DNA of 64,000 bases from an uncultured Methylococcaceae bacterium. Its GTDB lineage: Bacteria > Pseudomonadota > Gammaproteobacteria > Methylococcales > Methylococcaceae. Below are positions 1 through 64,000 of this stretch, piece after piece; position 1 is the stretch's first letter, and every line of letters begins with the position of its first letter. The stretch is taken from assembly GCA_903934875.1 (NCBI GenBank), contig CAIZPP010000325.1, positions 1-64,000 on the forward strand, given 5' to 3'. Under the pieces are notes generated by a model that saw only the letters and a program-made list of their open reading frames with translations, made no database searches and was not told the DNA's origin. The position numbers and the translations under genes were made by a program.

Positions 1-1
1 A

Positions 2-607
2 GGACCGCTTGAGGATACCCACCCAAGCATTGCCTACGACTTCTTTTCAAACGCAGACAAAGAAAGTGGCGGGGAAACATCAAGCAGAGAATCTGCAGAT
101 ACTTCCGAAAATCCAGAAATAGAAAACATAATCCCGTTCGACAAAAATGAAATCTATACTGATGTGGAAGAAATTGAGATTCCATCTGAAAACATGGAAG
201 AAATCGAGATTCCATCTGAAAACATGGAAGAAATCGATATCCCCTCTGAAAGCATGGAAGAAATGCTTGCAAAGCTAAACGCCTTGAGCGAACACAAGCC
301 TGTACAACACAATTCTGGCGAAAATACCCAAAGTGACCAAAACCAAAAATGGGGGAATCTTGTCATAGATCAAGTGGAAACAGATGACCAGGAAAACGCT
401 TTCGATTTTGAAAAAGACATTCCAGATAATTCGCCGCCAGTTGAGCTTGATGATCTCAGAACTAAATTGGATTTAGCGAAGGCCTATTACGATTTGGGTG
501 ACGAGGAATCAGCATTTGCAATACTTCAAAATGTCGCACTCTTTGGGAATAGCTATCAAAAAGAAGAGGCGAATTCGCTGTTAGCAAAACTCAATGTTAA
601 AGGATGA
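2..607 (+). CDS. fimV: FimV-like protein, C-terminal part (5' truncated)
   Basis: The frame is open from the window edge, so only the last 201 residues are seen. The C-terminus, with a run like LDLAKAYYDLGDEESAFAIL followed by a second short helix pair, matches the conserved TPR-like end of FimV, the inner-membrane/peptidoglycan hub protein for type IV pili and polar localisation. The preceding acidic stretch holds a 30-bp tandem repeat (about residues 52-85) giving EEIEIPSENM three times, the last copy diverged; acidic low complexity is normal for FimV. A repeat element begins 5 bases after the stop. The identification rests on the tail only. Confidence 0.7.
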   Translation, partial: GPLEDTHPSIAYDFFSNADKESGGETSSRESADTSENPEIENIIPFDKNEIYTDVEEIEIPSENMEEIEIPSENMEEIDIPSESMEEMLAKLNALSEHKPVQHNSGENTQSDQNQKWGNLVIDQVETDDQENAFDFEKDIPDNSPPVELDDLRTKLDLAKAYYDLGDEESAFAILQNVALFGNSYQKEEANSLLAKLNVKG

Positions 608-611
608 TATC

Positions 612-732
612 CAGCATTTTCAACATCAAAGAGTTACTTGATAGCTCGAATGAAAGGGCAAGATATTCAGTTAACTTGAAACGTTAGCTGAATATCCTTT
701 ATTAGGTATATTTTAAAGCTGAAAATGCTGTA
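612..732. mobile_element. Family A palindromic element (MITE-like)
   Basis: The left arm starts CAGCATTTTCAACATCAAAG and continues GTTACTTGATA; the right arm ends CTGAAAATGCTGTA. Arms and length (about 120 bp) match other copies in the window. The interior holds its own inverted repeat (GATATTCAG / CTGAATATC). No coding capacity. Confidence 0.75.
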
Positions 733-750
733 CATAAAGATTCATCGTAA

Positions 751-786
751 GCGCCCCCCCTCGCCCTGCGGGAGAGGGGCAGGGCC
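751..786. repeat. GC-rich hairpin repeat
   Basis: CCCCTCGCCC faces GGGAGAGGGG around a short CTGC-type loop. A near copy lies at 47709-47748. The rest of 733-937 holds nothing else recognised. Confidence 0.5.
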
Positions 787-937
787 GTCTGCCAATGTTG
801 GGTTACGGCGCAAAAAGACGCGCATCACCCAACCGTAACCGTTCACTCCTCCTAGGAATGCGGCCATCTTGGCCGCCATTTCAGCGGGCGAGACACTCGC
901 ACTCCAGGGAAAAGGCAGGGGGAGTGAGCGCTTACCA

Positions 938-1147
938 CTAACTTAGCACCAATTTGACTACACCGTAAATCAACAATATAAACAGAATCGTCCCTATCAC
1001 TCCGGCACCAATAAACACTGCGACATTGCCTTGCTGAAAGTCGCGTTCCCGATTTTTATTGCTTTGCACCCCAAAAGCAGCCGCCAAAACGCTAGCAATC
1101 ACTTGAAACAGATTCGGTTTTTCACTACCGCTATCATGATGGTCCAT
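938..1147 (-). CDS. Small single-pass membrane protein
   Basis: About 69 residues: a short soluble N-terminus (MDHHDSGSEKPNLFQ) and a C-terminal membrane span around VAVFIGAGVIGTILFILLIY. The ATG at 1147 is preferred because a G-rich run lies about 10 bases upstream. A TTG at 1171, overlapping the upstream stop, would give 77 residues. It is probably co-transcribed with the membrane gene just upstream. Family not recognised. Confidence 0.55.
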   Translation of the reverse strand: MDHHDSGSEKPNLFQVIASVLAAAFGVQSNKNRERDFQQGNVAVFIGAGVIGTILFILLIYGVVKLVLS

Positions 1148-1167
1148 GGTGGACAGCCCCCGCAAGC

Positions 1168-1599
1168 TCAAACAACGCCTTTCTTCTTGTTTTGGTAATA
1201 CTTCACGCCAAAGGCAATGCCGATCACTAGAACCAAAAGTATGAAAGTAAGGAAAGAGTCATTGATAGCCCCCCAAGCCTTTTCGTCAGTATTGTCCTCA
1301 TAAGGCCGCAAGTACTTCAACAAATAAAACGGAACCTCCATCGTCATCAGTGAGAGTCCGAAGGAGACCATGATCCTGTCGACTATCTTATTATCACTAA
1401 GGGTTAAATTGCTAAAAAACAGTTTAAAAATAACGTAACCAGGTAAGATGTCTTCTAGGAAGAAGAACACAGCCCGTTCAATTTGCTTAAAAAACTGGCC
1501 CCCAAACAAGGAAAATGCAACAACGTAAAATACGGCTGCGGCCACAAGACCTAGCCCAATCTTTTTATCGTCTTCATCGAAAACAAAGTAATCTTTCAT
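1168..1599 (-). CDS. Multi-span membrane protein of unknown function
   Basis: 143 residues with about four hydrophobic segments (roughly 16-36, 44-65, 78-95 and 115-134) and charged ends. It precedes the small membrane gene at 938-1147 with close spacing, so the two form a bicistronic unit. No family motif recognised. It is probably an inner-membrane protein. Confidence 0.55.
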   Translation of the reverse strand: MKDYFVFDEDDKKIGLGLVAAAVFYVVAFSLFGGQFFKQIERAVFFFLEDILPGYVIFKLFFSNLTLSDNKIVDRIMVSFGLSLMTMEVPFYLLKYLRPYEDNTDEKAWGAINDSFLTFILLVLVIGIAFGVKYYQNKKKGVV

Positions 1600-1623
1600 T
1601 TATCCACCTCTGCTACGTTTAAG

Positions 1624-2019
1624 TTATTTTTTTTTGAAAAAGTAAAACCCTTCCATGCCTCCCTTTAAGATCATCGAATCGCCAGTTTTCTCATAAACGG
1701 CATAATCCGATGTTTTCCCAGGCCGGCCCGGTTCTTCCAGCTTGAGCTTGCCGTCAGCGACAAAATATTTGAACTCCCGTGTGTCATCGGTTTTAAAATG
1801 ACGGTTGAAGCCCGAAGTCACAACCACGCCATCGGCGCGAAATTCCCATATTCTATTTTCGTCAATTTTTGGCTTGTCCACGCCGGGCGCAACCGACACA
1901 AGCGTCCAACTGCCAACAATTTCTTTATTGTCTTTCAGAGCAATGTCAGCCCAGACGGCATTGCCGAACAGGCCCGACAACAATAATGTACCAACCGCAT
2001 ATGACAATCTACTTCTCAT
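1624..2019 (-). CDS. Exported lipocalin-like small protein
   Basis: From the chosen ATG the product has a signal peptide (MRSRLSYAVGTLLLSGLFG, cleavage near VWA-D) and a mature part of about 108 residues built of short beta-strand runs. 'VGSWTLVSV', 'WEFRADGVVVTS' and 'YAVYEKTGDSMILKG' resemble lipocalin-like domains. The start at 2019 is chosen over 2046 because GGAGG lies 9 bases upstream. Monocistronic. The exact ligand or role is unknown. Confidence 0.6.
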   Translation of the reverse strand: MRSRLSYAVGTLLLSGLFGNAVWADIALKDNKEIVGSWTLVSVAPGVDKPKIDENRIWEFRADGVVVTSGFNRHFKTDDTREFKYFVADGKLKLEEPGRPGKTSDYAVYEKTGDSMILKGGMEGFYFFKKK

Positions 2020-2180
2020 TAGCTCAATCCTCCGACAAACTTTCATGTTATGGGTTCAACTTCCGGCCATCAAAAAAACAATAAGCTGACCGATAGCCAA
2101 TATCAATGGATAACATTATATTGTCACATTAATAGACCATGACTGACAAGGAAAAAACGGGGAAGGTAAAGCAAAACCTG

Positions 2181-2199
2181 CCCGGTTTAAAAAGCCGGG
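2181..2199 (-). terminator. Possible terminator of the leftward hipA operon
   Basis: CCCGG and CCGGG arms flank an AT-rich loop. Read leftward, the hairpin is followed by a T-rich run. It lies 60-80 bases beyond the hipA stop. Confidence 0.45.
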
Positions 2200-2261
2200 T
2201 CAGTCTGAGTGATTTATGGTGCCAGGCAAATGGATGATTTTTCGATCTTCGCTAGAAAAAA

Positions 2262-3476
2262 TCAGAAAGGACTCCTTAACAGCGGAATTCTTGCAAAGTG
2301 CCTTTCCAGTATGTTGCACGCTTCGGCATCATAGCCAAAATCCCGCCCCGATCCATGCCAAGCATTCAGGATCGCATCTATCGCGGCCTGGACACGGACA
2401 ACCATCCGCCCCTCTTCATCGCCAATCTTCCGCGCCATGCGGCGGAAGGACTCCATGTTTATATCTTCCCATCGTTTCGATTTGGCAAAATTTAAAGCAA
2501 GGGTATCGTCCTGCTTATATTGGATAATTGAAACCAAATCATAAGCAGGTGAAAGTTCGGCCCTGATGCCGCCAGGATAAAGCAGGCTCCAGTTCTTCTG
2601 GTGGGCATCGCCGTTACCTGAGACGATGATGAAGACGATACGGCGGATGAATTCATCTAGTCCGGTTTCTCCGGTCAAAGACAGAACCAAACGCGCTACG
2701 GTTTCGTAGTTTGATTTATCGTATTTTCTGTCTGGATAGAGTCCCAATACTTGGGCAAAATCCTCCATGTGGATGCGCAGACCTGCTGCTGGCCGGTCAA
2801 AACGGCGAATGGCAAGCGCCTTCCGCTCGCGGAAATCGGCCAGTGCCGTCGGCAAGCCCGACACGTCAGCGACATCGACCAACTCCAATTCGGGGACGCG
2901 GATGCCGCTAGCCCCAGCCCAACGCATGGTGGCGCATTCGTTTTCGGGCACCCTGGGGTAGCGGGCGTCGGGGAGTTTAAGTATCCAGTCGCCTCCGCAC
3001 CCGCTGACTGGGATGGTCAGTCCACGCTCTCCGCGCTGGGCGGAAAATTTAAGCTGCACGCCGGCCAAGGAAAAACGCCACTGTTCAATTCCTACCTTGC
3101 TTTCAGCTTGCAGGCCGTCTTCCTCCTCCAACTCGGCCAGGGGTTCGTCGGCGACAATGCGCACCGCGCCGGGCAAGTCATCACCCAAGTGGTGAAGCAG
3201 AAAGAACTCCCGCGTAGAACCGATGCCTGCCTGTTTTACCAGCAAATCGCGGAGCGGTCCTTCGGGCAGCAGGTTGGAAAACCACGGCGGCACACGGGCA
3301 CGGCTGCGATGGACCTGCTCCAAGTCGTCCAAAAATAACTGTCCCAACACCGGGCGGGGGTAGGCCCGTTTGTAGGATTCTAGCAGGCGGAATTCGCAGC
3401 CATCGCTCTGGCCCAACGTAAGGATGCCGACAGCCTTATCGTGCAATAACACTTGCAACCGATTAGTGACTCCCAT
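2262..3476 (-). CDS. hipA: HipA family serine/threonine kinase
   Basis: 404 residues. An N-terminal HipA_N-like domain (about 5-110) precedes a kinase domain with SLAGVQLK (136-143), the nucleotide lysine in WILKLP (167), RFDR (225-228), the catalytic loop NGDAHQKNWSL (288-298) and AYD (311-313). All key residues are present, so it should be an active kinase. HipA kinases classically phosphorylate GltX and stop growth. No HipB helix-turn-helix gene is adjacent. Its ATG directly follows the TGA of the DUF262 gene (TGAATG), so translation is coupled. Confidence 0.9.
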   Translation of the reverse strand: MGVTNRLQVLLHDKAVGILTLGQSDGCEFRLLESYKRAYPRPVLGQLFLDDLEQVHRSRARVPPWFSNLLPEGPLRDLLVKQAGIGSTREFFLLHHLGDDLPGAVRIVADEPLAELEEEDGLQAESKVGIEQWRFSLAGVQLKFSAQRGERGLTIPVSGCGGDWILKLPDARYPRVPENECATMRWAGASGIRVPELELVDVADVSGLPTALADFRERKALAIRRFDRPAAGLRIHMEDFAQVLGLYPDRKYDKSNYETVARLVLSLTGETGLDEFIRRIVFIIVSGNGDAHQKNWSLLYPGGIRAELSPAYDLVSIIQYKQDDTLALNFAKSKRWEDINMESFRRMARKIGDEEGRMVVRVQAAIDAILNAWHGSGRDFGYDAEACNILERHFARIPLLRSPF

Positions 3477-5121
3477 TCAATCCTCCTCGTCCGCCACCAT
3501 GAGCGATGCCAACGAAGGCCGGTCCGGCTCGTCCCAGCGAGCATGGCGTTCGAAGAAGTCTTGAAAATGGGGGCGGAGAAATTCCGCCCGCAAGGCAAGA
3601 AAACCCTCAGCATCCCCATCGCGCAGCGCTTGTATTGCATCTTCGCTTATACCGTGGGAAGCGAGAATTCCTGCATCCGCCACATCCAGCAGAAGCCTGC
3701 GCAGCCCACCCGCACGGTTTGGGTGGACCAGTCGATTAGCGACGGACTGGACGAGACCGTTTTGCTTTCCAGATGTAGGGGTAATTATCATCGGAAATTT
3801 ACTATCGGCTTGTTTATTGCCAAGAAATGCGGTTAATCCAATATGCAAGCCAGTTTCAAAATCGCGCGGACCAAGTTCCAACAAAGCGATAACCAACAAT
3901 TTCCCTATCGAGTGGCGGGAGTTGAACCGAGCAGACACGTCAGGGTAAGCCGTAGGTCGCTTTTCAACCATCTTCAGCAAGCGCTGCACGGAGTCTTCCT
4001 CATTCCGGCCTAATGCATTTCAAGGCGGCACGGGTGGAAACATTATCACCCAGATGAGTCCCGTTTAGCACCCCACGCCAGAGCCAGCGTGCGAGCAAAT
4101 CGCGTGAGCGGGGTTGGGGGTTAGGATATTGATGGAAAAACTTACCTAAGATAGCCAGCGGTTGTTTATACGGCAGTAATTCATAATGCGGAATGCCTGC
4201 GTCGCGCTTTAAGAACTGGATGGCTAATGCCGTTGCCTGCGCCGTCTCACGGTAAGCGGCTTCTGCCAATTTATCATTAGCCAGACGCAAGGGCCGTCCC
4301 CATTCGCTGACATCCGCGCCTTGCAAAATCCTTAGCAAACGGTACAAGATTTTTTCTTCGATATGACCAAAATCAAATTGGGTCAATTCAGCAACAATTT
4401 GCGGGATGGTCGCAGGTCTCGTCTGGGAACGCGCTCCATGCAGGGCATCAAAGACTTGGGATGCTTGAAGTGGCTTGCCGGAAGAATTTATCCGACTGAA
4501 AATCTCCCGCAAGGTATCTTCGTTGTCAGTGCGTACCAAACAGGCGGGAATTTCGTATTCCCTGACCCGTTTGCCCAACTGAAATGCGCGGTCCCGCCGT
4601 TCCTTGTCATCTGGTGCCTTAACGTAAGCCCATTGCATCAAATTCTCCGAATCCAGCACCACGGTCATCGGTAGCCAACGGGCGGGGGCTTCGCTCCGCT
4701 TGCCCGGCGGGGGAGGGGCAACGAACTCTCCCTCGTCCAAATCGAAATACAGTGCGAATGCGTCTGTATCCGGTTCCGGGGCCAACAATATCCGCGCTAG
4801 TGAGACGATGCGCTGCTGCCCGTCCACTACCCAAAGGGCATCGCTACGCCCCCCCGCGCTTACCGTGAGCGACCCGAAGCGCATTTCACCCGGCTCGGCT
4901 TTGGTTTCCCAAAACAGCAGCGTTCCCACCGGATAGCCCCGGTAGAGGCTATCGATGAGCTTGCGGGCATCCTCCCGCTCCCACTTCAGAGGCCGTTGAA
5001 AAGAAGGGACACGCACCCTCCCGCTGCGCACCTCGGCAAGCAGGTCCTCGATCTTAAAAGCCCGTGCTTCCGGGCGGCGGGCTAAAGACTCGGGAGTTTG
5101 GTTATCGTCTGTCTTTGCCAC
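3477..5121 (-). pseudogene. DUF262 (GmrSD N-terminal-like) protein, frameshifted
   Basis: The first part (5121-4000) has DUF262 features: VPSFQRPLKW (38-47), the hallmark DGQQR (100-104) and FSRINSSGK (208-216). DUF262 is the ParB/Srx-fold domain seen in GmrS-type modified-DNA restriction proteins. This frame ends after KCIRPE, while the neighbouring frame continues as NEEDSVQRLLKMVE and runs to 3477 with DUF262 C-terminal character. One missing or extra base near 3995-4010 explains both. It could be real inactivation or an assembly error; no homopolymer is present. The gene is fused by stop/start overlap to hipA. Confidence 0.75.
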
Positions 5122-5152
5122 TTATAGATTTTTGCCTTTGACCAAACAGCAT

Positions 5153-6250
5153 TTAACTGCTCTTGACGCTCTTAATGAGTTTGGCAAGTTGTTCGATGCC
5201 GTCAAAAGTGGACGGCAAACTCTCCTCATTCAGAATAATTCCGCTAAAAATTAGGTTCTCAAATTTTTCGAGGGATGACTTGTCTTGTGCCTTAATTTTA
5301 CTCGCATATTCGGCATAGCTTTGGATAAACTGGCACAGGGAGGTTCTTAGCTCCAACTGAAGCAGTTGCGCATTGATAGAGCGGAAGTGCGAATGGACCA
5401 CCCGGAAAAAATAAACCAACAGTACTTCTAGCCCTATCAATGCGGGCAATGTGTAGATTAAAGTGTCTTTATGTTGGTCAATTTCTGATATATGGGTGGC
5501 AGCAAAATAAATTTCCCAGACTATGGGTGAGAAAACTACAGCACCAATAAACAACAACGACCTGAAGGTCCATTTCTTGTCATAGGACTTGTCCTTCGTT
5601 AGCTTTTGAAAGCCATGTACTAAACCGACAAAATTGTATTCCGTTTCGTATTTGCCAAGTTGCTCCTTAAGTTTGTTAACTTCCGACAGCTTGCCTTCAA
5701 GATACTCGTCCCAATCATTTTTCCGATCACCGGCTGATTGGATGGCTCTAGTGAAAGCTCGTACATCAGACAAATTTTGATGATAAATCAGTCTCTTAAC
5801 AAGATGAGCTGGCATCAGGTAATTAGCGAAAACAAGCTGCTGTTTTTCGAATGCGGGGAAGGAATCCAAATTGTTGCCTACAAAATCATTTATCCGTATA
5901 AATTCGAAGTTTGGCTCACTTTGCGTTGAAAATTCCACTTCTAGGAGAAACCTATATGCTTGGATGAAGATGCTCATTAAGATGGATTCATTTTCTATCG
6001 ACTGAGGTGCAAAGTTCCGCATTGCAGAAATGAAGTCCTTCCCTATCAACTGAATATTCCAACTACAAAGTCGGTCAAATTCTCCAGGTCCAGTGATTAT
6101 CCAATTGAGAATTTTAACAAGGTGGGGGACTACATTTGGGTTGGTCGATAACTCCTCCTGATTCGAGAGGTTTTTAATGAGCTGGTGTAAGGCACTTAGA
6201 TTCGCCTCTTCCGCGAAAAAGGGAGTCGGTTGCTCTTGCTCTGCTGTCAT
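5153..6250 (-). CDS. Two-span membrane protein of unknown function
   Basis: 365 residues. The mostly helical soluble N-terminal part (about 1-220) is followed by two hydrophobic segments (FIGAVVFSPIVWEIYF and TLIYTLPALIGLEVLLVYFF) and a helical C-terminal tail. No catalytic motif was recognised. It ends 31 bases before the DUF262 gene and points the same way, so it is likely the first gene of that operon. It could be the membrane or sensor component of the putative DUF262-HipA unit; this is inference from position. Confidence 0.6.
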   Translation of the reverse strand: MTAEQEQPTPFFAEEANLSALHQLIKNLSNQEELSTNPNVVPHLVKILNWIITGPGEFDRLCSWNIQLIGKDFISAMRNFAPQSIENESILMSIFIQAYRFLLEVEFSTQSEPNFEFIRINDFVGNNLDSFPAFEKQQLVFANYLMPAHLVKRLIYHQNLSDVRAFTRAIQSAGDRKNDWDEYLEGKLSEVNKLKEQLGKYETEYNFVGLVHGFQKLTKDKSYDKKWTFRSLLFIGAVVFSPIVWEIYFAATHISEIDQHKDTLIYTLPALIGLEVLLVYFFRVVHSHFRSINAQLLQLELRTSLCQFIQSYAEYASKIKAQDKSSLEKFENLIFSGIILNEESLPSTFDGIEQLAKLIKSVKSS

Positions 6251-6302
6251 TGCTATCCAATTCCAAGGTTAACGCGAAGGTAATCTTTAGCCACTGATTT
6301 AT

Positions 6303-6428
6303 TACAGCGTTTTCATATTCTAAATAGTAACTAAAATGACGGATATTTAATCAAGCCTTTGATTTAACGGCGCACCTTGCGCAACCAAACACTTTATCAA
6401 GTAACTATTTGATGTTGAAAACGCTGCA
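6303..6428. mobile_element. Family A palindromic element, overlapping a gene end
   Basis: The left arm TACAGCGTTTTCATATTCTA and a right arm ending GATGTTGAAAACGCTGCA bound about 126 bp. The right arm is read by the leftward protease gene and encodes its last residues and stop (see 6405-6812). Confidence 0.7.
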
Positions 6429-6812
6429 TTTCAAATCCACCCGGCTAACCTTGACCAACCGATGCCCTAGCATGTCCACCGCAGCTTGCGCCTGCTCCAA
6501 GGGGATGTAACCGATCAGCGGTTCATAGGCACCCGCCTCGGGGCGCATGTCAATGAATAAAACTTCCGTCATCACCGGACGGAAACGTTCCAAGTGCAGC
6601 AGCACCGGTCCGCAAATAATCCCTTCAATAATGCTTTGATCGGCGATTTCCACTTCGACGGTATCCAGTTCCGTCAACGGGCCAAGCCTTTCACGCCAAG
6701 CAGTAGGCAAGGTGAGGTAGGCTGCGCCCGTATCGACCAAGGCATTGAAGTGGATCGAATGATTGGCATCAAGCGCGTTTTCAACATTGGCTTCGACGAT
6801 AATTCGGTCCAT
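6405..6812 (-). CDS. Clan AA retropepsin-like aspartic protease
   Basis: 135 residues. The catalytic motif is ALVDTGAAYLTLP (about 25-37), with Asp in DTGA followed by hydrophobic strands. A second conserved stretch is EPLIGYIPLEQA. Such single-domain proteases work as dimers; cellular substrates are mostly unknown. It follows aspS on the same strand by 66 bases. The final CSVFNIK and the stop are encoded inside the family A repeat arm, so the natural C-terminus was probably replaced by the insertion. Confidence 0.75.
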   Translation of the reverse strand: MDRIIVEANVENALDANHSIHFNALVDTGAAYLTLPTAWRERLGPLTELDTVEVEIADQSIIEGIICGPVLLHLERFRPVMTEVLFIDMRPEAGAYEPLIGYIPLEQAQAAVDMLGHRLVKVSRVDLKCSVFNIK

Positions 6813-6878
6813 CTGCTGGTTTCCTTTAAAATTGATCTATAGCCGGACGGGATATGTTATCCCGCCCTCAAAGCAAAC

Positions 6879-8672
6879 CTACTCCCCACCCTCAACCTGT
6901 CCCTTGGGCGGTTTGCGCAGTTTGATGCCCAACTCGCGCAATTGCAAATCGGTGACGGTGGAGGGCGTGTCGAACAGCGGGCACCAGGCGGATTGGGTCT
7001 TGGGGAAGGCCATCACCTCGCGGATGGAACTGGCACCGGTCATCAGCATCACCAGCCGATCCATGCCAAAGGCCAGGCCGCCATGCGGCGGTGCGCCGTA
7101 TTTCAGCGCGGTCAGCAAAAAGCCGAACTTGCGGTTGGCCTCTTCCTCGCCTATGCCGAGCAGATCGAACACCGTGCTTTGCAACTCGGTGTTGTGGATA
7201 CGAATCGAGCCGCCGCCCAGTTCGGTGCCGTTGAGTACCATATCGTAGGCACGGGACAGGGCTTTGCCAGGGTTCCAGACCAGTTCCTCCCGCGAACAAT
7301 TGGGGGCGGTGAAGGGATGGTGGATGGCGAACCAGCGATTCGTCTTCTCGTCCCATTCGAACATGGGGAAGTCGGTGACCCACAGCGGCTTCCAACCGCG
7401 CTCGACCAAGCCGAAATCATGCCCGAGCTTGACCCGCAATGCGCCCATGGCTTCGTTGACGATGCGGGCCTTGTCGGCACCGAAGAAAATCAGGTCGCCG
7501 GTTTGCGCGTCAGTGCGCTCCAGAATGGCCGCGACGGATGCCTCCGGCAGGAACTTTAGGATGGGCGACTGCAAACCTTCCAAGCCCGCTGCCCGGTCAT
7601 TGACCTTGACATAGGCCAAGCCCTTGGCACCGTAAACGCCGACAAATTGAGTCAGCTCGTCGATTTGCTTGCGGGTCAGCTCGCACCCGCCTGGCAGTTT
7701 CAACGCGACCACACGGCCTTCCGGGTCGTTGGCGGGGGCGGCGAAAACCTTGAAATCCACAGCCTTCAACACGTCTGCCACATCCACCAATTCCAGAGGA
7801 ATGCGCAGGTCGGGCTTGTCGGAAGCGTAACGGCGGATGGCCTCGGCATGAGTCAGCCGGGGAAATGGATTGGGCAGCGGCTCATGCAGAATATCGTGGA
7901 ACAGCTTGCGGATCATCTCCTCCATGAGGCTCATGATTTGGTCTTCACTCATGAAGGACGTTTCAATATCGAGCTGGGTGAATTCCGGCTGGCGGTCGGC
8001 GCGCAAATCCTCGTCGCGGAAACAACGCACCACTTGATAATAACGGTCCATGCCGGAAATCATCAGCAACTGCTTGTACAGTTGCGGCGACTGGGGCAAG
8101 GCAAAAAAGGAGTTCTCATGGGTGCGGCTAGGCACGAGATAATCGCGCGCGCCTTCCGGGGTGGCCTTGGTGAGAATCGGCGTCTCGATCTCGTAGAAAC
8201 CCTCTTGGTCAAGAAAATTGCGCAGGTGGCGGGTAATGTCCCGGCGCATTCTGATGCGCTGCTGCATCAGCGGGCGGCGCAGGTCGATGTAGCGATAGCG
8301 CAAACGGGTTTCCTCGTTCACTTCGATATCGCTCTCTATTGGGAACGGCGGAGTCTCCGACTTGTTGAGAATCTCCAGCGCGGTCCCCAACACCTCCACC
8401 GCGCCTGTGGACATGTTGGCATTGACCGTGCCAACGGGGCGGCTGCGCACCTTGCCACGGACTTTCAACACATACTCATTGCGCACACTCTCGGCCAATT
8501 TGAAAGCGTCCGCCCGATCTGGGTCGAACACCACTTGCACCAAGCCTTCGCGGTCGCGCAAATCAATGAAAATGACTCCACCATGGTCCCGTCGGCGGTG
8601 TACCCAGCCACAAAGGTCCAATTCCTGGTCTAAATGGGTTTCGTTCAATTCTCCACAGTAGTGGCTGCGCAT
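6879..8672 (-). CDS. aspS: Aspartyl-tRNA synthetase
   Basis: 597 residues, the usual bacterial length. An OB-fold anticodon domain ([20 protein letters not shown] at about 21-40) precedes the class II core. Motif 2 is in [18 protein letters not shown], and motif 3 is in [13 protein letters not shown] near the C-terminus. The bacterial GAD insertion domain lies between. The protein charges tRNA-Asp (and tRNA-Asn in non-discriminating forms). It lies downstream of fmdB, a common arrangement. Confidence 0.97.
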
Positions 8673-8765
8673 AGGTCGTTCTCTTTATTCGTTGCGGATA
8701 AACTAGGAATGGTACGTTCTAGCCGGAAGGTGTGCAAGTTCGAGTTATTAGGGTACTGCGGTAGG

Positions 8766-9092
8766 CTACGATGGACTTGCAGGTGTTTTTGGCACGGTCG
8801 TTGCCGTTGACGGCTTGGCCGTTTCCGCACCCGAAGCCTTCGCACCTTCTCCTGCTGAAGAAGAAACAGGCGCATCTGACTTGTCACCGGCAATATTTTT
8901 CTTTTTGTCCCCGCTTTTGAAGTCGGTTTCATACCAGCCCGCGCCCTTCAGTCGAAAGCCCGCCGCTGAAATCAGCTTGCTCAGCTCCGGTTTTCCGCAT
9001 TCGGGACAAAACTTCAACGGCTCCTCGCTGAGCTTCTGGATGACTTCCAGCGCGTGGCCGCAGGATTTGCATTGATATTCATAAATAGGCAT
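8766..9092 (-). CDS. FmdB-family zinc ribbon protein
   Basis: 108 residues. The N-terminal zinc ribbon has CKSC (8-11) and CPEC (29-32) after MPIYEYQC, the FmdB signature. The tail is Ala/Ser/Lys-rich and disordered. It was named for a regulator of fmd amide/formamide genes in Methylophilus, but its biochemical role is unclear. It sits directly before aspS. Confidence 0.88.
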   Translation of the reverse strand: MPIYEYQCKSCGHALEVIQKLSEEPLKFCPECGKPELSKLISAAGFRLKGAGWYETDFKSGDKKKNIAGDKSDAPVSSSAGEGAKASGAETAKPSTATTVPKTPASPS

Positions 9093-9239
9093 GGGATTGG
9101 CTCCTTGAGCGATTCGGTTAATTCAATAATATATGGAGGATGCAGAGCGATTTTTCAAGGGCTTTAATCGGACTCGGTCTTGAAGGCCAAGTCGGTCTAA
9201 TTTGCTATGAAGCGCGAGGGGGTTGCAATCCCTTCCATC

Positions 9240-9273
9240 ATATCAAGTAAACATTTGCTGTTGATAACGCTGT
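9240..9273. repeat. Single arm of a family A element
   Basis: TATCAAGTAA followed by TGTTGATAACGCTGTA resembles the right arm of family A. No matching left arm was found in 9093-9240, so it is probably a degraded copy. It lies in the pyrC leader. Confidence 0.5.
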
Positions 9274-9315
9274 ATCTTAATATTTTACGCCAGTTTTTAA
9301 CGAGGAATCCCAACC

Positions 9316-10350
9316 ATGCACCGCTTGACAATAACCCGCCCGGACGACTGGCACTTACACCTGCGCGACGGTGCCGCACTGGCCGCTATCATAGCCCACA
9401 GCGCCCGCCAGTTCGCCCGCGCCATCGTAATGCCCAACTTGAAGCCCCCCGTCACCACAGTGGACGCAGCTCTCGCCTATCGCGAACGCATCCTGCAAGC
9501 CTTGCCGGATGAGGCAGAATTCGAGCCGCTTATGGCACTTTACCTGACCGAAACCACGCCCTTGGCCGAAGTGGCAAAAGCCGCCGCCAATCCGCACACC
9601 CAAGCCTTCAAACTCTATCCTGCCGGGGCGACGACAAATTCCGATGCGGGCGTGGGCAGTCTGGAGCGGATTTACCCGCTGTTGGAAGCGATGGAAAAGC
9701 ATGACATTCCCTTGCTCGTCCATAGCGAAGTGACCGATCATAATATTGACATTTTTGACCGTGAAAAAGTCTTTATCGAAACTGGACTCGAACCTATCGT
9801 AAGACGCTTTTCAAGCTTGCGGGTGGTCTTGGAACATGCCACCACCACCGATGCCGTTCAATTCGTGCGCGAATCCGGCCCGCAACTAGCGGCAACCCTT
9901 ACCGTCCATCATCTGCTGTACAACCGCAATGCCTTGTTGGCAGGCGGCATCCGACCACACTTTTACTGCCTGCCGGTGCTGAAACGGGAAATCCACCGCC
10001 TGGCTTTGGTAGAAGCAGCCACTTCGGGTGAAACACAGTTTTTCTTAGGGACTGATAGTGCGCCCCATCCAAAGTCGCAAAAAGAGGCCATTTGCGGGTG
10101 CGCCGGCTGCTACACCGCCCATGCGGCCATCGAACTTTACGCAGAAGTTTTCGCAGCCGCCAACAATTTGGAAAACCTGGAGCGGTTCGCCAGCTTCAAC
10201 GGCCCGGATTTCTATCGCCTGCCCAGGAACACAAACCGCATCACTTTGGAAAAAACGAGTTGGGAGGTTCCCCCAGACTATCCCTTTGGTGCGGAACGAT
10301 TGCTTCCCTTGAGGGCGGGGGAACGCATCGCTTGGCGCATGGTTGGTTGA
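9316..10350 (+). CDS. pyrC: Dihydroorotase (class II)
   Basis: 344 residues, the E. coli PyrC length. Metal-binding HLHLRDG occurs at about residues 13-19. The carboxylated lysine lies in [12 protein letters not shown], and later metal ligands in LVHSE, EHATT and LGTDSAPH. It cyclises N-carbamoyl-aspartate to dihydroorotate in pyrimidine synthesis. The start is supported by GAGGAA 8 bases upstream. Monocistronic and convergent with mlaA. Confidence 0.97.
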
Positions 10351-10432
10351 ACCAAGCTCCGCTTGCCCTTAACTTTTAGCCGTCCATGCTGCGACAGGCG
10401 CCCAGCACGAACGGCTTGAATCAACAGTCTGG

Positions 10433-11224
10433 TTATTTCGACTTTGACTGCGGCTTATTGCCATCCAAATGTTCCAGTTCATCCATTTCCTTCTCCATCT
10501 GTAGATCCTCCGCATCGGGCGGGGGATTGCCATCATGGATTTTATAATCGCGATCTTGAAAATAGGCGTTACGGATGAATTCGTAACGGTCCACCGAGGC
10601 TTGGTCCAGAATCTTGGACTCGGCCAGACGATCCGCACGCAGGTCGATGGTCTTCAAGGTTCCGGCGCCGTAGGGTATGGCCACCGGTGTGATCCAGTTA
10701 ATCGGATTGGACATGGTGTCTCCCGCCAGCCCGACCACGCCACGCGGCGTGCTAGGACCCACCAGAGGAATCACCAAGTAAGGCCCGGAAGGAATCCCCC
10801 ACTTACCCAAGGTTTGGTCCAAGTCCTCATTATGCTTGGGTAAATCAAGATGGCTCGCCACATCGACTAGCCCAGCTAAACCCGCCGTGGTGTTGACCAG
10901 GAACCTTCCTGTGTCCATGCCAGTCTCTACTAATTTGAACTGGAGAAGGTCATTGGCGATCACCGCAATGTCATCCACATTGCTAAAGAAATTGGTGACC
11001 CCCGCATCCACAAATTTTGGGGTGACGGTTTGATAACCCTTGGCGACCGGCTTCATGACATAATCGTCCAAGCCGTCGTTGAAACTCTGCACACCCCGGT
11101 TCCAACCCTCCCAGGGATCGCGTGGATCACTACTCTTGTCCGTAGTGGCACACGCGCCTGTAAGGAGGGCCAAGCCGACCAGAACGGCTGTTTTAAGCTT
11201 GCAAATATAGGCAAATTTTGTCAT
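10433..11224 (-). CDS. mlaA: MlaA (VacJ) outer-membrane lipoprotein
   Basis: 263 residues. Lipoprotein signal with lipobox LTGAC (Cys25). The MlaA core carries DPWEGWNRGVQSFND, GRFLVNTTAGLAGL and PSGPYLVIPLVGPSTPRG. It takes misplaced phospholipids from the outer leaflet of the outer membrane and passes them to MlaC. The Lys/Asp-rich C-terminal tail is longer than in E. coli. No other mla genes are nearby. Confidence 0.95.
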   Translation of the reverse strand: MTKFAYICKLKTAVLVGLALLTGACATTDKSSDPRDPWEGWNRGVQSFNDGLDDYVMKPVAKGYQTVTPKFVDAGVTNFFSNVDDIAVIANDLLQFKLVETGMDTGRFLVNTTAGLAGLVDVASHLDLPKHNEDLDQTLGKWGIPSGPYLVIPLVGPSTPRGVVGLAGDTMSNPINWITPVAIPYGAGTLKTIDLRADRLAESKILDQASVDRYEFIRNAYFQDRDYKIHDGNPPPDAEDLQMEKEMDELEHLDGNKPQSKSK

Positions 11225-11333
11225 TTTCTCTGTTCCTGCTAATTTCCTCGGGATTCCGGCTAGGATTCTAGGTAGGCGGTGTAGCTCGTCATTAGCCCAA
11301 ACTCACTGAAGCCATTACAATTTTAACTTTCAT

Positions 11334-12020
11334 ATGTCATTAAATATAATTCCCCCGCCGACACTAGTCGAGGAAAAAATCACCACCACGCCGCTGAACC
11401 CGGAAAAAGCCAAGTTTTCCAAGCGTTTTCGCGGCTATCTGCCCGTGGTAGTCGACATCGAAACTTCGGGCTTTGACCCCTCGCGCAACGCCATGCTTGA
11501 AATCGCCGCAGTAATTCCAGTCATGGACGAAAACGGCAGGCTGTCGATTCAGGAAACCCACAGCGCCCATGTGGTGCCTTTTCCGGGGGCAAGGTTGGAC
11601 GAATCGGCCCTTGCCTTCAATAAAATCGACCCCTACCATCCTTTCCGGTTCGCCTTGGAAGAGAAGGCGGCATTGGAAAGGATTTTCCACGCGGTGCGGG
11701 CCGCAGTCAAACGCAATGGCTGCACAAAAGCCATCTTGGTAGGTCACAACCCCGCCTTCGATTTAGGCTTCCTCAACGCCGCCGTGGCGCGCACAGGGCT
11801 AAAGAGAAACCCCTTCCATCCCTTCAGCAGCTTCGACACAGCCACTTTGTGCGGCCTGGCCTATGGGCAAACCGTGCTCGCCAAGGCCGCCTTGGCGGCT
11901 GGTCTGCCTTGGGACAGCCAAGAGGCGCATTCGGCCGCTTACGATGCCGAACAGACCGCCCGGTTATTTTGCGGCATTGTCAATCGCTGGGAGGACTTGG
12001 TGGAGGCTACCGCGAGGTGA
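11334..12020 (+). CDS. rnt: Ribonuclease T
   Basis: 228 residues. A DEDDh exonuclease with Exo [12 protein letters not shown], Exo [12 protein letters not shown] and Exo [14 protein letters not shown]. It trims the CCA end of tRNA and matures 5S and 23S rRNA 3' ends. Divergent from mlaA and convergent with grxD. Confidence 0.95.
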
Positions 12021-12049
12021 GACCGCCTGCCGGCCAGCACATCATCGCA

Positions 12050-12367
12050 TCAAGGCTTCTTGGTTGTTTCCAACAACTCCTGCAACTGGCCATTTTTCGA
12101 CATTTCCAGCATGATGTCCGAACCTCCCACCAACTCACCGTTGACAAACAATTGCGGGAATGTCGGCCAGTTTGAATAGGCTTTAAGATTTTCGCGAACC
12201 TCAGGGTCGTCAAAAATGTTGACGTAGGAAAATTCCGCCCCGCACTGTTCCAGTACTTGGACGGCCCTACCTGAGAAGCCGCACTGGGGAAAATCCGGAG
12301 TGCCTTTCATGTACAACAGCACGCGGTTTGACTCTATTTGTTTTTTAATGCGCTCAATGGCATCCAT
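12050..12367 (-). CDS. grxD: Monothiol glutaredoxin (Grx4 type)
   Basis: 105 residues. The CGFS active site in PQCGFSGRAVQ (about 28-31) marks a class II monothiol glutaredoxin, which binds and delivers [2Fe-2S] clusters with glutathione. WPTFPQLFVNGELVGGSDI is the conserved GSH-binding segment. Confidence 0.96.
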   Translation of the reverse strand: MDAIERIKKQIESNRVLLYMKGTPDFPQCGFSGRAVQVLEQCGAEFSYVNIFDDPEVRENLKAYSNWPTFPQLFVNGELVGGSDIMLEMSKNGQLQELLETTKKP

Positions 12368-12514
12368 AAAAAGACCTCAATGGTTTGGATTGACAGCTAT
12401 AAACTAACAGAAACCGTTGTACAAATTAAGCGGTTTGTGCCAAAAGCCGACTCGTTTTTAAAAACCGCTTCGCTCAAGGCCAAATTTTTTATGGGTGCAA
12501 TCAGCAATTTAGGC

Positions 12515-12543
12515 TTGTGTACGCGCTTGATCTTATCTAAAAT
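12515..12543 (+). promoter_or_regulatory. Candidate sigma-70 promoter for argD
   Basis: TTGTGT and TAAAAT are separated by 17 bases and lie 60-90 bases before the argD start. The -10 matches the consensus at 5 of 6 positions, but the -35 is weak. Confidence 0.4.
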
Positions 12544-12560
12544 GTAATGTTTTATATTTA

Positions 12561-12591
12561 GGGCAGTCTAGCGGGCTGCCTTTTGTTTTTT
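12561..12591 (+). terminator. Terminator-like hairpin in the argD leader
   Basis: The GGCAG / CTGCC stem is followed by TTTTGTTTTTT, the form of an intrinsic terminator, but it lies between the candidate promoter and the argD start (12604). It could end upstream transcription or act in attenuation; the sequence does not decide. Confidence 0.5.
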
Positions 12592-12603
12592 CGAGAAATC
12601 CTC

Positions 12604-13773
12604 ATGAACAGCCATGTAATGCCAACCTACGCCAGATTGCCCGTCTGCTTTGAAAGGGGAGAAGGGGCTTGGCTTTGGGATAACAACGGAAAACGCCACT
12701 TGGATGCCTTATCGGGCATCGCAGTGTGCAATTTGGGCCATGCCCATCCAGCGGTGACCGCAGCCATCACTAGGCAAGCGGGCCTATTGGTGCATACCTC
12801 CAACCTGTACCGGGTGGGACTTCAGGAAGCCTTGGCCGACACCCTAGCCACGGCAAGCGGCATGGACAATGTTTTCTTTTGCAATTCCGGCGCGGAGGCC
12901 AACGAGGCGGCAATTAAGCTGGCACGCAAATATGGCCACGCTTTAGGCGTGGACGAACCGGCGATTGTGGTCATGGAAAGCAGCTTTCACGGCCGTACAT
13001 TGGCAACCTTGAGCGCCACAGGCAACCGTAAAATTCAAGACGGTTTCGAACCCTTGGTGGGCGGCTTTGAGCGCGTCGCGTATGATGACATTCAGGCGGT
13101 CTCCGCCATAACCAACCTTAACGTGGTTGCCGTTCTGGTTGAGCCTGTGCAAGGCGAAGGCGGGGTGCGCATCCCCGCCCCGGATTACTTGGAGCGTCTG
13201 CGGGAAATCTGCGACCAGCGCCGCTGGTTGTTGATGCTGGACGAAGTGCAGACAGGAATGGGGCGCACGGGTTCCTTGTTCGCCTTCCAGCAGACCAGCA
13301 TCTTGCCGGATGTCGTCACCCTGGCCAAAGCGCTAGGCAATGGCGTTCCCATCGGAGCCTGCCTAGCCCGTGGCATTGCGGCTGAAACCTTGACGGCAGG
13401 CAAACATGCCTCCACTTTCGGCGGAAACCCTTTGGCCTGCGCCGCGGCCCAAGCTGTGCTGAAAACCCTGCGCGAGGAAAATCTGGCTGATCGCGCCCGC
13501 ATCCTCGGCTCCCTCATTGCCAAAAACTTGCGGGCAAAATTCGACGGCAACCCCCATGTCATCGAAGTGCGGAATAAGGGCTTGATGATCGGTATACAAT
13601 TGGACAAACCTTGTGGCAGACTGGTCGGCTTGGCATTGGAGCAAGGGTTGTTGATCAACGTAACCGCCGAAACCACCATTCGCCTGTTGCCCCCACTAAT
13701 TTTCACTGACGAACAGGCACAACTCTTGGTTGAGCAACTGGCGGGCATCGTCAATGCCTACACCTACCCATAA
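12604..13773 (+). CDS. argD: Acetylornithine aminotransferase
   Basis: 389 residues, a class III PLP aminotransferase. Signatures: [19 protein letters not shown] (phosphate/PLP site), [20 protein letters not shown], and the Schiff-base lysine in [14 protein letters not shown]. It makes N-acetylornithine and may serve as DapC in lysine synthesis. ATG 12604 ([14 protein letters not shown]) fits the family start better than the TTG at 12583. argF follows after 23 bases. Confidence 0.95.
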
Positions 13774-13796
13774 TCATCAGACACGTCAAAGCGATA

Positions 13797-14699
13797 ATGA
13801 ACCCGCGTCATTTTGTCACCTTTATGGATTTAAGCGGTGAAGAGGTCCGTAGCCTGATTCACCGCGCCGTCGAATTAAAGCGCTTGAAGACTATCTATGA
13901 ACCACTGAAAAACAAGGTTCTTGGCATGATCTTCGAAAAATCATCGACCCGGACCCGCGTTTCCTTTGAAACTGGCATGATCCAGTTCGGTGGCGGGGCA
14001 ATTTTTCTGTCGCCCCGCGATACCCAACTGGGACGCGGAGAACCCGTGGAGGACAGTGCAAGGGTCCTTACCCGCATGGTTGACGCCATTATGCTCAGAA
14101 CTATATCCCACCGGACGGTAGAGATTTTTGCAGAGCATTCTAGGGTTCCGGTCATCAACGGACTGTCTGACCGCTTCCATCCCTGCCAGGTGTTGGCCGA
14201 CATGCAAACGTATTTCGAACACCGTGGCGATATCGCCGGTAAAACCGTGGCATGGATAGGAGACGGCAACAACATGTGTCAAACCTACATCCACGCGGCC
14301 CAACAATTGGGCTTTACTGTGCATATCGCCTCGCCGCCGGGATACGATGCAGAACCCGAATTAATCCGCCAAGCAGGCGTACACTGCAAACTAACCCGCG
14401 ACCCCTTAGCGGCAGCCGACGGGGCTGATCTGGTGGTGACCGATGTTTGGGCGAGCATGGGGCAAGAGGACGAGCAAGCACTTCGTGCCAAAGCGTTTGC
14501 CGACTACCAAGTCAATGCCAAACTGATGGCGGTGGCCGCCCCAGATGCCTTGTTCATGCACTGCCTGCCGGCCCATCGCGGCGAAGAAGTTTCCGCCGGG
14601 GTCATTGACGGACCGCAAAGCGTGGTTTGGGATGAAGCGGAAAACCGTCTCCATGCCCAAAAAGCCTTGTTGGAATTTCTCTTACCCCCCGATAATTAG
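13797..14699 (+). CDS. argF: Ornithine carbamoyltransferase
   Basis: 300 residues. The carbamoyl-phosphate site STRTRVSFE is at about 50-58, with HPCQ (HPCQVLADM) and the ornithine-site cysteine in [11 protein letters not shown]. It forms citrulline from ornithine. It is in an operon with argD. Confidence 0.97.
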
Positions 14700-14722
14700 A
14701 ATATTTTACGGCGACCATGCCA

Positions 14723-14775
14723 TTACAGCGTTTTCAACATAGAATAATTACTTTTAGAGCATGAAAACGCTGTAA
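14723..14775. mobile_element. Compact family A palindrome
   Basis: A 53-bp element with a perfect 14-bp inverted repeat, TTACAGCGTTTTCA / TGAAAACGCTGTAA. The shortest copy seen, lying in the leader of the gene at 14788. Confidence 0.8.
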
Positions 14776-14787
14776 TATAGAACTCTC

Positions 14788-15705
14788 ATGAAAACATTGA
14801 CTGACTATCTTCCGCTTTATGGTAAATGGACAAAAGAAAACGGCAGCATCGTTTTCACCAGCGCAGTCGGCGAGCTAAACAATGGATTGGCTTTGTTTGG
14901 CTACGATTTGGAAGACGGGGAAATCGAGGCGGAAATTAATTTGCCAAATTACCCCGATGGTAGCCCAGTTAGTGCCATGATCGTGTTTAGGGCCAACGGT
15001 CAGAGACGCTACTACGCGGCGGGCGTAGGAGGTTTAGGCAATGCCTACTCTTTGCAAGAAGGGGACGACCAGCAGCCCCCCACGGGGTTGGCATGGGCTG
15101 GCAGCAGTGCCAACATCGAGCCAGGCCGTACCTACAAAGTCAAGATTGTGTTGGAAGGGCAGAAAGTTGATGTTTATGTCGATTCCATCAAAGTTATTTC
15201 TTACTCAAACCTTCCGAGGCAAACAGGCACTAGCATCGGGTTATTCTGTTCTAAAGCCACTCCCAAAGCGATCTTTAGTAATTTTAGGGTAAGCTCATCG
15301 AAACCGAAAGCCTTCGTTGCCATGCAGTTTTCTGAACCCTATAACGAAGTTTATAGAGACGCTGTCGAACCTTTGGTAAAGGAAATTGGTTTCGAGCCAC
15401 TTCGAATTGATGATGTTTATGGTCCAGGTATCATCGTTAATGACATCATTAACAATTTATCTGAGTCGTCAATCGTTCTTGCGGAAATTTCAGAAAAAAA
15501 CGCAAATGTCTATTATGAACTTGGACTTGCCCATGCTTTTGGCAAGCCGACACTGCTAATGGCTACAAAAGGCACATCGCTCCCGTTTGATGTGGGTGCC
15601 CACCGTTGCATATTTTACGAAAACACAATTGCTGGCCGTGGCAAATTGCAAGCATCGCTTAAACATAGCCTAATGAGCTTACTTGGGCGCAATCTCCAAA
15701 GTTAA
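14788..15705 (+). CDS. Two-domain protein: lectin-like + 2-deoxyribosyltransferase/TIR-like domain
   Basis: 305 residues. Residues 1-170 resemble a concanavalin/LamG-type beta-sandwich (DUF1080-like), with alternating strands and GLFCSKATPKAIFSNFRV at the end. Residues 175-300 resemble the nucleoside 2-deoxyribosyltransferase-like (TIR-related) fold: AFVAMQF (175-181), GFEPLRIDD, and NVYYELGLAHAFGKP (240-254) with the presumed catalytic Glu244. Related domains are nucleotide hydrolases or effectors in immune systems. No signal peptide. It is inserted between argF and ilvD with a family A element upstream. The function is inferred from fold motifs only. Confidence 0.6.
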   Translation: MKTLTDYLPLYGKWTKENGSIVFTSAVGELNNGLALFGYDLEDGEIEAEINLPNYPDGSPVSAMIVFRANGQRRYYAAGVGGLGNAYSLQEGDDQQPPTGLAWAGSSANIEPGRTYKVKIVLEGQKVDVYVDSIKVISYSNLPRQTGTSIGLFCSKATPKAIFSNFRVSSSKPKAFVAMQFSEPYNEVYRDAVEPLVKEIGFEPLRIDDVYGPGIIVNDIINNLSESSIVLAEISEKNANVYYELGLAHAFGKPTLLMATKGTSLPFDVGAHRCIFYENTIAGRGKLQASLKHSLMSLLGRNLQS

Positions 15706-15718
15706 ATAGGGTATATTT

Positions 15719-17407
15719 ATGACAGACAATAAAATCCGCCAATATTCCTCACTCGTCGTAGATGGCATGGAACGCGCACCCAGCCGCGCCATGCTATACC
15801 CGGTTGGCTTCACCGACAACGACTTCCATAAACCGCAGGTCGGCATCGCATCGACTTGGAGCATGGTCACCCCTTGCAATATGCATATCGACCGGCTCGC
15901 CTACGATGCTGCACGGGGTGTCGATGGGCATGGGGGCAAGGCGGTGGTCTTCAACACCATCACCATCTCCGACGGCATTTCCATGGGCACCGAGGGCATG
16001 AAATACTCTCTGGTGTCGCGTGAAGTCATTGCCGATTCCATCGAAACCGTGGTCGGTTGCCAGGGTTTCGATGGGGTAGTCGCCATTGGGGGTTGCGACA
16101 AAAACATGCCTGGCTGCCTGATCGCCATCGCCCGCCTCAACCGTCCGGCGGTATTTGTATACGGCGGCACCATCCTCCCCGGTTGCCACGGCGACAAGAA
16201 ACTGGATGTTGTCTCCGTATTCGAGGCCGTAGGCGCTAGGGCCAATGACAAAATTGACGATACGGAACTGTACTCCATTGAGTCCAAAGCCATCCCCGGC
16301 CCCGGCTCATGTGGCGGCATGTACACCGCTAACACCATGGCTTCCGCCATTGAAGCCTTGGGCATGAGTCTGCCGGGCAGTTCCGCCCAAGCCGCCATTT
16401 CCAAAGACAAGACGCTAGACTGCGAACGCGCAGGCGAACAAGTGGTAAAACTGCTGGAACTCGGCATCAGACCCCGCGACATCATGACCCGGAAAGCCTT
16501 TGAGAACGCCATCACCGTCGTGATAGCCCTAGGCGGTTCCACCAATGCAGTGCTGCATCTGTTGGCCATGGCCCATGCAGCCGACGTTGAACTGAGCCTA
16601 GACGACTTCACCCGTATCGGCCAGCATGTGCCCATGGTGGCTGACCTCAAGCCCAGCGGCAAATACACCATGGCCGAATTGGTGGATATCGGCGGCATCC
16701 AGCCCTTGATGAAGGCATTGTTGCAAGCCGGACTATTGCATGGCGACTGCCTGACCGTCACCGGCAAAACCATCGCGGAAAACTTAAAGCTGGCAGCGGA
16801 TTACCCGGCGGACCAAGAGATCATTAAGCCCTTGGACAATCCGATCAAAAAAGACAGCCACTTGGTCATTCTGCGCGGCAACCTCGCCCCCGAGGGTGCT
16901 GTCGCCAAAATCACCGGCAAGGAAGGCTTGCAATTCACCGGCACGGCGCGGGTCTTCGATTGCGAGGAATTGGCCTTGAAAGCCATCCTCGACGGCACGG
17001 TGGTGAAAGGCGATGTCATCGTCATCCGCTTTGAAGGGCCGAAAGGCGGGCCGGGCATGAGGGAAATGCTCTCCCCCACCTCCGCCGTAATGGGCAAGGG
17101 CTTGGGCAAAGAGGTGGCGTTGATCACCGATGGCCGCTTCTCCGGCGGCACCCACGGCTTTGTGGTCGGCCACATCACCCCAGAAGCCTATGTCGGCGGG
17201 CCGTTGGCCGTCGTCGAGACAGGCGACCCAATCACCATTGATGCCGAAACCCACGAACTCACCCTGCATGTGGCGGCCGATGTCATCAGCCAACGCTTGG
17301 CAAAGTGGCAGCAACCGAAGCGCCGCTACGAGCGCGGGGTGTTGGCGAAATACGCCAAACTGGTCAGTTCAGCTTCTGAGGGGGCGGTGACGGATAAATA
17401 TTTATAA
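15719..17407 (+). CDS. ilvD: Dihydroxy-acid dehydratase
   Basis: 562 residues. Fe-S cysteines occur in [19 protein letters not shown] and [13 protein letters not shown]-terminal signatures are [16 protein letters not shown] and [13 protein letters not shown]. It acts in branched-chain amino acid synthesis. Start supported by AGGG upstream. Confidence 0.97.
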
Positions 17408-17409
17408 CA

Positions 17410-17762
17410 ATGAACAGCTACCAGCAAATTGATATATTTAACGATGTTCCCGCACAAGACCATAAACAAAAACGGAAAGCAACAAAGCTTTGCTAGAATG
17501 CTTTTTCAGTCGATTGCAGGACACGCTAGACAGAGGTATTGAATTAGTTGTCCTGATACCTTTGCATGGCCAACAAAACGAATTTCAATCTATAGATGAT
17601 GCCATTGCTTTCATAACGAAATATGACGAGATTGGCAAATTTGATGGTCTGTTCAGAAAATACGACGCAATTGTCAAATATAGCAATGGCGACCGTATTG
17701 ACGCATCATTTAAAGACAAAGTTAAGGCCATTAACTTTTTGAACTATATTGCTGGCAAGTGA
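17410..17762 (+). pseudogene. Small unknown protein, probably frameshifted
   Basis: Three bases after ilvD an ATG opens a short frame (MNSYQQIDIFNDVP ... KATKLC, stop 17494-17496). The overlapping frame continues as LLECFFSRLQDTLDRG to IAGK at 17762. The two join naturally if one base is missing near 17485-17490, giving about 117 residues. Alternatively the second part starts alone at TTG 17490 (90 residues). Family not recognised. Confidence 0.4.
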
Positions 17763-17768
17763 TTTAAA

Positions 17769-17799
17769 GACCGGCTCGGTTGTTAAAACCGAGGCGGTC
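17769..17799. terminator. Strong hairpin downstream of the ilvD unit
   Basis: GACCGGCTCGGTT pairs with AACCGAGGCGGTC with a single mismatch. It lies between convergent genes. No T-run follows on either strand, so a terminator role is only likely. Confidence 0.45.
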
Positions 17800-17951
17800 C
17801 AAAATTTGGCTTTGCTTCCGTACCCGCCGTTCAGAGTAGCTAATCGTTAATACTCAGCCTCACCGACCGATGACTTATCTTCCGCATGGGGCCTGTTTAC
17901 ATATTTCCTTGACCTAGGAACTCACTTCGGAGTTTTCCGCATGCATGGAAA

Positions 17952-18359
17952 TCAATGCATTTTGCTTTCGAGTTGATTGTTAACCTGCTCCACTCCCCGA
18001 GTATTTTGGACGATTGCTTGCAGTTTGCCTTTTTCTGCGGGATTTTCGACGGGGCCGCGCAGAGTCACCACCCCATTGCGGGTGGTGACCTTGGCGTTGT
18101 GCGCGTCAAGTGACAGCGATTTGTTTCTGAAGATAGTTCGGCGGACAGCCGTGGTAAGCGCGAGATCGCCACGAGTTTCCTTTTGATCTTCTGGCGCGGG
18201 GGTGTTGTTGCCACTGTCCCGGCCATTCCGCCTGGTGTTTCCGATTTGCGGAATAGGCACTACGAGCGTTGCACTGGCTTGACCGGCACTGACTCTGCCG
18301 ACCATCAGCATCATATCCGCCATCAAGGCGAATGTGAATAAAACTAATTGGTTCGACAT
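17952..18359 (-). CDS. Exported BON-domain protein
   Basis: 135 residues from the ATG at 18359, chosen because GAGG lies 8 bases upstream and because it gives a proper signal peptide (MSNQLVLFTFALMADMMLM ... SAGQASA). After a Pro/Asn-rich linker comes a single BON domain (about 70-133) with NAKVTTRNGVVTLRGPVEN and a final VEQVNNQL. BON domains bind phospholipid in the periplasm (OsmY type). Confidence 0.75.
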   Translation of the reverse strand: MSNQLVLFTFALMADMMLMVGRVSAGQASATLVVPIPQIGNTRRNGRDSGNNTPAPEDQKETRGDLALTTAVRRTIFRNKSLSLDAHNAKVTTRNGVVTLRGPVENPAEKGKLQAIVQNTRGVEQVNNQLESKMH

Positions 18360-18665
18360 ATTGACATCCTCATGGCTAGAGTTTTCCGGCCACGCTTTAG
18401 TAGCTGATTCGCCATTGTTGCCCACTTTTCCTACGGTTTGCATAAGTACATCCTTTATATTCCAAAATTATGATGAATCAAAACTAACGCTTACGATCTG
18501 GTAATAAGAATATCTGATAAGTCAATTCCGGTCAGTGCGGTGTCGTACGGATACGCAGAAATACGGGATAAAGCTCACGGCAGGGAAAAGCTAGCCACAC
18601 ACTATTCAGCCACACTGGCCAAACCATAAGGCTATGCTGGTTAATCGGGGCGGTCTTGAACGCAC

Positions 18666-20183
18666 TCAGCGGCTCCCCGGCACCCTATCCAACTTCCGGT
18701 AGGAAACCGCTTCGCTGACATGGGCGATTTGAATATTTTCCGAACCGGCCAGATCGGCGATGGTGCGGGCCAGTTTGATGATGCGGTGGTAGGCTCGGTG
18801 CGACAGGCCCAGCTTGTCCACGGCCCGCTCCAGCAAGTTTTGCGCATTCTCTTCCAGCACACAGTAGCGCTTGATTTGCTGCGGGCTGAGCTGGGTATTG
18901 GCATGGCCTGTACGCTGCACCGCCCGCTGCCTGGCCCGCACCACGCGCCCGCGCACCGTCGCGCTGGTTTCCTCGCCGCCTACGCTGCCGGCCCGCAACA
19001 CTTCGCGGGGTACGCGCTGTACCTCGATGTGCATGTCGATGCGATCCAACAAAGGCCCTGAAATGCGGGCGCGATAGCGCTGCACTTGCTCCGACGTGCA
19101 ATGGCAGCGACCGGAAGGGTCGCCCAGATAACCGCAAGGACAGGGGTTCATCGCGGCAATTAGTTGGAAGCGCGCAGGGAAATCCGCTTGCCGCGCAGCG
19201 CGTGATATGGTGATAATGCCGGTTTCCAGCGGTTCGCGCAGAACTTCCAACACCCGGCGGTCAAATTCGGGCAGTTCGTCCAAAAACAACACACCGTTAT
19301 GGGCCAGGGATATTTCTCCGGGCCTAGGGTTGCTGCCACCACCCACCATGGCCGGGGCCGAAGCGGTGTGGTGGGGGCACCGGTAAGGCGGCTCCCGCCA
19401 GCGCTGCGGGTCGAAGGCGACATCGCTGACCGAGGCCACGGCTGCGCTTTCCAACGCCTCTTCCTCACTCAGCAGCGGGAGTATGCCGGGCAAGCGCGAG
19501 GCTAACATGGATTTGCCGGTGCCAGGCGGTCCCAGCATCAATAGATTGTGCCGACCGGCGGCGGCTATCTCCAAAGCCCGTTTGGCTTGGTAGTGGCCGT
19601 GCACATCGGCGAAATCGGGCGTTTCCACGGGTGTGGCAACGGGCGGGGCTTCCGGCTGGAATTCAATCCGCTGCTGACCGTTGAGGTGCGAGCAAACTTC
19701 CAACAAATGGGCGGCGGGGATGACTTCCACGTTACCGGCCAAGGCGGCTTCGGCGGCATTCTCACGGGGCAGGATCAACTGCCTGCCCGCCTGCCGGGCC
19801 TGAATGGCAGCGGGCAAGGCACCGACCACAGGCCGCAGTTCGCCGCCCAAGGACAGTTCACCCAAACACTCCATTTTATCCAAGCCTTTTTTTTGCAATT
19901 GGCCGGAGGCCGCCAGTATCCCCAAGGCGATAGCCAAATCGAAGCGTCCACCCTCCTTGGGGATATCGGCTGGAGCCATGTTGACGGTGATGCGTTGCTG
20001 GGGAAATTCAAACCGGCAGTTGAGCAAGGCCCCTCGCACCCGATCCTTGCTTTCCTTGACGGCGGTTTCCGGCAGGCCGACGATGGAAAAATTGGGCAGG
20101 CCATTGGAAAGGTGGACCTCCACCGTCACCAAAGGCGCGGCGATGCCATCACGACCACGGGCATAGACGACGGCTAGACTCAT
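18666..20183 (-). CDS. comM: ComM/YifB Mg-chelatase-like AAA+ ATPase
   Basis: 505 residues. N-terminal Lon-like domain (VEVHLSNGLPNFSIVGLPE), Walker A GPPGTGKSMLA, Walker B VLFLDELPEF, and a zinc-binding MNPCPCGYLGDPSGRCHC. The C-terminal Mg-chelatase domain ends SEAVSYRKLDR. ComM is the branch-migration helicase that extends heteroduplex in natural transformation. Downstream of ubiK. Confidence 0.95.
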   Translation of the reverse strand: MSLAVVYARGRDGIAAPLVTVEVHLSNGLPNFSIVGLPETAVKESKDRVRGALLNCRFEFPQQRITVNMAPADIPKEGGRFDLAIALGILAASGQLQKKGLDKMECLGELSLGGELRPVVGALPAAIQARQAGRQLILPRENAAEAALAGNVEVIPAAHLLEVCSHLNGQQRIEFQPEAPPVATPVETPDFADVHGHYQAKRALEIAAAGRHNLLMLGPPGTGKSMLASRLPGILPLLSEEEALESAAVASVSDVAFDPQRWREPPYRCPHHTASAPAMVGGGSNPRPGEISLAHNGVLFLDELPEFDRRVLEVLREPLETGIITISRAARQADFPARFQLIAAMNPCPCGYLGDPSGRCHCTSEQVQRYRARISGPLLDRIDMHIEVQRVPREVLRAGSVGGEETSATVRGRVVRARQRAVQRTGHANTQLSPQQIKRYCVLEENAQNLLERAVDKLGLSHRAYHRIIKLARTIADLAGSENIQIAHVSEAVSYRKLDRVPGSR

Positions 20184-20205
20184 CGCATCCTGCCGCCTGG
20201 GCGAT

Positions 20206-20457
20206 TCAGCGGCTAGTACTTTGTTGTTCCAGTCCGGCCACCTTCGCCTCCAGCTCTTCCAGCTTGGCGCGGGTACGGGCCAGAACGGCTTTTTGGGCTT
20301 CGAACTCCTCGCGGCTGACTAGATTCATTTTCTCGAATGCGCCTTGCAAAATGGCATGGAAGGTCTTGTCCAAATCCGCGCCCACGGCGGATAGGCCGGT
20401 CGGAACAGCGGCGGACAAGCGTTTGGAAAGATCATCAAGGTTGTTTTTAGTAAGCAT
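20206..20457 (-). CDS. ubiK: UbiK (YqiC/BMFP) ubiquinone accessory factor
   Basis: 83 residues from MLTKNNLDDL. It carries the conserved NLVSREEFEAQ and a C-terminal coiled coil (TRAKLEELEAKVAGLEQQ), the UbiK pattern. UbiK supports the Ubi lipid-binding complex in aerobic ubiquinone synthesis. An ATG at 20472 would add 5 residues but aligns less well with E. coli UbiK. Just upstream of comM, a common order. Confidence 0.88.
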   Translation of the reverse strand: MLTKNNLDDLSKRLSAAVPTGLSAVGADLDKTFHAILQGAFEKMNLVSREEFEAQKAVLARTRAKLEELEAKVAGLEQQSTSR

Positions 20458-20705
20458 ACCGCATTTCAACATCAGATCGTTTTTAAGTCATTGTATGGCT
20501 TTGCTGAATATTTTAGCGGAAGGATAGCTTAAAACTCTAGGGCGAGTCCAGTCTTACCAAGGTTTTAAAGATATTGGTGGGTTGCGGAAGTGCGGCTCTC
20601 GCTTTGCCTTCGTTTGATTCCGTACGGCACTCGCCAAGGCGCTTCTGTTTTTCTAATCACGGGTGTGGTAATGTTACGCATTAAGCATAATTTGGAGAGC
20701 TAGCC

Positions 20706-20969
20706 ATGAGTTTCGATTTTAAAAGAGCATTAAAAAAAGAAGTCAACGTCGGCCTGCATGAGCAAAAGATTCGTTACGGCGTAGGTAGCGCACTGCTGCT
20801 GACTTCAGTGTTCTTGGGTAATATTCCGCTGTTGCTGCTGGGCAGCGCTTTGGTGGCCACTGGCTTCACCCGCTGGTGTCCGGCCTATTCAGGCCTAAAC
20901 AAGACTACGGTCGATCCCAACGAGCCACCCGCGGCTTGTTGCGGTCATGACCATAGCCACAGCCATTGA
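20706..20969 (+). CDS. DUF2892 membrane protein with His/Cys tail
   Basis: 87 residues. YgaP-type membrane domain (YGVGSALLLTSVFLGNIPLL and LLGSALVATGFTRWCPAYSGL). The short tail ACCGHDHSHSH looks metal-binding. No rhodanese domain. Clear GGAG upstream. Confidence 0.75.
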   Translation: MSFDFKRALKKEVNVGLHEQKIRYGVGSALLLTSVFLGNIPLLLLGSALVATGFTRWCPAYSGLNKTTVDPNEPPAACCGHDHSHSH

Positions 20970-20979
20970 TTTTAGTCCC

Positions 20980-21018
20980 TGCGGATAACATCCCGGCCAG
21001 GGATATTATCCGCATTTT
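20980..21018. terminator. Bidirectional hairpin terminator
   Basis: TGCGGATAA pairs with TTATCCGCA, and an inner TCCC/GGGA extends the stem. A T-run follows on the + strand. It lies between convergent genes at 20969 and 21027. Confidence 0.7.
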
Positions 21019-21026
21019 CATTGGCT

Positions 21027-21458
21027 TCAATCTTCCCGCTTAAACTCCCCCTCAATCACTTTGGGGCCTTCAGCGTCGTTAGGATTGGCCTGCCGCAACC
21101 CCAAGCGATTTTTCACCAGCCATCCTACAAGCAAACGGCGGGTGAACGGAATCAAGCATAACAAACCGGCCACGTCCGACAAAAAGCCAGGCAACAGCAA
21201 CAAGGCTCCGCCAGCCACGATCACCGCCCCGTTGATCAGTTCCACCGCAGGCAATTCGCCGCGGGCCAAGCTTTGCTGCACACGCAACCAAGTGTTCAAC
21301 CCTTGGGTTTGCAGCAGAAAAGTACCCCAGCCGGCCGCTCCGAACAACAGCAGCAGTGTTGGCAAAAACCCGATAATCCCGCCAACCTGGATCAGCAGGT
21401 AAATTTCCAAGATTGGAAGAGCCAACAGAGCCAACAAAAGCCCTTGCGCTATATTCAT
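21027..21458 (-). CDS. fxsA: FxsA family membrane protein
   Basis: 143 residues. Helical spans at about 4-42 and 70-100, with the FxsA signatures LPILEIYLLIQVGGIIGFLP and LPGFLSDVAGLLCLIP. E. coli FxsA suppresses F exclusion of phage T7. The mature role is otherwise unknown. Confidence 0.88.
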   Translation of the reverse strand: MNIAQGLLLALLALPILEIYLLIQVGGIIGFLPTLLLLFGAAGWGTFLLQTQGLNTWLRVQQSLARGELPAVELINGAVIVAGGALLLLPGFLSDVAGLLCLIPFTRRLLVGWLVKNRLGLRQANPNDAEGPKVIEGEFKRED

Positions 21459-21522
21459 CAAAACCTCACTACGTTTAAAATGTTCTATTATGTCTTTTCT
21501 ACATCATAAAGTCTTGGAGCAC

Positions 21523-21858
21523 ATGGATACAAAATATTGCCTAGTCCTATCCACCTGTCCAACGGGAGAACCCGCTGAATCTCTGGCTAAATTTTTGGTC
21601 GAAGAACATCTGGCCGCTTGCGTCAATATTTTGCCCGGCCTGACATCGGTCTATCCCTGGAAAGGCAAGATCGAAACCGGTGCCGAGTCGCTTTTGCTCA
21701 TCAAAACTGAACGCGGGGCTTACCCTAGGCTGGAAGCCGAACTGCGTGAACGGCACCCGTACGAACTTCCTGAAATTATTGTAATCGACATCGAACGTGG
21801 TCTTCCCGATTATTTGAACTGGATCAACCAATGGCTTTCTTCCGCAACACAATCCTGA
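21523..21858 (+). CDS. cutA: CutA divalent-ion tolerance protein
   Basis: 111 residues. The trimeric CutA fold is indicated by VLSTCPTGEPAESLA, LAACVNILPGLTSVYPWKG and the C-terminal RHPYELPEIIVI. The start at 21523 is chosen on family length and the GGAG upstream. Overlaps dsbD by 28 bases. Confidence 0.93.
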   Translation: MDTKYCLVLSTCPTGEPAESLAKFLVEEHLAACVNILPGLTSVYPWKGKIETGAESLLLIKTERGAYPRLEAELRERHPYELPEIIVIDIERGLPDYLNWINQWLSSATQS

Positions 21859-23720
21859 TTATTATTTTTTCCTATGGTTACACCGGGCTAGCCTGGGGCA
21901 TCGCACCGGAAGATTTATCGCCGCCAGAATTGTCGGCCGGCAACCCTTTAGCTAGATTAAGCCAGTCCTTCAAAGGGCTGGGACAGGAAAAGCTACTGCC
22001 GCCGGAACAGGCTTTTCGGTTCAATGCCACTGTTAAAGACACCAAGACTTTACATGTGGATTGGCAAATCGCCCCAGGCTACTACCTCTACCGTGGCCGG
22101 TTTAAATTCGCCTTGCTGGATACTACGGGCGTGGAACTGGATGCTGTCGATCTTGCCCACGGCGAAATCAAACAGGAAGAAGATGGGCCGATGGAGATAT
22201 TCCATAATGACATAGGCTTCGACCTGCCCTTGAAACGCAGCGTCACTGGTCCTGTCAGCATCCGTTTACAGGCAAAATATCAAGGCTGTGCGGAAAAGGG
22301 CGTGTGCTATCCGCCGATGGAGAAGACCGTCAGCCTTAAACTCCCCGCAACGGTTTCAGTTGCGGAAACCGCTGTGCCTAGCGCCAAAGCCGACACTAGG
22401 CCAGCCCCCCCCGTGGCCGAGCAGGACAGGATCGCCAATTCACTGAAAAGCGACTCCATCTGGCTGGTAGCCGCCAGTTTCTTTGGATTTGGCCTGCTGA
22501 TGGCATTCAGCCCCTGTATCTTCCCGATGATTCCCATCCTCTCCGGCATCATCGTCGGACATGGGCACAAAATCACCACACCCCGCGCCTTCATGCTTTC
22601 CTTAAGCTATGTGCTGGCCGCAGCCTTGGCCTATACCGTATTCGGGGTACTCGCCGGCCTGTTCGGCAGCAATCTCCAAGCGGTATTCCAAAATCCTTGG
22701 GTGATTGGAGGCTTCAGCGGCTTGTTCGTATTATTGTCGCTGTCCATGTTCGGCTTTTATGAACTGCAACTGCCATCCTTCATCCAAACAAAGCTGACAC
22801 AACTCAGCCACAAGCAGCACGGCGGCACCTTGACCGGCGCGGCGATCATGGGTGGCTTGTCAGCGCTCATCGTCGGACCTTGCATGGCCGCGCCTTTGGC
22901 CGGCGCACTCATTTACATAGGCCAAACCGGCGATGCCGTGCTGGGCGGGCTGGCCCTGTTTGCGATGGGTTTGGGCATGGGCATCCCCCTGCTGGTCATA
23001 GGCCTGTCGGCTGGTCAATTGCTGCCCCGTGCCGGCATCTGGATGAACGCCGTCAAAGCCGTTTTCGGCGTGGGCATGCTGGCGGTGGCGGTATGGCTGC
23101 TGGACCGCATCCTGCCCGCCAGGGTGATCCTGTTCCTATGGGCATTGCTGTTAATCATCCCGGCGATTTATCTGAACGCCCTAGACGCGCTGCCGCAAGG
23201 CGCTTCCGGCTGGCGCAAACTGTGGAAAGGGGTTGGCGTTGCCATGCTGGCCTACGGCGTGTTGATGCTCATCGGTGTGGCGAATGGCAGTGGCGACCCT
23301 CTGCAACCCATGCGCAAAACCATAAGCCCTGGGGAATGTTCGGAAACCAAGACAGCCAGCACCTTCCGCCGGGTCGCCACCGTCGCCGAACTGCAAGCCG
23401 CCTTGCAAGCCGCCCAAGCCGAAGGGCGCTGGGCCATGCTGGATTACTACGCCGACTGGTGTGTTTCCTGCAAAGAAATGGAGCGGGAAACCTTTGCCGA
23501 CCCCCGTGTGCGCCGCGAATTCGACAATATCGTCTTGCTGCAGGCCGATGTGAGCGCCAATTCGGATGAAGACCAATTCTTACTCCAACGCTATGGCTTG
23601 TTTGGCCCCCCCGCCACGCTGTTTTTCGACCCCGCCGGCACCGAACGGAAAGCGTATCGCGTAGTCGGCTTCAAAGGACCGGATGAGTTTTTAGGCCATT
23701 TGCAACAGGCGATGCGCTGA
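21831..23720 (+). CDS. dsbD: Thiol:disulfide interchange protein DsbD
   Basis: 629 residues in the classic three parts: signal peptide and periplasmic alpha domain (Cys pair in CAEKGVCYPP), a membrane beta domain of about 8 spans with the redox cysteines in FSPCIFPMIP and GPCMAAPL, and a thioredoxin-like gamma domain with DWCVSCKEM. It moves electrons from cytoplasmic thioredoxin to periplasmic DsbC, CcmG and similar partners. A TlpA-type thioredoxin starts at its stop codon. Confidence 0.96.
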   Translation: MAFFRNTILIIIFSYGYTGLAWGIAPEDLSPPELSAGNPLARLSQSFKGLGQEKLLPPEQAFRFNATVKDTKTLHVDWQIAPGYYLYRGRFKFALLDTTGVELDAVDLAHGEIKQEEDGPMEIFHNDIGFDLPLKRSVTGPVSIRLQAKYQGCAEKGVCYPPMEKTVSLKLPATVSVAETAVPSAKADTRPAPPVAEQDRIANSLKSDSIWLVAASFFGFGLLMAFSPCIFPMIPILSGIIVGHGHKITTPRAFMLSLSYVLAAALAYTVFGVLAGLFGSNLQAVFQNPWVIGGFSGLFVLLSLSMFGFYELQLPSFIQTKLTQLSHKQHGGTLTGAAIMGGLSALIVGPCMAAPLAGALIYIGQTGDAVLGGLALFAMGLGMGIPLLVIGLSAGQLLPRAGIWMNAVKAVFGVGMLAVAVWLLDRILPARVILFLWALLLIIPAIYLNALDALPQGASGWRKLWKGVGVAMLAYGVLMLIGVANGSGDPLQPMRKTISPGECSETKTASTFRRVATVAELQAALQAAQAEGRWAMLDYYADWCVSCKEMERETFADPRVRREFDNIVLLQADVSANSDEDQFLLQRYGLFGPPATLFFDPAGTERKAYRVVGFKGPDEFLGHLQQAMR

Positions 23721-24229
23721 TGAAGAATCTGCTATTGGTATTGATCGCCTTGTTCGCTTTGGCTGGCGGCATCGTCTTCCAGCACAGATTGAATTCCACC
23801 CCGGCAGCAAGCACTGAACTGGAAACTGCCTTTCCCGATCTGGATGGAAAACCCCACGCCCTGAGCGAATGGAAAGGAAAAGTGCTGATCGTCAATTTCT
23901 GGGCGACATGGTGCCCCCCCTGTTTGCAGGAAATACCCGAATTCGTCAAACTGCAACACGAACTTGGGCCTAAAGGCTTGCAGTTCATTGGCATTCTGAC
24001 CGACGACGAGGCGGACAAAGCGCGGGAATTTCTGCAATCCAAGCCGCTCAATTACCCCGTCCTCGACGGCACTGTCGGAGCTCGCCAATTCACCGCAAAA
24101 CTGGGTGACAGCGCCGGTGTTCTGCCCATTTCAGCGGTTTTCGACCCCACCGGAAAGCTTGTCCACACTGAAATCGGCGTTTTTACGCGGGATGAGGTGC
24201 TGGAGAAAATAAAACCTTTTATTCAATAA
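23720..24229 (+). CDS. TlpA/ResA-type periplasmic thioredoxin
   Basis: 169 residues. N-terminal anchor (LLLVLIALFALAGGIVF) and an AhpC/TSA-thioredoxin domain with FWATWCPPCLQEIPEF (CPPC) and a cis-Pro segment VLPISAVFDPTG. It shares TGATG with dsbD, so DsbD is the likely electron donor. It probably reduces apocytochromes or other periplasmic thiols. Confidence 0.88.
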   Translation: MKNLLLVLIALFALAGGIVFQHRLNSTPAASTELETAFPDLDGKPHALSEWKGKVLIVNFWATWCPPCLQEIPEFVKLQHELGPKGLQFIGILTDDEADKAREFLQSKPLNYPVLDGTVGARQFTAKLGDSAGVLPISAVFDPTGKLVHTEIGVFTRDEVLEKIKPFIQ

Positions 24230-24230
24230 C

Positions 24231-24878
24231 TCAAGCGTTGGGCGTATTGGTTGTTGTTAACCGCCAAACACTAGCCAGCCAAGGCTGCTGCTCGCGTGGC
24301 AATCCCTCTGGTCGATAATAATGCCCAAGCTCGGCAAAACCTGCTGCCGTCAAAAACCCGCGCCAAGTCTCTAGTGTATGGTAAGCGCCATAACGGCCCC
24401 GGTTCCAACCTTCCTCATCATTGCCACGCGGGTTGGAACTGAATAACACCCCGTCTGGCTTCAAACTGGCCCGTAATTCCAGCAACACCCGGGCCAACTC
24501 ACGGCTGGGCACATGAAATAAGGAGGCATTGGCGAAAATGCCGTCAAAATATCTATCCGGCAGGTCTAATTTTAGGAAATCCTGATGCCAAACCTTGCAT
24601 CCTGTGTACTCTCTTGCCATTTCGACAAAGCGCAAAGCCCCATCCAAACCCACGGCGACATGGCCCCGGCCTGCCAGCGCCTTGAGGTCGCGCCCCGGCC
24701 CGCAGCCGAAATCCAGCAGCGTGAATGGCGGGGCAGCTTGGATGTGTTGCAAGAGCGCCTCGATATTCTGCACCACATCATGGTCGCGGGTGCCTTCCCA
24801 AAAATCCTCGGCCCGTTGGTTGTAATGGTCTAGCGTGATTGCTGAAATATTTTCTAGGTTTTCGGGGGTTAGAGTCAT
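24231..24878 (-). CDS. Class I SAM-dependent methyltransferase
   Basis: 215 residues. Motif I is LLDFGCGPGRDLKAL, motif II VGLDGALRFV, and a later strand is FDGIFANASLFHVP. Substrate unknown; the small size suggests a metabolite methyltransferase (Tam/UbiE-like group). Two bases from the convergent thioredoxin gene. Confidence 0.85.
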   Translation of the reverse strand: MTLTPENLENISAITLDHYNQRAEDFWEGTRDHDVVQNIEALLQHIQAAPPFTLLDFGCGPGRDLKALAGRGHVAVGLDGALRFVEMAREYTGCKVWHQDFLKLDLPDRYFDGIFANASLFHVPSRELARVLLELRASLKPDGVLFSSNPRGNDEEGWNRGRYGAYHTLETWRGFLTAAGFAELGHYYRPEGLPREQQPWLASVWRLTTTNTPNA

Positions 24879-24918
24879 AGTAATCTGAAGTTTTTAAGTT
24901 CCGGCTCCAATCTGAAAA

Positions 24919-25662
24919 TCATGTATGGTAAAAAACCGCTTTACACTCTGCCCATACGTCTGGGTACTGGAGCCGCAGTTCTAAAAACGGCGTTTCATTC
25001 TGGCCTGTGCCGATAAGACACCAGCCTAGCAAACCATGTTCATCTGCTTCTTGCAACTCGTTGATGAGTTTGCCAGCCGATGGATTGGATTCGTCCAAAA
25101 AACGCCGGATTTTATTACTAATTCGATGATACGTTTTCAGATAGCCCGTTGACAAAGCTTCACGTCGATCAAGTTGAAGTATCTCGACCGTTTTCTCCCC
25201 CTTAAGACAGTAGGCATTGTCGTGAGGATCAAACCGTGCGCAAATATTTCCAGTATCTGCATCAAAGTCCAGATAGCGCCAAGGCTCTTCTTTGCTTGGG
25301 TCTATCAACAAAGGGCGTTTGCCCTGCAAGGGAAACTGGTTGCCTTTGAACCTGCCGCACTCGGTGCAACACAATAGCACATTGCGCCAGCGAAACATCC
25401 GCTTTGGATAAACGGCTTTCGGGCGGAAATGTTCGATATCTGAACCGTGGGAATCCAAGCAATACATGCAGCGTTCCCGCATACCCATTATTTTCTGTAG
25501 CGTTTTGAGAACTGCCACCATTGCCTGAGTTTGCCGTGCGCTTTTCCATTCACTGGACGTGTTCAAATTCCCGCTGGCAAGTTTGACATTGGCCTGTTTT
25601 TGTTGCTGGTTGAGATAGATTTGGGCTTTCACTTCCAAAGGCAAGCGTTTCACTCGGCGCAC
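24919..25662 (-). CDS. ptuB: PtuB-like HNH nuclease (Septu-type)
   Basis: 247 residues. Zinc-finger HNH domain: CMYC (65-68), DIEHFRPK (75-82), Asn94 and CTEC (99-102) with KGNQFP after it. This is the layout of PtuB/TIGR02646-type nucleases, partners of an ATPase in Septu anti-phage defence. It follows the ATPase gene by 3 bases. Confidence 0.82.
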   Translation of the reverse strand: MRRVKRLPLEVKAQIYLNQQQKQANVKLASGNLNTSSEWKSARQTQAMVAVLKTLQKIMGMRERCMYCLDSHGSDIEHFRPKAVYPKRMFRWRNVLLCCTECGRFKGNQFPLQGKRPLLIDPSKEEPWRYLDFDADTGNICARFDPHDNAYCLKGEKTVEILQLDRREALSTGYLKTYHRISNKIRRFLDESNPSAGKLINELQEADEHGLLGWCLIGTGQNETPFLELRLQYPDVWAECKAVFYHT

Positions 25663-25665
25663 GGT

Positions 25666-26937
25666 TTACAACTCCTCTTCATTTTTGCCGAATACCTCCA
25701 GCTCGCCCATGCGGTCTTCTTCGTCTTGCGTTAATTGTGCGCCCGCCCGCCGCTTGGATTTTAGCTTGGCATATTCAGCACGTCCTTCGACGGCGCGGGG
25801 CGAGCGGGTGTTTTGCAAACCAAACGCCGAAGTCAACAAAATCGTGTCGGGCCTGGAAGCAATCACCTTGTTATATTCTTCTTTGGACAGTGCCTTAGGC
25901 TTGTCTTGGCTACCCGGCAATACAAACAAGCCGTTGTCGTCAGCGGCTTGGCAAATAATTGGGCTGTGGGTAGTGACTAGAAATTGGATATTCGGGAAGT
26001 GCCGCTTCAGCCAGAAGCCTATTTTTTGCTGCCATTCGGGGTGTAGGTGGGCATCGATTTCGTCTATTAGAACTACGCCGTGGCGGTTTACAACTAGCTT
26101 TCCGTCAGAATTTTCGACAATACTATATCGCCCCAAGTCTTCATCGTTCATCAAATGTCGCAAAATATCCGAGAGCAGGGCCAGAGCCGAGCGATAGCCG
26201 TCGCTCATATCCGACCAAGCCAATTCAACCCCATTTCTGTCTTTCAACCATAGCCCGTCTGAATCCACACGATCCACGGTAATTTGATTGGGTAGTAAAT
26301 CGTCGCTTAGAATTTTGAGAACCAACCCTAACAAGTGAGTTTCTGGATATTTTTTTTCTAGCGATTTATGGTGAAGTTTTATTAACCATTGATCAACCTC
26401 AGCTAAAGTTGCCGACTCTTGAAATAAAGTAACTAAACTCTCAGTATCAGGTGCAACCATTCCCCTTATGGCATCGGCTGAAGGTCCAGACATACGACGA
26501 AATGGGCCATAACTACAGATAAAAAATGAATGGTAAAAAAAACCTTTGTGAGACCAAGAAAAAGTGTCAGACTCATGTTGATCGTAAAGCTTTGTTTCCC
26601 TGCCTATGTTTTCAAATTTTAGTTCTAGTTTCCCTAACTCAGTGCTTCCATATAAAGGACTAGCAGCATCATCTTCAAACCTTTCTATAGTTTCTACTTT
26701 AATAGATGCTTCATTTTCACCATCACGAATCCATCCTTGAAAACTGGGCTGCAAGGCACGAGCAATCTCCTTACCGAGCAAGCCCACAACAATCGCCTTT
26801 AGCAATGCACTTTTGCCAGAGCCATTATCCCCGGTAAATACTGTCCACCCCGCATAGCCTCCATCTCCCCGCGTCAGATCGAAATCCAATTCGTCAAAAC
26901 CACGGATGTTTTTTAGGGTAATTCGTTTGATATACAT
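25666..26937 (-). CDS. ptuA: PtuA-like AAA/ABC-type ATPase (Septu-type)
   Basis: 423 residues. SMC/RecF-like ATPase: Walker A GDNGSGKS (36-43), signature SDMSDGYRS, Walker B VVLIDEIDAHLHPEW, and the H-loop in VTTHSPIICQA. Such ATPases gate the nuclease partner, often by sensing nucleotide loss. The C-terminal Lys/Glu-rich tail is unusual in detail but fits the family. It is directly upstream of the HNH gene; no retron reverse transcriptase is nearby. Confidence 0.82.
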   Translation of the reverse strand: MYIKRITLKNIRGFDELDFDLTRGDGGYAGWTVFTGDNGSGKSALLKAIVVGLLGKEIARALQPSFQGWIRDGENEASIKVETIERFEDDAASPLYGSTELGKLELKFENIGRETKLYDQHESDTFSWSHKGFFYHSFFICSYGPFRRMSGPSADAIRGMVAPDTESLVTLFQESATLAEVDQWLIKLHHKSLEKKYPETHLLGLVLKILSDDLLPNQITVDRVDSDGLWLKDRNGVELAWSDMSDGYRSALALLSDILRHLMNDEDLGRYSIVENSDGKLVVNRHGVVLIDEIDAHLHPEWQQKIGFWLKRHFPNIQFLVTTHSPIICQAADDNGLFVLPGSQDKPKALSKEEYNKVIASRPDTILLTSAFGLQNTRSPRAVEGRAEYAKLKSKRRAGAQLTQDEEDRMGELEVFGKNEEEL

Positions 26938-27043
26938 TGTTAGTCCTTATTTTTCTAGTTAGCAGCCCCGCGGAGAATAACGGGACAGGATTACCATCTG
27001 TTGTGTTTGCTTGTCGTCGAGAAAGTCATTCCCTTTCCCCCTT

Positions 27044-28216
27044 CTATTTTGTGCCCTCAAGCGCCCCGCGTATCCTCTCCAACGCCTCGGCAACCACCAG
27101 CCTAGACGTGCCTATGTTCATCCGCATGAAACCGCTGCCTCCATCACCGAAGACCGGCCCGGGGTTCATGCCGACCTTGGCCTGGTGGATGAAAAACTTT
27201 TTCAACTCGATATCATTCATACCCAGTTCCCGGCAGTCCAGCCACAGCAGATAAGTGCCTTCGGGTTGGATCAGCTTGATTTGCGGAAGTTGGCTGGCGA
27301 GGTATTGCGCGACAAAATCACGGGTTTGCGTCAAATAGACCAATAGCGCTTCCAGCCATTCCTCGCCTTCACGGTAAGCGGCTTCAAAAGCCACGAGGCT
27401 GAACGGGTTGGACGCGCCCAAATGCAGCAGTTCAAAGGCTTTGCGCAAGGCCATGCGGTGCTTGGGATTAGGGACGATCAGCGCAGACAGCCCCAAACCC
27501 GGAATATTAAAGGTTTTGCTGGGGGCAACGGCGGTGACGATTTCCCCCCCCTCCCCTGCCAACACCTGCAAGGGAGTGTGGCTGGCCCCTGGGAAAAGCA
27601 GATCGTGGTGTATCTCATCAGACAAGATGACCAGATCGTGGCGGCGGGCGATGTCCAACACGGCGTGTAACTCCTGCTTGCTCCATACCCGTCCCACCGG
27701 GTTGTGCGGGGTGCAGAGCAGCAGCAAATGCGCACCCTGCGCTGCGCATTGCTCCAAATGTTCCAAGTCCATGCGGTAACGCCCGTTCTCCAAGCGTAAG
27801 GGATTGAGGATCAGCTTCCTGTCCGTTTCGGTGACCGCGCTGAAAAATGGAAAATACACCGGCGGTTGGACGATGACACCCGCACCGGGCTGCGCGAAGG
27901 CAATCACCGCTGCATGTAAGGAAGGCACCACGCCGGGAGAGAGGATGATCCAGTCCCGTTCAACCTCGAAACCGTGGCGCTTGCGCATCCAATCCATCAA
28001 GGATTCGTACAGACTGTCCGTGGCCTGTGTGTAGCCAAACACCGGATGGGCGGCCCGTGCCATGACGGCGCGGCTGACGGCTTCCGGCACGGCGAAATCC
28101 ATGTCCGCCACCCACATCGGCAAAGGGTCTGCGCTGCCGAAATAGCCCTCTCTTCCGTCCCATTTGACCGAGGCGGTTCCTTCGCGGGGGATTAGGGTTT
28201 CAAAGTCAAAGCTCAT
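27044..28216 (-). CDS. patB: PatB/MalY-type PLP C-S lyase or aminotransferase
   Basis: 390 residues. Fold type I class I/II aminotransferase with MWVADMDFAVPEAV near the N-terminus, a PLP aspartate in VILSDEIHHDL, and the Schiff-base lysine in APSKTFNIPGLGLS. Typical of cystathionine beta-lyase/PatB enzymes. The ATG at 28216 is chosen because GGGAGG lies 7 bases upstream; the longer frame to 28387 runs through a family A element. Confidence 0.88.
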   Translation of the reverse strand: MSFDFETLIPREGTASVKWDGREGYFGSADPLPMWVADMDFAVPEAVSRAVMARAAHPVFGYTQATDSLYESLMDWMRKRHGFEVERDWIILSPGVVPSLHAAVIAFAQPGAGVIVQPPVYFPFFSAVTETDRKLILNPLRLENGRYRMDLEHLEQCAAQGAHLLLLCTPHNPVGRVWSKQELHAVLDIARRHDLVILSDEIHHDLLFPGASHTPLQVLAGEGGEIVTAVAPSKTFNIPGLGLSALIVPNPKHRMALRKAFELLHLGASNPFSLVAFEAAYREGEEWLEALLVYLTQTRDFVAQYLASQLPQIKLIQPEGTYLLWLDCRELGMNDIELKKFFIHQAKVGMNPGPVFGDGGSGFMRMNIGTSRLVVAEALERIRGALEGTK

Positions 28217-28232
28217 CTGATTGCCTCCCAAA

Positions 28233-28352
28233 TACAGCGTTTTTATCTTAACAAAGAAAAATAATAAAGGACACTCATTCAAACCATCCTGTGTGTGCTT
28301 TGCAAAACAATATAACTTAACAAAGTAACGTGTGATATTAAAAACGCTGTAA
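28233..28352. mobile_element. Family A palindromic element
   Basis: 120 bp bounded by TACAGCGTTTTTATCTTAAC and ATATTAAAAACGCTGTA. Its interior closely matches the copy at 58359-58481 (AATAATAAAGGAC, AACCATC, TGTGTGT, TTGCAAAA), defining a subfamily. Confidence 0.8.
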
Positions 28353-28408
28353 CGGGGCATCCTAGACCGCCTTGGCACTGCATCCAATGCCTACTCGGTT
28401 TTTCCCGT

Positions 28409-28535
28409 GTGCGATTAAAAGTGATGCGGACGAACCGGGCAGTCTTTGAACTTACACTGGGAGTGCAAGGCCTGCCTTGCCTTTAGATGCCTTCGCAAGG
28501 CAGGCCTTGCACTCCCGCATCACTTTTAATCGCAC
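28409..28535. repeat. Family C nested palindrome
   Basis: A perfect 21-bp inverted repeat (starting GTGCGATTAAAAGTGATG) bounds an inner palindrome GGGAGTGCAAGGCCTGCC / GGCAGGCCTTGCACTCCC. CCGT flanks both sides and may be a target duplication. Non-coding. Confidence 0.75.
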
Positions 28536-28550
28536 CCGTTTTCCCTCTAG

Positions 28551-28569
28551 ATGTTGAAAACGCTATAAT
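28551..28569. repeat. Single family A arm
   Basis: GATGTTGAAAACGCTATAA, a right-type arm lying 45-60 bases before zur. No left partner between 28352 and here. Confidence 0.55.
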
Positions 28570-28590
28570 GTGATGTTATATTGTTACATA
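28569..28590. promoter_or_regulatory. Candidate Zur operator in the zur leader
   Basis: An imperfect palindrome with ATGTGA and TTACAT half-sites around TGTTATATTG resembles the gammaproteobacterial Zur-box core (TGTTATA..TATAACA). Only about 7 of 11 positions are symmetric. It lies just upstream of zur, where autoregulation would be expected. Confidence 0.35.
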
Positions 28591-28613
28591 TTTATTTATC
28601 GCCTATGTTGTAA

Positions 28614-29141
28614 ATGATGCTTATTCGAACAACGCCTAGCCAGCAAGAACCGGGGTTGTCTGCCCACGACCACGACGGTTGCATAGCCAAAGCAATACAC
28701 ACCGCTGAGCGCTTGTGTAGTAACCGGGGAGCGCGGCTCACGCCAATTCGCCGCAAGGTTCTTGAACTGGTTTGGGAGAGCCACCGGGCGGTCAAGGCTT
28801 ACGATTTGTTGGACCGCATCAAACCTTTGGAACATTCTGCCAAACCGGCGACGGTTTACCGCGCCTTGGACTTCCTGATCAAGCAGGGCCTGATCCACCG
28901 GGTGGAGAGCCTTAACGCCTTTATTGGTTGTAATTGTTCGGGCCACCAGCACGAACTGCTGCTGTTAATCTGCGACCGCTGCCATGAAGTCGATGAAAAG
29001 CCAGCGCCGCAAGTGATGGAGGCGGTAGGCAAAGAAATACGGCAGGCCGGATTTGCCTCCCACCGGAAAACCATCGAGATTCATGGATTGTGCCAGCAAT
29101 GCACGGATACCGGAGTAGAGGTATTACACGGGTGCGATTAA
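28614..29141 (+). CDS. zur: Zinc uptake regulator Zur (Fur family)
   Basis: 175 residues. Winged helix with RLTPIRRKVLELVW and KPATVYRALDFL, then metal sites CNCSGHQHELLLLICDRCHE and a C-terminal CQQC, the Zur pattern with structural-zinc cysteines. Represses zinc import when zinc is bound. A ZnuD-like receptor follows. The last GCD and the stop are encoded in a family C repeat. Confidence 0.88.
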   Translation: MMLIRTTPSQQEPGLSAHDHDGCIAKAIHTAERLCSNRGARLTPIRRKVLELVWESHRAVKAYDLLDRIKPLEHSAKPATVYRALDFLIKQGLIHRVESLNAFIGCNCSGHQHELLLLICDRCHEVDEKPAPQVMEAVGKEIRQAGFASHRKTIEIHGLCQQCTDTGVEVLHGCD

Positions 29142-29182
29142 AAGTGATGCGGGAGTGCAAGGCTTGCCTTGCGAGGGCATGT
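29132..29182. repeat. Family C repeat overlapping the zur stop
   Basis: GTGCGATTAAAAGTGATGCG is followed by GGAGTGCAAGGCTTGCCTTG. It is a half copy of the element at 28409-28535. Between here and 29431 nothing else was recognised beyond a short inverted repeat around GGCGGTCCATACC. Confidence 0.65.
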
Positions 29183-29431
29183 AAAATCAAATCGGGTCTC
29201 CTTGCGATGTATTAACACATGGGCCATCCATTAGGAATATGTTACAGAAAAACCCAGAACGCCGTCGTTCCAGCATGAACCGCCGGAACCTAGAGACCAT
29301 GTATGGAGCGGCTTTGAGCATCCCTGCTATCTGGATTCAGGCGGTCCATACCGAAATTGGAATAACTGAAGAATCTTCCTAATCAGGTACATTTATAACA
29401 ATGGTATAAGAAGCATGGGAAAATCTTTATG

Positions 29432-29553
29432 TACAGCGTTTTTATCTTAAACATATACCTAAAACAGACATTCCATTAACCCTTCAGGTTAACTGAATAA
29501 CCTGCGCTTACATATCCACTATCAAGTAACTTTTTGATGTTGAAAACGCTGTA
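29432..29553. mobile_element. Family A element forming the znuD leader
   Basis: 122 bp from TACAGCGTTTTTATCTTAAA to GATGTTGAAAACGCTGTA; its last A is the first base of the receptor start codon. An inner inverted repeat (CAGGTTAACTG) is present. No Shine-Dalgarno sequence is apparent in the arm. Confidence 0.8.
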
Positions 29554-31616
29554 TGCAGCATAGATTCACCCTATTGCTGGTTTCCACCAGTGCGCTGGCA
29601 ATGCCCACCCACGCCGACGAGCAGCCAGTGACGGAACTGGAAACCGTGGTTGTCACCGCGCCCTTGCAGGAGAAACCCTCTGCAACCTCAGTTCCGGTGG
29701 ATGTTCTGACTGGCGATGAACTGCGCCTGAAAGTCGGAGACACCATCGGCGATACGCTGAAAAACGAACCGGGTGTCACCAACCAGTCGTTTGGTCCCGG
29801 TGTTGGCACGCCAGTCATCCGTGGGCAAAGCGGTCCGCGAGTGCGTGTGTTGAGCAATGGTGTTGGCGGCAACGACGTGTCGCAACTTAGCCCGGATCAC
29901 GCCTCCAGCGTGGAGCCTATTCTGGCGGATCGCATTGAAGTGCTGCGCGGGCCGGCCTCGCTGCTGTATGGCAGCGGGGCCATCGGCGGGGTGGTCAACG
30001 TCCTCGACAACCGCATCCCGACCCGCCTCCCAGACAGGCTAATGGGCGGGGCGTTCGAGCAGCGTTTCAACTCGGTGGATGACGAATCGACCACGATGCT
30101 GAAAATAGAGGGTGGCCAAGACCACTTCGCCTATCATTTCGACGGTTTCAATCGCGTCAGCGACAACCTCGGCATCGGTGGACAGGCCATAGACCAACAA
30201 GCCGCGCTGGCAACCAATCCGACTCTCGCTGTGCCGTTGCAGAATTCCTATGGCGTGATCCCCAACACTTATACCCATGCCGTCAGCGGTACGGCTGGCA
30301 TGTCTTTGGTCGGTGATGCGGGTTTTGCGGGCGTGTCGATCAACAATTTGGAAAACAACTATGGCGTGCCCCCAGACGGCAGCGGCGGACCCAATGTCCG
30401 CATTGACCTCCATCAAACCCGCTACGATTTCAAAAGCGAACTGAATAAACCCCTCCCGTTTGTCGAAACACTGCGTATGCGCTTGGGCTATACCGACTAT
30501 CAACACACAGAACTGGATGGCGGCCTGCCGGGGACGGCGTTCAGCAAGCAAAGCTACGAAGGCCGAGTGGAGCTTGTCCACCAAGCGCTTGGGCCGTTTA
30601 AGGGTTCTGTCGGCTTCCAGTCGATTAACAGCGATTTTGCGGCCTTCGATTTCACCGGCGCGAAAACCATCGTCCCCACCTCCCAAATAGATAGCTACGG
30701 CGTGTTTGCGGTGGAATCGTTCGACTATGGACCGGTCGGTTTCCAATTGGGCGCACGGGTGGAACAGAGTTCCATCGCTCCGCAAGGCTGGTCCACTTTC
30801 AACTATACCCCGGTCAGCGCCTCGGCTGCGGGCTTGTGGAAAATTAACGGCAGCAATGACCTCAGCCTGGGCTTGACCCGTTCGCAACGCGCACCGCAAG
30901 TGCAGGAGTTGTTGTCCCACGGTTTCCACGATGCCACCCATAGTTACGAACTGGGCGACGCCTCGCTGGATATGGAAACCTCTTACAATTTGGATTTTGG
31001 TTACAAGTTCAAAGCGGACTGGGTTAAGGCCGAGGTCAACCTGTTCCACAACTGGGTCAACAATTACATCTACCAGCAACGCACCGGCCAGTTTGTCTTT
31101 CAAGACCCCGCATCGGGCAATGCCCTGCCTTGCGGTACCCACTCAGACTGCTCACCCGTGGTGCAGACCAGCCAGGCTGATGCGACGTTCAAGGGATACG
31201 AAGCCAAGCTAATATTCAACCTGATGGAAAACCACTATGGACTAGTCGATCTCACCCTGTTCAGCGATTACACCCGTGGGGAATTCGTCAGCGGCGGCGA
31301 TGTGCCGCGTATGCCACCGCTACGTTATGGATTGGAACTGGATTACACCAAGGCGGAATGGTCGGGCAATCTGCGCCTGACACGGGCGCAAGCACAAAAC
31401 AATCCCGGTGCCGACGATACGCCCACGCCCGGCTATGTGCTGCTCAACATCGGCACGGAATATCAAGTCAAGGACTTCCACGAGGTAAGCCTGCTGCTAT
31501 TCGCCAAGGGCAACAACCTGTTCAACGAGAATATCCGCAACTCGACCTCTTACCTGCGCAATTGGGCACCGGAACCGGGGCGGGGTGCGCAAATTGGGAT
31601 TCGGATGAGTTATTGA
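29553..31616 (+). CDS. znuD: TonB-dependent receptor, ZnuD-like
   Basis: 687 residues. A short signal peptide (LLLVSTSALAMPTHA), a plug domain with VLRGPASLLYGSGAIGGVVNVLDNR, and a 22-strand barrel ending in aromatic residues (IGIRMSY). A cysteine pair (ALPCGTHSDCSP) sits in an extracellular loop. The plug start (TSVPVDVLTGDELR, RGQSGPRVRVLSNGVGGNDVS) resembles ZnuD zinc receptors, and zur lies just upstream. The metal specificity is an inference. Confidence 0.82.
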   Translation: MQHRFTLLLVSTSALAMPTHADEQPVTELETVVVTAPLQEKPSATSVPVDVLTGDELRLKVGDTIGDTLKNEPGVTNQSFGPGVGTPVIRGQSGPRVRVLSNGVGGNDVSQLSPDHASSVEPILADRIEVLRGPASLLYGSGAIGGVVNVLDNRIPTRLPDRLMGGAFEQRFNSVDDESTTMLKIEGGQDHFAYHFDGFNRVSDNLGIGGQAIDQQAALATNPTLAVPLQNSYGVIPNTYTHAVSGTAGMSLVGDAGFAGVSINNLENNYGVPPDGSGGPNVRIDLHQTRYDFKSELNKPLPFVETLRMRLGYTDYQHTELDGGLPGTAFSKQSYEGRVELVHQALGPFKGSVGFQSINSDFAAFDFTGAKTIVPTSQIDSYGVFAVESFDYGPVGFQLGARVEQSSIAPQGWSTFNYTPVSASAAGLWKINGSNDLSLGLTRSQRAPQVQELLSHGFHDATHSYELGDASLDMETSYNLDFGYKFKADWVKAEVNLFHNWVNNYIYQQRTGQFVFQDPASGNALPCGTHSDCSPVVQTSQADATFKGYEAKLIFNLMENHYGLVDLTLFSDYTRGEFVSGGDVPRMPPLRYGLELDYTKAEWSGNLRLTRAQAQNNPGADDTPTPGYVLLNIGTEYQVKDFHEVSLLLFAKGNNLFNENIRNSTSYLRNWAPEPGRGAQIGIRMSY

Positions 31617-31617
31617 A

Positions 31618-31652
31618 TACAGCGTTTTCAACATCAAAGGATTACTTGATAA
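31618..31652. repeat. Family A left arm after znuD
   Basis: TACAGCGTTTTCAACATCAA plus GGATTACTTGATAA begins 2 bases after the receptor stop. No right arm was found downstream. With the element at 29432 it brackets znuD. Confidence 0.65.
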
Positions 31653-31951
31653 TAAAAGCCCAACTTGATGCCTTAATGGGAGTCCAACTAAAAAGTGATA
31701 ACATTCATGAGTTCATCAACTATATTGGTCATAGTATATTTGTTTGTTGTCAAAAATACGGTTCTTTGGGAACTTGAATGGAAAGCGGTCTTGGTGAACT
31801 AGCTGCACACTTTGAAAACAACGGCATGCTTGTAGGCTGTCACTGGTCACCATGCAAATTCCCAAAGAACCAAAAATACGTTTAAAATATACAATACCTT
31901 CGCCAATGTCGTGAGAGACCTCCAATTAAGGCAAAGAACCGCCGATATAAA

Positions 31952-32004
31952 GGCCAAGCTGGTGCTTGGCGTTCCCATTGGGAGCGCCAAGCACCAGCTT
32001 GGCG
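31952..32004. repeat. Strong hairpin repeat in a 410-bp gene-free stretch
   Basis: GCCAAGCTGGTGCTTGGCG pairs with CGCCAAGCACCAGCTTGGC. The right half recurs at 45237-45258. In the same gap, GGTTCTTTGGGAA (31760s) faces TTCCCAAAGAACC (31858s). No gene is seen from 31617 to 32027. Confidence 0.6.
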
Positions 32005-32027
32005 AAGGTATTGAATATAAACAAAGA

Positions 32028-32465
32028 TTAATTTTGGGGCAAAAACTCCACATCCAAAACCTCCTGCAAAGCATAAGGTGGCTCGATAGGAAAAGCCGCC
32101 TCGTCAAAACTAGTCTCATCCGCTGCCAATACACGTGCTTTTTGGTACGCCTTGGCAAATATCCCTTCCAGTTCGCTCTTCAAACCCGGATTGTCGGCGA
32201 GTAATTCGTTGATGTCGATGCGTTGAATCTTGATGGTGCGCCGCCAGCTATTGCCGCGCCGTTCGGGTTGGTATTGCCATTTCAGCAAATGCGCCAACAA
32301 CACCGCCAGCCGATTGCCTAATTCCCGGCGCTCTCTTGCCCCCATGCTTTCCAGTTCCTCGATCAGATATTCGGCATCAAGTTCATTGAACCGGCCCTCT
32401 CGCAGCAAATCGGCTTGCTGCTGAGTCCAAGAGTAAAAATCCCGCTCATGCAATTGGGCATTCAT
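32028..32465 (-). CDS. DUF29 family protein
   Basis: 145 residues. DUF29 hallmarks: DFYSWTQQQADLLREGRF at the N-terminus, AEYLIEELESMGARERRELGNR, HLLKWQYQPERRGNSW, and a C-terminal aromatic/acidic PYALQEVLDVEFLP. Function unknown; the family is common in accessory DNA. Two other members are at 34562 and 61875. It lies 11 bases after trpG. Confidence 0.85.
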   Translation of the reverse strand: MNAQLHERDFYSWTQQQADLLREGRFNELDAEYLIEELESMGARERRELGNRLAVLLAHLLKWQYQPERRGNSWRRTIKIQRIDINELLADNPGLKSELEGIFAKAYQKARVLAADETSFDEAAFPIEPPYALQEVLDVEFLPQN

Positions 32466-32476
32466 GGGTTCATTTG

Positions 32477-33064
32477 CTACCGTATTAAGAAATTCGCCAG
32501 CAACTCACGCCCCTGTTCGGTCAATATGGATTCGGGATGGAATTGCACACCTTCAATATTCAAAGTTTTATGCCTGACCCCCATGATTTCATCCACACCG
32601 CCCGCTTCGTCCGCTGTCCATGCGGTGACTTCCAAGCAATCCGGCAGGCTGGATTGCTCGATGACCAAGGAATGGTAGCGGGTGGCTTGCAAGGGATTTT
32701 TCAAGCCCTTGAACACCCCGACATCCTGGTGATGCACCAGCGAAGTCTTACCATGCATAATGGCTTTGGCATGGATGACCTTGCCGCCAAAAGCATGGCC
32801 TATGCTTTGGTGGCCCAAGCACACGCCCAAGATGGGGTAGCGGCCTTGATAGCGCAGAATCGCAGGCACTGAAATGCCCGCTTCCTTGGGGGTGCAGGGA
32901 CCGGGAGAGATGACGATCTTGTCTGGGTTAATGGCCTCAATGTCTTCAACGGTGATTTGGTCGTTGCGCACCACCTCCACCTCCGCACCCAATTCGGCAA
33001 AATACTGCACCAAGTTGTAGGTGAAGGAGTCGTAATTGTCGATCATCAAAATGCGGGTGCTCAC
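32477..33064 (-). CDS. trpG: Anthranilate synthase glutamine amidotransferase
   Basis: 195 residues, class I amidotransferase: nucleophile elbow [15 protein letters not shown] and [13 protein letters not shown] with His/Glu. It provides ammonia to TrpE and may double as PabA. It starts with GTG overlapping the trpE stop (GTGA). Confidence 0.95.
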
Positions 33065-34548
33065 AGGCTTTCTCCCCTTTCAAGTCCGGCTTCTGCCAAC
33101 GCGACGGCACGGAACACGGCGCGGCCTTTGTTCATGGTTTCCTCCCATTCATTGAGGGGGATGGAGTCGTGGACGATGCCCGCCCCGGCTTGGATGTGCA
33201 GGGTACCGTCTTTGATGACAGCCGTGCGGATCGCAATCGCGGTGTCCAAATTCCCCGACCAGCCGATATAACCCACCGCACCGGAGTAGACGCCACGCTT
33301 GACCGGCTCCAACTCGGCGATGATTTCCATGGCGCGAATCTTCGGCGCACCGCTGACCGTGCCCGCCGGGAAAGTGGCGGCCAGCACGTCAAAGGCATTC
33401 AAGCCAGCTTTCAATTTGGCGTTGACATTGGAGACGATGTGCATGACATGGGAGTAGCGCTCGACTATCATCTGGTCGGTGACGCGTACTGTGCCGGTTT
33501 CCGCAACCCGGCCGGCATCGTTGCGGCCTAGGTCAATCAGCATCAAATGCTCGGCAAGCTCTTTCGGGTCGGCTAGCAAGTCTTGCTCCAGTTCCAAGTC
33601 CTCTTCCGCCGTCTTGCCGCGCTTGCGGGTGCCGGCGATGGGTCGGACGGTGACGGTGCCGTCTTCCAGCCGCACCAGAATCTCCGGCGAGGAACCGACG
33701 ATATGGAAGTCATCCAGATTCAGATTGTACATATAAGGAGAGGGATTCAAACAACGCAAAGCGCGGTACAAATCCAACGGTGCGGCGGTGTAGGGGATGG
33801 ACAGTCGCTGTGACAGTACCACTTGCATGGTATCACCCTCGACAATGTAGTCTTTGACTTTACGCACGGCATTTTCAAAACCCGCTTGGGTGAAGCCGGA
33901 AACGAAATCAGACTCTTTAACCTGCGTCGGCGTTCTATCTGGTCTTGGTGGCAAAGTTTTACTGCGCAGCGTCTCCACCAAGCTGTCCAGCTTGACCAAG
34001 GCGTTGGCATAGGCGGAGGCTTCGGCGGGGTTGGCATGGGTTATAATCAGCAGTTTGCCGTTGAGATTGTCAAACACCAACACATCCTCCGAAACCATCA
34101 GCACAATGTCCGGGTTGCCGATGGGGTCAGGCTTGTCGGTCTTCAGGCGCGGCTCAATGTAGGCCATAGTTTCGTAGCCAAAATACCCGACTAAGCCGCC
34201 GGTGAAGCGCGGGAACCCTGAAATTTCCGGGGTGTTGAATTGCGCGGAAAAATCTTCTATCCAACGCAGCGGATTTTCCACACTTAACGTCTCTTGGACT
34301 GTCCCGTCTTGTTCGATGGTGATGGTTTGTCCGTGGATTTTTACCACGGTACGGCAGGGCAGGCCAATGATGGAGTACCGGCCCCATTTCTCCCCGCCCT
34401 GCACCGATTCAAACAAATAGGTGTAGGGTGCGTCGGCCAGCTTGAGGTAGGCGCTTAAGGGCGTGTCCAAGTCGGCCAGCACTTGCCGGGCGATAGGGAT
34501 ACGGTTGTAGCCTTGTTGGGCGTAATTGTCGAATTGTTCGGGAGTCAT
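33061..34548 (-). CDS. trpE: Anthranilate synthase component I
   Basis: 495 residues. Chorismate-binding core with [38 protein letters not shown] and TFPAGTVSG. The N-terminal half has the tryptophan feedback site (LLESVQGG-like: [16 protein letters not shown]). First step of tryptophan synthesis. Co-translated with trpG, separate from trpFBA at 43 kb. Confidence 0.96.
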
Positions 34549-34561
34549 TTTTTGTCTGGCA

Positions 34562-35023
34562 CTAACTAACTATTTTGGCATTTTCTGGGAAATAATCTGA
34601 ATTAAGCACCTGCTCTAACAAATAGGGGCATTCGGCAGGAATAAGCACCTTTTCACCATAAGCCTCGAAAGACTTACCGGCGGCGCGACGTGCCTGTTCC
34701 CACGCTTTGTTAAAAAGCTCATCCGAATAATGTTTAAGACTCGGTGTCGCGTCAATTCGCGTTTGAGCCTGATCGCGGAATTCAATCACTTCCTCAATCC
34801 ACTTGGGTCTCGGATCAATAGCGGGTGACAATTCAAGCTTAAGCAAATGAACGATGATATTTCTGAATAATGATTGTAGGGCAACTTTTTGTTCTTTCCC
34901 CATATCTTCAATTTCCCCCAAAATATTTTCAAAGTCCATCTCTGCAATATTGCCCGAGCGAAATAAAGCCGACTGTTCTTCAGCCCAACGTAAGAAATCT
35001 TGTTGATAGGTTGGTGAATTCAT
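34562..35023 (-). CDS. DUF29 family protein
   Basis: 153 residues, with [55 protein letters not shown] and a C-terminal [16 protein letters not shown]. More diverged from the other two DUF29 copies than they are from each other. It lies 13 bases upstream of trpE on the same strand. Confidence 0.82.
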
Positions 35024-35101
35024 GCAATCCCCTTATCGATCATAGTCTACACCGCGAGCAATTCACGCTCATACAACGCGGCAAATGGAATATCCCGTAT
35101 T

Positions 35102-35419
35102 TCAATACCCCTGAAACAAAAAATCCAACGCCGCATTAATAATGGCGTGGCTTTCCGCTAAAGAGGTCACGCGCTTTTTCAACAAGCGCAAGGGCACCCC
35201 AGCTAACTTGGGGGTTTCCAACATGCAAGCGATGCCTTCGATCTCGAAAATCGGAATCAGCCTTTCAGGCAGCGGTTCATCGGGAAAATGGTCTCGACGG
35301 CGCAAAGGCACGACGATGCGCGTTTCCAAGCCATACAACAAGTCGCTTTGCACATCCACCAAGTAGGGTACGGCGTTTGCGTATTGTCCGCTATTGCGGT
35401 ACACATCATAACGCGCCAA
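35102..35419 (-). CDS. ccdB: CcdB-like gyrase-poison toxin
   Basis: 105 residues from a TTG start: LARYDVYRNSGQYANAVPYLVDVQSDLL and a C-terminal INAALDFLFQGY match the CcdB family (gyrase A poison). The TTG at 35419 is supported by GGAGGAG about 8 bases upstream and by CcdB length (about 101). It overlaps the end of ccdA closely. No in-frame ATG lies near. Confidence 0.85.
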   Translation of the reverse strand: MARYDVYRNSGQYANAVPYLVDVQSDLLYGLETRIVVPLRRRDHFPDEPLPERLIPIFEIEGIACMLETPKLAGVPLRLLKKRVTSLAESHAIINAALDFLFQGY

Positions 35420-35420
35420 C

Positions 35421-35660
35421 TCAAAAACTCCTCCATTCCTCCAAGGGTAAGCCCTCTGTCTCCACCATCCGGTTGTAAGCACTGATGAATCTCGCGTTTT
35501 CTGCCTGCCATCGCCTTTCACGTTCGTGCCGCACCAAATCGCGCAAAAACTGGTCGCAGGCTTGGGAGATGTTGATGCCTAGTGTTTTAGCCTCGTTCAA
35601 CACATCGGCTGAGAGCGTGATATTGGTGGCTTTTTTGGGTTTGGCGATGGTCGGCGGCAT
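35421..35660 (-). CDS. ccdA: CcdA-like antitoxin
   Basis: 79 residues from MPPTIAKPKKATNIT. A ribbon-helix-helix N-terminus (NITLSADVLNEAKTLGINIS) and the CcdB-binding tail (ERRWQAENARFISAYNRM ... GLPLEEWRSF). It should repress its own operon. The family C repeat lies 80 bases upstream. Confidence 0.87.
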   Translation of the reverse strand: MPPTIAKPKKATNITLSADVLNEAKTLGINISQACDQFLRDLVRHERERRWQAENARFISAYNRMVETEGLPLEEWRSF

Positions 35661-35741
35661 GGTGTCATCCAATAAATCATGATGGGGTAATGCGTATAAT
35701 AAGCCAACATAAAATATATTGCCAGCCAGAAGGTTAAAAGT

Positions 35742-35825
35742 GGGTACGACTAAAAGTGATGCGGGAGTGCAAGGCCTGCCTTGCGAAGGCATCTAAAGGC
35801 AGGCAGGCCTTGCACTCCCAGTGTA
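35742..35825. repeat. Family C palindrome
   Basis: GACTAAAAGTGATGCGGGAG leads into GTGCAAGGCCTGCC and its inverted copy GGCAGGCCTTGCACTCCC, ending CAGTGTAAAC as in 28409-28535. Confidence 0.7.
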
Positions 35826-35901
35826 AACAAAGACCTCTGTTACCATAACCGGCGGATGTTGTTTAGGCGCTAGTCGCAAACCAGACATTACCTTCTGGTC
35901 C

Positions 35902-36048
35902 TCAGCCCAGCCAAGCGGTTATTGCTTCCTTGATGTTGACCAAGGCTTCTTCTTCGTCTTTGCCTTGGGAAACACAACCCGGCAATGCGGGGCATTCGGC
36001 CACAATCCAACCATCTTCGGCTAGTTCGAGTATTACATGGAATAACAT
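35902..36048 (-). CDS. Short HicB-like antitoxin, orphan
   Basis: 48 residues: MLFHVILELAEDGWIVAECP and ALPGCVSQGKDEEEALVNIK are the HicB partial RNase-H-fold core. It lacks the usual C-terminal DNA-binding domain, and no HicA gene lies beside it. The ATG at 36048 gives the normal family start. Confidence 0.7.
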   Translation of the reverse strand: MLFHVILELAEDGWIVAECPALPGCVSQGKDEEEALVNIKEAITAWLG

Positions 36049-36067
36049 AATCACCACTCTTGAACAA

Positions 36068-36352
36068 TTATTTAAGTTGCTTGGCTTTGCCCATTTCCTT
36101 GCCATCGACAATGAACAAGGTGTTGTCTTCGCTGGAAACCAAGCGCAACACCTCGTCGGCATCGTCGGAAACCTTGAGGGTGTCTTGGCAAGATTTCGAC
36201 AATTGGTCTTCGATATTGGTTTTAGTGTCGGTTAGTCCTTCTTTAGTGGAGTCGAAGGTTTTTTCCAAGCCTCTGCCTAACTTGGTGTCGCAACCAACTA
36301 ACCCTATGGCAGCCAGAAAGGCCAGAAGAAATAATATTGGCTGTCTTTTCAT
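36068..36352 (-). CDS. Small lipoprotein of unknown function
   Basis: 94 residues. Signal with lipobox LVGC (Cys21), then a helical acidic stretch (GLEKTFDSTKEGLTDTKTNI) and a short C-terminal domain. The remaining cysteine (SCQDTL) is unpaired. Family not recognised. Confidence 0.65.
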   Translation of the reverse strand: MKRQPILFLLAFLAAIGLVGCDTKLGRGLEKTFDSTKEGLTDTKTNIEDQLSKSCQDTLKVSDDADEVLRLVSSEDNTLFIVDGKEMGKAKQLK

Positions 36353-36385
36353 GAATTTGAACCCTCGACAACCAGCTTTTTAGCC

Positions 36386-36607
36386 TTAGATATCCCTTGG
36401 TACTTCCCGCCTAGCAAGGTCAAGCAACAGCCGCAAAGCCCGGTTAACCGATTCTGAACTTTTGAAGATTTTAGCGACATCTTCATCAAGCAACACTACG
36501 TTTGTCCCTTCCCGAAAGGATTGATAATGCTTGCCACGCACACCTTGCGAGAAATCATATTCAGGTTGCAAATCATCTTCTTGTTCTGGGCTAATGAGTT
36601 GACTCAT
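36386..36607 (-). CDS. brnA: BrnA-like antitoxin
   Basis: 73 residues, with DFSQGVRGKHYQSFREGTNV and a C-terminal ribbon-helix-helix (VVLLDEDVAKIFKSSESVNRALRLLL). Overlaps the brnT end by 17 bases, the usual brnTA order. Confidence 0.75.
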   Translation of the reverse strand: MSQLISPEQEDDLQPEYDFSQGVRGKHYQSFREGTNVVLLDEDVAKIFKSSESVNRALRLLLDLARREVPRDI

Positions 36608-36866
36608 AGTTCTTTCGCTCCTTAGTTGTTGCCACTCGGGCGCTGATTATTCGGATGCTGCCATTACGTTCAGTGTAAGATACAACCAAAAGCCAATGAA
36701 AAGAAGACAACCCAATGCTAAGAAACCTTTGCTCATATTGCGAATGTTCAGGATCGGCAATCGTAATTTCCAAAGGGTCACAGAACACACTCATGGATTC
36801 GCTAAAATCAACACCGTGCTTTTCAAAGTTGGATTTGGCCTTTTCCGTATTCCACTCAAAATGCAT
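36591..36866 (-). CDS. brnT: BrnT-like ribonuclease toxin
   Basis: 91 residues. BrnT pattern: FEWNTEKAKSNFEKHGVDF, ADPEHSQYEQRFLSIGLS, LLVVSYTERNGSIRIISARVATTKER. A RelE-like ribonuclease that stops translation and is neutralised by BrnA. Confidence 0.87.
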   Translation of the reverse strand: MHFEWNTEKAKSNFEKHGVDFSESMSVFCDPLEITIADPEHSQYEQRFLSIGLSSFHWLLVVSYTERNGSIRIISARVATTKERKNYESTH

Positions 36867-36937
36867 GACTTCATCCTTAGTGATGCTGTTTAATCTAGGA
36901 TTTCTGGCATCCGCGCCCAGCGCGGGTGCCAGAAATC

Positions 36938-38443
36938 CTAAGCATTATGCAACTCCAACATCATGCTGCTGTCATCACGCGCCGCCTTGGCCTCGTCGGA
37001 GCGCTGTGCGCCGATCAGGTCGAGGTAATCCTGGTTGATGTCCCCGGTGACGTATTCGTTGTTAAAACAAGAGGTGTCGAACAGGGTCACATTGGGATTG
37101 CCTTTTTGCACAGCGTCGATCAAGTCCGGCAAATCTTGGTAGATCAGCCAATCGCAACCTAATTCTGCTTGGATTTGCTCTTCACTGCGACCATGCGCAA
37201 TGAGTTCCTCCGCCGCCGGCATGTCGATGCCGTAGACATTGGGGTAACGCACCGGCGGCGAGGCCGAGGCGAAGTAGACCTGGTTCGCACCGGCATCACG
37301 GGCCATTTGGATGATCTGCATCGAGGTGGTGCCACGCACGATGGAGTCGTCAACCAGCAGCACATTTTTACCCATGAATTCAAGGTCGATGGCATTAAGC
37401 TTCTGGCGTACCGATTTTTCGCGCAACTGCTGGCCGGGCATGATGAAGGTGCGGCCTATGTAACGGTTTTTGATAAAACCTTCGCGGTATTTGACACCGA
37501 TGCGGGTGGCCAGTTGCAAAGCCGCCGTGCGGCTGGTGTCGGGTATGGGGATGACCACGTCAATGGCATGCTCGGGGCGTTCGCGCAGGATTTTGTCGGC
37601 CAGCTTGTCGCCCATGCGCATCCGTGCCTTGTAAACGGAAATATCGTCGATTTTCGAGTCAGGCCGGGCAAAATAGACAAACTCAAAAATGCAAGGTGAG
37701 TAAACCGGGTTTTTTGCGCATTGCTTGGCATGCAGCATGCCGTTTTTCTCAATGACTATGGCTTCGCCGGGCAAAATGTCGCGGACCAGCTTGAAGCCAA
37801 GCACATCCAGTGCCACGCTTTCCGATGCGACCATATAGTCCAGCCCGTTTTCCGTCATCCGTTCTCCGTAAACCAAAGGCCGGATGCCGTAGGGGTCGCG
37901 GAAGGCAATGATACCGAAGCCAGTGACCATCGCCACCACCGCATAAGCCCCGCGGCAGCGGCGGTGCACGGCGGCGACCGCCTTGAACACATCTTCGGCG
38001 TCAATCCTCAACTTGCCAATTTCTTGCAATTCGTGGGCGAAGACATTGAGCAGAACCTCTGAATCCGAATCAGTGTTGATATGGCGCTGATCCTCCACAA
38101 ACAAATCATGCTTGAGCGCCAGCGCATTGGTGAGGTTGCCATTATGAGCCAGCGCAATGCCGTAAGGGGAGTTGACATAAAACGGCTGCGCCTCGGCTGA
38201 ACTGGTGCAGCCGGCGGTGGGATAGCGCACATGGGCGATGCCCATGTTGCCGGTCAGGTTGCGCATATGGCGGGTATGGAAAACGTCACGCACCAGACCG
38301 CTATCTTTGCGCATATGGAAACGGTCGCCCTTGCAGGTTACGATACCTGCCGCATCCTGCCCCCGATGTTGCAACACCGTCAGCGCCTCATAGAGCTCCT
38401 GGTTGACGTTTTCGTTGGAAACGATTCCAGCAATGCCACACAT
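36938..38443 (-). CDS. purF: Amidophosphoribosyltransferase
   Basis: 501 residues. The N-terminal nucleophile Cys2 (MCGIAGIV) starts the glutaminase half, with [11 protein letters not shown] and VRYPTAG. The PRTase half has [18 protein letters not shown]. First committed step of purine synthesis. Last gene of the trpF-to-purF operon. Confidence 0.97.
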
Positions 38444-38449
38444 AACGCT

Positions 38450-38980
38450 TTACCTTTTAAAAATTGACTCTGGGAATTTGACTTGGGCGAGAAGACCGGA
38501 TGGAATCTGGGTCCGCAGCCATAAAGCCAGAGATTGGAAAGGAGGAATCAATTTGGACTGCTTCCACTCCGGTTCGGCCGGGAGTGAAGTCACGCCCGCC
38601 AAAAGCACCAGCACCGCGACAATCAACACGCCCCGTGCCACGCCAAACAGCAATCCGGCCAAACGGTCAGTGCCTCCCAAACCGGTGAAGGCTACCAGCT
38701 TTCCAACTAGGAAAACCAGCATGCCGCCTAGCAATAGAACAGCAATGAAAATAATAAGGAACGACACCACCACGCGAGCCTGCTCTATGGGTATCGCATG
38801 TTCCAGGTAGACAGAAACCCTATGATTGTAGAGTAACCCTAAGGAAACCGCCGTTAGCCAGATGACGAGTGAAAACATTTCCCGGATTAGCCCGCGGATT
38901 AGGCCAATCAGGGCGGATAGTGCAATCAGGCCGATGATGCAGTAATCCACCCAAAAAAAGTCGGTGAATGCGGCTTTCAT
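38450..38980 (-). CDS. cvpA: CvpA family membrane protein
   Basis: 176 residues, four spans, with a typical start (WVDYCIIGLIALSALIGLIRGLIREMFSL). Linked to colicin V production and envelope homeostasis. Six bases from purF. Confidence 0.92.
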   Translation of the reverse strand: MKAAFTDFFWVDYCIIGLIALSALIGLIRGLIREMFSLVIWLTAVSLGLLYNHRVSVYLEHAIPIEQARVVVSFLIIFIAVLLLGGMLVFLVGKLVAFTGLGGTDRLAGLLFGVARGVLIVAVLVLLAGVTSLPAEPEWKQSKLIPPFQSLALWLRTQIPSGLLAQVKFPESIFKR

Positions 38981-39001
38981 GTTGCTGAATGGACTCCAAA
39001 C

Positions 39002-40063
39002 TTAATCCGGTTCAGCCGGCTCAGCCGGTTTGGCGGGTTTTGGGGGTTTTACCGGCGCGGGTGCAGGTTTGGCGGCCTTCGGCTTTGCATGGGGGGGATG
39101 GGCATCGGCCGGAGGAGATGCCGCCTTATTCGCTTTCACCGGATGTTCGGACTCATGATGAATGGTGGCCTTAGGTTTAGCCACTTTTGCCTTTTGCCCG
39201 TAGCCAAGCGAAGTCTTGGGTTTGGCTGGAGGACTTTCCGCTCGCACCGGGGACGGCACCGGCTCTTCCTGCAAATCCCTGTCGGCTTCGGGCAGAGGTG
39301 AAGAAACCTTGGGCTTGTTTACCTTGGGCCTATGCCTGTGGTGTATGGGAGTCTTTGCAGTTTCCGGCACTATCATTGTGGCCGTATCATCAGCTAAAGG
39401 CTCTTCATGCGGGTGGGGGTGGACGGCATGGGAATGATGCCTCTTGGCCGGCGGATTTTCTACTCTTACCGGGGAGGGGGTCTGCCCATCTAGCGGCTCC
39501 CCATCGGTATCGGGTTCGGCGGCGGGCTGCGGTGGAACCGGTGCCGACTTGGATTTCTTCTTAATCCTAATGTGTTTTTTATGCGCCAGCGGTTTGACCT
39601 CTGGCCCTGGGCTTGCAGAAACTGGCGCTTTCACGGCAAGCTCCTTGGCCGTTTCAGGCGGAGGGGTTGCATGTTCCCCTTTCCTGCCGGATTTGACCGG
39701 TGCCGGACTAACCCCTTCCTCAGACACGACCGGCTTATCGTCCTCAGCCTCTACGTTGGGCTTGGGTTTCAGTGCCGATAATCCGGCAGGCTTTGGGTTG
39801 GGAGGTGCATCCTCACTGTTCAGAGGGACAATTTTGTAGCCGCTTTCAACAGGCTGCTTTTCATCCTCCTTGGGCGCTATATCCTCTGCCGTCTTCGGCA
39901 ATTCGATGTTTTTTTCCAAGACATCGTCGGGGATGGACGGAATCCCGGTGGAACTGAATTTTCCCTTGTCATCGGATTTATCGAAGAGCATGGGAACGAA
40001 TATGACGACCAGGGCAACGATGATGGTCACTCCGATCAGGCGCTGCTTTAATTGCTGGTCCAT
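39002..40063 (-). CDS. DedD-like membrane protein lacking a SPOR domain
   Basis: 353 residues. The N-terminus is DedD-like (QRLIGVTIIVALVVIFVPML, FSSTGIPSIPDD). The rest is low-complexity Pro/Lys/Glu/His-rich with repeated blocks (SPVRVENPPAKRHHS, SPVRAESPPAKP). It ends in a KPAKPAEPAEPD tail and has no recognisable SPOR fold, which normally targets DedD to septal peptidoglycan. It sits in the dedD slot between folC and cvpA. Confidence 0.7.
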   Translation of the reverse strand: MDQQLKQRLIGVTIIVALVVIFVPMLFDKSDDKGKFSSTGIPSIPDDVLEKNIELPKTAEDIAPKEDEKQPVESGYKIVPLNSEDAPPNPKPAGLSALKPKPNVEAEDDKPVVSEEGVSPAPVKSGRKGEHATPPPETAKELAVKAPVSASPGPEVKPLAHKKHIRIKKKSKSAPVPPQPAAEPDTDGEPLDGQTPSPVRVENPPAKRHHSHAVHPHPHEEPLADDTATMIVPETAKTPIHHRHRPKVNKPKVSSPLPEADRDLQEEPVPSPVRAESPPAKPKTSLGYGQKAKVAKPKATIHHESEHPVKANKAASPPADAHPPHAKPKAAKPAPAPVKPPKPAKPAEPAEPD

Positions 40064-40082
40064 TTAATTACCTCTGAAACAT

Positions 40083-41357
40083 TCATGGGTTATTGGCTAA
40101 AAACTCTGAAACCAAGGGAAAAGTGCCGAACACCAAGACTAAATCGCCTTTATTGGCGCGTCGCTTAGCCGCAGCAAACGCATCGACTGCGGCGTTAAAA
40201 CCACCTTCTATGCTATCAACGGACAATTCACGGAATAATGCCCGCAGTTCGGACTCGGTAGCCGCTCGCGCCAAGGGGATCGGGGCCAAATACCAGCACT
40301 CCACCAGCGATTTGATCGGGTTGATTATCCCGGCAATGTCTTTGTCTCTCATGACGGCGAAAACCGCGTGGATTCGCTTGCCGGGGAATCTGGTTTGCAA
40401 ATAACCCACCAACACTTCCACCGCCTGCGGATTGTGCGCCACATCCAGCAAAACCGGCACTGGCCCGTCGAAATATTGAAACCGCCCCGCCAGTTTGACC
40501 GTTTCCAAGCCCTTACGCAGGGCTGCGTCATTTACCGGCAACTGCTGACCGACCGAGCGCAACAATGCAAGGACGGCGGATGCGTTGAGCAATTGATGCT
40601 CCCCCGCGAGCGCTGGGCTGGGCAGGTGCTCAAGACGGGTTCCCAAACCAAACCAATTCCAGCCACAATCTGAGCGCTCATAGCCATAATCAAGGCCCTG
40701 CCGCGACAACACTATACCCTTGGCATCGGCAAAATCTATCAGGCTCTGCGGCGGATTGGGATCGCCTATGATCGCGGGCTTGCCGGGACGGAGTATGCCC
40801 GCCTTTTCCAATGCGATGGCTTCCCGGCTATCGCCAAACCAATCCCTATGGTCAATCGCAATGCTCGCAATTAGCGCAGCATCGGAATCGATGATGTTCA
40901 CTGCGTCCAAGCGCCCCCCCAAGCCCACTTCCAAAATTTGCACGTCTAGGGCCGACGCGGAAAACAAATCCAGCGCCGCCAAGGTGCCAAACTCAAAAAA
41001 ACTTAGGCTAACGCCATTCCGCACCCGCTCAATGCGCTCAAAGGCCGCACAGATCGCCGCATCGTCGGCGGGTTCGCCGTTGACTTTGATGCGCTCGTTA
41101 TAGCGCAACAAATGGGGCGAGGTGTAGGCGCCTACACGGTACCCCCCAGCCCGCAAAATGGAATCCAACAGCGCAACGCTGGAACCCTTGCCATTGGTGC
41201 CGCCAACCGTGAGCGTCAGCGGGTTGGCAGTTCCCGGCAACAAGGCTTCATAAACTTTGCGGACCCGCGCCAAGCCAAGGTCAATGGACTTGGGGTGCAA
41301 GGTTTCTTGCCAAGCCAGCCATTCGTCCAGCTTGGCAAAACGTGTGGGCGTGCTGAT
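40083..41357 (-). CDS. folC: FolC folylpolyglutamate/dihydrofolate synthase
   Basis: Mur-ligase fold: P-loop VGGTNGKGSSVALLDSIL, SPHLLRYNERIKVNG, FEFGTLAALDLF, HNPQAVEVL. The family N-terminus (KLDEWLAWQETLHPKSIDLG) lies upstream of the first TTG (41300), yet no ATG, GTG or TTG exists before it back to the in-frame stop. The best start is a rare ATC at 41357 with AGAGGA 8 bases upstream, one base after the accD stop. Translation from TTG 41300 would lose 19 family-conserved residues. Confidence 0.8.
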   Translation of the reverse strand: MSTPTRFAKLDEWLAWQETLHPKSIDLGLARVRKVYEALLPGTANPLTLTVGGTNGKGSSVALLDSILRAGGYRVGAYTSPHLLRYNERIKVNGEPADDAAICAAFERIERVRNGVSLSFFEFGTLAALDLFSASALDVQILEVGLGGRLDAVNIIDSDAALIASIAIDHRDWFGDSREAIALEKAGILRPGKPAIIGDPNPPQSLIDFADAKGIVLSRQGLDYGYERSDCGWNWFGLGTRLEHLPSPALAGEHQLLNASAVLALLRSVGQQLPVNDAALRKGLETVKLAGRFQYFDGPVPVLLDVAHNPQAVEVLVGYLQTRFPGKRIHAVFAVMRDKDIAGIINPIKSLVECWYLAPIPLARAATESELRALFRELSVDSIEGGFNAAVDAFAAAKRRANKGDLVLVFGTFPLVSEFLANNP

Positions 41358-41358
41358 T

Positions 41359-42264
41359 TTATGCGTCCTCTAAGACCGCCGCTGATTCCGCTGCGGCATT
41401 TCCGCCATCGCCACCTTGCATCAGCAAATCCAACAAGTCGGCTATCTTGTCACGCATTTCCCGCCGGTCAATAATCATATCAATGGCCCCGTGCTCCAAT
41501 AGAAACTCGCTACGCTGGAAGCCTTCGGGCAACTTCTCGCGCACCGTCTGCTCGATCACCCGTGGCCCGGCAAAACCGATCAATGCGCCCGGCTCGCCGA
41601 TATTGATATCCCCCAGCATGGCGAGGCTGGCGGACACCCCGCCCATGGTCGGGTCGGTCAGCACAGAAATGAAGGGCAGGCCTGCCTCGGCCATTTTTGC
41701 CAGTGCCGCACTCGTCTTGGCCATTTGGAACAGAGACAGCAAGGACTCCTGCATACGCGCCCCGCCGCTGGCCGAGAAACAAACCAGCGGAATATGTTGC
41801 TCCAGGCAAATATTGACCCCCCGCACAAAGGCTTCACCTACCACTGAACCCATTGATCCGGCCATAAACTCAAAGTTGAACGCCGCCACAACCAAGGGCC
41901 GGTCTTTCAACTGACCGTGGATGACAATCAGGGCGTCTTTTTCCCCGGTCTGCTTCTGCGCCTGCGCCAAGCGGTCCTTGTATTTTTTGCTGTCCTTGAA
42001 TTTTAACGGGTCAAGCGGACTGAGGGTATCCCCCACTTCCCGTTGACTGCCAGGGTCCAAAAACTCATTCAAGCGCTTGCGGGCGCTGATACGCATATGA
42101 TGGCTGCATTTCGGGCAGACATCCAAATTTCGCTCCACTTCAGCACGGTACAGAATGGCGCTGCAGAGGTCGCACTTGCACCACAGACCCTCGGGCACGA
42201 CGCTTTTTGTAGACGCATCGGTGCGTATTTTCGACAATACCTTTTTATGAAACCAACTACTCAC
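41359..42264 (-). CDS. accD: Acetyl-CoA carboxylase carboxyltransferase beta
   Basis: 301 residues. Zinc ribbon CDLC ... CPKC (about 29-54) and the crotonase-type core [18 protein letters not shown] and [18 protein letters not shown]. Pairs with AccA to make malonyl-CoA. Upstream of folC in the conserved operon. Confidence 0.96.
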
Positions 42265-42285
42265 TTCAGTCCCCGTGGATTTGTT

Positions 42286-43089
42286 TTAAGCATCAAGCGA
42301 TGATCGCATGGAACGTAGCAGCCCAGTGATTTCCTGCAAGGCAAGGGCGGAGTCGTCCCCCGCCGCCTCAATCCTACTGACCAAGGCACTGCCGACCACC
42401 ACGCCGTCGCCTAATTTGGCTACCGCAGCCGCCGTCTCGGCGTTTTTGACACCAAACCCGACCGCGATGGGCAAACCGGTCAGCTTGCGAATTTCCTCGA
42501 CCTTGTGCGCTACATCATCAAGATTCAGGTGTGAGGCCCCGGTCACGCCCTTAAGCGAAACATAATACAGGTAGCCGCGCCCCAATTGCCCCATTTTCGC
42601 AATGCGTTCGTTGGTACTGTTCGGGGCCAGCAGGAAAATCGGGTCTATGCCAGCCTCATCCAGCATGGGCAAAAATTCCGACGACTCCTCCGGCGGCATG
42701 TCCACCGTCAGCACACCGTCCACACCCGCAGCCTGCGCCTTTTCCACAAAATTGCGATAGCCTAGCGACTCCACCGGATTCAAATACCCCATCAACACCA
42801 CAGGCGTGGTATCGTCCTTCTGGCGGAACTCTCTGACCAGTTCCAAGACCTTGCGCAAACTCATCTTGTGCGCAAGAGCGCGCTCGCTGGCCCGTTGAAT
42901 CACCGGGCCGTCGGCCATCGGATCGGAAAACGGCACCCCCAGCTCAATGATATCCGCACCCGCTTCGACCATCGCATGGAGGGCAGGCACAGTGAAGGCC
43001 GGGTTGGGATCGCCCGCCGTGATAAATGGGATCAGCGCTTTGCGGCCATCCCGCCTCAGGCTCTCAAATTTAGGACTAATTCGGCTCAC
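42286..43089 (-). CDS. trpA: Tryptophan synthase alpha chain
   Basis: 267 residues. TIM barrel with FITAGDPNP, the catalytic Glu in [32 protein letters not shown] and VGFGVKNAE. Overlaps trpB by 4 bases. Confidence 0.97.
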
Positions 43090-44303
43090 AGGGTGATTCC
43101 TTCGCGTGCGGCTATGGTGTTGATGTCTTTATCGCCCCGGCCCGACAGATTGACCAAGATGGTTTTGTCCTTGGGCAAGGTGGGGGCCAATTTCATGGCG
43201 TAGGCGATGGCGTGGGAGGACTCCAAAGCCGGTATGATGCCTTCCAGCCGGGTCAGTGCGTGGAAACCCTGCATGGCTTCATCATCGGTAATGCTGACAT
43301 AGTGGGCGCGGCCCGAATCCTTCAGCCATGCGTGTTCCGGGCCTACGCCTGGATAATCCAAGCCGGCCGAGATGGAATGGGTTTCAATAATCTCACCATC
43401 CTCGTCTTCCATCAAGTAAGTGCGGTTGCCATGCAGCACACCAGGACGGCCCGCGCTCAAGGGCGCGGAATGGCGGCCCGTGGCAATGCCATCCCCCGCC
43501 GCCTCGACCCCGTGCATCGCAACTTCGCGGTCGTCTATAAACGGATAAAACAGGCCGATGGCATTGGAGCCGCCGCCGACGCAGGCGGCCAATACGTCCG
43601 GCAGGCACCCGGTCATTTCCAGCATCTGTTGTTTGGACTCCCGTCCGATGACAGCCTGGAAATCCCGCACCATGGCAGGATAGGGGTGAGGGCCTGCGAC
43701 CGTGCCAATGATATAAAAAGTGTTGTCCACATTCGTCACCCAATCGCGCATTGCCTCGTTGAGCGCGTCTTTCAGCGTCTTCGAGCCGGACTCCACCGGC
43801 ACCACCGTCGCGCCTAGCAGTTTCATGCGCAACACATTGGGTGCCTGCCGGGCCACGTCAACCGAACCCATATAGACCACGCATTCCAGCCCCAGCCGGG
43901 CGGCGACCGTCGCCGTGGCCACGCCATGCTGTCCGGCCCCGGTTTCGGCAATGATCCGGGTTTTGCCCATGCGTTTGGCAAGCAAAGCCTGGCCCACGGT
44001 ATTGTTCACCTTGTGCGCGCCAGTGTGGTTCAAATCCTCGCGTTTGAGGAAAATCTGCGCCCCGCCCAACTCGCGGCTGAAACGCTCCGCATGGTAGATT
44101 GGGGAAGGCCGCCCCACATAATGTTGCAGGTCGTAATCCAACTCAGCCAGGAAATCCTTATCCTGCATATAACGATAATAAGCCTCGGTCAGTTCACTGA
44201 TGGGCAACATCAGGGTTTCAGCCACAAAAACACCACCGTAGGGACCGAAATGTCCACGCTGGTCGGGCAAATTGTAGGTTTCAATTGATTCGAGATTGGT
44301 CAA
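43086..44303 (-). CDS. trpB: Tryptophan synthase beta chain
   Basis: 405 residues. PLP lysine in [14 protein letters not shown], phosphate-binding GGGSNAIG, and GAGQHG(V). Converts indole and serine to tryptophan. It overlaps trpF by 23 bases. Confidence 0.97.
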
Positions 44304-44916
44304 AGTCTAGGACCCCTTTAATAAATGCCGCCATTTTTTTCGCATCCTTGACGCCTTTCGCAGACTCCACGCCGCTGCTAACGTCCAGCCCGTAAGGCTT
44401 TACCATCCGCAGGGCCTCGCCCGCATTGCCAGGATTTAGGCCACCAGCCAAAATCACCGGCAGGGGGCAATCCGGCGGTATCATCGCCCAGTCAAACCCT
44501 TTACCCGTCCCGCCTTTTGCCGCCGGGTCGTCCGCGTCCAACAGCAGCCCCGAAGACCTTGCATAATCCGCCGCAACCCGTTGCAAATCGGTCCTAGGCC
44601 CCATCCGCACCGCCTTGATGTAGGCGCGGCCAAACGCCTGGCAGTAATCCGGGCTTTCCTCACCGTGGAACTGGAGCAGATCAATGCGCAGCGAATTCAA
44701 CACTTCCGCTACCCATTGCGGTTTCTCATCCACAAACAAACCCACCACGGTGACGAAAGGCGGCAAGGCATCGACAATGGCTTTTGCCTGCGCTATGTCC
44801 ACATTACGCGGGCTGCGCGGGTAAAATACCAAACCAATGGCATCCACACCCAGACTGGCCGCCGCTTGTGCATCCTCGATACGGGTCAAGCCGCAGATTT
44901 TAACGCGAGTTCGCAT
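44281..44916 (-). CDS. trpF: Phosphoribosylanthranilate isomerase
   Basis: 211 residues from [16 protein letters not shown] (catalytic Cys in KICGL). Later signatures are VGLFVDE, LQFHGEE, LLDADD and DVSSGVE. The start at 44916 is chosen because the family begins at this motif. First gene of the trpF-B-A-accD-folC-dedD-cvpA-purF operon. Confidence 0.95.
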
Positions 44917-45234
44917 GTTTGGGGTACGAGAATTTTGCAAGGGTATTATCAGAGACTTCAAGGGGAAATGGAACTTGACTTGCAAGCGACAGTGAATTTG
45001 CCGCTTTGCTCTTAAGGCGGTGGGCTAATGCTCATATCGTAACAAAAATCGACGGTTTATACGACACATTATAGAGCGCTGCCAGCAATTCTCATTTTGG
45101 CTAGAACGTCGTCATACCGGCATGGATGCAGGTGAAATCGGCAGGATAGCCGATTTGCTTAGGCGAACCGCCCGAAGGGTTCGGGACACGGTTGTTCCGA
45201 ATGCATCCAGCAACATGGACGTGATGCCGTCTGG

Positions 45235-45336
45235 GAGCGCCAAGCACCAGCTTGGCCTTTATGGACGGCGATTCGTTTTGGAGTGTCAAGGCTTGCCTTG
45301 ACGGGCAAAGCAGGCTTTGCCACTCCATGCGTAACA
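45235..45336. repeat. Composite repeat: hairpin + family B end
   Basis: GGGAGCGCCAAGCACCAGCT matches 31980s. Then come GGAGTGTCAAGGCTTGCC, GGCAAAGCAGGCTTTGCC and GCGTAACATCAG, which match the reverse complement of 62995-63068 with few differences. A solo, probably broken family B copy. The gap 44917-45457 otherwise has no credible gene. Confidence 0.65.
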
Positions 45337-45457
45337 TCAGCCCGTCGGGCTCGTCTCTTTGCGTTGCGCCCGACACTTAATTGGGCCGAGATTTGCACTT
45401 CCGGCCCATGTGTTCAGTGTTTGCGACGAAGTGCGGTTGCGGTACAAAAAGTTACTT

Positions 45458-45664
45458 TCAGGCCGATTCGGACAGGGAATGATGCAAGGGAAGCAAATCG
45501 TCTGCGGTTAGCGTGGCAAAAGCATAAGCACGGCCCTCAAGATCGGCGAACTCGACCTTGAAAATCCCCGGCCCCAATTCCTCAACAAGCACCCCGACCA
45601 AGCCGGACGGAAGCCCCAAATCTCCATGGTCGCGGCGCAAAGCTACCGTGTCCAGCAATTTCAT
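45458..45664 (-). CDS. DUF4926 small protein
   Basis: 68 residues from MKLLDTVALRRD. DUF4926 pattern: DTVAL..D, GLVGVLVEELGPGIFKVEF and a C-terminal LTADDLLPLH. SH3-like small beta protein of unknown function, usually next to toxin-antitoxin-like genes. An upstream ATG at 45670 is also possible. Confidence 0.75.
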   Translation of the reverse strand: MKLLDTVALRRDHGDLGLPSGLVGVLVEELGPGIFKVEFADLEGRAYAFATLTADDLLPLHHSLSESA

Positions 45665-45718
45665 AGACATAATAAATTCAGTTTGAGCCAAAAAGATGAA
45701 ACACGCCCGTTATTCTCA

Positions 45719-45860
45719 CTTGTTTCGGGTAATATATTAGTTTTATCTATCCCAACGCCCAATGAACGCTCTCCGCATCGGTTTCATCAGTGTGATTGTG
45801 ACCAGTTGCCCAGGTGCGAAGGAGTTGGCGCAGGTATTGACGCAGGTTAAATATATAAAC
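45719..45860 (+). pseudogene. Decayed partial copy of the rimO promoter and start
   Basis: The leader TTTCGGGTAA ... AACGCCCA and the start (MNALRIGFIS) repeat 46259-46330 of intact rimO ([10 protein letters not shown]). The frame then jumps to VIVTSCPGAKE, resembling an internal rimO segment ([11 protein letters not shown]), and stops after KYIN. This is a copy with an internal deletion, not a working gene. Confidence 0.7.
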
Positions 45861-46138
45861 TGATTCCCATTCTTTGGGCAGCATTTGCCAAATCGCCGTC
45901 AAACACTAAGAAACGGAAATCTTGATGGGCGGCAACCCGCCAGATCGCTTCGGTCGCCGCCAAATGCACACTGTCGTAACCGCGTAGACGGTGTGTTTCG
46001 GCCAAATCCCCCGCACGATGGATTAATTCTTGGGTGACGCTAACAATCTCAAAACTCGGCCAATCCCGTTCGAAATCTTCGCGCCACGATTAAATATTCG
46101 GACAGATGTGCTTTAAGATCACGGACATTGATTTCCAT
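45847..46138 (-). pseudogene. vapBC (Phd antitoxin / PIN toxin) remnant
   Basis: ATG at 46138 opens an antitoxin-like start (MEINVRDLKAHLSEYLI). After a frame change the sequence reads as a PIN-toxin C-terminus: WPSFEIVSVTQELIHRA, RGYDSVHLAAT, FLVFDGDLANAAQRMGI. The antitoxin end and toxin start are missing, so an internal deletion has joined the two genes. Between here and rimO only the rimO leader is seen. Confidence 0.7.
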
Positions 46139-46298
46139 GCAATCATTTTTTATGTAGTCATTTTGTTACTGTTGTAGTCACATTGTTATCAACAATATAC
46201 CGGTTTTTTGCCCCTGCCGTCCAATCAGATGATACAACTCCCGTTCCGTTCCCCACAGTTTCGGGTAAACTACAAGTTTTTTCTATACTCAACGCCCT

Positions 46299-47609
46299 AT
46301 GAACCCTCCCCGCATCGGTTTCATCAGTCTCGGTTGCCCGAAAGCGCTGGTTGACAGCGAACGCATTCTGACCCAGTTACGGTCAGAAGGTTATGACATG
46401 GTTCCAGCCTACAAGTATGCCGACTTGGTGGTGGTGAACACCTGCGGCTTCATTGATGCCGCTGTGGAAGAGTCGCTGGATGCCATCGGCGAGGCTTTGG
46501 CGGAAAACGGCAAGGTGATTGTGACCGGTTGCCTAGGCGCGAGGGAGGACGAAATCCGTGCCCGCCATCCGCAGGTATTGAAAATCACCGGCGCACACGC
46601 CTATGAGGAAGTCGTCAATGCGGTGCATGAACAGTTACCGCCATTGCACGACCCCTTCGTCCATTTGGTTCCGCCGCAGGGCATAAAACTGACGCCGCGC
46701 CATTATGCCTACCTGAAAATTTCCGAGGGCTGCAACCACCGCTGCACCTTCTGCATCATTCCCTCCCTGCGCGGCGACCTCGTCAGCCGTCCCATCGGCG
46801 AGGTGATGGGCGAAGCGGAACGGCTGGTCAAAGCCGGGGTGAAGGAATTGCTAGTGGTATCCCAAGACACCAGCGCCTACGGCGTGGACCTGAAATACCG
46901 CACCGGCTTCTGGGAGGGTCGGCCCCTGAAAACCCGCTTCCAAGATTTGGCACTCGCCTTGGGCGAACTGGGGGTTTGGGTGCGGATGCACTATGTATAC
47001 CCCTACCCCCATGTGGACGGCATCGTGCCGCTGATGGCGGAGGGAAAAATCCTGCCCTATCTGGACATTCCCTTCCAGCACTCCAGCCCGCGCATACTCA
47101 AGCTGATGAAGCGCCCGGCATCCAGTGAAAACAATCTGGAGCGCATCCGCGCTTGGCGGAGTATCTGCCCGGACATCACCATACGCAGCACCTTCATCGT
47201 CGGCTTCCCCGGCGAGACCGACGAGGAATTTGAAGACTTGCTGGACTTTCTCGACCAAGCGCAATTGGACCGGGTCGGCTGCTTCGCCTATTCCCCGGTG
47301 GCGGGGGCTGTGGCCAACGAACTGCCGGATGCCGTGCCGGAGGACATCAAAGAAGAGCGGCTGGCCCGTTTCATGGAATTGCAAGAACAGATCAGCGCAG
47401 ACCGTCTACAAGCCAAAGTCGGGCGGCGTGAACTTGTGCTGATCGACGAAGTGGTCGAGGAAGGTGCTGTGGGCAGAAGCCGCGCCGATGCCCCGGAAAT
47501 CGACGGGCAGGTTTTTATAGACGGAGCCACGCACTTGCAGATAGGCGAGATCGTGGAGGTGGAGATCGAAGAGGCCGACGAGCACGACATGTGGGGGCAT
47601 TTGCTCTGA
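46299..47609 (+). CDS. rimO: Ribosomal protein S12 methylthiotransferase RimO
   Basis: 436 residues. N-terminal UPF0004 domain with the cluster cysteines in SLGCPKA, VNTCGF and TGCLGARE. Radical SAM motif CNHRCTFC, then a C-terminal TRAM domain. Methylthiolates Asp89 of ribosomal protein S12. Confidence 0.96.
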
Positions 47610-47708
47610 TATTGGGCTCTGCGCTAGTTAAGCAACATTAAACTCCCTATCCCTGCGGTGCTAACGTATGCACACATTTTTCACGCCATTGATATTACTT
47701 GATATTAC

Positions 47709-47748
47709 TCCCCTCGCCCGCTTGCGGGAGAGGGGCTGGGGGTGAGGG
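47709..47748. repeat. GC-rich hairpin repeat
   Basis: CCCCTCGCCC and GGGAGAGGGG around GCTTGC; similar to 751-786. The direct repeat TTGATATTACT precedes it. Confidence 0.5.
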
Positions 47749-47798
47749 CAAATCGAATGTAGCTTTACTGCCGCAGTCATCGCTAGAGAATGGCAACT

Positions 47799-47862
47799 TG
47801 TGGAGTGCGGCGACTCGTCGCCGCTGGACGCAAAAGGCGGCGACGAGTCGCCGCACTCCACA
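47799..47862. repeat. Long perfect palindrome
   Basis: GTGGAGTGCGGCGACTCGTC and its exact inverse are separated by 12 bases, in the gap between rimO and intI. A family B end (GCGTAACATCAG) follows at 47887-47898. Confidence 0.6.
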
Positions 47863-47908
47863 ACATCCGGGCTACAGCCTACACGGTTGCGTAACATCAG
47901 ATCTATAA

Positions 47909-48895
47909 CTACAAATTATCCAACGGACTCGCCACCCCCCTCCCGCCCCGGTTCAACACATGGGTGTAAATCATCGTCGTCGCCACATCCTTGTGGCCTA
48001 GCAACTCCTGCACCGTGCGTATGTCATAGCCGGACTGCAACAAATGCGTGGCAAAGCTATGGCGCAAAGTGTGCGGCGATGCCAACTTGGCGATATCCGC
48101 ATCACGCAGCGCCTGCTTGATGGCCCGCTGTATATTTTTCTCGTCGGCGTGATGCCGCCGCGTCACGCCCGAGCGCGGGTCGACCGAAAGCTTCGTGGAC
48201 GGGAAGACATATTGCCAACCCCATTCCTTCCCCGCATTCGGGTATTTAATTTCCAGGGCATCAGGCAAATAGACACTGCCGAAACCCGCTTGCAAATCAT
48301 CCTGGTGCAAAGCCCTGACGCGGGCCAAGTGCACCTTCAGCGGTTCGACCAAGCTGTCCGGCAACATCGTCACCCTGTCCTTGCAACCCTTGCCATCCCG
48401 CACGATCAACTCACGCCGATCGAATTCAACGTCTTTCACCCGCAGCCTCATACATTCCATCAAGCGCATTCCGGTCCCGTAAAGTAATTTCGCCATCAGT
48501 TGCTGTGTGCCCTTAATTCGGTCCAGCAGGTTTTTCACTTCCGCCTGCGTCAGCACCACCGGCAAACGCCTAGACACCTTCGCCTCCTCGACATCATCCA
48601 GCCACGGCAACTGGACTTCCAAAACCTCGCTATAGAGGAACAATAACGCAGACTTCGCCTGATTCTGCGTCGAAGCCGACACCTTGCCCACCACCGCCAA
48701 ATGCGTCAAAAACGCCTCCACCTCGGTTGCCCCCAATTCCGACGGATGGCGCTTTTCGTTGAACAGGACGAAACGCTTGACCCAATCCATATACGACTGC
48801 TCCGTGCGGATGCTGTAATGCTTCAGGCGAAGCTTGTTGCGCACCTGATCCATTAATTTAGGCTTTGCGCCTAAAGGTGTATTAGTATTTTCCAT
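47909..48895 (-). CDS. intI: Integron integrase (tyrosine recombinase)
   Basis: 328 residues. Tyrosine recombinase with R144 (TGMRLMEC), H275-R278 (PHTLRHSF), H301 (LLGHKDV) and Y310. The insert at about 211-250 ([20 protein letters not shown] and [15 protein letters not shown]) is the IntI-specific extra helix that binds folded attC sites. It appears intact. No gene cassettes or clear attC array are visible on either side. Confidence 0.9.
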
Positions 48896-48969
48896 TGGGG
48901 TGATTTTTTCGTAAAATGGACGTTGAAAACCTAAGGAATGAAGGCGTAGAGTTCAAATTATACACTTAA

Positions 48970-49038
48970 CTGATGTTAGGAAGTGCCGTTTGTTGGCTGT
49001 TGTAGGGCGGCCTACAAGTGTTCGTTGCGTAACATCAG
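48970..49038. mobile_element. Family B mini-element with 7-bp target duplication
   Basis: A 69-bp element running from CTGATGTTA to TAACATCAG, flanked exactly by CACTTAA at 48963-48969 and 49039-49045. The termini match the 62995-63122 copy. Non-coding with an inner hairpin (TAGGGCGGCCTA). Confidence 0.8.
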
Positions 49039-49045
49039 CACTTAA

Positions 49046-49063
49046 GTTAAGCCGATGTTATGC
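49046..49063. other. Possible attI or attC half-site
   Basis: GTTAAGCCGATGTTATGC: the AGTTAAGCCG box is like that in aadA-type attC sites, and GTTATGC is near the core GTTRRRY. It lies about 160 bp before intI (about 85 bp without the mini-element). It is only suggestive. Confidence 0.3.
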
Positions 49064-49110
49064 GGGACAATCGAACCCAGCAATTCTCAGTTTGGCCCGA
49101 AGCTCCGCTA

Positions 49111-49175
49111 GGGTAGGGAAGGCTCTCGCCTCGCCTCCCTCCGAACCGTACGGGCGGTTTTCCCGCATACGGCTC
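49111..49175 (-). ncRNA. Group II intron domains V and VI (3' remnant)
   Basis: Read leftward, 49175-49143 gives a 33-nt domain V: AGCCGTATGC, an AAAA loop, then CCGTACGGTTC. It is followed by a domain VI-like stem (GGGAGGCGAGG / CCTTCCC) ending near 49111. This is the catalytic core of bacterial group II introns. The 5' intron is missing. Confidence 0.8.
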
Positions 49176-49192
49176 TCCATTCGGCAGTTTCC

Positions 49193-49366
49193 TCATCGGG
49201 GGTGCCCCGCAGCAAGCCGGGCAGGGAAAAGCGCGAACAGCCCGGCCCCCGCGAAGAAGGCATTGTTCCATCGTTTGTGGTGGTTAAGACACCGGCCCAT
49301 GCCTGGCCGCTTTTCCCGCTTCCTTAGCATCGCCCTTAACCGACGGCGTATAAACCCGTCCAACAT
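49193..49366 (-). pseudogene. Group II intron maturase, C-terminal remnant
   Basis: 58 codons: GFIRRRLRAMLRKREKRPGM and HKRWNNAFFAGAGLFAL match the maturase/thumb end of intron-encoded proteins. The stop at 49193 is 17 bases before domain V, as in intact introns. Upstream of 49366 the frame is lost. The bases to 49412 show nothing else. Confidence 0.78.
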
Positions 49367-49412
49367 TCATGCTATTTCGTTGCAGAGCCTGGCGGGGCCT
49401 TGCCCATCCCAA

Positions 49413-51554
49413 TCAAGCATTTTTAGAGTGATGCGGGAGCACACCGACCAAAACCACAACGGTCCGGCCATTCACGCGATAAGAGCGCTGATTGTCAAGT
49501 TGGGGCAGGTGTTCGCATTCCACAATTGCCTCATCACCGTTTAGCGAGGTGTCGGCAAAACGGCACCATTGCGAACCATCCAACTTGGGCAGCTCGAAAT
49601 CAAAGGCTTCATTGTGGTTGTTGGCAATCAAATAAAGATTATCTGCCGGACGGTTCGGCATAGCGCCTGCCAGATGCATGGCAACGCTATGTGAATGTTC
49701 GCCCCAATCTGGTTGACCTAGTTTGAAACCATGCCAAGTAATTCTGGGGCCATAGCCGTCTTTCAACTGGAAGCTATCGTAGCGCAATAAGCAATGACTC
49801 TTTCGAAATGCTATTAACAGGCGGAAAAAGCGGTGCAATCCCCGATTTTTTTCCAAAGTATCCCAATCCAGCCAACTGATGCCGTTATCCTGGCAATACG
49901 CATTATTATTGCCGTTCTGGCTGCGCCCAATTTCATCGCCAGCGAGAATCATGGGCACACCCCGCGACAGGATTAGCAATATTGCCAAATTACGGATCTG
50001 ACGCTCACGCAAGTTCAGAATGGCAGGGTTTTCCGTATTTCCCTCGATACCACAATTCCACGAGAGGTTATTATTGTCTCCATCGGCGTTATTTTCGCCG
50101 TTTTGGATATTGTGCTTTTCGCTATAGGCCACCAAGTCACTTAAGGTAAAACCATCATGGCAGGTAATGAAGTTGATGCCGTGGCTGGGTTCCCGTCCTC
50201 CCAATTCATACAGATCGGAACTTCCCGCAAGCCTTGTGGCCAGATGCCCAACCGCTCCGCCATCGCCCCGGACAAACCGCCTAATGTCATCGCGGAACCG
50301 GCCATTCCATTCGGCCCAACGCCCCCAGTTGGGGAAACTCCCTACCTGATACAAGCCAGCAGCATCCCAAGCCTCGGCAATCAATTTGGTATTGGCCAGA
50401 ATCGGGTCGCCTGCAATCTGCTCCAGCAAGGGAGGGCTGGCCAACACATGCCCGCCTTGGTCGCGGCCAAGAATTGAAGCCAGATCGAAACGAAAACCGT
50501 CGACGTGCATTTCCATGACAAAGTAGCGTAGGCTTTCCAGGATATAACTGCGTACGAATGGATGGTTGCAATTGACGGTGTTCCCGCAGCCGGAAAAGTT
50601 TAAATAGCTGCCGTCACCGTCAAGCATATAATAAACTTTATTATCGATCCCCTTGAAAGCGTAAACCGGCCCACGATGGTCCCCCTCGCCGGTATGGTTG
50701 TAGACCACGTCAAGGATGACCTCAATGCCCGCACTGTGCAGGGCTTTGACCATGTCCTTAAATTCGTTTACCTCACTCCCCGGCATTTCGTCTGCAGCAT
50801 AAGCCGCTTTAAGGGCAAAAAACGACAGCGGATGATAGCCCCAAAAGTTGTAAAGCTGTGTCCCATTTTCAGGATTTGTCCGATCACTTTCCAACTCATC
50901 GAATTCGGTTACAGGCAACAGTTCAACAGCAGTAATACCTAGTTCTTTCAGATAGGGAATTTTATCTATGATGCCACGGAAAGTTCCGGGATGGGCCACC
51001 TTCGACGATGGGTGCATGGTGAAACCCCGCACATGCAACTCATAAATTATCGAGTCGGCAAGAGGACGGTTGATGGGCTGGTCATGTTCCCAGTCATAGT
51101 CGGGGTTTACCAACAAGGCACGACGGAAACAATCCGCAGACTGCCCAGTCTTAACCCCCCAATGTCTACGTCCTGTAAGGGCTATCGCGTAGGGGTCAGC
51201 CAGCACAAAGGTCGGATTGAAATGGTGGGGAGCCAAATTAGGCCCATCCATTCGGTAAGCATATTCGACTCCAGGATCAAGCCCAGAGATAAAGGCATGC
51301 CACACATCGCCTGTGCGGTTATACTTGCGGTCAAAAGGGAACGCGACAATTTCGGTCTCCACGCCCGGCTGGAAAAGCAATAAAGTGACAGCAGTGGCAT
51401 GGCGCGAGAATATGGCAAAATTAATTCCACCACGCTGGACGCTAGCACCAAGAGGCAATGGATGCCCACGCTGAAAGCTAAAATCCCCCGTGATAAACGA
51501 AAGCAGACCATATCTTGAATTAAATTCCGTAGACATGATGGATTTATTATTCAT
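49413..51554 (-). CDS. glgX: Glycogen debranching enzyme GlgX
   Basis: 713 residues. CBM48 N-terminus (PLGASVQRGGINFAIFSRHA), then a GH13 barrel with DVVYNHTGEG, nucleophile GFRFDLASILGRD, acid in AEAWDAAG, and FITCHDGFTL. Hydrolyses alpha-1,6 branches of limit dextrin. It overlaps the pilU end by 8 bases; the ATG at 51554 follows an AAAG-type site, and 51536 is a fallback. Confidence 0.94.
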   Translation of the reverse strand: MNNKSIMSTEFNSRYGLLSFITGDFSFQRGHPLPLGASVQRGGINFAIFSRHATAVTLLLFQPGVETEIVAFPFDRKYNRTGDVWHAFISGLDPGVEYAYRMDGPNLAPHHFNPTFVLADPYAIALTGRRHWGVKTGQSADCFRRALLVNPDYDWEHDQPINRPLADSIIYELHVRGFTMHPSSKVAHPGTFRGIIDKIPYLKELGITAVELLPVTEFDELESDRTNPENGTQLYNFWGYHPLSFFALKAAYAADEMPGSEVNEFKDMVKALHSAGIEVILDVVYNHTGEGDHRGPVYAFKGIDNKVYYMLDGDGSYLNFSGCGNTVNCNHPFVRSYILESLRYFVMEMHVDGFRFDLASILGRDQGGHVLASPPLLEQIAGDPILANTKLIAEAWDAAGLYQVGSFPNWGRWAEWNGRFRDDIRRFVRGDGGAVGHLATRLAGSSDLYELGGREPSHGINFITCHDGFTLSDLVAYSEKHNIQNGENNADGDNNNLSWNCGIEGNTENPAILNLRERQIRNLAILLILSRGVPMILAGDEIGRSQNGNNNAYCQDNGISWLDWDTLEKNRGLHRFFRLLIAFRKSHCLLRYDSFQLKDGYGPRITWHGFKLGQPDWGEHSHSVAMHLAGAMPNRPADNLYLIANNHNEAFDFELPKLDGSQWCRFADTSLNGDEAIVECEHLPQLDNQRSYRVNGRTVVVLVGVLPHHSKNA

Positions 51555-52743
51555 TTTCTTTAATAATCGGGGTTAACGATAAACCGTCAACCTTATCTTT
51601 TAGTAGGCTAGGATGAATGGCCTGTACCTTCCCATTCTTGCCCTGCTTACCCTCGGCTCCCTCCTTACCCATTTCAATGCTCTGAGTTTCGCTCAGGCTG
51701 ATTCTAAGTTTAAGATTATTAGGAGAATCTGAGTTACGCAAGGCTTCCTCAAACGTTATCTTATCTTCTTTGTATAAATGGAACAAATGGGCATCAAAGG
51801 TTTGCATCCCTAACTCTTCCGATTTTTCCATGACCTCCTTAATCAGATGGACTTCGCCTTTTCTGATTAAATCAGTGACCAAGGGTGTCCCCAATAATAT
51901 TTCAATGGCCGCGACACGTTTGCCTTCTTTTGTCGGGATCAGCCGTTGGGAAATAAATGCACGAAGGTTCAAAGACAAATCCATCAGCAATTGGTTGCGG
52001 CGTTCTTCAGGGAAGAAATTGATGATTCTATCCAAGGCCTGATTCGCATTATTGGCGTGCAGGGTCGACAAACATAAATGCCCGGTCTCGGCAAATGCAA
52101 TGGCATGTTCCATCGTCTCTCTTGCCCGTATTTCTCCAATTAGAATCACATCCGGTGCCTGGCGCAGGGTATTTTTAAGCGCATCCTCGAAGGAGTCGGT
52201 GTCAACCCCCACCTCACGCTGGTTGACCAGCGATTTCTTGTGCGGATGCACAAATTCTATCGGGTCTTCAATCGTGATGATATGACCGTCCATGGTACTG
52301 TTTCGGTAGTCAATCAGCGCTGCCAATGAAGTTGACTTTCCAGAACCGGTGCCTCCGACGAATAGCACCAAGCCACGCTTGGACAGGATCACATCCTTCA
52401 AAATCGGCGGCAAACCTAAGGAGGCCATCGAAGGAATGTCGGTTTTGATATTTCTCACCACCATCGCGACACTATTGCGTTGTTTGAACACATTGACGCG
52501 GAAGCGGCCGACCCCCCTTTCCGTGATGGCCAGATTCATTTCCGGCTTTTGCTCAAACTCGGATCGTTGCTTTTCATTCATAATGGCATAGGCAATGTCT
52601 TTGATCCGGCCTGGTGACAACTTGGAAGCTTCCAAAGGCATGATTTTCCCTTGAAACTTGCCCGCCGGTGAAGCTCCTGCGGTCAAAAACAAGTCCGAAC
52701 CGTCACCATGCGCCAGGAGAACCAAATAATCCCGAAATTCCAC
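51547..52743 (-). CDS. pilU: Type IV pilus retraction ATPase PilU
   Basis: 398 residues. Walker A VGGTGSGKSTSLAALI, Asp box IITIEDPIEF, Walker B DVILIGEIR, His box LSTLHANNANQALDRI. Closer to PilU than PilT by the long C-terminal tail. Two bases after fhcC. Confidence 0.9.
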   Translation of the reverse strand: MEFRDYLVLLAHGDGSDLFLTAGASPAGKFQGKIMPLEASKLSPGRIKDIAYAIMNEKQRSEFEQKPEMNLAITERGVGRFRVNVFKQRNSVAMVVRNIKTDIPSMASLGLPPILKDVILSKRGLVLFVGGTGSGKSTSLAALIDYRNSTMDGHIITIEDPIEFVHPHKKSLVNQREVGVDTDSFEDALKNTLRQAPDVILIGEIRARETMEHAIAFAETGHLCLSTLHANNANQALDRIINFFPEERRNQLLMDLSLNLRAFISQRLIPTKEGKRVAAIEILLGTPLVTDLIRKGEVHLIKEVMEKSEELGMQTFDAHLFHLYKEDKITFEEALRNSDSPNNLKLRISLSETQSIEMGKEGAEGKQGKNGKVQAIHPSLLKDKVDGLSLTPIIKENE

Positions 52744-52745
52744 GA

Positions 52746-53564
52746 CTATGACTCACTCACTAAAATCTCGCCTTTGCCTGCACCCGACATATCCCCCGCA
52801 TAACGCCGGACCCTTTTGACTTTATCGGCCAGCGCCCCGAACTGGGTCTGATAGCTTTGCAAGCCTTTCAGCAGCAAGGGCAGGAAACCTAAAGTATGGG
52901 TTCCGCAATCATTGAAGGTGGCGGGAATGGCTGACGGGGCAGTGAGCAATAGCAGGGTACCGCGTTTCATCGCATAGCCTGGGTAGGCTCCGACTTCACC
53001 CAACACAGCAATAGTGCCGGCGGTCATGCGTGAACCAAGATAGGCCCCGGCGCTGCCCTCGATGAGTATGGAACCCCGCCGCATATGATCGCCGACCCGC
53101 TCGCCCGCATTGCCTTTGACGATGACAACCCCGCCTTGCATGCCTTTCTTGTTGCCGGGCAGGGCCGCGCCTAAAAAATCACCCGCATTCCCGCCAATGT
53201 TGATGACCCCGTTCCGGAGCTCACATGCGGCATAAGCTCCCACGCTACCGGTCACGTTGATGGTGCCACCTTGCAATTGGAAGCCGAGATAAGCCCCGCC
53301 ATCTCCCTCCACTGAGATTTCCCCGTTACTATTGCCCTTGCCGATATAATCCAGTTTATCCAAGGCGTTCTTAAACACAATATTCAAATGATCGTCACCG
53401 GAAAGAGTGAAGATTGCATCGGCACGCACTTTGCGGTTGCCGTTTTGCAGTTCGATGGCGGCGATTTCATCTAAGGATTTGCCAGCCAGATTGTCCGGTG
53501 TCAGCGGGGAGACATCCACTCGCTGTTGCAATGAAATTTTTAACGTGAACGTTAGTGTACTCAT
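52746..53564 (-). CDS. fhcC: Formyltransferase/hydrolase complex subunit C
   Basis: 272 residues from MSTLTFTLKISLQQ. The gltB/FwdC-type beta-helix gives repeated short strands (GAYLGFQLQGGTINVTGS, NAGDFLGAALPGNKKGMQGG). FhcC contributes to the binding of the polyglutamyl methanofuran cofactor. An upstream in-frame ATG at 53717 is rejected because it lies inside fhcD. Confidence 0.92.
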   Translation of the reverse strand: MSTLTFTLKISLQQRVDVSPLTPDNLAGKSLDEIAAIELQNGNRKVRADAIFTLSGDDHLNIVFKNALDKLDYIGKGNSNGEISVEGDGGAYLGFQLQGGTINVTGSVGAYAACELRNGVINIGGNAGDFLGAALPGNKKGMQGGVVIVKGNAGERVGDHMRRGSILIEGSAGAYLGSRMTAGTIAVLGEVGAYPGYAMKRGTLLLLTAPSAIPATFNDCGTHTLGFLPLLLKGLQSYQTQFGALADKVKRVRRYAGDMSGAGKGEILVSES

Positions 53565-53604
53565 CGGTATCCTCGCGTAGCGTGCGTATCGCGCACAAAA
53601 GAAC

Positions 53605-54501
53605 TCAAGCCAAGATTTCGTGCAAGTGGAACAGGAAAGGCCCCAACTTGCCACCGTAATTACCGGCGCTGATGCGGCGGATGCCGCAAGCGGCACCCAA
53701 CTCGCACACCGCTGCAATGCCCACGCGCATGGATTTTTTGATATCCGCCTCGGTCAGTCCGTCAATCACTATTTCCATCACTGACTCGATTTCCGGCGAA
53801 AGCTCGGTTTTGGTCTGGCCTTTCAAGGTCGGGCAGAACGCATCATTTGTCGAAGCATTCAAAGTTTTGTATTTCGACCCGACTTTGGAGCCGGAGCGCA
53901 CCACACCGCCGGGGAAAGGCATGATGACATTCGGCACCTGTTTCATTGCCTCTATTGCCGCCTCGCAAGCGGCTAGGGCTTGTGGTTGGGATTCGGCCAG
54001 TACCAGGAAATTACCCCCTCCTATGGCTTTCACCATTCCGGTGGTTTCTTCCGTCAAAAATTCGCCGTCCATCACTGGCACTCGCCAATAACGTTTTCCC
54101 GCGATGCGTTTGGAAATCTGGAAGCCGTCGCCGAAATAGCGCAGGTTTTTGCCCAAGGCGATGGGGTCTCCCCCATCCAGCCCGGCAAACAGGGCCGAAG
54201 TCGGCGAAGTCAACACGCATTGCCCGGCACGGGTCTCCAACTGCTTCGCCAAACCCTTGCCACCCATCGCAAAAATCATCGCCGACACGCCGGGCCGCCC
54301 ATCCGGGGTTTCGGAAGGGTCAAGTTCGCGCTCAATGCCCGCTTCGCAACCGCAGGCAATAACCGAGGTCGCAAAACCGGTGAAGGCCTGCGCGGAAATC
54401 TGTGCCCATTTATGGTTTTGCGCAGTTATTATGACCCGCGTGGCCCGCATCGGAAAGGCTTCGGCGAAAGTTTCGTCAATTTGTACGCCGTTTATGATCA
54501 T
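53605..54501 (-). CDS. fhcD: Formylmethanofuran-H4MPT formyltransferase (Ftr)
   Basis: 298 residues. Ftr family: IINGVQIDETFAEAFPMRAT, TSVIACGCEAGIE, PDGRPGVSAM, FPGGVVRSGSKVGSKY, ISAGNYGGKLGPF. Moves the formyl group from H4MPT to the methanofuran analogue within the Fhc complex. ATG 54501 has GGAG upstream. Confidence 0.95.
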   Translation of the reverse strand: MIINGVQIDETFAEAFPMRATRVIITAQNHKWAQISAQAFTGFATSVIACGCEAGIERELDPSETPDGRPGVSAMIFAMGGKGLAKQLETRAGQCVLTSPTSALFAGLDGGDPIALGKNLRYFGDGFQISKRIAGKRYWRVPVMDGEFLTEETTGMVKAIGGGNFLVLAESQPQALAACEAAIEAMKQVPNVIMPFPGGVVRSGSKVGSKYKTLNASTNDAFCPTLKGQTKTELSPEIESVMEIVIDGLTEADIKKSMRVGIAAVCELGAACGIRRISAGNYGGKLGPFLFHLHEILA

Positions 54502-54528
54502 TCGGCTCTCCAAAGTTATTGTGAGTGA

Positions 54529-55010
54529 TTAGTGCAAATATTGCGATTCTATCCGCATTATGCCGGGAAACAAAGACGAGCAAGGCAATAAACCTGTGCA
54601 ATCATAAAAACTTAGACCGCCTTGCTCGTCGCAGAGCCACACTTCCTTTGCACCACGCGCAAAATAAAGCTCACGCTCCTCCATTTCCCGTTGCGTATTT
54701 GAAGGGGACAGCACTTCTATGCACACATCGGGCGCTTTGCTAAACGGCGTTTCATCACCATGCCCGCCGAGGAATTGGCTGGACACCCAAACCACATCAG
54801 GCACTTTAACACCCTTAGCGGTTTGAATCGGACACTCTGGCAACACCAAACCGTCCCCCTTCAGGCGGTTGAGCGCATCAATCAGCAAGCCCTGTAAAAT
54901 ACTATGGCGGCTGTTTGCCGGACTCATCACGATCTGCCCCATTCATTCAATTCTATTTTGTAAGGCAAATCGCGCAGGGTTGGATCATCACAGACTTCGT
55001 GCCAGTTCAT
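54529..55010 (-). pseudogene. Uma2 family nuclease, frameshifted
   Basis: ATG 55010 starts MNWHEVCDDPTLRDLPYKIE ... NEWG, then the frame breaks at a GGGG run near 54940. The rest (QIVMSPANSRHSILQGLL ... MRIESQYLH) continues in another frame. It is a close paralogue of the intact gene at 56168. Core motifs (PDVVWVSSQF, PDVCIEVLSPSNT, REVWL-type KEVWLCD) are kept. It may be an assembly error. Confidence 0.75.
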
Positions 55011-55234
55011 TGATTTACAAAACTTATATTATTATTCACAGACGCTGCATATTCGGTTATTAGTGCCAGAATGTCGGTATCGCAAGCCCCACAACCGGAA
55101 CAGGCACCGGTGGCGTTCGACAGGCTTTCCAAATCATCCACGCCATTGTCGATATGCTTTTTGATTTGCCCTATCGTAGTTCCACTACAGCGGCAAATGA
55201 TGTCTTTTTTACTGTCTGAAATGTTGTTATTCAT
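55007..55234 (-). CDS. Bfd-like [2Fe-2S] ferredoxin
   Basis: 75 residues with CRCSGTTIGQIKKHID and TGACSGCGACDTDI, the C-x-C / C-x2-C cluster pattern of the BFD/NirB-type domain. Its ATG follows the Fic stop (TGAAATG), and its stop overlaps the next ATG (ATGA). The partner is unknown. Confidence 0.8.
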   Translation of the reverse strand: MNNNISDSKKDIICRCSGTTIGQIKKHIDNGVDDLESLSNATGACSGCGACDTDILALITEYAASVNNNISFVNQ

Positions 55235-55235
55235 T

Positions 55236-56168
55236 TCAAAGTTTGTCACTCCGTTGGTCTGTCACCCGCTGAAAAACTCGAAGATACTGGGTGTAAATTG
55301 AATTGATGTAATATTCAACCCAAGGGGTCAAATTCTCAGATTCACCAAACCAATCCTTCTGGGATAAAAACAGGGCTTGATAATACGCCTCTCGTGTTTC
55401 CAGAATCACGCTATCCAAGGGGTAAAATCGTGCAAAATGATAACCTGAACGCTCAAGCAGATACGTTGATAGCAGCCTCGCCACACGACCATTGCCGTCC
55501 ACAAATGCATGGATAGCCAAAAAATCTAGGATGAACTCGGCCACGACTAATAGCATGGATTCCTCGGCAAACTCTTGCCCCCGATTCAATCGCTGATTGG
55601 TTCTCGCACAAATCGCTCGCAGATACACAGGAACCTTTTCCGGGGCCAAAGTCATCACATCATACCCGCTACCTCGTATCGCCACATTCTTTGATTTCAA
55701 CCGTCCGGCCATCAATGGGTTAGTGGTGACAAACATGCGGGAATGGATTTCCAGCACAAAATCAAAGTCTATGAAGCTTTTTTTATCCAGCGTCAACGCC
55801 CACAAATAGGCTTCATATATCGACTTGACCGTATGGGCGCGTTCCGACAATTCCGCTGTGACCACATTATCTTCCTGTTGTGTCACCACCGCCAAAACCA
55901 AATCTAATTCTTCCACTCGGATATGCTCGTTCTCAATCTGCGAACTGGCATTGACGCTTTGCGCCAGGGTTTGGCAAGCATCCACCGAAAGCCGCCGCCA
56001 TTCGTCAATGTCGCGCCCAACAAGCTGGCGGATATCAAAATGGGCTTTCGCCAATTGTTCCAAACGACCTAGAATTTTAGGCGTGAGTTGGAACCTGTTT
56101 CCCTTGCGGACGGGTTCCAATGCATCGGCGTCGATGCGATGGGATTGCGTTAAATTGCTATCGTCCAT
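55236..56168 (-). CDS. Fic/DOC family AMP-transferase
   Basis: 310 residues. Fic core HAFVDGNGRVARLLSTYLLE (the HxFxDGNGRxxR motif complete), flap region GSGYDVMTLAP, and an N-terminal inhibitory-helix-like segment (SQIENEHIRVEEL, an (S/T)xxxE type). Probably AMPylates or deAMPylates a cellular target. Shares an A with the upstream Uma2 stop. Confidence 0.88.
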   Translation of the reverse strand: MDDSNLTQSHRIDADALEPVRKGNRFQLTPKILGRLEQLAKAHFDIRQLVGRDIDEWRRLSVDACQTLAQSVNASSQIENEHIRVEELDLVLAVVTQQEDNVVTAELSERAHTVKSIYEAYLWALTLDKKSFIDFDFVLEIHSRMFVTTNPLMAGRLKSKNVAIRGSGYDVMTLAPEKVPVYLRAICARTNQRLNRGQEFAEESMLLVVAEFILDFLAIHAFVDGNGRVARLLSTYLLERSGYHFARFYPLDSVILETREAYYQALFLSQKDWFGESENLTPWVEYYINSIYTQYLRVFQRVTDQRSDKL

Positions 56169-56653
56169 TAGGTGAGATAATCGGGTTCAATGCGGCTTAA
56201 ACTTGGGAATAAACGGGATGTCTGAATTTGCCCTGTGCCATCATAGAAGCTCAGTATGCCTTGCTCGTCACAAAGCCAAAATTCTTCAGCGCCACTGGCA
56301 AAATAAAGTTCGCGCTTTTCTTCCATTTCCTTGGTCGAGTTGGAGGGCGAGACAATTTCAATGCAAACTTCTGGCGCTTTGCCGTAGGGGGTCGCTTTGC
56401 CCTGTTCGCTTCTAAATACCGGGGAGGCCCAAGCCACATCCGCGACTTTCACCCCTTTGCCGGTTTTCACAGAGCATTCGGCAATAATCGTCCCATCCTC
56501 ACGCGCCCTTGCCATCGCCCGGATCAACGCCGCCTGTAGAATGCCATGATAATTGGATGCCGGACTCATCACAATTTTACCCCATTCGTTGAGTTCGATT
56601 TTATAAGGCAAATCGCGCAGGACAGGGTCATCGCAGATTTCTTGCCAGTTCAT
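56168..56653 (-). CDS. Uma2 family putative restriction-fold nuclease
   Basis: 161 residues, PD-(D/E)XK-like Uma2 fold with ADVAWASPVF, CIEIVSPSNSTKEMEEK and EEFWLCDE. Intact paralogue of the gene at 54529. Function in cells is unclear. Head of a Uma2-Fic-BFD-Uma2-fhcD run. Confidence 0.85.
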   Translation of the reverse strand: MNWQEICDDPVLRDLPYKIELNEWGKIVMSPASNYHGILQAALIRAMARAREDGTIIAECSVKTGKGVKVADVAWASPVFRSEQGKATPYGKAPEVCIEIVSPSNSTKEMEEKRELYFASGAEEFWLCDEQGILSFYDGTGQIQTSRLFPSLSRIEPDYLT

Positions 56654-56667
56654 TAAAATACCTCAAT

Positions 56668-56720
56668 TACTGCGTTTTCAACATCAATACAGCGTTTTTA
56701 ATATCAAATTATTACTTTGT
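56668..56720. repeat. Tandem family A left arms
   Basis: Two left arms in a row: TACTGCGTTTTCAACATCAA and TACAGCGTTTTTAATATCAA, then ATTATTACTT. Upstream of the Uma2 start. Confidence 0.65.
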
Positions 56721-56741
56721 TTAAGTCGTAGGGAAAACAAT

Positions 56742-57067
56742 TCAGCTAGGTTTCCACTCCGCGCTCTGTTGGAGTGCATCATACATGGCATCTGGCGACA
56801 GGTCGGCCCCGTTAGGCCATGTGATAACCCCTAATTCAACAGTGGCAAGTCGAAAAAAAACCTCTTCGCGCAATGCCTCGAAAATCGAGCCGTCGATGCG
56901 TCTGGAAAAAAGCCAATGGCTCAAAAATCCACCCAGCCCGTTGAACCATCCATAAAAGTCACCCATAGCCGATAACCGGGATCTATTTTAACTTTCAAGA
57001 CCCGCCAAGGTGCTAAGGGTTTTATGCCAGGGGCTTGATAGGTTTCGGTTGTTGTAGCTGTTCGCAT
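56742..57067 (-). pseudogene. DUF2442 protein, frameshifted at a T-run
   Basis: APWRVLKVKIDPGYRLWVTF MDGSTGWVDF then stops, while the next frame continues as FLSHWLFSRRIDG, ITWPNGADLSPDAMYDAL. Together they make a normal DUF2442. One T missing in a run near 56930 explains the break. Confidence 0.7.
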
Positions 57068-57152
57068 AATGCCCAATCCTCCAATAATGCCTGTTGATGC
57101 AGTTCCAAAACATTTGGATGACGATGCCATAGAAAATGCTGATAGTGGGCAT
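57022..57152 (-). pseudogene. DUF4160 remnant
   Basis: The ATG at 57152 gives MPTISIFYGIVIQMFW, the DUF4160 start, then in another frame PNVLELHQQALLEDWALCEQ, its C-terminus. The central part is deleted. DUF4160-DUF2442 pairs are common and toxin-antitoxin-like. Confidence 0.6.
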
Positions 57153-57183
57153 GTAAACACTCCGTCATTTTTCACTGATCCTC

Positions 57184-57291
57184 GTTCCCAAACTCCGGTT
57201 TGGGAACATGTACTTGGAAGCTTAGCTTCCTAACTGGCATCACGGCAAGCTAGAGCTTGCCAGCTAAGGTTCCCAAACTGGAGTTTGGGAA
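57184..57291. repeat. Cluster of nested palindromes
   Basis: GTTCCCAAACTCCGGTTTGG, GGAAGCTTAGCTTCC, GCAAGCTAGAGCTTGC and GGTTCCCAAACTGGAGTTTG form four hairpins within about 110 bp. It also lies between two decayed genes. Confidence 0.6.
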
Positions 57292-57337
57292 CCAGCACAA
57301 TCGTGCAGGATAGGTTCTCGGCAAATGTCTCGCCAAT

Positions 57338-58334
57338 TCATTGCTTGCCTTCATCATTTTTAAAAGGGAAAACAGCAAATGGATCAAACTGCGTAGGCGG
57401 AAATTTACTTAAAAATTGATACTCAAATTCAGAAATACAATATTTTTTGCTACTTTTATTTTCATCTTCTACGATAACAAATCCGATATTATACTCAGAA
57501 AGATGCCCAATATATTCACCATAAAGATATATCTTATCTCCAATAGACCATTGCTCATTATTAACCTCAAATACAAGATTTACTGTTGGATCATCAGAAT
57601 ATGGATGATTTTGCGATTGGTCCGACTTTATTTCAGGCTGTGTATTTTCATCAGTCTTATCAGGAGGTGTAGACTCTATTTCGGACTCTGATATTTTATC
57701 AATCTTTTCAGCTAATTTGCTTAATGCGTTATCTATAAAGTCTTTCAGTGATGAAAGCTCTTTTAGTATTTGATTATGTTGCTCCTTTTTGCTTGGTATA
57801 TTATTTTTTTTACTATCTATTATATCCATAATTTTATTTGGCGGCTCACCATCTCGGAATCTTTTATCTGCCGATTTTATTGCCTCAACTATCTTTTTTA
57901 TATCCTCATTAATATGTCTAGGGGCCATATCTTCGTTGTAAGGAACATGATTTAATGGATTAAGATTAAATTCAATTGTAGTTGCACTATCTTTGATCAA
58001 CACAACAGGTTTATGTGCAGCATGCCTTAATCCAAGCTCAAAAAAAAACATTGGGCCTATTATCACTAAGATCGCACAACACCATATCACAATTCATAAG
58101 ATTATCAGTTATATCAATCAGGACAATCTCAGAATTTGGAAAGTCTTTATATCTTATAGGGGTGAATCCTGCGCGTTTGCAAGCAGGATATATAAGATAA
58201 TCATATACTGAGTCAAAATGATCAGGACTTTTAGTATTTGACCTAACAGTATATGGCATAATAACAAAACATATCCTATCAACACCTCTTACATTACTCA
58301 TAGACCGAACAATCTTTTCTTTATCTTTTGCCAT
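57338..58334 (-). pseudogene. TIR/deoxyribosyltransferase-like effector, frameshifted in a 9-T run
   Basis: The first frame (58334-58038) reads RICFVIMPYTVRSN ... MVLCDLSDNRPNVFF and stops. The next frame continues FELGLRHAAHKPVVLIKD and runs to 57338 with a coiled-coil and a C-terminal beta domain. Removing one T from the 9-T run (about 58050-58058) joins them into about 331 residues. Same NVxxELGLxHA motif as the 14788 gene. Error or decay cannot be told apart. Confidence 0.65.
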
Positions 58335-58358
58335 AAGGAGTCCCGGTTTGTATTTATG

Positions 58359-58481
58359 TACAGCATTTTTATATTAACAAAGGAGAATAATAAAGGACGC
58401 TAAATTAAACCATCTTGTGTGTATGTGCCTTGCAAAATGATATAACCTAAAAGTAACTCTTTGATATTAAAAATGCTGTAA
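58359..58481. mobile_element. Family A element, close to the 28233 copy
   Basis: TACAGCATTTTTATATTAAC to TATTAAAAATGCTGTA, 123 bp. The interior matches 28233-28352 in many blocks. Its right arm encodes the end of the gene at 58467. Confidence 0.8.
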
Positions 58482-58823
58482 TGCAGTGATAATGGTCAAT
58501 TGCAAAACACCCACCCCCACCACCCAGCGGATTAACTCGGCTTTGGTTTCGGCAATGTCTCTCTTAACTTCAGCCCGCAAAACCTCAATATCTTTTCTCA
58601 ACGATATTTCCAATTCCTTGATCCTGACCTCAAGCCGATTTTCCGATTCATGAATATCCCGCTTCAAGTCGGCTTCCCGCGCTTCAACATCCAGTCGAGT
58701 CGCCAGTTGCTTTTCCACGATCTCGGCAATGGCGCGGGCTTGGGTTTCGGCCTGTTGCTCGGTGAATCCCCCTGCCTTTAATTTGGTGGCGAATTCCAGT
58801 GTATCGAGAATGATGGTACTCAT
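58467..58823 (-). CDS. DUF1640 coiled-coil membrane protein
   Basis: 118 residues. TLEFATKLKAGGFTEQQAET, a long coiled coil (about 40-95) and a C-terminal span (RWVVGVGVLQLTIITAL), the DUF1640/CCDC90 layout. The final LQHF and stop are supplied by the family A arm. Confidence 0.8.
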   Translation of the reverse strand: MSTIILDTLEFATKLKAGGFTEQQAETQARAIAEIVEKQLATRLDVEAREADLKRDIHESENRLEVRIKELEISLRKDIEVLRAEVKRDIAETKAELIRWVVGVGVLQLTIITALQHF

Positions 58824-59054
58824 TACAGCGTTTTCAACCTCAAATGGTTACTTGATAAGCCGTATGGCTGTGCTTCTCCCTAATCACTACAAAATTGGAC
58901 AAAGTGTAGGATGGGCAAAGGCCCATCTAGAGCCGTGCCCATCATGGTCGGCGCGGTTTGATGGGCACGGCCTTGGCGGCCTTTGCCCATCCTACAAATC
59001 AACCATTTTTAAGTGATACGGGAGTAGATATTTTTTAAACATGAAAACGCTGTA
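58823..59054. mobile_element. Family A element with a nested palindrome
   Basis: The left arm TTACAGCGTTTTCAACCTCA and the right arm CATGAAAACGCTGTA enclose a second inverted repeat (GTAGGATGGGCAAAGG at about 58907 and its inverse near 59000) and a family C-like stretch (TTTTTAAGTGATACGGGAGT). Confidence 0.7.
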
Positions 59055-59055
59055 T

Positions 59056-59295
59056 TTAGGCAACATCAAGCATCCTATTGGCATAATCCCTACCTGCCGT
59101 CACAGGCGGTAAAGGTTTGTTATCCTGTTGATAAAGTTCTAGGGTTTCATCAACTATTTCGCAAAGTTCGGCGAAAACAAGTTTTTCGTCAATACCATGA
59201 CATCCGCCATAAAACAGGCCGGGGCAACTGCCTATGTAACATTGGTCTACGTCGGACCATTCTACTATCTTGACATAACGGTTGGCATCGTTCAT
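59056..59295 (-). CDS. hicB: HicB-like antitoxin
   Basis: 79 residues: YVKIVEWSDVDQCYIGSCPG and GIDEKLVFAELCEIVDETLE, the HicB fold. ATGA overlap with hicA. The stop is directly next to a family A element. Confidence 0.78.
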   Translation of the reverse strand: MNDANRYVKIVEWSDVDQCYIGSCPGLFYGGCHGIDEKLVFAELCEIVDETLELYQQDNKPLPPVTAGRDYANRMLDVA

Positions 59296-59492
59296 TTTTT
59301 AATAGACTCCTCTATCGCTGCCTTTACTGCTTTTTCCTGATAGGATTGGACATCGTCACCAGTCTGGCCGGAAATCACAATTGGCTTGCCCACTTTGGGG
59401 TGGACAAATTTACGGTGGCTGCCTTTGCCGCCCCTGTTCACAAAACCGGCTTGTTCCAATGCCTGAATCAGTTCCCGAATTTTTCTTGGCAT
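59292..59492 (-). CDS. hicA: HicA-like mRNA interferase
   Basis: 66 residues. KIRELIQALEQAGFVNRGGK GSHRKFVHP carries the HicA catalytic His in GSHRKF. It starts 9 bases after fhcA, so it would be made from the fhc transcript. Confidence 0.83.
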   Translation of the reverse strand: MPRKIRELIQALEQAGFVNRGGKGSHRKFVHPKVGKPIVISGQTGDDVQSYQEKAVKAAIEESIKK

Positions 59493-59501
59493 TTTAAGTA
59501 A

Positions 59502-61163
59502 TTAGGCTCTTCCACACGGATGCACAATTATTTTACTCCTTCCATCCCCCTCAATCTCTTCATCGCGGATGATGAAATTATCCAGCTTCATCGTCAAATA
59601 ACGGTCAAAATAATCTTTCAAGTCTTTTTCGATAGGACCCCGGTCAAATTCGGGTTTGACGGTGTGGACATTGCCCCAGACGATGTTCACCACTTCGCCG
59701 TGCTTGACGACTAATTCGCCGTCTTTGAACACATAATCGGGTTTCGCAAACATCGCTTCTTGGTCTTCCTGCTCGCTATAAACCGTGATGTCCGCGCCTG
59801 CGCCCGCACCCAAATGACCCCGGTCCTTCAAGCCCAACAAGCGGGCCGCACCGGCGCGGGTCATGATGGCGATTTCGTACAGCGAGTATTCGCGGTCTAG
59901 CGTGCCCAGTGTGCTTAATGCCGCCGCGTCGGGGTTGATACTTGCCAACTTCTCATTGCGGAAACTCTTGTTCATCAGGAGCTTGATCAGATGCGGATAC
60001 ATCACGAACGGCGCACCATTGGGGTGGTCGGTGGTGAGGAAAATCCGCCAAGGGTCTTCGGCCAGCAGGAAAGTCTCCAAGCCTATCGCCCATTGCAAGG
60101 CGTTGACGAAGTTCTTGTCCCGGTATTTGAACGGCACCACGCCGCAGCCGGCATCGCATTCGATATCCATGCACACCCATTTGCCATTGTGGGCGTGGGC
60201 GGAGTTGGCAAACTGGCGTTGCGAGTCACCGGAGGCGGTCACAGTCGCGCCAAACAAGACCTGCCCCACATCCAAGGTGATATTTTTGTTTTTATTGAAC
60301 GCCTCGGCAATTTGCGCCGCACCGGAGGAGAATTTACGGTCGCCCTCGGTGCCATAACTGTGAAATTGGATATGCGTCAAATGCATGGGCAAGCCCTCAA
60401 TGCCGCTGATCGTATCCAGCGTCGTTTGCATATTGCCAGGAACCCCCAAGTTGCAGCCGTGGACATGCAGCGGGTGCGGGACACCCAACTCATGCACTGC
60501 GCGGGCTAAGGTTTGCAACACTTGGCGTGGGGTGACTTGGTAATACTGATGCTGCTCGTCCAAATCCAAGCTGCGCTGGTTGAATTTAAACGCGCTGATG
60601 CCGCCAGGGTTGACGACTTTTACACCGATGGTCTGGCTGGAATGGATGGTCCAAGCCACATAATTGTTGATTTCCTCTTGGGACTTGCCGGAGGAGAGCA
60701 TACGCAGGAAATAATCGTCGCTGCCCAGCATCACATAGCCGCCCACGTCCATCAGCGGCACGTCGGCCATTTCGTGGTGGGCTTGGCGGGCATTGATCGG
60801 CAATACCGCCGGCTCGAAGCCTGACGTGTAACCCATTTCCGCATAGCGGTAGCCGGTCGTCAATGTGGACGGCACCGCATGGCCGCAACCGGCACGCATC
60901 AAGCCTTCCCTTTCCACCGGGTCGCCGCGATGGTCTTCCGGCAACAAATTACGGGCGATAGTGACCTTGCCGCCGCCGATATGGGTGTGCATATCAATGG
61001 CCCCGGCCATGACGACCTTGCCACGCAGATCGTACTCTAAGCCAGGTGTCTCATCGCCGGGCGCGGCAACGATGCGGCCATGCTGAATCCACAGATCGCG
61101 GACTTCGCCGTTGACGCCGTGGGCGGGGTCATAGACTTTGCCGCCGGTGAGTTTGGTTAGCAT
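59502..61163 (-). CDS. fhcA: Formyltransferase/hydrolase complex subunit A
   Basis: 553 residues. Amidohydrolase fold: metal-binding GAIDMHTHIGGGK (about 55-67), GVKVVNPGGISAFKF (lysine), HPLHVHGCNLG, and TTDHPNGAPF. Hydrolyses formyl-methanofuran-analogue to formate in C1 oxidation. The family is a paralogue of FwdA/FmdA without the Mo/W unit. Confidence 0.95.
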   Translation of the reverse strand: MLTKLTGGKVYDPAHGVNGEVRDLWIQHGRIVAAPGDETPGLEYDLRGKVVMAGAIDMHTHIGGGKVTIARNLLPEDHRGDPVEREGLMRAGCGHAVPSTLTTGYRYAEMGYTSGFEPAVLPINARQAHHEMADVPLMDVGGYVMLGSDDYFLRMLSSGKSQEEINNYVAWTIHSSQTIGVKVVNPGGISAFKFNQRSLDLDEQHQYYQVTPRQVLQTLARAVHELGVPHPLHVHGCNLGVPGNMQTTLDTISGIEGLPMHLTHIQFHSYGTEGDRKFSSGAAQIAEAFNKNKNITLDVGQVLFGATVTASGDSQRQFANSAHAHNGKWVCMDIECDAGCGVVPFKYRDKNFVNALQWAIGLETFLLAEDPWRIFLTTDHPNGAPFVMYPHLIKLLMNKSFRNEKLASINPDAAALSTLGTLDREYSLYEIAIMTRAGAARLLGLKDRGHLGAGAGADITVYSEQEDQEAMFAKPDYVFKDGELVVKHGEVVNIVWGNVHTVKPEFDRGPIEKDLKDYFDRYLTMKLDNFIIRDEEIEGDGRSKIIVHPCGRA

Positions 61164-61238
61164 AAGTGAAGGCTCTCCTGTTAATAGTTTTTTTGCGTTA
61201 TCCGCGCCAGTTTGTTTGCCGGTCGGCTTTAATCGTTT

Positions 61239-61850
61239 CTAGGTGACATTGGGTTCCGCAGCAAGGCGCTTCTCATCGTAGAAGGTTCTGACATCCTCAT
61301 TATCGACCCGCGCATAAATCTCTTCCACAGTCAATGTCAAGCCTATGGACTCAAAGCACACCTCGTCGCCCATGAAAAAATGCTCCGACACCCAGCCTTT
61401 GCTGCGTCTGCATAGTTCGACATCGACAATATCTTGCTCTATCAGCACATACTCTTGTAGGCTAGTAATATTAAAATAAGCCAGCCGCTTCGTGGTTTCG
61501 TCCGTGCGGCGTGTATTTTTTGACAACACCTCGGCGATGATGACGGGGGTAGCCGTATAATACTCGTGCGGGTTCTGTTCTTCACAGACCACCATCACAT
61601 CGGGATAGAAAAAATTGTTCCCGGCTTTAACTTTGATGTCCGAGGCGAAGGGTTCGCAGGTGTGGCCCTCCAAATGATTGCCTATTTTCCTGTACACATT
61701 GCCCGCTATCCGTTCGTGGTTCCGGCTGGCACCGGCCATTGCATAGACTTGCCCATCGACATATTCATGCTTGGTTTGGCTGGTTAGTTCGCCTTGAAGA
61801 TAATCTTCCGGGTTTAGCCATTCTTCTTGATATTTGCTATTGATAGCCAT
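61239..61850 (-). CDS. Uma2 family putative nuclease
   Basis: 203 residues. EYVDGQVYAMAGASRNHERI, FYPDVMVVCEEQ, VIIAEVLSKNTRRTDETTKR and LQEYVLIEQD, typical Uma2. Not close to the two copies at 54-56 kb. Confidence 0.86.
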   Translation of the reverse strand: MAINSKYQEEWLNPEDYLQGELTSQTKHEYVDGQVYAMAGASRNHERIAGNVYRKIGNHLEGHTCEPFASDIKVKAGNNFFYPDVMVVCEEQNPHEYYTATPVIIAEVLSKNTRRTDETTKRLAYFNITSLQEYVLIEQDIVDVELCRRSKGWVSEHFFMGDEVCFESIGLTLTVEEIYARVDNEDVRTFYDEKRLAAEPNVT

Positions 61851-61874
61851 AGGTATCTGTATAACTTCATAAAG

Positions 61875-62303
61875 TCATTCAGGAAAATAATTAGAATCAA
61901 AAATCTGTTCGATGCGATAGGGGCAGGTTTCTGGAAAAACTTCCAAGTCAGTCTCACGCTCCGCACCGATTACCGCCAGTTTATAGGCCTTGTTGATGCT
62001 GTCTTCAAGCACACTCTTCAGGCTGGGGTTGTCTTGCAGATGTTCCGCCAGCCGGATTCTTTGCTCTTTGATTGTTAGCCGCCAACTTTTTCCACGATAC
62101 GCAGGCTGGTATTGCCATTTCAGCAAGTGCATCAGCAAAACTTCCAAACGGCTTTCCAGCGTTCTTTTCTCGCTTTTGCCCATATCTTCGACTTCCTCTG
62201 CCAGATGTTCGAAATCAATATTTGCATATTTTCCAGATTTTAATAAAGCGACTTGTTGTTGAGTCCAAGCGTAGAAATCGGTGGTGTATAAGTTGGTTGG
62301 CAT
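61875..62303 (-). CDS. DUF29 family protein
   Basis: 142 residues: TDFYAWTQQQVALLKSGKYA, FEHLAEEVEDMGKSEKRTLE, LLKWQYQPAYRGKSWR and CPYRIEQIFDSNYFPE. Closest to the copy at 32028. Beside the Uma2 gene. Confidence 0.86.
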   Translation of the reverse strand: MPTNLYTTDFYAWTQQQVALLKSGKYANIDFEHLAEEVEDMGKSEKRTLESRLEVLLMHLLKWQYQPAYRGKSWRLTIKEQRIRLAEHLQDNPSLKSVLEDSINKAYKLAVIGAERETDLEVFPETCPYRIEQIFDSNYFPE

Positions 62304-62407
62304 AGATCACTCGGTATGGGTAGCATACTTTTGAATAAAAATAAAATTGATTTCTATAGGGCAGCGGAGGCTATATATTATCTAATCATATTGGTTATTC
62401 AGTTACC

Positions 62408-62560
62408 CTAGCTTTTACCCAACTCAAAATATTCGGCTGCATGTTGAAACTGGTCTTTGTTCAGCATGCGTCTAACATTGGGGTCGCCAAAAATGCATTT
62501 TAATTTACCTTACGACTTGGCATGAGGACTTTTTCCAAACAGTGTCTTATCGCCAGCCAT
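62408..62560 (-). pseudogene. 50-codon frame with internal stop, unknown
   Basis: MAGDKTLFGKSPHAKS, TAA, then GKLKCIFGDPNVRRMLNKDQ FQHAAEYFELGKS. The whole stretch is one frame broken by a single stop. Family not recognised. The rest of 62304-62708 shows nothing clear. Confidence 0.35.
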
Positions 62561-62708
62561 TCGTTTTTTGTTCCTCTTTATTCTAAGGAGAATAAGCTAA
62601 GCCATGCACATCAAGCCGCTAGTTCTAGGATTTCTTCAACGTTTTTTTTACTCTGACTATTGATCGGTTTCCATATCAAGGCCAAAAGTGACTGCATACA
62701 TACTATTT

Positions 62709-62969
62709 CTACTCCAGCGAAGAAATCTCCAACCGCCGCTCGATCCTATCGATGCGCTCCTTCATCCGATCAAGGCTGGCTTGCTGTCTGGCTATGTCTT
62801 CGCTAGTTCCGGCTTCGTCGCGGCGAATTCCCGCGACTGCCGATTCTAGCCGGTTAATCCTGTGCTTGACATCACTGAATTCTTGGCGCATTTCGGTCTG
62901 CAAGCCTTCGATTTGATTCCGTAGAACACGGAATTGTTCGAGTATCAAATATTCAATATTTTCAGACAT
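62709..62969 (-). CDS. Small coiled-coil protein
   Basis: 86 residues, heptad-rich: YLILEQFRVLRNQIEGLQTE, INRLESAVAGI, RMKERIDRIERRLE. Similar small coiled-coil proteins occur beside Uma2/DUF29 genes in accessory DNA. Function unknown. Confidence 0.65.
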   Translation of the reverse strand: MSENIEYLILEQFRVLRNQIEGLQTEMRQEFSDVKHRINRLESAVAGIRRDEAGTSEDIARQQASLDRMKERIDRIERRLEISSLE

Positions 62970-62994
62970 GGATGATGCTCGGTTTAATTAAAAT

Positions 62995-63122
62995 CTGATG
63001 TTACGCACGGAGTGGCAAAGCGCGCTTTGCCTGTCAAGGCAGGCCTTGACACTCCAAAACGAATCGCCGCAGGTCGGCAATCCATTACCGATGAGCGTAC
63101 AGGGGCTTGTGCGTAACATCAG
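62995..63122. mobile_element. Family B mini-element with 7-bp target duplication
   Basis: 128 bp with a perfect 14-bp inverted repeat (CTGATGTTACGCAC / GTGCGTAACATCAG) and exact TTAAAAT flanks at 62988-62994 and 63123-63129. The inner part has GGCAAAGCGCGCTTTGCC and GTCAAGGCAGGCCTTGAC hairpins. Non-coding. Confidence 0.85.
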
Positions 63123-63190
63123 TTAAAATTACAGTTCTGCGAGGTAACATCCCTGTCCTGGATACCGGCATTCCCCGCCGGTATGGTGGT

Positions 63191-64000
63191 TTATCCCAAC
63201 CCCTTTTCAATCCCTTTCAAAACCTCCGCGCCGCTAGGCAGTCCCGAATCCCGCAATTTCCGCAACGGCAGACACACCACATTGTCGCAACGGTACATAT
63301 GTCCGGCATGGTCGATGCCCGGCGCACCGACAGGTATATAAACATCTGGCTCCTGCTCGAACACCATGCCGGAGCGGCCTATCACGATGGTGGGGATAGA
63401 GGCAACAGGCGGGGTTTGCCGGGCGTTGATCGTCGCAACCCACAAAAGCACATCGGCCTCGCCATTGGCTAACAGCCGACTGGTCGAATTATGGTAAGGG
63501 TCATACTCGGGGTAGCCACGGGCGTAACTAATCCGGGTCGGATAGCCGGTCTGCCAAGCGAACACCTGGCTAGCGGTGCGGTCGCCGTCTTGGCCACCTA
63601 AAGGTAGCACGGCGGAACGGGTGGCACCGGACTGGTTCAATGCGACAACCGCCTGGCAAAGCTGCTGCACGGTCAATTCGGCGTGGGCGTAGTTCAAATG
63701 GCCTGCGGCCCATGTCACTACGCTGTAACTGGCAGACTTGAGTTTGTCGATAACTGCTTGTAAATCAGCCACGGCAATGCCGCCAATCGTTTCGGCTTGC
63801 AGCCTAACCCCTCTTGCCAGGGCATTGAGCGCGGCGGCGACCTCCGGGTAGGACTCAAACGGGCAAGGCAAAACTTGCGCCTGGCGTCCGTCAGGGGCGG
63901 TTGATTCCTGCCCCGAAGGTGCGCGGCCTATGTAAATGATTGCGCGCTGGCCGGTCTCCTGTCCGAACAGGGTTTCCTTATTCCAGACGAAGCGTTCATA
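63191..64000 (-). CDS. fhcB: Formyltransferase/hydrolase complex subunit B (3' part)
   Basis: 270 codons, open to the window edge. The C-terminal half resembles FwdB/FmdB-type molybdopterin proteins: PLGGQDGDRTASQVFAWQTG, EADVLLWVATINARQ, IPTIVIGRSGM, YIPVGAPGIDHAGHMYRCDN. FhcB is the inactive relative that helps the complex form. First in the fhcB-A-D-C order. It is separated from fhcA by about 2 kb of cargo. Confidence 0.85.
   Translation of the reverse strand, partial: YERFVWNKETLFGQETGQRAIIYIGRAPSGQESTAPDGRQAQVLPCPFESYPEVAAALNALARGVRLQAETIGGIAVADLQAVIDKLKSASYSVVTWAAGHLNYAHAELTVQQLCQAVVALNQSGATRSAVLPLGGQDGDRTASQVFAWQTGYPTRISYARGYPEYDPYHNSTSRLLANGEADVLLWVATINARQTPPVASIPTIVIGRSGMVFEQEPDVYIPVGAPGIDHAGHMYRCDNVVCLPLRKLRDSGLPSGAEVLKGIEKGLG

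Follow-up and report, generated by a model that had tools for sequence, protein, structure and literature searches.

The 128-bp element and its setting

The window, a stretch of 64,000 nucleotides from the genome of an uncultured Methylococcaceae bacterium, contains near its right end a 128-bp element that sits in a gap of 221 bases between two reading frames. The 14-bp exact inverted ends and the TTAAAAT duplication described in the original prediction were both read at 62995-63122. The element is short, non-coding and bounded by terminal inverted repeats, as expected of a MITE. The features of the window that bear on it are as follows.

62709-62969, minus strand: 86-aa reading frame flanking the 128-bp MITE (open reading frame)
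62988-62994, no strand: left target duplication of the 128-bp MITE, TTAAAAT (sequence read)
62995-63122, plus strand: 128-bp MITE (ends and duplication read, class search)
62995-63008, plus strand: left terminal inverted repeat, 14 bp, CTGATGTTACGCAC (sequence read)
63009-63055, no strand: palindromic core GGAGTG..CACTCC with two hairpins, 63014-63031 and 63032-63051 (folding, core-pattern search)
63109-63122, minus strand: right terminal inverted repeat, exact reverse complement of CTGATGTTACGCAC (sequence read)
63123-63129, no strand: right target duplication of the 128-bp MITE, TTAAAAT (sequence read)
63191-64000, minus strand: 269-aa reading frame flanking the 128-bp MITE and running off the window (open reading frame)
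48970-49038, no strand: 69-bp related MITE, with CACTTAA at 48963-48969 and 49039-49045
45266-45340, minus strand: remnant of the 128-bp class with one end only (end scan of the window)
47772-47900, minus strand: copy of a 138-bp class, left end lost (end scan of the window)

The 69-bp element had been described as a second copy with a CACTTAA duplication. The duplication is present, but the element is a related, shortened MITE rather than a copy of the 128-bp element, because only its right end is CTGATGTTACGCA; the left end is CTGATGTTAGGAA, and the two agree at 11 of 13 positions. The damaged copies at 45266-45340 and 47772-47900 had not been listed before. Several other features lie close to these elements. 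Directly past the 69-bp MITE, at 49052-49064, is a diverged end, CCGATGTTATGCG, perhaps the remnant of another insertion, and a group II intron end (RF00029) follows at 49107-49177. Inside the 69-bp MITE, TGTAGGGCGGCCTACA resembles the GTAG-type cores of L198 and L175 (uncultured Methylococcaceae genome). Another short dispersed palindromic repeat, with matches in five congeners (G002-G006), adjoins the 128-bp MITE at 63138-63193.

Copy number and distribution

The window's genome (5.41 Mb in 344 contigs) contains at least 433 exact occurrences of the 13-base end CTGATGTTACGCA, and a reversed-pattern control gave none. Because each element has two ends, this count corresponds to roughly 220 elements. 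The sequence CTGATGTTACG occurs exactly at least 476 times in the same genome. For the 128-bp class there were at least 41 matches, with 40 of 255 candidates scored. For the 138-bp class, the 40 scored candidates of 322, which may be the best ones and many of which lie at contig ends, were 98-100% identical to the query, and this identity suggests recent amplification of the class. The copy number falls within the published range for bacterial MITEs, which extends to 711 for ERIC according to the accessible part of PMC10969869.

At least one exact CTGATGTTACGCA end was found in at least 33 of 101 genomes (the window's own and 100 relatives), and the seven genomes of the genus had between 7 and at least 433 exact ends. 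Among named genomes, at least 90 stretches had exact ends 95-125 bases apart. The 80 listed loci of this kind represent 28 genomes, among them Thiotrichales, Parabeggiatoa, Methylococcaceae, Chloroflexi, Bacteroidetes, Opitutaceae, Elusimicrobia and Latescibacteria, and the same 13-base ends range over methanotrophs, cyanobacterial plasmids, Bacteroidetes, Chloroflexi, Elusimicrobia and Latescibacteria. The 128-bp class is also present, at 87.5% identity, on a contig of Candidatus Methylumidiphilus alinenensis (L197), which makes a relative of that organism the probable source of the window. No element with CTGATGTTACGCA ends 95-125 bases apart turned up when viral contigs were scanned for exact matches. 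The 2.4-Mb genome G089, from the same order, has at least 149 exact ends together with 27 transposase matches, of which many are short or lie at the end of a contig. The 13-base end was not found in print in the literature searched; in the methanotroph MITE literature, the portion of PMC4853749 at hand holds no description of the 128-bp element.

Target-site duplications and an empty site

We surveyed the flanks of elements whose exact 11-base ends were separated by no more than 700 bases and which had a minimum of 12 bases of flank left and right; all others were dropped. Exact 7- or 8-bp duplications flanked 27 of 34 elements in the window's genome (longest exact repeat 7 bp in 20, 8 bp in 7, 6 bp in 1, 4 bp in 1, none in 5), although these rows are not fully independent: several elements sit in copies of one other repeat, which is why some sites recur, the common site TTAACAAA three times. 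In the named genomes the same was true of 64 of 92 elements (7 bp in 46, 8 bp in 18, 6 bp in 3, none in 25), and the single element of one other relative had an 8-bp duplication. When flanks were mispaired, the left of one element with the right of another, about 1.3% of the pairs matched over 7 or 8 bp, and therefore the presence of a duplication at both elements of the window is not due to chance. The pooled 7-bp sites (n = 66) gave the consensus TTAWTAA, with 49 to 56 of 66 sites agreeing at each position. The 8-bp sites (n = 26) were more variable; 6 matched TTANNTAA and 16 ended in TAA. The target duplication originally proposed is thus upheld by this survey of target-site lengths, but its constant length of 7 bp is not. 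Copies without a duplication, which the original prediction had treated as counting against it, do occur, since 7 of 34 and 28 of 92 elements had no exact 7- or 8-bp repeat, but most elements had one. The exceptions could reflect decay, recombination or nesting.

We took 165 elements with at most one mismatch per end, 107 of them with a 7- or 8-bp repeat, and compared their joined flanks with all collected loci. At L233 (contig C218), a 138-bp MITE copy inside a dispersed repeat is flanked on both sides by TGATATAA. Another copy of that repeat lies in the window, is 95% identical over 119 bases, and has a single TGATATAA and no insert:

58359-58484, no strand: dispersed-repeat copy, empty counterpart of the L233 insertion (flank comparison)

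A 127-bp copy in L003 follows the same scheme when compared with L290 and L042. This second repeat family has received insertions in at least L003, L016, L017 and L233. The family (TACAGCRTTTTTA..TAAAAAYGCTGTA) is itself MITE-like and is present in the window at 28233-28352 and 58359-58484. For the window's own 128-bp element, no empty site was found; each of the other six genomes of the genus conserves the downstream gene, and the matches begin no earlier than query base 891, past the element on its 3' side.

A partner transposase with the same ends

Two unpaired ends in the window's genome run into a transposase frame, on contig C157 (243 aa to the contig end) and on contig C185 (140 aa, truncated). 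With the 351-aa protein of a congener as the query, residues 233-351 were found at the end of contig C42, 97% identical and adjoining the other end. The transposase gene flanked by the same ends, proposed as a check at the outset, was found, but in this genome only in pieces: no single contig holds a complete gene, with the parts on C157 and C42 stopping at contig ends and that on C185 truncated. The MITE and the DDE transposase have their ends in common, as an element and its autonomous partner should. The reading of the duplications as a sign of true transposition is borne out by the two surveys (27/34 and 64/92), the empty site and the transposase gene with the same end.

The partner protein matches Pfam families DDE_Tnp_1 and DDE_5 and scores 352.9 bits (L063) against NF049921, 'IS701 family transposase', with L066 at 338.9 and L065 at 264.3 bits, all above the cutoff of 250. 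The closest solved structure by sequence is the Tn5 transposase (E 0.0065). The likely transposase of the 128-bp MITE can be named by family. A transposase match at E of at most 1e-60 was present in 5 of 369 genomes drawn from the class, the window's genome included.

Both ends and both flanks were readable in 15 insertion sequences of the clade; L063, L067, L082 and L303, cut by contig ends, were left out, and in L070, L304 and L305 the script found no suitable transposase frame. Exact duplications were present in 8 of the 15, some of them with variant ends. Three had 7-bp duplications and exact CTGATGTTACGCA ends (L066, L127, L129), and four had 7-bp duplications and variant ends such as CTGACCTTACGCA and CTCACCTTACGCA (L128, L130, L134, L135). 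The eighth, L084, is 1758 bp long with exact CTGATGTTACGCA ends, an interrupted gene and an 8-bp duplication read from the flanks. The other seven (L065, L068, L124, L125, L126, L133, L302) had no duplication.

Taken together, these comparisons identify the 128-bp element, with a probability that we put at about 0.93, as a non-autonomous DNA transposon (MITE) of a YREK DDE insertion sequence of about 1.1 kb, by which it would be moved in trans. The observed basis consists of the shared ends, the duplications, the empty site and the pieces of the partner gene in the window's genome, together with relatives of the partner elsewhere that have the same or close ends, about half of them with 7- or 8-bp duplications. 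Mobilisation in trans, the chemistry of movement and present activity are what we infer. The 13-14-bp ends of the MITE are also those of a roughly 1.1-kb insertion sequence whose DDE transposase, about 351 aa long and with a YREK motif, falls within NF049921 but in a clade apart from ISAba11. A full copy of this transposase elsewhere in the cell, past or present, would supply the protein, which would bind the MITE ends in trans and move the element. Insertion would take place at AT-rich, TTAWTAA-like sites, and repair of the staggered joint would duplicate 7 or 8 bases. Known bacterial MITEs (Correia, ERIC, Chunjie and others, in the available text of PMC10969869) are likewise short and geneless, with terminal inverted repeats, direct repeats and tens to hundreds of copies, but their ends and partner differ from those found here.

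Relation to ISAba11 and IS701

The nearest named relative of the partner is ISAba11. Could the 128-bp element simply be a MITE of the ISAba11 family, to be classed under that name? The two groups fall under the same NCBI model, NF049921, each has an insertion sequence of about 1.1 kb with one DDE transposase of about 350 aa, their ends have a TTACGCA core in common, and one relative is annotated as 'group ISAba11 transposase'. However, an HHEK motif, which the title of Rieck et al. 2012 reportedly assigns to the ISAba11 family, is present in ISAba11 (L131), L132 and L136 and missing from all 12 proteins of the present clade, which have YREK in its place; L079, a 5-bp row of NF049921, has neither. 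ISAba11 and its relative L132 have TAGGACTTACGCA ends and 5-bp repeats, a length given for ISAba11 in the accessible part of PMC7885321 as well, whereas the present clade has CTGATGTTACGCA ends and duplications of 7 or 8 bp. We considered that the published 5-bp repeat might be a miscounted 7-bp duplication and dropped this idea, as L131 and L132 both show 5-bp repeats. An Acinetobacter member of the present clade is only about 25% identical to ISAba11. In a tree of 16 rows, the seven 7-bp rows stood apart from the 5-bp rows, ISAba11 among the latter, with 98/98 branch support; the tree was rooted at its midpoint, six rows had no label, and one 5-bp row (G026) was very long and is unsure. Classification under ISAba11 is accordingly highly improbable. 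As judged by motif (YREK, not HHEK), duplication length (7 or 8 bp, not 5) and side of the tree, the clade stands beside ISAba11. We found no name for this YREK clade.

IS701 proper is a more distant relative. The clade matches its model, NF033540, weakly, with scores of 66.2, 77.3, 55, 97 and 80.2 bits that all lie below the cutoff of 150. IS701 makes a 4-bp duplication.

The interior folds into a palindromic core

None of 200 shuffles folds as well as the whole 128-bp element (z -4.85), whose fold includes the pairing of the ends and a 47-base module with two hairpins. We repeated the folding on interiors from which the outer 16 bases had been removed. An interior z below -3 was obtained for 53 of 100 elements of named genomes compared with 9 of 99 flank controls, for 19 of 49 elements of the window's genome compared with 5 of 47, and for 5 of 5 elements of other relatives compared with 0 of 5, copies within one genome not being independent. 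The median interior z was below -3 in 18 of 28 genomes. Places in these genomes that lack terminal inverted repeats, some of them at contig ends (L147, L212), were left out of the counts. Most hairpin pairs were invariant across 46 rows of the 128-bp class, and one pair was T-A in 41 rows, C-G in 4 and broken in 1, a change that hints weakly at selection on pairing in the core.

The core pattern of the 128-bp class occurs 110 times in the window's genome and 24 times in six congeners, one of which has none. We then asked whether an end, with no more than 2 of 11 bases mismatched, lay within 120 bases of each place. In the congeners, 20 of the 24 places were examined, and ends lay on both sides in 7, on one side in 7 and on neither side in 6; of the 10 examined among the 110 in the window's genome, 7 had both ends and 3 had one. 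Some of the places without ends may have had ends that decayed. A tally of class matches inside MITEs was set aside, as the 138-bp matches include the ends and the choice of loci biased the 128-bp figure.

These observations could instead describe a REP- or BIME-like palindrome that is kept for a role in RNA or DNA and spread by recombination, with the transposon ends as a mere bystander. A fold better than every shuffle, a hairpin pair of which both bases changed in 4 of the 46 rows, and similar cores without recognisable ends at 6 of 20 places in relatives would all fit such a role. The duplications, the empty site and the near-identical 138-bp class argue against it, as they indicate that the whole unit moves, and scans for promoters and terminators inside the element found no more than in shuffles. 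We regard this explanation as improbable and retain the non-autonomous transposon.

Related cores between unrelated ends

Two genomes contain palindromes of the type GTCATTGCGAG..GAAGCAAT: the Elusimicrobia genome of L157 (G466), with 258 occurrences, and the Cyclobacteriaceae genome of L187 (G467), with 34. We examined the first 32 places in listing order in G466 and, with the 34 matches grouped, 23 places in G467, using loose thresholds of at most 4 mismatches in 13 per side for CTGATGTTACGCA-like ends and 3 for GTGTCTCTTTAGC-like ends. In G466, 23 of the 32 examined GTCATTGCGAG palindromes lay between two ends, 9 of them CTGATGTTACGCA-like and 14 GTGTCTCTTTAGC-like; the remaining places had one CTGATGTTACGCA-like end (3), one GTGTCTCTTTAGC-like end (3) or another arrangement (3). 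Loci L307-L368 of this genome include the palindromes within the second end type, GTGTCTCTTTAGC. In G467, two CTGATGTTACGCA-like ends were present at 10 of 23 places, one end at 3, and another arrangement at 10. At four of these last 10 (L316, L334, L336, L342), the GTCATTGCGAG palindrome is enclosed by an inverted repeat of a third type, STGAGTATCCGCTTC, that has direct repeats of 10 bp. At random positions under the same thresholds, both CTGATGTTACGCA-like ends were found at 24 of 1339 positions in G466 (one end at 43, GTGTCTCTTTAGC-like ends at none) and at 27 of 1149 in G467 (one end at 88). Because random positions also yield one-ended cases, the one-ended palindromes mean little. An exact direct repeat was present at the set boundaries in 5 of the 14 GTGTCTCTTTAGC-like pairs (8, 8, 8, 9 and 10 bp, the 9 within an A run), and the boundary of this element is provisional.

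One explanation is that the cores arose within MITEs as ordinary stuffer and resemble dispersed palindromes by convergence of hairpins. MITEs often fold into hairpins, and the median interior z was above -3 in 10 of 28 genomes. This reading is already weakened by the finding that, within the single genome G466, GTCATTGCGAG lies between ends of both the CTGATGTTACGCA-like and the GTGTCTCTTTAGC-like type, and by the core of the 138-bp class, which in the window's genus also lies between other inverted repeats (L022, L197, L213). We consider it doubtful.

Another explanation is that MITEs may carry along palindromes for which no transposase is known. CGTC and GTAG REPs are dispersed, tagged stem-loops, often arranged as inverted dimers. 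By eye, cores in other genomes appear to bear these tags, and the window's core, GGAGTG.., has neither. Cores such as CGTCATTGCGAG.. and GTAGGGCGGCC.. resemble, by eye, the tags of the GTAG- and CGTC-tagged REPs described in PMC3733652, but the inverted repeats around them look like transposon ends, and some of these have direct repeats as well. The available text of that study reports no transposase gene for CGTC REPs; it notes that some REP dimers are nested in longer palindromes in A. variabilis, T. roseum and H. neapolitanus, without calling these palindromes transposon ends. Our search for literature on REPs together with MITEs found nothing beyond this study. Tentatively, and at somewhat less than even odds, CGTC- and GTAG-like REPs would be cargo of MITEs, with a core exchanged between MITEs that have unrelated ends and each its own DDE transposase. 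The insertion sequences that happen to be active in a lineage might then carry its REP families, and the 128-bp and 138-bp MITEs of the window would be two cases, a possibility that we hold no more firmly.

If the cores are truly cargo, CGTC REPs would have a mobiliser, of which the accessible part of PMC3733652 reports none, and the question would become testable. The CTGATGTTACGCA-type ends around palindromes scattered in distant bacterial genomes may mark one route by which such repeats spread. For the element of the window, a very abundant repeat family is now tied to a transposase clade, and its duplication length is unlike that of the nearest named relative.
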